Below the pieces are notes generated by a model. That model was not told the origin of the DNA and searched no databases. It saw only the letters and a program-made list of their open reading frames with translations. The translations under genes were made by a program, and so were the position numbers. Positions 1 to 37,566 of a DNA stretch of 37,566 nucleotides are shown one piece after another (position 1 is the stretch's first letter; each line of letters begins with the position of its first letter). This stretch comes from Nonlabens sp. (GTDB lineage: Bacteria > Bacteroidota > Bacteroidia > Flavobacteriales > Flavobacteriaceae): positions 1-37,566 of the forward strand of contig JALZUY010000304.1 in the NCBI GenBank assembly GCA_023301395.1, given 5' to 3'.

Positions 1-1
1 T

Positions 2-739
2 GATAAGCTTACTGAGATTTTACAGAGTCTAAGCTCTACCATGGAAGGTGATGCAGGAAGCAAATTTGCTGAACAACGTGAAGTAAAAAAAGCACTTGTA
101 GTAGCTATTACTTCTAATCGTGGTCTAGCTGGTGCTTTTAATTCAAACATTATTAAAGAACTGATTCGATTGAATCAAGAAGATTTGAATGGTGTTGCTG
201 TCTCTTACATGACTATAGGTAAAAAGGCAAATGATTTTGCAAAGAAGACTGATAATGTTATTGCAAACAAAAGTGATCTTTTTGATGACATCTCTTTTGA
301 TAATGTTGCTGTAATTGCTGAGGAATTAATGGAGCTATTTGTTACAGGTGCCTATGATAAAATAGTACTTGTTTATAACAGCTTTAAAAATGCAGCAACT
401 CAAATTGTAATGACTGAAGATTTTTTACCATTAAAACCAGTGGCAAAGGATGAAGTAGCACTAGAAAATCAAAAAGAACTAGATTACATTTTTGAGCCTT
501 CTAAGGAAGAAATCATTGAAGAATTGATTCCTAAGTCATTGAAGATGCAATTGTACAAAGGAGTACGTGATTCTTGGGCCAGTGAACATGGAGCACGTAT
601 GACTGCTATGCACAAAGCAACAGATAACGCTACAGAACTTAGAGATCAATTAAAGTTAACATATAACAAAGCACGTCAAGCTGCTATTACTAACGAGATT
701 CTTGAAATCGTAGGTGGAGCAGAGGCTTTGAATAACTAA
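2..739 (+). CDS. atpG: F0F1 ATP synthase subunit gamma, 3' part (5' end outside window)
   Basis: Frame is open from base 2. Contains ALVVAITSNRGLAGAFNSNI and the C-terminal RMTAMHKATDNATELRDQLKLTYNKARQAAITNEILEIVGGAEAL, typical of AtpG. Confidence 0.97.
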   Translation, partial: DKLTEILQSLSSTMEGDAGSKFAEQREVKKALVVAITSNRGLAGAFNSNIIKELIRLNQEDLNGVAVSYMTIGKKANDFAKKTDNVIANKSDLFDDISFDNVAVIAEELMELFVTGAYDKIVLVYNSFKNAATQIVMTEDFLPLKPVAKDEVALENQKELDYIFEPSKEEIIEELIPKSLKMQLYKGVRDSWASEHGARMTAMHKATDNATELRDQLKLTYNKARQAAITNEILEIVGGAEALNN

Positions 740-756
740 CATAATATAAGACTGTC

Positions 757-776
757 ACACTGAGCTTGTCGAAGTG
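757..776. repeat. Copy of a CACTGAGCTTGTCGAAGTG-type intergenic repeat
   Basis: acactgagcttgtcgaagtg just after atpG; a degenerate relative, tactgagtttatcgaagta, lies at 881-899. Confidence 0.6.
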
Positions 777-800
777 TTTTAGCATCTCATTTTAATATTG

Positions 801-830
801 AAAAGCCTTTCAGAAATGAAGGGCTTTTTT
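801..830 (+). terminator. Rho-independent terminator downstream of atpG
   Basis: AAAGCCTTTC-AGAAAT-GAAGGGCTTT stem (one G-U) followed by a T run. Confidence 0.75.
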
Positions 831-880
831 AATGCTCAAAAACCAGAGACGATTTAATTTCAGTTTGAGCGAAAGCATTG

Positions 881-899
881 TACTGAGTTTATCGAAGTA
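881..899. repeat. Degenerate second copy of the CACTGAGCTTGTCGAAGTG repeat
   Basis: tactgagtttatcgaagta compared with cactgagcttgtcgaagtg at 758-776. Confidence 0.45.
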
Positions 900-911
900 T
901 CGAGAATGGTT

Positions 912-1269
912 TTAGCTTTTCCTATAATCAATCTGTTTCCTCAACTCTAAGATTAAATCATCTTTCTCTTCAATCCTTTTTTCATATTGCTCCACAATTT
1001 TTTCAGATAAAAAATTGATGGTATCAGCATTATAAATTTGTCCTTGATGATTTTCTTGATGATTTATAAAAGAAGCTTCTTTTTTGACTAACTCATCTGG
1101 TGTGATTTCAAATATTTCACTAACCCTTTCTAAATGAGCAGCCCAGCTATTAGTTTCTCCCTTTTCAATTCGTGCATAACTGGCCTGAGAAATATTCAAT
1201 TTAAAAGAGGTTTCTTCTTGAGACCAGCCTCGTTGCTTTCTTAATTTTATTTCCTACAACAGTATTCAT
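912..1269 (-). pseudogene. XRE-family (HTH_3) transcriptional regulator with a frameshift near the N-terminus
   Basis: Main frame reads (stop)EIKLRKQRGWSQEETSFKLNISQASYARIEKGETNSW...FEITPDELVKK. ATG at 1269 in another frame gives MNTVVGNKIKK before running out of frame. The HTH core straddles the frame break. Confidence 0.7.
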
Positions 1270-1278
1270 AATTAAGGA

Positions 1279-1301
1279 TTTTATTCAAAAAAAGAATAAA
1301 A
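1279..1301. promoter_or_regulatory. Inverted repeat in the divergent intergenic region, candidate XRE operator
   Basis: TTTTATTC-AAAAAAA-GAATAAAA, perfect 8 bp arms, between the divergent regulator and toxin-like gene. Confidence 0.35.
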
Positions 1302-1319
1302 CTGCTTCAAATCGAGTAG

Positions 1320-1346
1320 CTCTTTTTATTTATTGAATAGAAAGAG
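1320..1346. promoter_or_regulatory. Second inverted repeat in the same divergent intergenic region
   Basis: CTCTTTTTATT-TATTG-AATAGAAAGAG, 11 bp arms with one mismatch. Confidence 0.3.
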
Positions 1347-1383
1347 TAAACAGTAAGGTTTTTCTTTGATTAAAAATATAACC

Positions 1384-3744
1384 ATGAAAAAACTTAAATT
1401 TTATTTACCACTTTTATTTTTATAGTTGTTACTTTTTCAAAGTTGTGAGAAAGATGAATTACCGCAAATTGAATCTGAAACAGTAATTTTCCCAAAATTA
1501 AGTGGGAGCATTATAAGTGTTGAAGATTTACTGAATAAACCAGATTTACACAATAAAATTCTAAGTCTATCAAAAGATTCTTTCAGGAAAACTAATGGCT
1601 CTAATCAAATCCAAATAGACACTACCCATATTGAAGTAATAGAATCCGATCAATTTACTGCTTATACCTTTGCGATTGTTCAGGACAGTATTGAAAAACA
1701 ATCCATTTTACGCAATTATATGTTGACTATAGTAAGTGATAGTTTACTAGTACAAAGTTTAGTGAGTTATCCTGTTTTAGCTGATAAACAACTGGATATG
1801 CAAAATATTCAATTCGAACAGGTTTGGGGAGATTCTTTAATCACTCAAACTAGATTTAAATGTGGTGGTACACAAACTACTTGGTATTCTTATGAAGATT
1901 GTTATGAGGTAAGATGCGGATTACGTGGAAATCATGGGCCTGGAGAACCTTGTGATGATGGTACACAAAGAGGTGGTGTAAACTGTGTCACAAGATGGGC
2001 GTCATTCACATATCAAGAGTCACCATGCGAAACCATTGATGCTGGTTCATCTCCTGGTGGCGGTGGTGGTTCTGGCGGTGGCGGCAATACCAATCCACCT
2101 AGGAATAATCCTCCAATCGATTTAGTTATTCCTATATCACCAGTAGGAGAACTTAATCCAGTTAATAATCAAATATCTAGAATTGATGATCAACTTAATT
2201 TAACTCCACAGCAAGTAATATTTTTAAATCAACCTGAAAATGAGCATATCACAGAGGCTGTTGATGAATATCTTGATGAACAGGCCTTGACTATAAATGA
2301 AGAAGGTAAACAGGCTTTGCGTGATGTGATCGATGTTTTTAGTGGAGAAAAAGACATTGATGATTTAGTAACCATTCTAGCTAACAGGCTTTATAATAAT
2401 ATATTAGGTAAATCTTTATTATCACTACCGTCAGGTCAATTTGATGATATTGCTGGATCCATGCAAAATCTGGATCCACATGATAATTTAAACCTTGCAG
2501 ATTGGAAAAATGTTTCTCAACGTAATAAAGAGAATTATTCAATAATTTCAGGTGTTATTGGGAATAGCGTATGGTCTAGCTTGACTGGATCTGAATTAGC
2601 TTTTACTCAAGCGCAGCAGGATACTATTACTCAAAATGCACTTTTTAGTGGAATGCTATCTGAACTAAAAGAAATTATAGAAAATACTGTTCCGCAAACT
2701 GCCGAAGAATGGGAAGCTTTATTTCAAATTTTAAAACCTGTGATTTTAGAATCCTTAATAGAGTTTATACCTGGTGGTGGTATAGCAATAGCTATAAATG
2801 ATATTGTAAATGAAATGTCTGCCACTCCTGCTGATTATACAGTTATAACCATAGCCGTAGTTTCTATTGTGGCCGAGTTCGTTCCTTGGGCAAAAATTGG
2901 TAAGGCGACTGCAAAAACCTTTAAGAACCTAACTAAAGGATTCCGAATTTTTAAGCGTGTAGAAAAATTTCTCCCTATGCTTAGAAGAGCTAATAATAAA
3001 GGATTTAAAACTAAAATCGATGGAGACGATATCATCATTAGTGGTGCACCTAATACTCCTGGATCTTTACAAATAGAAGCAGATCGTTTAAAGATAAAGG
3101 ATGATGGAAGTATTGAGATAATAGATGATTTAGGTGAGACAATTTTAGAGCCTAAAATATTTAAAAAATTAAATGGATTAAATGTCGTTAATAGCTCACC
3201 AGGAGGTTTTATAAATAGAACTAATATAAATAATAATTCACTAAAAATAAAAATAGATAATCCATCAAAGCAAGCAGACATTAATGCGATAAAAAATGGA
3301 CAAGATAACACAGGAAGTTTGAGTGAACGTCTTGTAGATGATATATTTGCAAACGATGGATATGAAGCTGTTGATCCTAATGTTTTAGGCGTTCCTAGCA
3401 CACAAGGCTTTGATAATGTGTTGATAAAACGTGATGCTGCTGGAAACATAGAAGATGTCATCATTAATGAATCAAAACAATTAAATTCGCCTACTGCTGG
3501 ATTTCAATTGGGAGATATTCAAGGTTCTAACAACAGTGCATGTCAAGGTGCTGGAGGCTGTATTCAAATGAGTGATAACTGGATAGATGATGTTCTTACT
3601 AGAATGCAGAATGGTAACGGTCCTCAGGCACAATTGGCGGCAGATTTAAGAGGCTTTATGAATACAAATCAACTAACTTTAACAACCTCTGGTGTGGATA
3701 GAGTGACCGGAGAACTTAATATTGTTAGAATTAATAATTTTTAA
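1384..3744 (+). CDS. Polymorphic-toxin-like lipoprotein with C-terminal PD-(D/E)XK-type nuclease domain; signal peptide interrupted by an in-frame TAG at 1423-1425 (provided ORF begins at TTG 1426)
   Basis: From ATG 1384: MKKLKFYLPLLFL*LLLFQSCEKDE, a lipoprotein signal with an internal stop. Then a Cys-containing region, a Gly linker (GGGGGSGGGG), a hydrophobic segment, and C-terminal GSLSERLVDDIFANDGYEAVDPN...GFDNVLI...DVIINESKQ...QMSDNWI. Confidence 0.7.
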
Positions 3745-3747
3745 CTA

Positions 3748-4536
3748 ATGACTTTTGACGATGCTAAACAAGTTCTCGAAAGAAGTAAGGAAACTTCATT
3801 AAAAAGGCTAAGTATCGCAGAAAAACAGTTTTTCGAATTAGGTGACGGAAGTGATTTTACTCTTGGTCAAAAAAATTCTTATTCTGCATTTTACGGTCTT
3901 GCTGAAGAAGCATTTGTAATTAGAAATAAAATAAATGATTGTAAAAATTGGTGTTTTCATGCAAGTCTATCACTTCTTATTAATTCTAGATTCACAAATG
4001 TTGGAGTCGCCGTCAATGGTATAGGTCCGGCTATTGCTCCTTTATTATCAGATAATATTAAAATAATTAAGGATGTAGTTAATTGGAAAAACAATAATTT
4101 CCACGATCATTTTATGAGAAAAGGCGCTATATTTTATATTGTAAAATATTTAATAGCAGGTGATTATGAAACCGCTCAAGCCTTATGGATGAAAGGTAAA
4201 AGCCATCCTGTTAAAAAAGCAGCATGGTATGCTATAGAGCGCGATATACTGCGAGCTATGATTGATAAAGATGAAGTAAAAACTAGAGAAGCGATTCTTC
4301 ATTTTTTAACTCCAGAGAGTATAGAGAAAACCCTAGATGATGTTTTTGTGAGTGGTTATTTTTTCAATACGATGACTATTGCTTATTTAAAACTGGCTTA
4401 TCACTTAGGCATGAATTTAGAAATAGAGCATGAATTAGTTCCTAAAGAATTAGTTGAATTTGCACCATTAGATAAGTACGAGATCAAATACGATTTTATG
4501 AAAAGAGATGATTTAAAGGATATTTTAGATGTTTAA
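3748..4536 (+). CDS. Candidate immunity protein directly downstream of toxin (possibly Imm49-like)
   Basis: Starts 4 nt after the toxin stop. Cytosolic, no signal peptide, alpha-helical-looking 262 aa. Family assignment is tentative. Confidence 0.5.
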   Translation: MTFDDAKQVLERSKETSLKRLSIAEKQFFELGDGSDFTLGQKNSYSAFYGLAEEAFVIRNKINDCKNWCFHASLSLLINSRFTNVGVAVNGIGPAIAPLLSDNIKIIKDVVNWKNNNFHDHFMRKGAIFYIVKYLIAGDYETAQALWMKGKSHPVKKAAWYAIERDILRAMIDKDEVKTREAILHFLTPESIEKTLDDVFVSGYFFNTMTIAYLKLAYHLGMNLEIEHELVPKELVEFAPLDKYEIKYDFMKRDDLKDILDV

Positions 4537-5113
4537 AAAGTGGTTTAAAAGAAAAATTGATTTAGATAAGGTCTTACCAATGCTCCAAAATCAAGATTGG
4601 ATAGGAATAGATAAAGAAATGTTACGTAAAACAATCATAGGCGATATCGACAATCCAAAATTACTACTGTCTTATGGAGAATTTGATGGGGAAATGTTTG
4701 ATCCTTTATTCCCGAAGGATTTAATAGGTTTGAATCTTGAAGAACTTCAAGTAAAGGCTTTGAAAAATTTACTACATCAAGGTTTTACTTTTTTTACTAG
4801 AGAACTTAGTAATGGCAGTATGGGAGGAATTAAAAGTACTTATTTTGCTGCAGAAACGATTCTTGATGAAGACTTGATGCGAATGTTACATAATACTATT
4901 CAATCAAAAAACATGTTGGTTTCAATCGCAATAAGAAGCTCTATTATGGCGATTCCTAAAGATGAGAACCAAAAAGAATTGATGCAAGAATTCTTAACTA
5001 TTCACAAGGATACTTACAATAATGCTAAATCTCCAGTATTCCGTCATTTAATCGAATTTAAAAATGGAAAAATTCAAGGAGTGCATAATATGGACAAGTT
5101 ATTTTTATCATAG
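4529..5113 (+). CDS. Hypothetical protein, co-transcribed with toxin/immunity genes; possible second immunity factor
   Basis: ATG overlaps the stop of the previous ORF by 8 nt. 194 aa, no signal peptide, no recognised family. Confidence 0.5.
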   Translation: MFKKWFKRKIDLDKVLPMLQNQDWIGIDKEMLRKTIIGDIDNPKLLLSYGEFDGEMFDPLFPKDLIGLNLEELQVKALKNLLHQGFTFFTRELSNGSMGGIKSTYFAAETILDEDLMRMLHNTIQSKNMLVSIAIRSSIMAIPKDENQKELMQEFLTIHKDTYNNAKSPVFRHLIEFKNGKIQGVHNMDKLFLS

Positions 5114-5271
5114 AATAAACTAGTAATTAAATTTTATTAGATGTCTTTATTTGCGTTTAGTAGTCAAAAGAAACTCTATTTTATACCCTAAACCATCACC
5201 AACATGCCAAGTATTTTTCTTGGTATGTTTAATTTTACGGTGTTGTTAAATTTAAATCATGGACTTATAAT

Positions 5272-5374
5272 CCCAACCTCACAGGTTTAGAACTTAAGAT
5301 CTCTAGAGCTTTTATAGTCACAATAGATTTTAAAAGCAAATAAGCTATTGAAAACAAAAACCTGTGAGGTTTGG
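5272..5374. repeat. Hairpin-bounded repeat element (AACCTCACAGGTTT ... AAACCTGTGAGGTT)
   Basis: Arms CCCAACCTCACAGGTTT (5272-5288) and AAACCTGTGAGGTTTGG (5358-5374), 17 bp with one mismatch, about 69 bp interior. Same arms at 18345-18446. Confidence 0.8.
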
Positions 5375-5453
5375 CTTTAATAAACCAAAAGCACTTTCAA
5401 TTCTATAAACACTCATGGCACCACATTTGAACAACAATCCTTAAATTACACCC

Positions 5454-5948
5454 ATGAAAGCACTATATATTATCCTAGCACTAGCCATAAGCTCATGCGG
5501 CGCACAAAAAATGGAACAAACTTATAAGAACACTGATTTTTCTAAATCACAACAGGCCTATGCGCAGCAATGGACTGGTGGAGCACCAGGATCTGGTAGT
5601 GGAGTTACTTTATATTTTCCAACTGCGATAACAACGGGTTATGAGGTAGAGGCTATTTATTTCCGTAACAGTATTAACAAAACGATAAGTTACACGGCAG
5701 ATGACCGTATGACGATGGTCTCACGTTTCCGTACAGATTTTAATAATCGTAAGGATATGAATATGCATGTGGATCCTAAAAAAGAAATGCAAAACGAAGC
5801 TCCAAGTCTTGAAAAATTCCCTTTTGAATTGAAAGATGATGAAGCGGTAATTGCGCTTAAAAAAACTAATAGTGATAAAATTACTTACGTAAAATTAACA
5901 AACATAGAAGAACGCTCACAACTTGCTATGCCTTCTGTTCCACAATAA
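5454..5948 (+). CDS. Putative lipoprotein, hypothetical
   Basis: MKALYIILALAISSCGAQ lipoprotein signal; 164 aa; no recognised domain. Confidence 0.75.
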   Translation: MKALYIILALAISSCGAQKMEQTYKNTDFSKSQQAYAQQWTGGAPGSGSGVTLYFPTAITTGYEVEAIYFRNSINKTISYTADDRMTMVSRFRTDFNNRKDMNMHVDPKKEMQNEAPSLEKFPFELKDDEAVIALKKTNSDKITYVKLTNIEERSQLAMPSVPQ

Positions 5949-6008
5949 AACACTTAAAAATATAAAGTAAACGAGCTTAAAAGGATGTTTCACTCATTCA
6001 AATACAGC

Positions 6009-6040
6009 AGGCGCTCATTATAGTTATGAGCGCCTTTTTT
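6009..6040 (+). terminator. Rho-independent terminator
   Basis: AGGCGCTCAT-TATAGTTATGAGCGCCT hairpin followed by TTTTTT. Confidence 0.9.
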
Positions 6041-6074
6041 ATGCGCTTATGTTTGGCACATAAAATCTATAATT

Positions 6075-6902
6075 ATGAAGAATCTATTAAAAATGACAAT
6101 CGCAGTACTTGCCTTTTCTGGACTTTCAAATGCCCAAGGTCAAAAAATCGCAAACGAAATAAGAAACTACATGAATGCTGAGTCTAGCGAAGAGGTAATA
6201 GAAGTAAAAGATAAAGCTGGTAAAACCCATTATGTGCGCAGTGCAGCGACTACAACTGCTCATCACATAGGTGGACAGAACACTTCTACAAACACAGTCG
6301 TTTTTGACGCATTTAACGCACATCCTGAGTGGAAAGATATGAATGTAGTCGTAGACTGGACTGGTAGTATGTACAGCTACGTAGGTCAAGTGGTGAGATG
6401 GCATCACGTTAATAAAGACAAGCAGTTAATGAATAGTATAGTACTGTTTAATGATGGTGATGATAAAATGAGACAAGGACGTTCAGGCAAACAAATAGGT
6501 AAAACGGGTGGTATTTATTTCCCTAACCATTTAGATATTGAGGATTTTTTAAAAACTGTAGCAACCGCAGTTGATAATGGCGGCGGCGGCGATAGTCAAG
6601 AAAATGATGTGGAGGCAATTATCGCAGCACAAGCACAAGATCAAACGGGTAATGACTTTGTTCTCATTGCTGATGCTACACCTATCAGAGATATATCGTT
6701 AGTTCATCAAATCAAGCGACCAGTACATGTGATTCTTTGTGATCACGTATCACCAGATTATATTACATTAGCTCGCACTACTGGTGGCAGCATCACTTGG
6801 CCAGGTGGATATACAGACTACAGTCAGGTTGAATGCACACAACATCACGTGACTATTTGTGATCACCACCATTCTCATGATATGGCCTGTCATGTGCATT
6901 AA
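6075..6902 (+). CDS. Secreted von Willebrand factor A-like protein with His/Cys-rich C-terminus
   Basis: N-terminal signal peptide; MNVVVDWTGSMYSY resembles a VWA beta1/MIDAS segment; tail CTQHHVTICDHHHSHDMACHVH. Confidence 0.6.
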   Translation: MKNLLKMTIAVLAFSGLSNAQGQKIANEIRNYMNAESSEEVIEVKDKAGKTHYVRSAATTTAHHIGGQNTSTNTVVFDAFNAHPEWKDMNVVVDWTGSMYSYVGQVVRWHHVNKDKQLMNSIVLFNDGDDKMRQGRSGKQIGKTGGIYFPNHLDIEDFLKTVATAVDNGGGGDSQENDVEAIIAAQAQDQTGNDFVLIADATPIRDISLVHQIKRPVHVILCDHVSPDYITLARTTGGSITWPGGYTDYSQVECTQHHVTICDHHHSHDMACHVH

Positions 6903-6916
6903 TATTTGATGAATTC

Positions 6917-6932
6917 CGCTTTCGCGAAAGCG
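6917..6932. repeat. Palindromic repeat CGCTTTCGCGAAAGCG (intergenic)
   Basis: Exact 16 bp palindrome. Confidence 0.95.
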
Positions 6933-7007
6933 TATTGCAACAACTTCTATGACATTGTATAGACTTGCGATTATAACTACCTTTAGACACTTATAATCGC
7001 AGGTTTT

Positions 7008-8465
7008 TTGAGCTCTATCAATCGTCTTTTTAAGCACACATTTGTCTATGGTCTAGCGACGGTATTGCCTCGATTATTAACCGTTTTACTGACTCCATTA
7101 CTTACTAATTACTTACCTAATCCAGAAGATTTTGGAGAAGTATCCATCATATTCTCTTGGATAATTATATTCAACGTATTGTTGACTTACGGTACAGAAA
7201 CTGCTTTTTTCAGGTATTTTACAGAGACTAAGGATAAATCCAAAGTACTAGGAACAGCGCTAGGAACTTTGTTAGGAACCACATTACTATTTGTAGCCAT
7301 AGCTTATTTAAGCTTAGATCACATTGCAGCGTGGACTGATAAATCTGCAAATTACTGGAAATGGGTTATAGGTGTACTCGCTTTTGATACACTAGCTGTT
7401 GTGCCATTTGCATATATGCGAGCGCAGGGAAAAGCGATGAAGTATGCGGTGATTAAAATGATTAATGTTATTATATCAGTAGGCTGTAGTGCGTTATTCT
7501 TAATCTGGTTACAAGATATTCCAGGTTTGGAAAATCTATTACCTAGCGATAAAATTGAATTGTATTTTATTGCTTTCTTTGGAGCAAGTGCATTGACTCT
7601 TTTAGTGATCTGTAGACCATACTTGAGTAAGTGGAAATTTGATTTACGACTGTGGAAAAAGATGCTGCGTTATGGTTTTCCTATTTTAATAGCAGGATTA
7701 GCATTTGCAGTAAATGAAACTTTTGATAAAATACTTCTAGAATGGTTACTGGAAGATAACGCTACAGATCAAGTAGGCGTTTATACCGCATGCTATAGAC
7801 TTGCGGTAGGAATGACATTATTTGCAACGGCATTTAAACTAGGTGTAGAACCTTTCTTTTTTAGTGAGGCTGGAAATGAGAAAGCACCACAACTCTATGC
7901 ACAAATTACTAAGATGTTTGTAATTCTAGGCTCTATTGCTTTGCTAGCTTATACAGTATTAGTAGATTTAATTAAAGTACTATTGATCAACGAGAAATAT
8001 TATGATGCTATGGATATCGTACCTATGATATTGATTGCGTACTTATTCTTCGGTATATATCAGTCCATATCTGTATGGTATAAAGTGACAGATAAAACTA
8101 AGTATGGAGCATACATATCTGTTCTAGGAGCTGCATTAACTATAGGAATGAATATTATATTGATCCCGCAAATAGGCTACATGGCAAGTGCAATTACTAC
8201 TTGTGCAGCTTATGGTTTAATGATGGTGACTTCTTATATCTTGAGTAGAAAACACTTTGCGATTCCTTATGATCTTAAAAACATCCTGTTGTATTTGAGC
8301 GTATCGATTAGTTTTTCGTTAATTTTCTTTTATTTTTTCCGTTCAGCATTGGGAATAGGCAGTTGGAGTCTTTATCTTGTGGGAATAGCGATGATCGCAG
8401 TTCTTGCCGGACTGATTTGGACTCGTGAAAAGGCATTTATTAAAAATTTGATTAAAAAATCATGA
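7008..8465 (+). CDS. Polysaccharide biosynthesis/oligosaccharide flippase (Wzx-like, MATE/MOP superfamily)
   Basis: 485 aa, about 12-14 [56 protein letters not shown] start. Confidence 0.85.
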
Positions 8466-8896
8466 CCATAAAAATCATCAATAAATCAGCACACGTGTTG
8501 CCACATTATGAGACTGAGGCAAGTGCAGGAATGGATTTAAGAGCAAACCTAGAAACAGCAATAGTGCTAGAACCTATGGATCGTGCGATTATAAAAACAG
8601 GATTATTTATAGAATTACCTATAGGTTATGAAGCACAAGTAAGACCTAGAAGTGGTCTTGCTGCAAAAAAAGGAATCACAGTTCTCAACGCTCCAGGCAC
8701 AGTAGATGCAGATTATCGTGGAGAAATAGGCGTGATTCTTGTAAATTTATCAAATGAAGCCTTTACGGTAGAAAACGGTGAACGCATCGCACAACTAGTC
8801 ATTGCAAAACACGAGCGTGCTGAGTGGCATAAAGTAGAAGAATTAAGCAGTACTGATCGCGGCGCAGGTGGTTTTGGTAGTACTGGAGTAAAATAA
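8462..8896 (+). CDS. dut: dUTP diphosphatase
   Basis: Trimeric dUTPase motifs: [58 protein letters not shown]. Confidence 0.97.
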
Positions 8897-8939
8897 ATAC
8901 GATACTGAATTCTGCAATAGCAGATTTATATAACATACT

Positions 8940-9956
8940 ATGAAAATAATTGTACCTATGGCTGGACGTGGTTCCAGATTAAGACCACATTCATTAACAG
9001 TACCTAAGCCATTAATTCCTATTGCAAACAAACCTATCGTTCACAGATTAGTGACTGATATTGCTCGCATACTTGAAGAACCCGTTACTGAGGTCGCATT
9101 TATTCTAGGTGATCCAGCATTTTTTGGTGATGATGTAGTAACTAGTTTAGAAGAACTGGCAACTAGTCTAGGTGCCAAAGCTAGTATTTACCGTCAAGGT
9201 CAACCACTAGGAACGGGACATGCTATCATGAGTGCTGCAGACTCACTTTCGGGACCAGCAGTAGTTGCATATGCAGATACATTGATAAGAGCAGATTTCA
9301 AATTAGATCCAGCTGCAGACGCTGTTATATGGACTAAGCAAGTAGATCAACCAGAAGCTTATGGAGTTGTAAAACTTAATGAGAAAGAAGAAATCGTGGA
9401 GCTAGTTGAGAAACCAGAAACATTTGTGTCTGATCAAGCAGTGATAGGTATTTACTACTTTAAAGAAGTAGCAGATCTTAAAAAAGAGCTACAATTTGTA
9501 TTAGAAAACAACATCATCAATGGTGGAGAATACCAAATCAATGATGGTATCAAGCGCATGATGCAAAACGGTAAAGTTTTTAAAACTGGAACTGTAGACG
9601 AGTGGATGGATTGTGGTAATAAAGTAGTTACTGTAGAGACTAACTCACGTATTATGGAATTCATGAAAAAGGATGGAAATGATGAAATTAATACAAATCC
9701 TACACTAGAAAATGCTAAAATCATCGAGCCGTGCGTTATAGACTCATCAGTTGTGATTAAGAATTCAACCGTTGGACCTCATGTTTCAATAGGAGCAGGA
9801 ACAGTAATTGAAAATTCAACTATTAAAAACTCTTTGATCCAGACAAATTCGGTTATTAAAAACGCAACACTGGACGAGGCTATGATTGGTAATCACGTGA
9901 AGTATGATGCTAAGTATAACAAAGTAAGCATAGGTGATTACACTGTAATGGAATAG
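8940..9956 (+). CDS. Sugar-phosphate nucleotidyltransferase with left-handed beta-helix C-terminus
   Basis: MKIIVPMAGRGSRLRPHSLTVPKPLIPIANKPI; C-terminal hexapeptide-like repeats. Confidence 0.9.
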   Translation: MKIIVPMAGRGSRLRPHSLTVPKPLIPIANKPIVHRLVTDIARILEEPVTEVAFILGDPAFFGDDVVTSLEELATSLGAKASIYRQGQPLGTGHAIMSAADSLSGPAVVAYADTLIRADFKLDPAADAVIWTKQVDQPEAYGVVKLNEKEEIVELVEKPETFVSDQAVIGIYYFKEVADLKKELQFVLENNIINGGEYQINDGIKRMMQNGKVFKTGTVDEWMDCGNKVVTVETNSRIMEFMKKDGNDEINTNPTLENAKIIEPCVIDSSVVIKNSTVGPHVSIGAGTVIENSTIKNSLIQTNSVIKNATLDEAMIGNHVKYDAKYNKVSIGDYTVME

Positions 9957-9975
9957 TTATTGAATTGAAAACCTC

Positions 9976-11355
9976 ATGAATAAATACATATCAATTTTCT
10001 TGATGCTGGCTGCTCTATCATGGAACACGACTACTCATGCCCAAGAAGAAGTGGAAGAAGTAGAAGTAAATCAAGATGATTTAGGAGATGTATCAAACAG
10101 TTTTAAGGATACTTTTTTTAACGCACTGGCAGAAAAGGCTAAGGGCAATAACGACCGTGCTATTGTTTTACTAGAGAATTGTGCAGTGCAACAACCTACC
10201 TCTGGTGCCGTTCAGTTTGAACTGGCAAAGAATCATTTTGCAAATAAATCTTTTTCAAAAGCAGAATCATCTATCAAAAAAAGTCTCGAATTATCTGGGC
10301 AAAATGAATGGATGCTTGACATGCTTTTTGATATTTATGATGAGCAAAAAGATTATGAAAAGGCAGTTCCAGTTATGGAGCAACTGGCACAAATTAATGA
10401 TAATTATGAAGAGTTTTTACCTACTCTTTACTATAGGATTGGCCAGTATGATAAATCATTGAAATCACTTGATGCCATTGATGCAAAACAAGGAAGTAAT
10501 GATTCACGCAGGAATTCATTGCGTCGCAGTCTGGAATCGAGACAGGAACAAGAAGTACGTAAGGAGAATAATATTGAATCATTAGAGGCGTCAATAGCAA
10601 AAGACCCTAAGAACGAGCAAGCATACATTAATTTGATATACATGCATGGTCGCAATGGAAATAAAGAAGCTGTTTTTGAGGTGGCACAAGATTTTGAACA
10701 CAACCTACCTAACAGTGACGCCGCACATTTAGCACTTTATAAAATCTATATTGAAAACGATCGCATTAATGAAGGAACTGCAAGTCTCGAGAAAATCTTA
10801 ACTTCAAATAAGATTGATAAAGAAACTAAAATGAAAGTCCTTCAAGACTTTATAAGCATGGCCGGCGGTAATCTAGAACTAGAAACGGTGGTTCCTCAAG
10901 CAATCAACTGGTTGTCAAATGACATTGAAGATCCTAATGCATATCGTGCAATGGGTGATTTTTATCTTAAGAATAAAGATGCTTCTCAAGCAATTGCTTT
11001 TTATGAAAAAGGACTAGAGCTGGATAGTAATAACGTGAATTTATTAAAGAGCGTTGCACTTTTAACAATTGATGTTAAGGACTTTAATAAAACGTTGAAG
11101 GTTACAGGCGCGGCTATTGAAAAATTTCCAGCGCAACCTTTATTTTATTTACTAAATGGAGTTGCTCACAATAATTTAAATGCGCCAGATCAAGCGATTG
11201 AAAGTATAGAAACTGGACAAAGTTACTTGCTCGATGAAGTGAAGTTGGAACAAGACATGTACAGGCAATTAGCTATTTCCTATGATAAAAAAGGAGATAC
11301 CGCTCAAGCAGCAAAAATGAGATCCAAAGCTCAAGAACTCTCAAAAAAATTATAA
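9976..11355 (+). CDS. Secreted tetratricopeptide-repeat protein
   Basis: Signal peptide and multiple TPR units (e.g. AYRAMGDFYLKNKDASQAIAFYEKGLELDSNN). Confidence 0.85.
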   Translation: MNKYISIFLMLAALSWNTTTHAQEEVEEVEVNQDDLGDVSNSFKDTFFNALAEKAKGNNDRAIVLLENCAVQQPTSGAVQFELAKNHFANKSFSKAESSIKKSLELSGQNEWMLDMLFDIYDEQKDYEKAVPVMEQLAQINDNYEEFLPTLYYRIGQYDKSLKSLDAIDAKQGSNDSRRNSLRRSLESRQEQEVRKENNIESLEASIAKDPKNEQAYINLIYMHGRNGNKEAVFEVAQDFEHNLPNSDAAHLALYKIYIENDRINEGTASLEKILTSNKIDKETKMKVLQDFISMAGGNLELETVVPQAINWLSNDIEDPNAYRAMGDFYLKNKDASQAIAFYEKGLELDSNNVNLLKSVALLTIDVKDFNKTLKVTGAAIEKFPAQPLFYLLNGVAHNNLNAPDQAIESIETGQSYLLDEVKLEQDMYRQLAISYDKKGDTAQAAKMRSKAQELSKKL

Positions 11356-12111
11356 ATGAAAGGATATAGAATTCTTTACATCTTCCTAGCGATGATAGTT
11401 ATAAGTTGTGGTGGTGTTCAAAAAGCTGCAAATAGCGCAAGCGCAACTGCAAAAAAAGTAAGTGTGGTAAAAGCTCATACAGCGGCTCGCACAGATTTTA
11501 AAACCATGAAATCGCGCCTTTCAGTTAATTATAAGGACGAGAAACAATCGCGTAACGTGACTGTAGATTTGCGTATTGAAAAGGGTAAGCAAATCTGGAT
11601 GAGCGCAAAGTTTCTTGGATTTACAGCAGCAAAAGTATACATCACGCCAGATCGAGTTCAGTTTTATGAAAAACTAGGAAAGCGATCTTTTGATGGTGAT
11701 TTTTCATTAATCAGTGACTTTTTAGGAGAAGCTCTGGAGTATGATCAACTAGAAGATTTGTTACTAGGTCAGGCTGTAGAATACTTGCAGCCGCATGAAT
11801 TTGCAGTCGTAGATAATCAATATCAATTTACTCAAGGGCAATTGATTGAGAAGCTTTTTAAACTACGTCCGTCAGACTTTAAAGTAAGCGAGCAGTCTAT
11901 AAGAAAACCAGTAGAGGATAGCTTTCTAGTCATCACTTATCCTGATTATCAAGTGGTGGAAAAACGTATTATTCCGTTAGAGGTTAAAGTGGATGCAAAA
12001 CGTGGAAAACGTTTTTCTCAGGTAACCCTAGAGTTTAAAAATGTAGAATTCAATCAGGATTTATCCTTTCCATTCTCCATTCCGTCTAACAGTAAACCTA
12101 TGAATCTGTAA
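11356..12111 (+). CDS. DUF4292 family lipoprotein
   Basis: MKGYRILYIFLAMIVISCGG lipobox; LolA-like architecture; upstream of the M23 gene as often in Flavobacteriia. Confidence 0.75.
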   Translation: MKGYRILYIFLAMIVISCGGVQKAANSASATAKKVSVVKAHTAARTDFKTMKSRLSVNYKDEKQSRNVTVDLRIEKGKQIWMSAKFLGFTAAKVYITPDRVQFYEKLGKRSFDGDFSLISDFLGEALEYDQLEDLLLGQAVEYLQPHEFAVVDNQYQFTQGQLIEKLFKLRPSDFKVSEQSIRKPVEDSFLVITYPDYQVVEKRIIPLEVKVDAKRGKRFSQVTLEFKNVEFNQDLSFPFSIPSNSKPMNL

Positions 12112-13316
12112 TGATTAGAAAAGGTCTCTTATTTGGGGTACTGTTTTTGAGTTTCGCTTTCGCGAAAGCGCAATCAGAAAAAGCAAAACTAGAAGCTCGT
12201 AAGGCAAAAATTCAGTCGGAGATCAACCAATACTCGCGACTACTTAAAGACGTTAAAAAAGAAAGTAAAACGATGGTGTTGCTGGTGGAAACCATTGACA
12301 AAAAGATATCGAGTACACAGCAATTAATAAACATCACAAATAAGCAAGCCAACTTGATCACTCGTAGTATTAAGAAAAATACAGACGAGAATGCCAAGTT
12401 GAAAAAGGAACTCAAGGTTCAAAAAGAGGAATATGCACGCATGATTGTAAAAGCATATAAGTCTAAAAATGAACAAAGTAGATTGATGTTCTTACTGTCC
12501 TCAGAAGATTTTTTACAAGCTTACAAACGAGTTCAATACTTGAAATCCTACGCAGACTATCGCAAGAAACAAGCTGATGAGATTACCGGTAAATCCGTGC
12601 GATTAGAAGAGATCAATAAAGAGCTTAAAGTTGAAAAAAAGCAAAAACAAGAAGTATTAAAAATCAATAAACAGCAGCGTATTGCATTACGAAAAGATAA
12701 GCAAGAGCAAGAAAACTTACTCGCAGTTGTAAAGCAGGACGAAAAGAAATATGCCAAAGAAATAAGAACAGCAAGCAAAGAACGCGCTAAGATTAATAGG
12801 CAAATCCAAAAACTTATTGAAGCAGATATTGCTGCTTCTAACAAGGGGAAAACAGGTGCTGTAAAAGGCAAGTTCTTCCTTTCTCCTGAGGCAAAAGCAC
12901 TCGCAAAAAACTTCAAATCAAATCAAGGTAAACTACCATATCCTGTAGACGAGTTTATCATCTCAAGAAAGTATGGAGATCAACCACATCCAGTACTTGC
13001 AGGAATTAAAATCGCCTCAAATGGACTGCGATTTCAAGCTCCAGTAAACTCTGCGGCAAGGGCAGTTTTCAATGGAGAAGTGGTTAGAGTTCAAAAAGCG
13101 GCTAACGGAATTTTATCGGTCTACGTGAGACATGGTAATTATACTTCTGTATACGGGAATTTAAAAAGTGTTGAAGTTCAAAAAGGAGATAAATTGACTA
13201 CTAGAGATATAATAGGTACTGTGTTTACTAATAATTCTGGAGTCACTGAACTGCGTTTCGTTTTAATGGAAGACAGTCATACAGTCGATCCTGCAAAATG
13301 GTTGCTCCGATTTTAA
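12111..13316 (+). CDS. EnvC-like coiled-coil/LytM (M23) murein hydrolase activator, degenerate active site
   Basis: Signal peptide, long coiled coil, C-terminal LytM-like domain; HxxxD and HxH motifs appear replaced (SNGLRF, ELRFVL). Confidence 0.85.
   Translation: MIRKGLLFGVLFLSFAFAKAQSEKAKLEARKAKIQSEINQYSRLLKDVKKESKTMVLLVETIDKKISSTQQLINITNKQANLITRSIKKNTDENAKLKKELKVQKEEYARMIVKAYKSKNEQSRLMFLLSSEDFLQAYKRVQYLKSYADYRKKQADEITGKSVRLEEINKELKVEKKQKQEVLKINKQQRIALRKDKQEQENLLAVVKQDEKKYAKEIRTASKERAKINRQIQKLIEADIAASNKGKTGAVKGKFFLSPEAKALAKNFKSNQGKLPYPVDEFIISRKYGDQPHPVLAGIKIASNGLRFQAPVNSAARAVFNGEVVRVQKAANGILSVYVRHGNYTSVYGNLKSVEVQKGDKLTTRDIIGTVFTNNSGVTELRFVLMEDSHTVDPAKWLLRF
12155..12170. repeat. Palindromic repeat CGCTTTCGCGAAAGCG inside the EnvC-like CDS (signal peptide cleavage region)
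   Basis: Exact 16 bp match; encodes FAFAKAQ. Confidence 0.95.
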
Positions 13317-13317
13317 T

Positions 13318-13851
13318 TTAATCTTCTTCAAACAGCGCTTTAAGTTCTGTAGCATCTTTTGCTTTCATTTTTCCAGCAAGAACGAGACTTAATTGCTTGC
13401 GACGTAATGCGCCCACAAATTTCAATTTTTCATCTTTAGTTTCTGGTACAATTTCTGGAATTTGAACAGGTCTACCAGTTTCATCTACGGCTACAAAGGT
13501 ATAAAGCCCTTCATTTGCTTTAGTCTTTTCACCGCTTTCACGGTCTTCAATCCATACATCCATGTGAACTTCCATAGAGGTCTTAAAGGCTCTTGTAACC
13601 TTTGCTTCTATAGTCACAACACTTCCTAAAGGAACCATTCTATTAAACGCTACGTGGTTTACTGAAGCCGTTACAACAATACGTCTACAGTGTCTTCTAG
13701 CGGCTATACTAGCTGCGCGATCCATACGAGCAAGTAATTCACCACCGAAGAGATTATTCAATGGATTAGTCTCACTAGGTAAGACCATGTCAGTAACTGT
13801 GGTAAATGATTGTGAAGGCGTTTTAGCTTCCATTATTGGGATTTTGTACAA
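13318..13851 (-). CDS. Acyl-CoA thioesterase (YciA/hotdog family)
   Basis: NPLNNLFGGELLARMDRAASIAARRHC, NHVAFNRMVPLGSVVTIEAKV. Confidence 0.9.
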   Translation of the reverse strand: MYKIPIMEAKTPSQSFTTVTDMVLPSETNPLNNLFGGELLARMDRAASIAARRHCRRIVVTASVNHVAFNRMVPLGSVVTIEAKVTRAFKTSMEVHMDVWIEDRESGEKTKANEGLYTFVAVDETGRPVQIPEIVPETKDEKLKFVGALRRKQLSLVLAGKMKAKDATELKALFEED

Positions 13852-13940
13852 AGGTACTACTACCTATTTCTTTTTAGCTCAAATGCTTAAAAAGCTAAGG
13901 ATTATTTAACGTGATTGACATTTAAAAAGAGCCTATGTTT

Positions 13941-13970
13941 CAGTTCGTCAGTTCGAGCGCAGTCGAGAAC
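13941..13970. repeat. CAGTTCGAGCGCAGTCGAGAAC-type intergenic repeat
   Basis: cagttcgtcagttcgagcgcagtcgagaac; contains the TTCGAGCGCAGTCGA core. Confidence 0.55.
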
Positions 13971-13975
13971 TAAAT

Positions 13976-14527
13976 CTATAAGCCTTTTAAATAATCCTCA
14001 CGAGTTTGCTTGTAAATAATAAAATCTTTCTCGGCAGGATAGCGACCATAAACAATCATGTCATTATTAAGAGCTACTTTTTGAGATCCTATATTATTCT
14101 CATGTATCACAGATATAAGTGCATTGCCAAAGTCTTTATCATGACCTTTTTCAAATCCTATCTTTTTAATAAATTGAGCAGCTTCACTTGCATATCCTTG
14201 CTGCCAGTATTCTGGTAAAATGGAATAACCTACTTCGAGTTGTTTGCGTCCATCTATATCTTGAATAAGTAAACCTGCCTGCCCTATCATTTTACCGGTC
14301 TCTTTGTGAATTAACACATTCATTCCTCCAGTTTGTTCTTCATAACGAGCCATTGATTTTTCAAACCATTTCTCACAACGCTGCTGTTGTGTGAAGTTTT
14401 TATCCATCGCTAGATATGTGCCTACTTCTGGCCTTTCAAATAGTGGTAACCATTCCTCAAAGTCTGTTTCTTTAAGCAATCTAAATGTTAATCGTTCTGT
14501 TTCTAAATTGGGTAATAGATATTTCAT
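13976..14527 (-). CDS. GNAT family N-acetyltransferase
   Basis: LETERLTFRLLKETDF..., GKMIGQAGLL..., LEVGYSILPEYWQQGYASEAA. Confidence 0.9.
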   Translation of the reverse strand: MKYLLPNLETERLTFRLLKETDFEEWLPLFERPEVGTYLAMDKNFTQQQRCEKWFEKSMARYEEQTGGMNVLIHKETGKMIGQAGLLIQDIDGRKQLEVGYSILPEYWQQGYASEAAQFIKKIGFEKGHDKDFGNALISVIHENNIGSQKVALNNDMIVYGRYPAEKDFIIYKQTREDYLKGL

Positions 14528-14534
14528 AATTGTA

Positions 14535-15089
14535 TTACTTCTTCAACCATTCTTCTCGAGACTGACTATACACATGAAAACGATTATCGCCAAAATCAGT
14601 AAACGTTTTCTCTAGAATCATTCCGTTATTTAAAGCTACTTTTTTTGAGTCATAATTATCTACATGTAACATTGAAACTACCGTATCATTAAAATCTTTA
14701 TCAAATTGATGTTCAAAGGCATAGTTTTTTGCAGCTATAGCAGCTTCAGTAGCATAACCTTTATTGCGATGAACTGGTAGGATTGAATAACCTACTTCTA
14801 ATCGTGGTTCACCATCCATATTTTGAGTTAGTATACCACATTGCCCTATCATTTTACCGGTTTCTTTAAGAATTAAGGCATTGAGTCCTCCGCGATTTTC
14901 ATCATAGCGTAATAGGCATTTTTCAAACCAAAACTCACATAATTTCAGCGCCGTTTTATCAGGATCTAGAAATAGAAAATGCCGATCTAAATCGGGACTA
15001 AAAAAAGGCAACCAGGCTTCAAAATCGCTTTTTTCTATCAAGCGAAATCTCAGTCGTTCTGTTTCCAGGTTGTTTGGCACGTATTTCAT
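14535..15089 (-). CDS. GNAT family N-acetyltransferase (tandem paralogue)
   Basis: LETERLRFRLIEKSDF..., GKMIGQCGIL..., LEVGYSILPVHRNKGYATEAA. Confidence 0.9.
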   Translation of the reverse strand: MKYVPNNLETERLRFRLIEKSDFEAWLPFFSPDLDRHFLFLDPDKTALKLCEFWFEKCLLRYDENRGGLNALILKETGKMIGQCGILTQNMDGEPRLEVGYSILPVHRNKGYATEAAIAAKNYAFEHQFDKDFNDTVVSMLHVDNYDSKKVALNNGMILEKTFTDFGDNRFHVYSQSREEWLKK

Positions 15090-15196
15090 GATATGAAGTT
15101 AGGAAAAATAAAGACATCTTAACACGCAAACTCAACGGAGTTCATCTAAGTTGTTTAAATTGAAATTTTTAGACAGGTGTCCCGCAGCCTAGACTT

Positions 15197-15232
15197 TTGG
15201 TTCGTTTTGCGGCAATGGCAAAAATGAACGAA
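15197..15232. repeat. Imperfect hairpin repeat (TTGGTTCGTTTTGCGGCAATGGCAAAAATGAACGAA)
   Basis: Imperfect inverted repeat TTCGTTTTGC / GCAAAAATGAACGAA, followed by a T run. Confidence 0.45.
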
Positions 15233-15283
15233 GCTTTTTTAAGGTATGTATTCTTAAAATTAGAAAAAAGCGGACTTTAAAAA

Positions 15284-16264
15284 CTACTTAGAAAGAGAAC
15301 CAGTAAGTAACCATGCACCGGTAAAACCTTGTTTCCTTAAACGGTACAATTCGTTAATCGCATCATTACGATCTACATGGCTAGAGAACGCCACATTGTG
15401 TAATCCATATCTATTCACACCTATACGTTCAGCCTCGTAACCTTTATGGATAAGTTGCTTCACTTTCTTGTCGGCATTTAATGGATCTCTAAAAGCTCCA
15501 GCGACAATATGATAATTCTTAATAAGTGGTGCTACTTCTAGCTCAATACCAGGCAACGGATTAGGAATCACAAAAGTCGCTTCTTGAATCTCACGATTGA
15601 ATTGCTCATTTGCCATTTGTTCCACAGCAATTTCTGATTGGGCAACGTTTCTAGTATAGCTGTTAAAACCTGTATAGCTCAAACCTACTAGAACAGCACC
15701 TATTGCAGCATAGCGCAACCATGGTGTTTTACTCGCAGCAGGAACATGTAAAGGAACTACTGGAGTTTCTTCTTCAATTAAAACTGGCGTTTCAACAGCA
15801 GCTGTTTCAACAACTGGTACAGGAATAAAAGTCTCCATAGGAGTTCTATCTACCGCATATGTTTCATGAGCAGTAAGGCCAAAAGCCTCAGGCAAGTAAT
15901 TCACTAAATACATAGGTGTAAACTGCAACGACTGTTCTTCATTACGAGTAAAACGACCTATTTTGTGAATCGTTATCACACCATTTGTATCCAATTCATG
16001 ATCTAAGAAACGCACATAATTGCGCACTTCTTGAACTGCTTCTTGATAAGGGATAGACTCAACGGTTGCTACATAATTAACCAGTAAACCATCGTTTTGC
16101 TGGATTTGAGCATTAAATGTCAGTCCTTTCTTAGGTGGATAGATAGTATGACTACTCATAAAATGCTGAGCAGGCACACGACGCGATATAAACGCACCAT
16201 AGCCTGGTAATACCACACATTCATGGCGGTATAATAAATCAGATATGTAAGTAGCAATTTGCAT
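15284..16264 (-). CDS. SPOR domain protein with N-terminal CCDC81-like HU domain and one TM
   Basis: MQIATYISDLLYRHECVVLPGYGAFISRRVPA (HU-CCDC81), central TM, C-terminal SPOR repeat. Confidence 0.85.
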   Translation of the reverse strand: MQIATYISDLLYRHECVVLPGYGAFISRRVPAQHFMSSHTIYPPKKGLTFNAQIQQNDGLLVNYVATVESIPYQEAVQEVRNYVRFLDHELDTNGVITIHKIGRFTRNEEQSLQFTPMYLVNYLPEAFGLTAHETYAVDRTPMETFIPVPVVETAAVETPVLIEEETPVVPLHVPAASKTPWLRYAAIGAVLVGLSYTGFNSYTRNVAQSEIAVEQMANEQFNREIQEATFVIPNPLPGIELEVAPLIKNYHIVAGAFRDPLNADKKVKQLIHKGYEAERIGVNRYGLHNVAFSSHVDRNDAINELYRLRKQGFTGAWLLTGSLSK

Positions 16265-16365
16265 GTCACAAACCTAAAAAAATTATTAAAACCATCAAGC
16301 CCTAGTGGCAACTAGTTATCAAGAAAATGAATGGTTGATGGCTAAGTGTATAATTTTGAGTGTTT

Positions 16366-16383
16366 ACGCTTTCGCGAAAGCGT
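16366..16383. repeat. Palindromic repeat ACGCTTTCGCGAAAGCGT (intergenic, upstream of pheS)
   Basis: Perfect 18 bp palindrome. Confidence 0.95.
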
Positions 16384-16458
16384 GTTATTTAAAATCATTA
16401 CAAATCCACAAACAGCTAGATTGCACTATCTAGCTAGCGTTTTAAACCTTAAAATAAC

Positions 16459-16466
16459 TAAATTTG
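16459..16466 (+). promoter_or_regulatory. Bacteroidota-type -7 element upstream of pheS
   Basis: TAAATTTG matches TAnnTTTG, about 20 nt upstream of ATG 16486. Confidence 0.5.
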
Positions 16467-16485
16467 CAGCCATTAAATAAACACC

Positions 16486-17505
16486 ATGCTGGACCGAGTT
16501 AAGGAACATATTGAGAAAGTAAAAAGCTTTAAAGCCGATTCTAAAGATGCAATTGAGGCATTCAGGATTGAATATCTAGGTAAAAAAGGATTGCTTAAGG
16601 ATTATTTTGATGCTTTTAAAGAAGTGCCTAGTGAACAGAAAAAAGCCTTTGGTCAAGCTATTAATGAGCTTAAACAAAAGGCAAACGATAAGGTGAATGA
16701 GCTTAAAGATTCTATGGAATCTAAGCAAGAAGAAGCTGGTGTGTATGGTGATTTAACACGTACTGGTTATCCACTAGAAATAGGTGCGCGTCACCCGATT
16801 TCACTGGTAAAAAACCAAATCATAGAAGTGTTTTCACGTATAGGTTTTAATGTGAGTGAAGGACCAGAAATTGAAGACGACTGGCACAATTTTACAGCAC
16901 TTAATTTACCTGAACATCATCCTGCGAGAGATATGCAGGATACGTTTTTTATACAAACTGATCCTGATGTTTTATTAAGAACGCATACCTCAAGTGTACA
17001 GGTGCGTTATATGGAAGATAATAAGCCGCCTATAAGAACCATTTCTCCAGGTCGCGTGTTCCGTAATGAGGCGATAAGCGCTCGTGCGCACTGTATTTTT
17101 CATCAAGTAGAAGGATTGTACATTGATAAAGACGTGAGTTTTGCAGACATGAAGCAAACGCTACTGCATTTCACTCAAGAAATGTTTGGCAAATCTAAGA
17201 TCAGGTTGCGTCCATCTTATTTCCCGTTTACAGAACCTAGTGCAGAGATTGATATTTACTGGGGTCTTGAAAATGAAATTGATTATAGAATTACTAAAGG
17301 TACCGGCTGGCTAGAAATAGGTGGTTGTGGTATGGTAGATCCTGCGGTGCTTACTAACTGTGGTATTGATCCTGAGGAATACAGCGGTTTTGCCTTTGGT
17401 ATGGGCGTGGAGCGTATTGCAATGTTGTTATACGGTATCAGTGATATACGCTTGTTTTTTGAGAACGATGTACGTTTCTTAAAGCAATTTTCTAGCGCGA
17501 TTTAA
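16486..17505 (+). CDS. pheS: Phenylalanine--tRNA ligase subunit alpha
   Basis: LVKNQIIEVFSRIGFNVSEGPEIEDDWHNFTALNLPEHHPARDMQDTFF ... GFAFGMGVERIAMLLYGISDIRLFFENDVRFL. Confidence 0.98.
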   Translation: MLDRVKEHIEKVKSFKADSKDAIEAFRIEYLGKKGLLKDYFDAFKEVPSEQKKAFGQAINELKQKANDKVNELKDSMESKQEEAGVYGDLTRTGYPLEIGARHPISLVKNQIIEVFSRIGFNVSEGPEIEDDWHNFTALNLPEHHPARDMQDTFFIQTDPDVLLRTHTSSVQVRYMEDNKPPIRTISPGRVFRNEAISARAHCIFHQVEGLYIDKDVSFADMKQTLLHFTQEMFGKSKIRLRPSYFPFTEPSAEIDIYWGLENEIDYRITKGTGWLEIGGCGMVDPAVLTNCGIDPEEYSGFAFGMGVERIAMLLYGISDIRLFFENDVRFLKQFSSAI

Positions 17506-17517
17506 TAATATATTCCT

Positions 17518-17934
17518 ATGATTAAGAAACTCATTTTTGTCTATAATGCAAACTCAGGTAAAATCAACTCGTTGCTCGATAGCGCGCATAAAATAGTAAG
17601 CCCAGACACTTATGATTGCAAACTCTGTGATCTTACTTATGGGATTTTTAAAGAGAATGAAGATTGGTCAAGCTTCCGTGAAAAACTCCTTCAAACTAAT
17701 CCAAATTTACAACTAGAATTTCTGCATAAAGACGAGTTTACTAAACAGTACAAATCTAAATGGCTGCCCAAATATGATTTCCCGATCATATTAAGTGTAA
17801 GTGATCATAAACAGGATCATAATGAGGATCCTATTACTAACTCTGATCTGGATGTTTTTATGAATACGCTAGATATGAATGCACTAGAAACGGTACAAGA
17901 ACTTATTGCTGGGATTGAGACGCGATTGAAATAG
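17518..17934 (+). CDS. Hypothetical protein
   Basis: 138 aa ORF immediately downstream of pheS; LIFVYNANSGKINSLLDSAHK. Confidence 0.7.
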   Translation: MIKKLIFVYNANSGKINSLLDSAHKIVSPDTYDCKLCDLTYGIFKENEDWSSFREKLLQTNPNLQLEFLHKDEFTKQYKSKWLPKYDFPIILSVSDHKQDHNEDPITNSDLDVFMNTLDMNALETVQELIAGIETRLK

Positions 17935-17936
17935 TT

Positions 17937-18335
17937 ATGAAAAAAGATATAATCATCCCAGAGGTAAAAGACGTTCACATCGCTATTCTTGAAGAGTTTA
18001 ATGAAGAGTCCTCTTCAAACGAATGGAGCGTTTATCTGATTAATAATAGTGATCAAGCTATGGAGTCTGTAATGGTCATGAGTCGTGGAAAACACCGCGA
18101 TGGTCGTAAGACGACTACTTTTAGACATGCATTCCCATTAGTAGCCGCTCACGCTGCTATAAAAGTAGAACTGATTATGGAGGATGTATTTCCTTTTTTA
18201 AACGAGTTTGTACTTACTTATTTTATAGGAGCCACTTTATATGACGCCACGTTTATGGCTGCGCCCAATACGATTAGTGAAAGCAATTTTAGTAAACTTC
18301 CTGTAATGAATGTGGAAGGTTTTTTATTGAAGTAG
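17937..18335 (+). CDS. Hypothetical protein
   Basis: 132 aa ORF tightly following the previous gene; no recognised family. Confidence 0.7.
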   Translation: MKKDIIIPEVKDVHIAILEEFNEESSSNEWSVYLINNSDQAMESVMVMSRGKHRDGRKTTTFRHAFPLVAAHAAIKVELIMEDVFPFLNEFVLTYFIGATLYDATFMAAPNTISESNFSKLPVMNVEGFLLK

Positions 18336-18344
18336 TTTAGGAAT

Positions 18345-18446
18345 TCAAACCTCACAGGTTTTGGTTTTAAGGAGTTCTAAATTTTTATAATTTTTCTGCA
18401 TTCTAAAATCGATATAAATTTTACAAGCGAAACCTGTGAGGTTTTG
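18345..18446. repeat. Second copy of the hairpin-bounded AAACCTCACAGGTTT element
   Basis: Left AAACCTCACAGGTTT 18347-18361, right AAACCTGTGAGGTTT 18430-18444, perfect 15 bp arms; between convergent genes. Confidence 0.85.
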
Positions 18447-18468
18447 ATTAAGTTTTAACCAACTTCAT

Positions 18469-19002
18469 TTACCCCACAAACCGATCATCAGTCTCCATCG
18501 TTGTTCCACAATTATCGCAAGTACGTAGTTCTTCACTAGCATAGTATTCTCTAAAACGTGGTTGAAAATCTTTTTCAACATCGTCAAGTTTGAAATAAGT
18601 CTCGTGTAATTTGTTGTTGCAATTGTCACAAAACCAAAGCAGTCCATCAATAACATCGGGACTGTTGCGTTTGCGTTCAACAACTAGACCTATCGAGTTC
18701 TCATGACGCACTGGAGAATGTGGTACTTTCCCAGGATGTAAATACATGTCTCCAGGACCTAGCAGCATTGTTTTTTTCTCACCATCTTCTTGAATATGAA
18801 CTTCTATATTTCCTTCTAGTTGATAGAAAAGTTCTTCGGTCTCGTTGTAATGATAATCTTTACGAGCGTTGGGTCCAGCGACAACCATAACTATGTAGTC
18901 ACCAGCATCTTTATATAAATTTCTATTTCCTACGGGCGGTTTTAAAGAGTCTCTATTTTCTTCAATCCACTTGTTGAGGTTGAACGGTTTTGCAATTGCC
19001 AT
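18469..19002 (-). CDS. nbaC: 3-hydroxyanthranilate 3,4-dioxygenase
   Basis: DYHYNETEELFYQLEGN, PGDMYLHPGKVPHSPVR, and C-terminal CDNC...CDNC metal-binding pairs. Confidence 0.93.
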   Translation of the reverse strand: MAIAKPFNLNKWIEENRDSLKPPVGNRNLYKDAGDYIVMVVAGPNARKDYHYNETEELFYQLEGNIEVHIQEDGEKKTMLLGPGDMYLHPGKVPHSPVRHENSIGLVVERKRNSPDVIDGLLWFCDNCNNKLHETYFKLDDVEKDFQPRFREYYASEELRTCDNCGTTMETDDRFVG

Positions 19003-19133
19003 GTTAAATGAGTTTAAAGGATAAAGTTAGGGTTTTACAGCAAGCTTTACAATGAGACTAGGGTTACTTTCAATAAATTCTTAACTTCAATCATAATTCG
19101 TTTTTCAGTAACTTGTAGCTCAAATTAGGAATC

Positions 19134-20213
19134 ATGAAAAAACTACTCTTTTTAATAGCAACCATAGCGATTATCGCTTGTCAAGAAAGAACCAATAATC
19201 CTACAGACCTTGCAACTCCTGAAGTAGAAGAACAAATCAGCGAATTTGCCATAGTGATTCACGGTGGTGCTGGAACGATTAAAAAGGAGAATATGACTCC
19301 AGAGCTGGAACAACAATACAATGAAAAACTTACCGAAGCCATAAAAGCAGGTCATATCATTCTTAAAAACGGTGGTGACTCAATGGATGCTGTGGAGACG
19401 AGCATTCGCATTATGGAAGATTCGCCCTTGTTTAATTCGGGTAAAGGAGCTGTTTTCACGCATGATGGTGTCAACTCGCTTGATGCTAGTTTTATGGACG
19501 GGAAAACACTCAATGCTGGTGCAGTGGCTGGTGTTACTATGGTTAAAAATCCTATATCACTAGCCCGTAAAGTGATGACAGATTCTGAGCATGTATTGTT
19601 GAGCGGTGCTGGTGGAGACGCTTTTGCGAAAGCGTTACAAGATCCAAATATCGAGATCGTAGAAAACAGTTATTTCTTTACTGAGAACCGTTACCAGTCC
19701 TTGCAACGCGTCTTAAAAAGAGAAGCCGAAAAACAATACTCTAATGACAAAAAAGTAGCACTCTTAGAACTAGAAGATCCATTCATTAAAGATTCTAAAT
19801 ACGGAACCGTAGGTTGTGTTGCGCTGGATAAAAATGGCAATATCGCTGCCGGAACTAGTACTGGCGGAATGACCAATAAAAAATATGGTCGTATAGGAGA
19901 TTCACCTATTATAGGAAGCGGTACTTATGCAAACAATGCTACTTGTGGTGTTTCTAGTACTGGACATGGCGAGTATTTTATACGTGCGCAAGTGGCTTAT
20001 GACATCAGTGCAATGATGGAATATAAAGGCATGTGTTTAAAAGATGCCACCGAGGCTGTGATACAGAAAAAGCTCGTTGATCTAGGCGGAACAGGTGGAA
20101 TAGTAGCTCTAGATCATTTAGGAAATGTATCCATGGAATTCAACACCGCAGGAATGTATCGCGCGACTATGAATGATAAGGATGAACTTGTGGTTGGGAT
20201 GTATAAAGAATAG
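19134..20213 (+). CDS. Isoaspartyl peptidase/L-asparaginase (Ntn hydrolase), lipoprotein signal
   Basis: FAIVIHGGAGTI, FNSGKGAVFT, KYGTVGCVALDKNGNIAAGTSTGGMTNKKYGRIGDSPIIGSGTYA. Confidence 0.95.
   Translation: MKKLLFLIATIAIIACQERTNNPTDLATPEVEEQISEFAIVIHGGAGTIKKENMTPELEQQYNEKLTEAIKAGHIILKNGGDSMDAVETSIRIMEDSPLFNSGKGAVFTHDGVNSLDASFMDGKTLNAGAVAGVTMVKNPISLARKVMTDSEHVLLSGAGGDAFAKALQDPNIEIVENSYFFTENRYQSLQRVLKREAEKQYSNDKKVALLELEDPFIKDSKYGTVGCVALDKNGNIAAGTSTGGMTNKKYGRIGDSPIIGSGTYANNATCGVSSTGHGEYFIRAQVAYDISAMMEYKGMCLKDATEAVIQKKLVDLGGTGGIVALDHLGNVSMEFNTAGMYRATMNDKDELVVGMYKE
19618..19635. repeat. Variant palindromic repeat ACGCTTTTGCGAAAGCGT inside the asparaginase CDS
   Basis: One mismatch to the perfect palindrome; encodes DAFAKAL. 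Confidence 0.85.
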
Positions 20214-20266
20214 TTTACAGTCTTTTAGTCCACAGTCCTCAATGAAAGTGTTTGAAAAACTTGAAT

Positions 20267-20285
20267 TTCCGCACTCGATGCGGAA
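20267..20285. repeat. Hairpin TTCCGCA-CTCGA-TGCGGAA (intergenic)
   Basis: Perfect 7 bp arms, no T run; resembles a dispersed intergenic repeat rather than a terminator. Confidence 0.5.
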
Positions 20286-20345
20286 TCTATTAATGCAACC
20301 AAAATGCCATTCAATTATTACCTTCGTAAAAATTAAAACTCACCT

Positions 20346-21107
20346 ATGAAAATCATATCCTATAACGTCAACGGAATCCGTGCGGCGATGAAGAAAGAAT
20401 TCATTACATGGCTCAAAGCTGCAAATCCAGACGTGTTATGCCTGCAAGAAATAAAAGCAAATGAAGATCAAATAGATACGCAAGCTTTTAAAGATGCTGG
20501 ATATGAATATCAATATTATTTCAGCGCTCAAAAGAAAGGATATAGTGGTGTTGCGATTATTTCCAAGACTCAACCAGACCATATAGAATATGGAACTGGA
20601 ATAGAGTCTATGGATTTTGAAGGAAGAAACATCCGTGCAGACTATGGTGATGTTTCCATAATGAGCATGTACTTACCTAGTGGAACAAATGATGATCGCT
20701 TGAGCTTTAAATACAAGTATATGGAAGAATTTCTCGAGTATTCAAAAGAGCTGCGCAAGGAACGACCTAACTTGATTGTTTGTGGTGATTATAACATTTG
20801 TCATAATGCGATTGATATCCATAATCCTAAAGGACTTAAAAACACATCAGGTTTCTTACCAGAAGAACGCGAGTGGATGGATCGATTAGTTGCAAGTGGT
20901 TTTGTAGATACGTTTAGAATGTTCAACGATGAACCAGATCAATACAGCTGGTGGAGTTATCGTGGCGGTTCTAGAGCTAGAAATAAAGGATGGCGCTTAG
21001 ATTACCATATGGCGAGCGATGCGATGAAAGACCGTGTAAAAAGAGCTGTGATTTTACAAAGTGCGGTTCATAGTGACCACTGTCCTGTGGTTGTTGAGAT
21101 TGAATAG
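20346..21107 (+). CDS. xth: Exodeoxyribonuclease III / AP endonuclease
   Basis: MKIISYNVNGIRAAMKKEFITWL, DVLCLQEIKA, GDYNICHNAIDIHNP, GWRLDYHMAS, HSDHCPV. Confidence 0.96.
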   Translation: MKIISYNVNGIRAAMKKEFITWLKAANPDVLCLQEIKANEDQIDTQAFKDAGYEYQYYFSAQKKGYSGVAIISKTQPDHIEYGTGIESMDFEGRNIRADYGDVSIMSMYLPSGTNDDRLSFKYKYMEEFLEYSKELRKERPNLIVCGDYNICHNAIDIHNPKGLKNTSGFLPEEREWMDRLVASGFVDTFRMFNDEPDQYSWWSYRGGSRARNKGWRLDYHMASDAMKDRVKRAVILQSAVHSDHCPVVVEIE

Positions 21108-21182
21108 TATTCCATGAAAAAACGATTGATATATTTTTCAGGGTTTATTTTTTTAATAATCATTTCTAGAGCTATTTAGAAC

Positions 21183-21200
21183 ACGCTTCCGCGAAAGCGT
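21183..21200. repeat. Variant palindromic repeat ACGCTTCCGCGAAAGCGT (intergenic)
   Basis: One mismatch to the perfect palindrome. Confidence 0.85.
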
Positions 21201-21319
21201 AATTCCTCAAGTTTTTCAAAAAGAAGAAAAACATAGTACATATATGCTTTAAATATAGTTACTTTGTAATTCAAAGTGCTTTTAATTATTCTATTTAAGA
21301 ATTACTAGACCTAAATTTC

Positions 21320-21847
21320 ATGAATAAAAACCTGCCATATTATCTGCTTGCTTTGAGTCTGTTTGGGCTTTTAAAGTTATGGTTAGGAACTTTTGATAAT
21401 CAGGAGCTTTACTTTTTATTGAAACCTACAGATGCGATATTTAGCCTAGTGAGTGGTTCAAAATCTGTGTTTACTGCACAAAATGGTTTTTTCCATGAGC
21501 GTTATCAAATGGTGATTGAGAAATCTTGTTCTGGATATAACTTCATGTTGATTTGTTTTTTAATGCTTTACTTCTTGATCATCAAATTTGTGAAGTCGAG
21601 AGCTTTTAAAGTAGTGTGGTTACTGGGTGCTTTAGGAATATCTTATGTGGTAACTGTATTCATTAATTCTTCAAGAATACTCGTGTCTGTATCATTACAG
21701 GATAGCATTGAAAACCTTTTACATCTAGATGCTGCGCTCACACATCAGTCCATAGGTGTTTTAACTAATCTTACTTTTTTAATCATCATCTATTTACTGG
21801 TAGAAAAAATAATCATCAAAAAATATGCGCAACTTACTTCATCCTAG
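21320..21847 (+). CDS. xrtK: Exosortase K
   Basis: Multi-TM 175 aa with exosortase catalytic signatures EKSCSGYNFM (Cys), FINSSRIL (Arg), ALTHQSIG (His). Confidence 0.88.
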   Translation: MNKNLPYYLLALSLFGLLKLWLGTFDNQELYFLLKPTDAIFSLVSGSKSVFTAQNGFFHERYQMVIEKSCSGYNFMLICFLMLYFLIIKFVKSRAFKVVWLLGALGISYVVTVFINSSRILVSVSLQDSIENLLHLDAALTHQSIGVLTNLTFLIIIYLLVEKIIIKKYAQLTSS

Positions 21848-24638
21848 ATGGCTTTTAATAGTCAACACTGTTCCTGTAATGGTCTTGTTTTTCTTGTTTT
21901 ATACTCAGTATAATATCATAGGTAGTTTACTCAAACCAGAATCTATAGCCTTATGGAAAATGTTTGGGATTAATCTTGCGATCCTTGCGTTTATAAACCT
22001 TGGGTATGCTGCTTATTTAATTCTTAGTAAACGCACAGTGCATATTTTATATGCAGCATTTATGCTCATAATTTACGTAGTGTTTGTGTATTGGTATAGT
22101 ACTTATTCTAGTGAGATCATACCGTTTGGTATTCCGCGATGGATGGTGCCTGGAGATATGTTTCTTTATGTGGGAACTTTTTTAATGCCTACTATGGCTT
22201 ATGCGCTATTGATTCTCGTGGTGCATTTTACACAATCACAGAGAAACCCAAAACCCTGGAAAAGTTTTTTAATGGCAATAGGTGTTCCGGCGCTTTGGTT
22301 TATCATAGTACAAGTAATGATTCCTTTAAGAAAGCAACTAGATTTAAATTATAATAATCATGTTATTGGTGTTTTCTTTATTGCAGGAACAGTATTGTTC
22401 TTGTTTTTCTTAATTAGGTTTATATATATACTTATTACTAGAAAGTCTGCGGTATGGAAAAAGTATGAACTGTTCTGGAAAATACCTATAGTTCTTGTAC
22501 TACCGCTTATAGGTCTATCATTGAATAATGGAGATATTACGAGTGAGTTTTCTAGTGGTGTTTTTGGAGATTTCAGTAGTGTATGGTTTTACGTTCTCAT
22601 TGTTATTAATGGAATTCTACTATGTCTTCCTAACTTAGAGAAAAGGTCTTATAGAATTTTATTATTCATAGGTCGTACTATATTATTTGCCTTTACTTTA
22701 TATTTTTTCTTAGTCTTTTTACCATTCCTACCATTTTCTGTACTAGCTATTATAGTAATGGGAACTGGGTTTTTAATGCTTGCTCCATTAATGCTTTTTG
22801 TGATTCATATAAATGAGTTGGCTAGTGATTATAAATATTTAAGACAGCATCTTGCTAAGAAGATGTTGCCTGTTATTTCTATGATTGGGTTTTTAGTGAT
22901 TCCTGGGTTTTTAACTCTATCATTTTTAAACGATAAAGCAACACTGGAACATACTTTGAACTATTTATATGAACCAGATTATACGGTCTCTTATGACTTA
23001 GATAAAGAGTCACTCAAGTCCACTTTGCAAGTGATCAAGAAACATAAGGATAGGAATGGAGCTTTTATTTTTGGTTCTCAAACGCCTTATATATCTACTT
23101 ATTTCAACTGGTTAGTACTGGATAACCTCACACTATCAGATTCAAAAATCAATTATATTGAAAAAGTATTTTTTAGAAAGCCATCTTTTAACGTAAGAGG
23201 AAGAAGTGAGAATATCAATAATGGAAATGTGACCATCACTAATACTACTGTGGAGAGCACTTATGATGAAACTGAAAAGGTTTGGAAAAGCTGGATTAAT
23301 CTAGAAATAACAAACGGTAATGAAGGTTTTAGAAATGCTGAGTACAGCACAATTATCGATTTGCCAGTAGGTTGCTGGATTAGTGATTACTATTTATATG
23401 TGGGCGAGCGTAAGGAAATGGGGATTCTAGCAGAGAAGAAAGCTGCTATGTGGGTTTTCTCGCAGATTAGAAATGAGAACAGAGATCCTGGGATTCTATA
23501 TTATTTAACGGGTAATAAAGTCTCTTTTAGAGTGTTTCCTTTTACAAAGGAAGAAGTACGCAAAACAGGAATTGAATTCATCCATAAAGAACCTGTAAGT
23601 ATCAATCTAGATGGTAATCTTATCAAGTTAGGTAATCCCAAAGAAAATCCAGATGATGCTTTTGAGAACGATGATATTGCTTATGTGCCAGTTAGTAAGA
23701 AGCAAACTCTGCGCAAAGTGCAACGCAAGCCCTATTTCCATTTTCTAGTAGATGGATCAAGTTCTGAAAACGCACTGAGTAAAGAAGAAATTGAAGAACG
23801 TATAAGTGCACTTTTAAATAAATATCCAGATTTAAAAGTAAATTCAAAAGTGAGTAAAGTGAATTCTTATGTGACTACTAAAAATATAGATGATAGCTGG
23901 CAATCGTTATTTATGGGTGTTCCTTCTGGTGGATTTTTTCTCGATAGAGCCATAAAAAACACGCTTGTAAATTCTTTTAAAACACATTCAGATAATTATC
24001 CAGTTATGGTGGTCGTGGCAAATGATATAGAACATGCTATTATAGATAAGGACTTCTCTGATCTTGCAGTTACATTTCCAGAAATGGATAACTTCTATCA
24101 CTTAATAGATAGTGATAGTCTTATGACTCATTCTTTGTTAAAGAATCCAATATTACCAATTATAGAAAAAGAACCTTCGTTTTTTAAATCGTCTTTAGAG
24201 TTCATTTCTTCAGATAATAAGAGTCATTATATTTCAGTAGGTTCCACACCTAGTATAGTTCTCAAAAAGGATTTTATTTCTATAAATGAGGATAGCGTAA
24301 AGGAAAAAGATTGGGAAACGGCACTGCAATTAAATGGTAACTGGACTTCTCAAAACCTTAACCCATCTAAACCTGGAGAATGGTTAAGTCTTGTAAGAGC
24401 TAGCTTTTTATCTAGAGTGATGTCTCCAGTAACTTCTTATCTCGTAGTAGAGAACGAAGCCCAAAAGGCTATTTTAAAGAAGAAACAAGAACAAATCTTA
24501 TCAAGCAATAAGTCACTTGACCCAGGAGAAGATTTACAAAGAATGAGCGAGCCTAGCTGGATTATCATTATAATTTTAATGAGTCTGTTTTATTATTTTA
24601 GAAGAAAAAGTAGAAATAAACGCAAGATGATTTTATAA
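21825..24638 (+). CDS. MSEP-CTERM protein: multi-TM N-terminus, VIT-like region, VWA-like segment, C-terminal MSEP sorting signal
   Basis: C-terminus DLQRMSEPSWIIIIILMSLFYYFRRKSRNKRK (MSEP + TM + basic tail); FLVDGSSS DxSxS-like motif; overlaps xrtK by 23 nt. Confidence 0.88.
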   Translation: MRNLLHPRWLLIVNTVPVMVLFFLFYTQYNIIGSLLKPESIALWKMFGINLAILAFINLGYAAYLILSKRTVHILYAAFMLIIYVVFVYWYSTYSSEIIPFGIPRWMVPGDMFLYVGTFLMPTMAYALLILVVHFTQSQRNPKPWKSFLMAIGVPALWFIIVQVMIPLRKQLDLNYNNHVIGVFFIAGTVLFLFFLIRFIYILITRKSAVWKKYELFWKIPIVLVLPLIGLSLNNGDITSEFSSGVFGDFSSVWFYVLIVINGILLCLPNLEKRSYRILLFIGRTILFAFTLYFFLVFLPFLPFSVLAIIVMGTGFLMLAPLMLFVIHINELASDYKYLRQHLAKKMLPVISMIGFLVIPGFLTLSFLNDKATLEHTLNYLYEPDYTVSYDLDKESLKSTLQVIKKHKDRNGAFIFGSQTPYISTYFNWLVLDNLTLSDSKINYIEKVFFRKPSFNVRGRSENINNGNVTITNTTVESTYDETEKVWKSWINLEITNGNEGFRNAEYSTIIDLPVGCWISDYYLYVGERKEMGILAEKKAAMWVFSQIRNENRDPGILYYLTGNKVSFRVFPFTKEEVRKTGIEFIHKEPVSINLDGNLIKLGNPKENPDDAFENDDIAYVPVSKKQTLRKVQRKPYFHFLVDGSSSENALSKEEIEERISALLNKYPDLKVNSKVSKVNSYVTTKNIDDSWQSLFMGVPSGGFFLDRAIKNTLVNSFKTHSDNYPVMVVVANDIEHAIIDKDFSDLAVTFPEMDNFYHLIDSDSLMTHSLLKNPILPIIEKEPSFFKSSLEFISSDNKSHYISVGSTPSIVLKKDFISINEDSVKEKDWETALQLNGNWTSQNLNPSKPGEWLSLVRASFLSRVMSPVTSYLVVENEAQKAILKKKQEQILSSNKSLDPGEDLQRMSEPSWIIIIILMSLFYYFRRKSRNKRKMIL

Positions 24639-24642
24639 ATAA

Positions 24643-24670
24643 AAACGACCTCTTTCTCAAGAGATCGTTT
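24643..24670. terminator. Hairpin, first of two tandem hairpins
   Basis: AAACGACCTCTT-TCTC-AAGAGATCGTTT with one mismatch. Confidence 0.55.
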
Positions 24671-24680
24671 CTCAAACATC

Positions 24681-24714
24681 AAAACAGGCTTGTGCAATCG
24701 CACAAGCCTGTTTT
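24681..24714. terminator. Bidirectional terminator between convergent genes
   Basis: AAAACAGGCTTGTGC-AATC-GCACAAGCCTGTTTT, perfect 15 bp arms with A/T ends. Confidence 0.9.
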
Positions 24715-24715
24715 G

Positions 24716-25033
24716 CTAGCGAAAAATTTGAATAGTTAGTAAAAAAATTGTCAGATAAATTATAATCATTGATGAGCTAGTTACCAATCCAATTATTTTC
24801 TGGGTCATGTTTGTCATTTGCCTTTTCTTAAGCTCATAAATGGAAAGCGTAAAACATGCGACACTGATAATAATATGAAAAACAAATGCAGTTATCATAT
24901 AAGATTCGCCCAGCATGTTTAAAATCCTCCAGCCTCTATAAAATATAGGACTGACTGACAATATTACGATTGGACTCATACAGAGTATTCCTAACACGAC
25001 CAAATAACCTTTCTTGTGAATGAACCATTCCAT
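24716..25033 (-). CDS. Hypothetical membrane protein
   Basis: 105 aa with about 3 TM segments; directly downstream of the YiaA-like gene. Confidence 0.6.
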   Translation of the reverse strand: MEWFIHKKGYLVVLGILCMSPIVILSVSPIFYRGWRILNMLGESYMITAFVFHIIISVACFTLSIYELKKRQMTNMTQKIIGLVTSSSMIIIYLTIFLLTIQIFR

Positions 25034-25038
25034 AGCTT

Positions 25039-25500
25039 CTATTTTTCTTGATCATCAATAAACTTCACATCTCTCGTGTTCTTTTGAACAGCAATAGCAG
25101 CAAATAAACTGAGCGCAAATGACATACCGTAGAATCCTTTCTCGCTCAAGAGCAAGTCTGCGTTCCATAGTCCTATGACTAGTAATACCAGTGATGCGAT
25201 GGTTACAAACCACGAGATGCCGTAATAAATGTCTGTCACTGCGACGCCTTCTTGCTTGTCTCTCACGGCTTTTTGGACAGATATTACTGAGAATAATCCA
25301 AATAATAGGATGACAAAATAGTAGCCTTTCTCATTGAGTAGCATGTCTGCGTTCCACAATCCTATGCAGTATGCTACCATTCCTATGAGCAGTGCGCTCC
25401 ACGATGCTGCAATAAATGCTGGAGTAGGTTTACCGTTGAATGCTTCTTTCTCTTTCTTTTCTGTTTTTACATTTACTGGGTTGAATGTTTGATTTTCCAT
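25039..25500 (-). CDS. yiaA: YiaA/YiaB-like inner membrane protein
   Basis: Two tandem YiaAB two-helix units: [35 protein letters not shown] and [35 protein letters not shown]. Confidence 0.88.
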
Positions 25501-25651
25501 GTCGTTTTGTTTTGATTGTTTGATGGGGCAAATGTGCGATGCTTATTAAGTTTGTTAAACCCTATTTTAAATTGTTTCTTATGATTAAAAAGTTATAAAT
25601 AAAACTTATATCATTTATTTAAAGTAAATTAGAGTTTTAATAAATGATGAT

Positions 25652-27109
25652 ATGAAAGAGCTTATTGCTATCATAAATAGTATGAATGGAGAAGAAAAGC
25701 TGGCTTTTTACGCTTTCGCGAAAGCAAAAAACAGACGTTCAGACGTCAAGAACATCACACTTTTCCAACTACTAGAAAAAGGAGTTACTACTGGACTAGC
25801 TGAAAAGATATATGGAAAGGAGAATCATAATGCGCTATACGCATTAACTAAACGATTGCGCGATAACTTGATAGATTTCACGGCATCGCACAGTTTAGAG
25901 ACCGAAAGTGATGAAGAAATGCAAATTTTAAAAAGCTTACTTGCTTCGAGGATTTTCTTTGAAAAAGGACTTGATAAATTAGCCTTTAAAACCTTGATAA
26001 AAGCACTTCAAAAAGCCCAATACCTGGAGCTCTATGCGCTATTGAACGAGATCTATCACACATTACTGCAATATGCACATAAGGATGAAACCATTGAGTT
26101 GCCTTTAATAATTCAAGACTATCAAGAGAATTTAAAAAATCATCTTGCTGAAGCTCATTTAATAACAGCATATGCCTCTATAAAAGCAGATTTACAACAC
26201 ACAAATCAAGATGTAGAAGAAGTCATGGAAAGGCATTTAAAAGCTTATGATATAAAGTTAGATTCGAGCTTTGGCTACAAGTCTTTATATGCATTAATGA
26301 CCATCGCCGCAGATGCCGCCGGAATCAAAACCGATTATTATAGTGCTAACCATTTTATGGAAGAAGCCTATCGCATAGTTAGTGCTAAAAAAGACCTCGC
26401 AAGTCGTCATCTTTATTATCATATAGCCATCTTAAATTTAATGAGCATGACTCATTTTAGAAACAAGGACTTTAAAAAAGCTGAGGAATTTCTAGATATC
26501 ATGCAAACTCAATTAGAGCAGGAAAAAGGAAAACATAAAAAAATCTTTGAAGAATCTTATATAAAATTACGTGCTCTAGCAGCCATTTATACAGGAAGAT
26601 TAAATGGTGGAACAGAACAATTAGATAATATTAAAAACCCATCTCCAGAAAGTCAACTAGCATTAATAATGGCTCATTTTCAAAATGAAAATTTTGTAAC
26701 ATGCAGCGACATCATGCGCGGTCTTTCTCATAGCGATAATTACTATGAAAAGCGAACTGGATTTAATTGGGTTATTAAACGTAATATCATAGAAATCCTC
26801 ATACTCATAGAGCGCAATCAGCCCGATTTAGTAGAATCCAGAATGCGTAGTTTCAATAAGAAATATAGAAAACGATTACTTGATAAAAACGAAAATCGAG
26901 TACTGGCCTATCTTAAGTTACTACGTAAATATTATGATGCACCTCATGAGGTAACTACGGATGTATTTTTTAATACCGTAGAAAAATCATTTGACTGGAT
27001 AGGAGTAGAACGAGAAGATATTTTTGTCATGACTTTTTATGCATGGCTCAAAGCTAAAATGCAGTCCAGACCGCTTTATGAAGTAACGCTGGAGTTGACC
27101 GCTATGTAG
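25652..27109 (+). CDS. Hypothetical helical-repeat protein
   Basis: 485 aa soluble helical protein; no recognised catalytic motif. Confidence 0.75.
   Translation: MKELIAIINSMNGEEKLAFYAFAKAKNRRSDVKNITLFQLLEKGVTTGLAEKIYGKENHNALYALTKRLRDNLIDFTASHSLETESDEEMQILKSLLASRIFFEKGLDKLAFKTLIKALQKAQYLELYALLNEIYHTLLQYAHKDETIELPLIIQDYQENLKNHLAEAHLITAYASIKADLQHTNQDVEEVMERHLKAYDIKLDSSFGYKSLYALMTIAADAAGIKTDYYSANHFMEEAYRIVSAKKDLASRHLYYHIAILNLMSMTHFRNKDFKKAEEFLDIMQTQLEQEKGKHKKIFEESYIKLRALAAIYTGRLNGGTEQLDNIKNPSPESQLALIMAHFQNENFVTCSDIMRGLSHSDNYYEKRTGFNWVIKRNIIEILILIERNQPDLVESRMRSFNKKYRKRLLDKNENRVLAYLKLLRKYYDAPHEVTTDVFFNTVEKSFDWIGVEREDIFVMTFYAWLKAKMQSRPLYEVTLELTAM
25710..25725. repeat. Palindromic repeat ACGCTTTCGCGAAAGC inside CDS
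   Basis: 15 of the 16 palindrome bases present; encodes YAFAKAK. Confidence 0.9.
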
Positions 27110-28228
27110 TTATTGTTTCTCAACCACACTATTATGCATAAAACCACTCGTTCCATTTGAGCTACGCACATGATACCAATTACCAGTATTGCCTATGATA
27201 GTAACTGGTTCTGTTTTTAAATCTTGTATAATGTCACTATTACTTGATGGTTCTTTGCGCAAATTTGCTGCAAAACCATTTGCTTTTGCTTCTTTATGGT
27301 AAGGTAATAGGCTGCTGTTTTTAGGTACTTGAGTTTGCCATATGAAGGGTTTTGGGTCTACTGCATTTCCATTTTTATAAATTCCAAAATGTACATGTGG
27401 TGGTGTGTTTTTTGCATTTCCAGTATTTCCTATATAACCTAGCGTGTCTCCAGACCAAACCATATCACCTTCGCTCACAATCCATTCATCAAGATGTGCA
27501 TAGTAATGTAAATAACCATTATCATAATCTTTTACCCAAACCTGTTTCCCACCTAGTCCTCGATTTCTAATATTAGAAACAGTGCCATAAGTGATAGCAA
27601 CCACTGGATGCCTTTTAGGAGCAAAAATATCGTTTCCTTCATGACTGCGGCTGCCGCCACCTCTTGATGCACCCCAAAAACTTTGAATCGCAGTATTCCC
27701 TTTTCCTGCTACAGGAAAATCATAACGTGGTGCGGTGTATATTTTAAAATTAGTTGTGGATTGTGTATCTAATTTGGCTTGAAGAATGATGCTTGCTTTA
27801 ATATCCTTTTCAGGAATGAATCTTAAAATTTGTTTGTTGTTTTCTAATCTAGAGTCTGCGAGAAGTTTATTGTTTAAGTCTCTAGCTTCTAGAATCCATG
27901 AATTATTAGCATCAACTTGAGCAATGAGTACTTCACCAAATTTTAAATCTATTATATAACCAGCAGTAAAGGGTTTTGTGTTTGAAGTAATGACATTCTC
28001 TGCTATAGAATTACTAACTAGAGTTTGATCAGTAATAGCCAAAGAATACAAATTGTTCCAGCGTTTTAATTCTACAGGTTTTTCAGTAAAACTACGCTCA
28101 TAGACAGTGCGTTGTGATGGTTTTAAAATGAAGTTGAAAAATGCTGGATAAATTAAATAGGTAATTATTATTCCTACAAACAGTATTAAAACACTTATTG
28201 AAATCCAGTATTTTTTGAGAAACTGCAA
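27110..28228 (-). CDS. M23 metallopeptidase with SH3-like C-terminus
   Basis: SHEGNDIFAPKRHPVVA, HVHFGIYKNGNAVDPKPF; C-terminal SH3-type region. Confidence 0.9.
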   Translation of the reverse strand: MQFLKKYWISISVLILFVGIIITYLIYPAFFNFILKPSQRTVYERSFTEKPVELKRWNNLYSLAITDQTLVSNSIAENVITSNTKPFTAGYIIDLKFGEVLIAQVDANNSWILEARDLNNKLLADSRLENNKQILRFIPEKDIKASIILQAKLDTQSTTNFKIYTAPRYDFPVAGKGNTAIQSFWGASRGGGSRSHEGNDIFAPKRHPVVAITYGTVSNIRNRGLGGKQVWVKDYDNGYLHYYAHLDEWIVSEGDMVWSGDTLGYIGNTGNAKNTPPHVHFGIYKNGNAVDPKPFIWQTQVPKNSSLLPYHKEAKANGFAANLRKEPSSNSDIIQDLKTEPVTIIGNTGNWYHVRSSNGTSGFMHNSVVEKQ

Positions 28229-28229
28229 T

Positions 28230-28742
28230 TTAAAGAGATAACAATCCGTCGATGATTGTGGTTAACTCTGGATTACTAGGTCTCATAGCTGCATCATCAA
28301 TCATGCGGCCATCTTTTCCATATAACATATAGCGTGGTATGTTGCTAACGTTGCGTAATTGATAGAGTTTGCCTTTAGGATAATTAAGAGCTAGATAAGT
28401 TTCTTCTATAATTTGCTCTTGTTGATTTGCGTTTGCCCAAGCTTTGGCATCACGATCTACAGAGATGTAGATGAATACCACTTCTTTATCAGTATATTTT
28501 TTCTTGAGCTCTCTTGAAGAAGGCATTTGTGCGCGACATGGTCTACACCAGCTTGCCCAGTAATCTATGTAGATTACTTTTCCTTTATACTTCTCTAAAA
28601 TGGTTTCAAGGTTTGTGTAAGTGCCAGCTGGATCTTCCAGATGAATAATGTCATTATTAGTAAGATCAACTACTACTGGGGCTGGTTCGTTCTTGCAAGA
28701 AATTAAGCAAAATAATACGGGTATTAATAAAGTCCATTTCAT
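28230..28742 (-). CDS. TlpA/ResA-like thioredoxin-fold lipoprotein
   Basis: Lipobox LFCLISC; VIYIDYWASWCRPCRAQMPSSREL (CxxC). Confidence 0.92.
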   Translation of the reverse strand: MKWTLLIPVLFCLISCKNEPAPVVVDLTNNDIIHLEDPAGTYTNLETILEKYKGKVIYIDYWASWCRPCRAQMPSSRELKKKYTDKEVVFIYISVDRDAKAWANANQQEQIIEETYLALNYPKGKLYQLRNVSNIPRYMLYGKDGRMIDDAAMRPSNPELTTIIDGLLSL

Positions 28743-28755
28743 AGTTATATCTTTT

Positions 28756-30123
28756 TTACGAAAACAAATATCTTACTAATTCTTCAATTTTTGAAAATGC
28801 TTGAACATCGGTCCCTACATCTTTAAATTTTTGTTTTGCAGGAGCGATAAACACTTTGTCAAAACCTAATTTTGCAGCTTCATTAACGCGTTGTTCCATG
28901 CGAGAAACTGGTCTTATTTCACCACCTAGACCAACCTCTGCACTGAAACAGTGTTGTGAAGAAATCTCGATATCAAAGTTTGATGATAAAATTGCAGCTA
29001 CCACAGCAAGATCAATTGCTGGATCGTCAACTGTGATTCCTCCAGTGATATTGAGAAAGACATCTTTTTGTCCTAATTTAAAACCAGCTCGTTTTTCAAG
29101 CACTGCTAGAATCATGTTGAGACGTTTTAAATTGTATCCAGTTGCACTGCGTTGAGGTGTCCCATAAACTGCGGTACTTACTAGAGCTTGTACTTCTATC
29201 ATTAATGGACGCATACCTTCCATAGTTGCGGCAATTGCTGTGCCACTTAAGCTACTACCGCGTTGTGATATTAAAATTTCACTAGGGTTGATTACCTCAC
29301 GTAATCCATGACCTAACATTTCATAAATCCCTATTTCGTGTGTACTACCAAAACGGTTTTTCAACGCTCTTAAAATTCTATACGTATGATTACGATCACC
29401 TTCAAATTGCAATACGGTATCTACCATATGCTCGAGAATCTTAGGGCCAGCGATGTTTCCATCTTTGGTAATATGACCTATTAATAGCACTGGCGTGTTG
29501 GTTTCCTTAGCAAATTTTATGAGCTCACTAGTACATTCTCTAATTTGAGAAACACTACCAGCAGTACTTTCTATGATTTCGGTCTGTAATGTCTGTATGG
29601 AATCTATAATCAGCACCTCAGGTTCCATCTCCGTAATTTGACGGAAAATATTTTGAGTTTTGGTCTCTGTGAGAATATAACAATTGGTTGCTTCCTGATT
29701 GATACGGTCAGCGCGCATTTTGATTTGTTGAGCACTTTCCTCACCACTTACATAAAGTGTTTTGAATGGTAAATTAAGACAGACTTGTAATAATAAAGTT
29801 GATTTTCCTATCCCAGGCTCGCCGCCTAATAAAGTCATTGATCCTGGAACTAATCCACCACCTAGAACTCTATTGAATTCGGCATTTGTGGTATCCATTC
29901 TAGGACTTTCTGTTGCGTCTATTTGCGAGATGAGTTGTGGTTGAGGTACACGCTTTCGCGAAAGCGGTTCTCCAGCTAAAGCATCCCAAGAAGGCTTTTT
30001 TTCTTTTTGAACTACCTCTTCAACAAGAGTGTTCCATTCTTTACAAGTGGTACATTGTCCTTGCCAACGTGCGTGTTGTGCGCCACAATTTTGACAAAAC
30101 CAGGTAGTTTTAATTTTGGCCAT
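28756..30123 (-). CDS. radA: DNA repair protein RadA
   Basis: Zinc finger CQNCGAQHARWQGQCTTCKEW, Walker A GGEPGIGKSTLL, KNRFGSTHEIGIYEM, Lon-like C-terminal domain. Confidence 0.97.
   Translation of the reverse strand: MAKIKTTWFCQNCGAQHARWQGQCTTCKEWNTLVEEVVQKEKKPSWDALAGEPLSRKRVPQPQLISQIDATESPRMDTTNAEFNRVLGGGLVPGSMTLLGGEPGIGKSTLLLQVCLNLPFKTLYVSGEESAQQIKMRADRINQEATNCYILTETKTQNIFRQITEMEPEVLIIDSIQTLQTEIIESTAGSVSQIRECTSELIKFAKETNTPVLLIGHITKDGNIAGPKILEHMVDTVLQFEGDRNHTYRILRALKNRFGSTHEIGIYEMLGHGLREVINPSEILISQRGSSLSGTAIAATMEGMRPLMIEVQALVSTAVYGTPQRSATGYNLKRLNMILAVLEKRAGFKLGQKDVFLNITGGITVDDPAIDLAVVAAILSSNFDIEISSQHCFSAEVGLGGEIRPVSRMEQRVNEAAKLGFDKVFIAPAKQKFKDVGTDVQAFSKIEELVRYLFS
29951..29966. repeat. Palindromic repeat CGCTTTCGCGAAAGCG inside radA
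   Basis: Exact 16 bp match; translated in a different frame (PLSRKRV). Confidence 0.95.
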
Positions 30124-31296
30124 TTATTTCTTTTCCTGTAGCATTTCTACTTTATCAAGCACATCATCCTTAGTGATTCCTACAGATGGTTCTAGTGCAT
30201 ATGCAGCATTATAAGATTTTATAGCACGATCTGTTCTTCCTATTCCTTCATAGCCAATTCCTTCTATAAAACGGCCGTATAATTTATCGGGATATTCCTT
30301 CATTGCAAGATCAGCAACATCTATGAGTTCCTCATATTTTTTATTATCTATGAGATGCTCAGCCACTGTAACGATATCTACTAGTCGCACTCGCATGTCG
30401 ATTCCATAAACTTCTTTGATGAATTTGTATTTCTCTAGTAATTTCTCAAGGGCAGTTGCCATGTCCTTATCTTTAATTTCTTTACCGCTTGCGGCCATGT
30501 TTGCAGCAACGGCAGTATTAATTAGTGCGTCTTCATCGATAAGTTTGTATTCTTCAAAAATGTAGTTGAGACCACGTGGAATGGCATGTGCTCCTATTCC
30601 ATATTTATCTACACCTTCAATTTTTTCATAATTGAGATGAATATTTTTACGATTTTCTAGAAGAGAATCTACTGATGTGGTAAACATAAGATCTGTAGTA
30701 CTAGACTTCTCAGGAGTGGCAACGTAGTAATATTGATTGGTTTCCATTTTTGAAATTTTATTGACTAAATTTTCAGTAATAAGAGTGGAATAGTCAGGAT
30801 CTATATTAATGTAAGCATCAAAAGGAACTTTTTTACGCATTAAGAAATAAGTAGCAAGATTTGATGTAATATCCTTTCCTACTATAATAGTAAAAGGAGC
30901 AATGCGGTATTCTTCTTTCATGGTAGAAACCACTTCCATAATGAAATCCATAAACTCAGCACTTTGGGACTCTGGTAAACCGCTGTTGCGATCAATGGCA
31001 GTTTCATCATAACGGCTCTGTCTTTGATTAATCCCTAGTACAAAACTTTCTGGTATTTGATCCCAATAAGATAGATAATCTACATTTCCAGCAACTGGTT
31101 CAAAGAGGTAATCACCATCTAACACCACAATTAGCGGATAGGTTTTCTCTGGATTTTCAGTATAGTTGCGAGGTTTGAGAACTTTAATATTACGCTCTGT
31201 ACCTAGAACATCACTAGGATAGGCTCTATAAAGAGCTTGAGCAAATAAAGTATTGCAAGTAAGTAGCAATAGTATGAAAGCAATAAGGTGTTTCAT
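30124..31296 (-). CDS. Putative alpha/beta-hydrolase esterase with TPR-like C-terminus
   Basis: Signal peptide; YPLIVVLDGDYLFEPVAG...; C-terminal TPR-like repeat. The serine elbow is degenerate or unclear. Confidence 0.75.
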   Translation of the reverse strand: MKHLIAFILLLLTCNTLFAQALYRAYPSDVLGTERNIKVLKPRNYTENPEKTYPLIVVLDGDYLFEPVAGNVDYLSYWDQIPESFVLGINQRQSRYDETAIDRNSGLPESQSAEFMDFIMEVVSTMKEEYRIAPFTIIVGKDITSNLATYFLMRKKVPFDAYINIDPDYSTLITENLVNKISKMETNQYYYVATPEKSSTTDLMFTTSVDSLLENRKNIHLNYEKIEGVDKYGIGAHAIPRGLNYIFEEYKLIDEDALINTAVAANMAASGKEIKDKDMATALEKLLEKYKFIKEVYGIDMRVRLVDIVTVAEHLIDNKKYEELIDVADLAMKEYPDKLYGRFIEGIGYEGIGRTDRAIKSYNAAYALEPSVGITKDDVLDKVEMLQEKK

Positions 31297-31325
31297 GTGA
31301 AATTTTTTGGGAACGAAATTTACAA

Positions 31326-32309
31326 TTATTTAGCCGAAAGACTATTTTTTATGGATAGCATTATAAATGATACTAGACCATATACCAGAACTAACGCTGT
31401 CTGGGATGTCCATAGTATCCAGCCTAGAGAAGTTCCTAAAGTTTCAGTAATTCCAAAAAGTAACAATACCTGTGCTATAAAATAAGGGTAAGCCCCAAAG
31501 CCGCCATTTGTAAAAGCTACTGCAAAACTACCTGCTACAAAGGCACTTAATATACCGCTCACTGGCATTAACGCTGTTTCTGGAAGCGCAAAAACACTTA
31601 CATAAAACATGAGTAAATACATGCTCCATATGAATAATGTATGGGCTAGATAAAGCCATTTTTGCTCCATAGTCCATATGGTTTGAAACCCATCTTTAAG
31701 TCCTGCTAAGAAGCTTTTAATTTTTTTAAACGGCTTGAAATACCATAGTAATAAGACTAAAAGTATAATTCCTATTAGAGCTATTAAGATGTAAATAACT
31801 AGTGTTGATGAGTCCGCTTTTGCGAAAGCCGTATTCAAATGTTCCAAGAAGAAATCAATTATCACATCTCCAGAGATAAGCAATGCGACCGCTGTGATAA
31901 TGAGTAAAATAATAAAGTCGAGAACACGTTCAGCAATTATAGTTCCTATGGCCTTGTCTACAGGAACACTATCTATACGATTAACAATTACAGCACGAGC
32001 AACCTCACCACTACGAGGGATAATTAAATTCATTGCATATCCAGCACCTATGGCAAGTACGTTTGTCATGAATGCAGGTTTGTGTCCTATTGCTTTGAGC
32101 ATGTAATTCCAGCGCCAAGCTCTTGATATATGACTTAGAAAAGCAAGAGCAACCCCTAGAATTACCCAACTATAATCTGCATCAACAAGAAAAGACTGGA
32201 TTTCGCTAATTTGACTATCACTGAATTGTGATAAAGAAAAATATATTAAAAACGCACCTAACCCAAGTGGTAAGATGATTTTTAAGGCTTTAAGAAGTGC
32301 TTTTTTCAA
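31326..32309 (-). CDS. Lysylphosphatidylglycerol synthase-like TM protein (UPF0104 / flippase-like)
   Basis: About 8 TM; RAWRWNYMLKAIGHKPAF, NLIIPRSGEVARAVIV, GTIIAERVLDF, FTNGGFGAYPYF. Confidence 0.88.
   Translation of the reverse strand: MKKALLKALKIILPLGLGAFLIYFSLSQFSDSQISEIQSFLVDADYSWVILGVALAFLSHISRAWRWNYMLKAIGHKPAFMTNVLAIGAGYAMNLIIPRSGEVARAVIVNRIDSVPVDKAIGTIIAERVLDFIILLIITAVALLISGDVIIDFFLEHLNTAFAKADSSTLVIYILIALIGIILLVLLLWYFKPFKKIKSFLAGLKDGFQTIWTMEQKWLYLAHTLFIWSMYLLMFYVSVFALPETALMPVSGILSAFVAGSFAVAFTNGGFGAYPYFIAQVLLLFGITETLGTSLGWILWTSQTALVLVYGLVSFIMLSIKNSLSAK
31815..31829. repeat. Variant palindromic repeat CGCTTTTGCGAAAGC inside the UPF0104-like CDS
   Basis: One mismatch; encodes TAFAKAD on the minus strand. 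Confidence 0.8.
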
Positions 32310-32315
32310 GCTGGT

Positions 32316-32666
32316 TTATGATAAGGTATTGTCCTCTTCATTTGGAAAAAGTAACGTAGGTTTAAAAGCTCTTGCTTCTTCCATTGTCATTTGAGCATAG
32401 CAAATAAGAATAAGTACATCTCCTGGAGATACTTTTCTCGCTGCTGCACCATTAAGAGTGATTTCTCCACTACCTCGAGGACCAGGAATGGCATAAGTCT
32501 CTAAACGGTTACCGTTATTATTATTAACGATTTGCACTTTTTCACCTTCAACTATGTTTGCACCATCCATGAGATCTTCATCTATGGTGATACTACCTAT
32601 ATAATTGAGGTCTGCACCGGTTACTTTAACTCGGTGAATTTTAGATTTTACTACGGTAATTAACAT
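32316..32666 (-). CDS. panD: Aspartate 1-decarboxylase
   Basis: [52 protein letters not shown]. Confidence 0.97.
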
Positions 32667-32670
32667 GTGG

Positions 32671-32678
32671 CAAAGATA
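32671..32678 (-). promoter_or_regulatory. Possible -7 element just upstream of panD
   Basis: Minus strand TATCTTTG (TAnnTTTG) ending 4 nt before the ATG. Confidence 0.35.
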
Positions 32679-32705
32679 CGATTTGTAACTATTTATTAAT
32701 GGTTT

Positions 32706-33557
32706 TTATGATAAACGCAAATTATCTATTAAACGTACACCTTCAATATGAGCAACTATAAAAGCTCTGTAGGTGTGCTTTTTAAATTTACGTTTTACGG
32801 GAGATAAGGTTTCTTCACTAGCAATAGTGAAGTATTCCAGTTTAAAATTGTATTGTGCTTGAAACAATTTTTCAACCATTTTACAGGTTGCATTTATACT
32901 GTGAGTTTTGAAATATACTAATGTGCTTTGAAGTGTTTCAAATATAAAAGCAGCCTCTTTTCTCGCTTGAGGGCTTAATCTTTCATTACGTGAGCTCATA
33001 GCAAGTCCATGGTTTTCTCTTTTAATGGCACATCCTATTATTTGAATCGATGACTTTAATTTTTCAACCAATTTCTTAACTATTTGTAATTGTTGAAAAT
33101 CTTTTTCTCCAAAATAAGCGTAATCTGGATGGATTTTCTCAAATAAGAACTCAAGAATGGTACCTACTCCATCAAAATGACCTGGTCGGTTTGCTCCTTC
33201 CATAACGTGCTCTAGGCCATCATAGTAATATCTTTTTGAGACTGGATTGTTTCCATATATATCTTCTACGCTAGGCGTGTAAATGACCACTTTGTTTTTA
33301 TCAAAATGGTTGTAAATAAGTTCAATGTCTTGTTCTGCAATTCTAGGATACCTTTTTAAATCACTTGAATTATCAAATTGAGTAGGGTTTACAAAAATCG
33401 ATACAGCTAGAATATCATTTGATTGAATAGCTTGTTCCATTAATGATAGATGTCCTTGATGTAAGGCGCCCATTGTAGGTACAAATCCTATTTTAAGAGA
33501 TTTGTCTTTAAGTTTCTCAATTTGTGTGGTTAAAGTTTTATGGGTTTGAAATACCAT
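32706..33557 (-). CDS. panC: Pantoate--beta-alanine ligase
   Basis: KIGFVPTMGALHQGHLSLM, VSIFVNPTQF, RPGHFDGVGTIL, YFGEKDFQQL, GLAMSSRNERL. Confidence 0.97.
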   Translation of the reverse strand: MVFQTHKTLTTQIEKLKDKSLKIGFVPTMGALHQGHLSLMEQAIQSNDILAVSIFVNPTQFDNSSDLKRYPRIAEQDIELIYNHFDKNKVVIYTPSVEDIYGNNPVSKRYYYDGLEHVMEGANRPGHFDGVGTILEFLFEKIHPDYAYFGEKDFQQLQIVKKLVEKLKSSIQIIGCAIKRENHGLAMSSRNERLSPQARKEAAFIFETLQSTLVYFKTHSINATCKMVEKLFQAQYNFKLEYFTIASEETLSPVKRKFKKHTYRAFIVAHIEGVRLIDNLRLS

Positions 33558-33621
33558 AGGGCTATTGATTTTGCTAGTGTTACAAACATAAGGTTAAACA
33601 ATTAAAGTGCAAGAAATTGTG

Positions 33622-33629
33622 TATTTTTG
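33622..33629 (+). promoter_or_regulatory. Bacteroidota-type -7 element upstream of the glycogen-synthase-like gene
   Basis: TATTTTTG matches TAnnTTTG, 37 nt upstream of ATG 33666. Confidence 0.45.
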
Positions 33630-33665
33630 CAGCTTGCTAAAAGTTAGGCAACTATAAAACAATTT

Positions 33666-34499
33666 ATGAAGGAAAAAAGAGTCTTATACGTATCCTCAGA
33701 AGTTATCCCTTATTTACCAGAAACTGAAGCATCATCGATGTCCTATTTTAGTCCCAAAATGGTAAATGATCGCGGTGGTCAAATTAGAATTTTTACACCA
33801 CGTTTTGGTAATATAAATGAACGCAGACATCAGTTACACGAAGTGATTCGTTTAAGCGGTATGAATTTGATAATCAATGATTTAGACATGCCTTTGATTA
33901 TAAAGGTAGCTTCTATTCCTAAGGAAAGAATGCAGGTTTATTTTATAGATAATGAAGATTATTTTAAACGTAAAGCTACACTTACAGACGAAGATGGAAA
34001 CATGTTTGATGATAATGACGAGCGTGCCATCTTTTTTGCAAAAGGTGTTATTGAAACAGTGAAAAAATTAAACTGGGCTCCAGATATTATTCATGTACAT
34101 GGATGGTTAGCTGGACTACTTCCATTATACATCAAAAACTATTATGGTAATGATCCTTTATTTGAAGATAGTAAAATAGTTACCTCAGTATATAATCAAT
34201 CCTTTGATGGAACGTTAGATACTGAAATGATAGATAAACTTAGGTTTGATGCACTTGATGATGAGGCAGTGGCAGAGTTTGAAGAACCATCTTACATCAA
34301 CTTAATGAAGAATGCGGTTAAATTCAGTGATGGTATAATTAAAGCTAGTGAAGATCTAGATCCAGAACTGAACTCTTATATCGATTCACTTGATAAGCCA
34401 ACACTGGAGTATCATTCTCATGAAGAATTTGCGGATGCCTATGAGGGATTCTATCTTAACGACATATTAGATGAAAAAGAAGAAGATGAAAATGAGTAA
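33666..34499 (+). CDS. Glycogen/starch synthase catalytic-domain-like protein (N-terminal GT5 domain only)
   Basis: RVLYVSSEVIPYLPETEASSMSYFSPKMVNDRGGQIRIFTPRFG; WAPDIIHVHGWLAGLLPLYIK. Confidence 0.85.
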   Translation: MKEKRVLYVSSEVIPYLPETEASSMSYFSPKMVNDRGGQIRIFTPRFGNINERRHQLHEVIRLSGMNLIINDLDMPLIIKVASIPKERMQVYFIDNEDYFKRKATLTDEDGNMFDDNDERAIFFAKGVIETVKKLNWAPDIIHVHGWLAGLLPLYIKNYYGNDPLFEDSKIVTSVYNQSFDGTLDTEMIDKLRFDALDDEAVAEFEEPSYINLMKNAVKFSDGIIKASEDLDPELNSYIDSLDKPTLEYHSHEEFADAYEGFYLNDILDEKEEDENE

Positions 34500-36123
34500 A
34501 ATGAAGCGTGTAGCTTTAAACGTTTCAATTATTACAGGATTAGTTGTAGGATTAGTAGCCTGTGATAATGAGTTGAATAACATAGGGAGCGAAATTTTGG
34601 GAGCAGATCAATTGAATGATCGCATTAAATCTCAGGAATTTGATGTTGTTGCTTTTAATGAGCTTTTAGGACCTGTACAGACTAATAATTTTAATTCTAT
34701 GCCCTTAGGTTCTTATACAGATCCAATATATGGAAGAATGGATTATAGTTTTGTCACACAACTAAATTTACCTACTTCAAATCCTAACTTTGGAACTAAT
34801 CCTGTATTAGATAGCGTAGTGTTGAACGTGCCTTATTTTTCAACTCTGACCACAATTGATGGCGATTCAAGGACTTATGATTTAGATTCAATTTACGGTG
34901 ATGGTACATTTAAACTTCAAGTTTATCGAAACAATTATTTTTTAAGTAATTTTAATTCTGTAGATATTGAAGAACCAGCTGTTTATTTTTCTGATTTGGG
35001 ACCTACGATAGACGCTCAAAAAGGAGAGTTGTTGTATGAAAACATTGGTTTTATTCCTGACCCATTAGAAGTTGAACTTAAAGAAACCGAGGAAGGAATC
35101 ACAACTATTTCACAAAGATTAACTCCTAGATTAAGGGTTGTTTTAGGTAAAACTCTAAATGCTAGTCCTAACCAGATCGCTCAATTAGCTTTTTGGCAAA
35201 ACACTATTCTTGATCAAGAAGGAACTTCTAATTTACAGAGCAATAGTGATTTTCAAAATTACTTTAGAGGATTATATTTTAAAGTTGATGATGTAATATT
35301 TGGAGGAAACTTGACCCATTTAAATATAAATGAAGCTTCTGTAGATCTTTATATAACATCTCAGATTGAGATCATTGGTGATAATACAACGATTTTTGAG
35401 TCTCAACAATCAGTATTCAATTTGGATTTTGGTGGGAATAGAGTTGGTTTTATTGATAATAGCCAATTAAACCCTACTCTAGTATCAGATATTCAAGCAG
35501 CAAATGATGATGTCAATGGAGAAGAGCTTTTATATCTAAAAGGTGGACCTGGATCTATAGTTTTATTAGATCTTTTTGGAGAAGATGCTGATATGAATGG
35601 TGAGGCAGATGCTTTAACAGAAATCATTGCAAATGACTGGTTGATAAATGAAGCATCACTTACCTTTTATGTAGATCAAAATAGTTTTCCTATAGGAACT
35701 GGAGCTTCTGAGCCAGAACGTATTACTGTTTATGATTTTGACAATAATGTAGTTCTTGCAGATTTCTTATTGAGTACAAATGATATAGCGCTTAATTCAA
35801 ATGTCAGTCATTTAGGACGCTTGGAACGAGTAGATCAAGAAGATGAGAGTTCTGAAGGTGTGAAGTACAAAATTAGACTCACGCAACACATCAATAATAT
35901 TATTAATGGAGATACAGAAAATGTTAGATTAGCAGTAGCGGTAACGCAAAACGTCAATCTAATATCAAATAGTGATGTGAAAGGTCCTATTTTGGTAGAG
36001 GAAATTCTACTCGGATCTGCTATATCTCATGAAGGAACTGTATTACACGGGAATCTATCAAGCAACCCAGCAGATGATGATAAGCGCTTGAGGTTAAAGA
36101 TTTTCTATACAGAATCTAACTAA
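34492..36123 (+). CDS. DUF4270 family lipoprotein (track ORF starts at 34471; ATG 34492 is the more plausible start)
   Basis: MSKMKRVALNVSIITGLVVGLVACDNELNNIGSEILG lipobox; domain order typical of DUF4270, upstream of glmS. Confidence 0.85.
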   Translation: MSKMKRVALNVSIITGLVVGLVACDNELNNIGSEILGADQLNDRIKSQEFDVVAFNELLGPVQTNNFNSMPLGSYTDPIYGRMDYSFVTQLNLPTSNPNFGTNPVLDSVVLNVPYFSTLTTIDGDSRTYDLDSIYGDGTFKLQVYRNNYFLSNFNSVDIEEPAVYFSDLGPTIDAQKGELLYENIGFIPDPLEVELKETEEGITTISQRLTPRLRVVLGKTLNASPNQIAQLAFWQNTILDQEGTSNLQSNSDFQNYFRGLYFKVDDVIFGGNLTHLNINEASVDLYITSQIEIIGDNTTIFESQQSVFNLDFGGNRVGFIDNSQLNPTLVSDIQAANDDVNGEELLYLKGGPGSIVLLDLFGEDADMNGEADALTEIIANDWLINEASLTFYVDQNSFPIGTGASEPERITVYDFDNNVVLADFLLSTNDIALNSNVSHLGRLERVDQEDESSEGVKYKIRLTQHINNIINGDTENVRLAVAVTQNVNLISNSDVKGPILVEEILLGSAISHEGTVLHGNLSSNPADDDKRLRLKIFYTESN

Positions 36124-36137
36124 TCAACTAAAAAATT

Positions 36138-37556
36138 ATGTGTGGAATTGTAGGTTACATAGGGCATCGCGATGCTTACCCTATCGTGTTAAATGGTCTT
36201 AAAAGGCTTGAGTATAGAGGATATGACAGTGCAGGAATAGCAATTTATGACGGGAAAGATCTTAAGTTTTCAAAAACCAAAGGGAAAGTTGCTGATTTAG
36301 AAGCAAAGCTAGAGAAAGAGATCACCACAAATGGCACCATTGCTATAGGTCACACTCGATGGGCTACACATGGTGTGCCTAATGATGTGAACTCACATCC
36401 TCATTTTTCTAATAGTGGAGATTTAGTAATTATCCATAATGGAATTATTGAAAATTATCAACCTCTTAAACAGGAGTTGATGAATAGAGGATTTACTTTT
36501 CAATCAGATACTGACACTGAGGTGTTAGTTAATCTTATTGAAGATGTAAAAAATAAAGAAAAAGTAAAACTAGGTAAAGCTGTTCAAATTGCATTGAATC
36601 AAACAATAGGAGCTTATGCAATTGCGGTTTTTGATCGTAAAAAGCCCAATGAAATTATAGTAGCTCGATTAGGTTCTCCTCTTGCTATAGGAGTAGGTGA
36701 AAATGAATTTTTCATCGCTAGTGATGCATCACCTTTTATAGAGTTTACAAAAGAAGCAATTTATCTCGAGGATGGAGAAATGGCTGTAGTACGCACGCAC
36801 AAGAACATGAAGATCCGTAAAATACATGATGATTCACTAGTTGATCCTTATGTACAAGAATTGCAAATGAATCTTGAGCAAATTGAAAAAGGTGGTTATG
36901 ATCACTTTATGCTTAAAGAGATTTATGAGCAACCTCAAGCAATTAGGGATACCTTTAGAGGTAGAATGCTAGTTGATCAAGGTTTGATTAAAATGGCTGG
37001 TATCGATGATCATATCGATAAATTTTTAAACGCAAGACGTATAATAATAGTAGCATGTGGAACATCATGGCACGCTGGTCTTGTAGCTGAGTATATATTT
37101 GAAGACCTTGCTAGAATACCGGTTGAGGTAGAATACGCATCAGAGTTTAGATATAGAAATCCTGTAATTGATAAAGATGACGTTCTTATCGCAATTTCTC
37201 AAAGTGGAGAAACTGCAGATACTATGGCAGCTATCAAAATGGCCAAAGAAAAAGGAGCTTTCGTATTTGGTGTATGTAACGTAGTAGGAAGTTCTATTTC
37301 TCGTGAAACTCACGCAGGAGCTTATACTCACGCAGGACCTGAGATAGGTGTAGCATCTACAAAAGCATTTACAACTCAAATAACAGTTCTTACACTTATC
37401 GCCTTGCAACTTGCAAAGAAAAAAGGTAAGATTTCAACTAGTGATTTCCATAGATACTTACAAGAGTTAGAAAATATTCCAGATAAAGTTGCTGAGGCTT
37501 TAAAGTCTAACGATCATATCGAGAAAATCGCCGCAATCTATAAAGATGCACCTAAC
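36138..37556 (+). CDS. glmS: Glutamine--fructose-6-phosphate aminotransferase, 5' part (runs off contig end)
   Basis: MCGIVGYIGHRDAYPIVLNGLKRLEYRGYDSAG; GHTRWATHG; SIS domain CGTSWHAG, SQSGETADT, STKAFTTQ. Not listed in the ORF track because no stop is reached. Confidence 0.97.
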
Positions 37557-37566
37557 AGATCGGAAG
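37557..37566. other. Probable Illumina adapter read-through (AGATCGGAAG)
   Basis: Terminal 10 bases equal the start of the TruSeq adapter AGATCGGAAGAGC, and they break the expected GlmS sequence after KDAPN. Confidence 0.85.

Follow-up and report, generated by a model that had tools for sequence, protein, structure and literature searches.

In 2011, proteins with VIT and VWA domains were described that carry GlyGly-CTERM, PEP-CTERM or LPXTG tails, each together with its cognate enzyme, and the LPXTG forms make up dedicated pairs (PMC3237569, Figure 3C). For the exosortases of Bacteroidota, the nearest experimental handle that we found is xrtF of Flavobacterium johnsoniae, a gene that came from a screen for genes of surface colonisation and biofilm formation (PMC10936215). 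As far as we found, the pairings of exosortases with tails in this phylum rest mainly on co-occurrence. Exosortase K (XrtK, TIGR04287) and its MSEP-CTERM protein (TIGR04286) are an already named kind of system; in the literature searched, we found no publications about exosortase K, MSEP-CTERM or PID-CTERM, nor any biochemical work on the exosortase K/MSEP-CTERM family.

Herein, we describe such a pair in a stretch of Nonlabens sp. DNA of 37,566 nt, called the window below. The xrtK gene lies at 21320..21847 on the forward strand and encodes 175 amino acids. In a profile search, the protein matched TIGR04287 with 130 bits (cut-off 55, E 5.7e-38) over model positions 1–162 of 163, while the exosortase N model TIGR04476 gave 28.8 bits, below its cut-off of 200. 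The original prediction, made from the letters of the window, held that XrtK carries the Cys-Arg-His exosortase triad. The alignment bore this out: C70 (EKSCSG), R119 (NSSRI) and H142 (THQS) are invariant in 27 of 27 homologues, none of which lacks a catalytic residue, and K68, N116, P36, G56, G146 and L154 are likewise invariant. AlphaFold2 modelled the enzyme with a mean pLDDT of 91.9, and no solved structure resembling it was found, either by sequence or by fold search.

The next gene, at 21825..24638 on the same strand, encodes a protein of 937 amino acids, the proposed dedicated substrate of XrtK. It matched TIGR04286 with 886 bits (cut-off 150, E 2.7e-266) over model positions 1–916 of 920, so that both members of the pair passed the curated cut-offs over their full length. 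This gene had been predicted to overlap xrtK and to end in an MSEP motif, a transmembrane helix and a basic tail, and all of these are present: the overlap spans 23 nt (21825..21847), and the protein ends in RMSEPSWIIIIILMSLFYYFRRKSRNKRKMIL. Its tail reads LQR-MSEP-SWIIIIILMSLFYYF-RRKSRNKRKMIL, with the motif at residues 907–910 (24543..24554) and the helix and basic tail at 24555..24635; the AlphaFold2 model places the helix at residues 912–936 with low confidence. Together, the two genes run exactly from the first base of xrtK at 21320 to the MSEP stop codon at 24638. The two genes are adjacent in 27 of 27 homologous pairs. They overlap in 23 of these, 19 by exactly 17 nt, and the remaining four have gaps of 78–101 nt. 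This pattern suggests translational coupling. In conclusion, the pair is confirmed as a real instance of exosortase K with an MSEP-CTERM protein, alike to the known ones in its full-length matches, adjacency and overlap, and different in nothing essential.

If xrtK and the MSEP gene were neighbours for operon reasons only, then the tail could be a plain membrane anchor that is never cut. The tail sequences are short, and the body would be a membrane protein regardless, both of which suit this explanation. Yet the triad is invariant in the 27 homologues, the motif keeps its M, E and P in all 27 XrtK-linked tails while the positions that follow vary, and, as described below, where XrtK has been lost the motif becomes that of another exosortase system in the same genome. 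A tail that is only an anchor is thus very unlikely. The reading that we favour, with a probability of about 0.8, is a dedicated enzyme–substrate pair in which XrtK cuts at MSEP, the tail is replaceable, and the freed C-terminus is most likely passed on.

In several relatives, a series of genes for small membrane proteins lies upstream of the pair; the window has no such series next to its own. An apparent operon of this kind lies 5' of xrtK at L059:5714-9477 and at three further loci (L060, L061 and L026). At L059 it comprises, by Pfam, a winged-helix regulator (HTH_34), DUF4153, DUF218, DUF2809 and DUF1361, and at L061 it additionally includes a Coq4-like protein. In the window, two genes are convergent with the MSEP gene: one for a 105-aa membrane protein with no family match (24716-25033) and one for a YiaA-family inner membrane protein (25039-25500, 209.7 bits). 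Elsewhere in the window, positions 1426-4536 encode a 772-aa protein that matches nothing in Pfam or NCBIfam and, next to it, a 262-aa protein that resembles the immunity protein Imm49 below threshold (25.6 bits, gathering 30.1); these two could possibly be a secreted toxin and its immunity protein.

AlphaFold2, run on 52 sequences, modelled the substrate with a mean pLDDT of 86.4 and a pTM of 0.84, as 11 N-terminal helices, a soluble part and the low-confidence terminal helix. The predicted membrane part comprises residues 7–382 (21843..22970), and residues 383–911 (22971..24557) make up the predicted periplasmic part with its VIT-like and VWA-like domains. Assuming an N-in topology, the short inner loops hold 18 K/R and the outer loops 4, and from this positive-inside count we infer that the soluble part is periplasmic and the basic tail cytoplasmic, the topology expected of an exosortase substrate. 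The Pfam VIT match is weak (E 0.0066, below the gathering score). Foldseek returned inter-alpha-inhibitor heavy chain 1 (6fpz) as the best solved fold (E 8.7e-9, probability 1.00, about 600 columns), with low global TM-scores of 0.18–0.24, and the body has the VIT plus VWA architecture of the heavy chain family. A canonical VWA metal site (DxSxS) was considered and was not supported: of the 52 rows, 51 have D643 and all have S645, and the third position is variable.

This architecture bears on what the processing could achieve. Under the general model, which concerns PEP-CTERM proteins that have a signal peptide (PMC1569441), processing would release the protein from the cell or bring it to the surface or the outer membrane. 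A body with 11 helices is unlike this usual picture: the predicted helices would keep it anchored in the inner membrane unless a second cut were made internally, and release or relocation is very unlikely. Because clipping the tail of such a body cannot release it, the cut more probably serves to free the periplasmic domain or to link it covalently. In the dedicated pair, XrtK would sit in the inner membrane, where Cys70, with Arg119 and His142, would do the cutting. The substrate would be cut at or near the MSEP motif on the periplasmic face, whereupon the last helix and the basic tail would be removed. It would remain in the membrane via its 11 N-terminal helices, so the cut would not be for release; it would free the C-terminal end of the VIT/VWA-like domain in the periplasm, and this end would most likely be handed to an envelope acceptor, be it a glycan, a lipid or a peptide.

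A glycan is suggested by analogy: in animals, the C-terminus of heavy chain 1 is covalently attached to either hyaluronan or chondroitin sulfate (PMC7170535). The body might then be a bacterial counterpart of the heavy chains, an inner-membrane VIT/VWA protein whose C-terminus is coupled to envelope polysaccharide by whichever exosortase is present (XrtK, XrtX or, in its cousins, XrtN), and which would act as a tether or sensor between inner membrane and glycan. We consider such a counterpart decidedly unlikely. Heavy chain 1 resembles the body in fold and differs from it in processing and in the third residue of the metal site, and the likeness is one of analogy only.

Next, we consider how exclusive the pair is. 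The assembly of the window's genome, which is 78% complete, contains one XrtK. A tail-sequence search of it, with one query, which would miss very divergent tails, found no second MSEP tail. The other exosortase of this genome is XrtF (220.9 bits, cut-off 90; G000:C244:11017-11274, L022), and XrtX is not among the two. The same genome, with XrtK and XrtF as its exosortases, has a 76-aa open frame with a weak PID-CTERM-like match of 18.8 bits, under the cut-off of 26 (G000:C309:3865-3930). The predicted arrangement, a single enzyme next to a single substrate, is seen here, as far as the 78% complete assembly shows, and in 27 of 27 examined genomes with XrtK; it does not hold when read from the substrate, 28 orthologues of which occur without XrtK and with another tail. 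Exclusiveness is thus one-directional: XrtK was always found beside its substrate, and the body is not bound to XrtK.

One such full-length orthologue without XrtK lies outside the window's family, in genome G458 (L040, G458:C1:2167222-2169966). Its tail is PID-CTERM (NF046080, 28.9 bits, cut-off 26), not MSEP. The sole exosortase found in G458, which among the switched genomes is the one with a complete exosortase listing, is XrtX (NF046081, 249 bits, cut-off 170), encoded on a different contig from the body. The family of G458 may be Hymenobacteraceae-like, given where PID-CTERM occurs. When 201 genomes of this family were searched for the body, XrtK and XrtX, body orthologues were found in 43 and XrtX in 106, and all 15 genomes with XrtK fell within the 43. 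Across 55 orthologues from this family and from XrtK-bearing relatives elsewhere, 27 had XrtK and an MSEP-type tail, 28 had no XrtK and a PID-type tail, and none was mixed. All 28 belong to one family, of the same class as the window. A motif rule also picked up an xrtK candidate of 134 aa in G779, at a distance of 387 nt; it was rejected, as no protein of G779 matched the TIGR04287 HMM. TIGR04286 names the 28 orthologues MSEP-CTERM as well (e.g. 743 bits) though their tails are of the PID-CTERM type and XrtK is absent, and the equivalog name is misleading there.

The enzyme that accompanies the PID-type tail was found throughout: XrtX is present in 28 of 28 switched genomes, in 4 of 15 unswitched genomes of the same family, and in 74 of 158 without the body. 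Comparing the switched with the XrtK-bearing genomes of this family gives a Fisher P of 2e-7, which is not a true probability, as the rows share ancestry. In the genomes with both XrtK and XrtX (G744, G783, G844 and G857), the body is still MSEP-tailed. Of the 28 switched bodies, the PID model detected the tail in 27, with 21 scoring above its cut-off, and the body of G694, which the model missed, was classed as switched by its VPLDDY motif. The switch could reflect shared ancestry only, the PID-like motif having come about by drift within a single clade in which exosortase X is present by chance, with XrtX not processing the body; the tree needs one change only, and exosortase X is common in the switched family (106/201). 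Against drift, however, stand the 21 bodies over the curated PID cut-off, whose genomes, like the switched genomes in general, also encode further PID-CTERM proteins; the 11 genomes with XrtK and without XrtX, in which the PID model found no PID tails; and the P and D of the motif, which are kept in 28 of 28 switched bodies. Drift is unlikely on this evidence. The tail of the proposed pair would instead be a replaceable address label, and in the lineage without xrtK the same body, now with a PID-CTERM-type tail, would be processed by a new enzyme, presumably XrtX as judged by co-occurrence.

In a tree of the bodies computed with the last 90 residues removed, the PID-tailed rows form one clade (SH-aLRT 99) that is nested among MSEP-tailed rows. 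Thus, one switch suffices, and from MSEP to PID is its natural direction, the root not having been formally inferred. Since the switch is a single event, the match of tail and enzyme in 55 of 55 orthologues does not amount to 55 independent tests. In nine PID-tailed and four MSEP-tailed loci, the body has an aconitase gene no more than 1.4 kb upstream of it. As this neighbour occurs on both sides of the switch, the body in those loci stayed put and xrtK vanished. No decayed xrtK was found upstream of PID-tailed bodies, where the best E of 0.014 among many queries is at chance level.

Among 301 genomes from the family of the window, 8 had an MSEP-CTERM match over the cut-off, as did 5 of 396 genomes sampled phylum-wide; a single-sequence scan of contigs had yielded one relative only, and the whole-genome family searches recovered more. 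Two genomes of the window's genus have no MSEP-CTERM protein, and each has a single exosortase, not XrtK, whose sequence resembles the XrtF of the window's genome. In both, a different, convergent gene, which we take to be rsmI-like, lies 3' of xth, where the window has xrtK. The distribution of the pair is therefore patchy, via loss or transfer. Searches of plasmids and of viral contigs recovered no relatives of the pair, which leaves a carrier element without support. The GC content of the pair is 33.0% and that of the window 35.4%, a difference too small to argue for a foreign base composition.

The body family is a natural exchange experiment, in which the enzyme changed and the tail changed along with it. 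The switch supports both assignments, XrtK with MSEP and XrtX with PID, and suggests that specificity resides in the tail. It also suggests that the body requires a sorting tail at its C-terminus no matter which enzyme recognises it. Being polytopic, the body offers a clean system in which to ask what exosortase processing achieves for a protein that it cannot release.

A third exosortase type is reached through the VIT protein of the XrtN system (TIGR04477), whose membrane and VIT regions are homologous to those of the substrate (hhalign probability 99%, E 8.5e-18). With 66 bits against a cut-off of 250, the substrate is a homologue and not a member of that family. As here, enzyme and substrate of the XrtN system form an adjacent pair; its tail, however, is PEPHEW and not MSEP, and its enzyme, of 413–442 aa, is encoded 3' of the substrate, as read in two loci with a large downstream frame. 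The MSEP, PID and XrtN-system forms are thus related bodies paired with three exosortase types. We found no publication that describes the switch from MSEP to PID in the literature covered, which does not include the main archaeosortase/exosortase paper of 2012. The VIT/VWA examples of 2011 come from distant lineages (PMC3237569), whereas the proteins compared here are full-length orthologues with polytopic bodies, mostly from one family, with a single switch and the old enzyme lost. What appears to be new relative to 2011 is a switch of exosortase system within full-length orthologues, in which the first enzyme was lost and tail and enzyme match in 55 of 55 cases.
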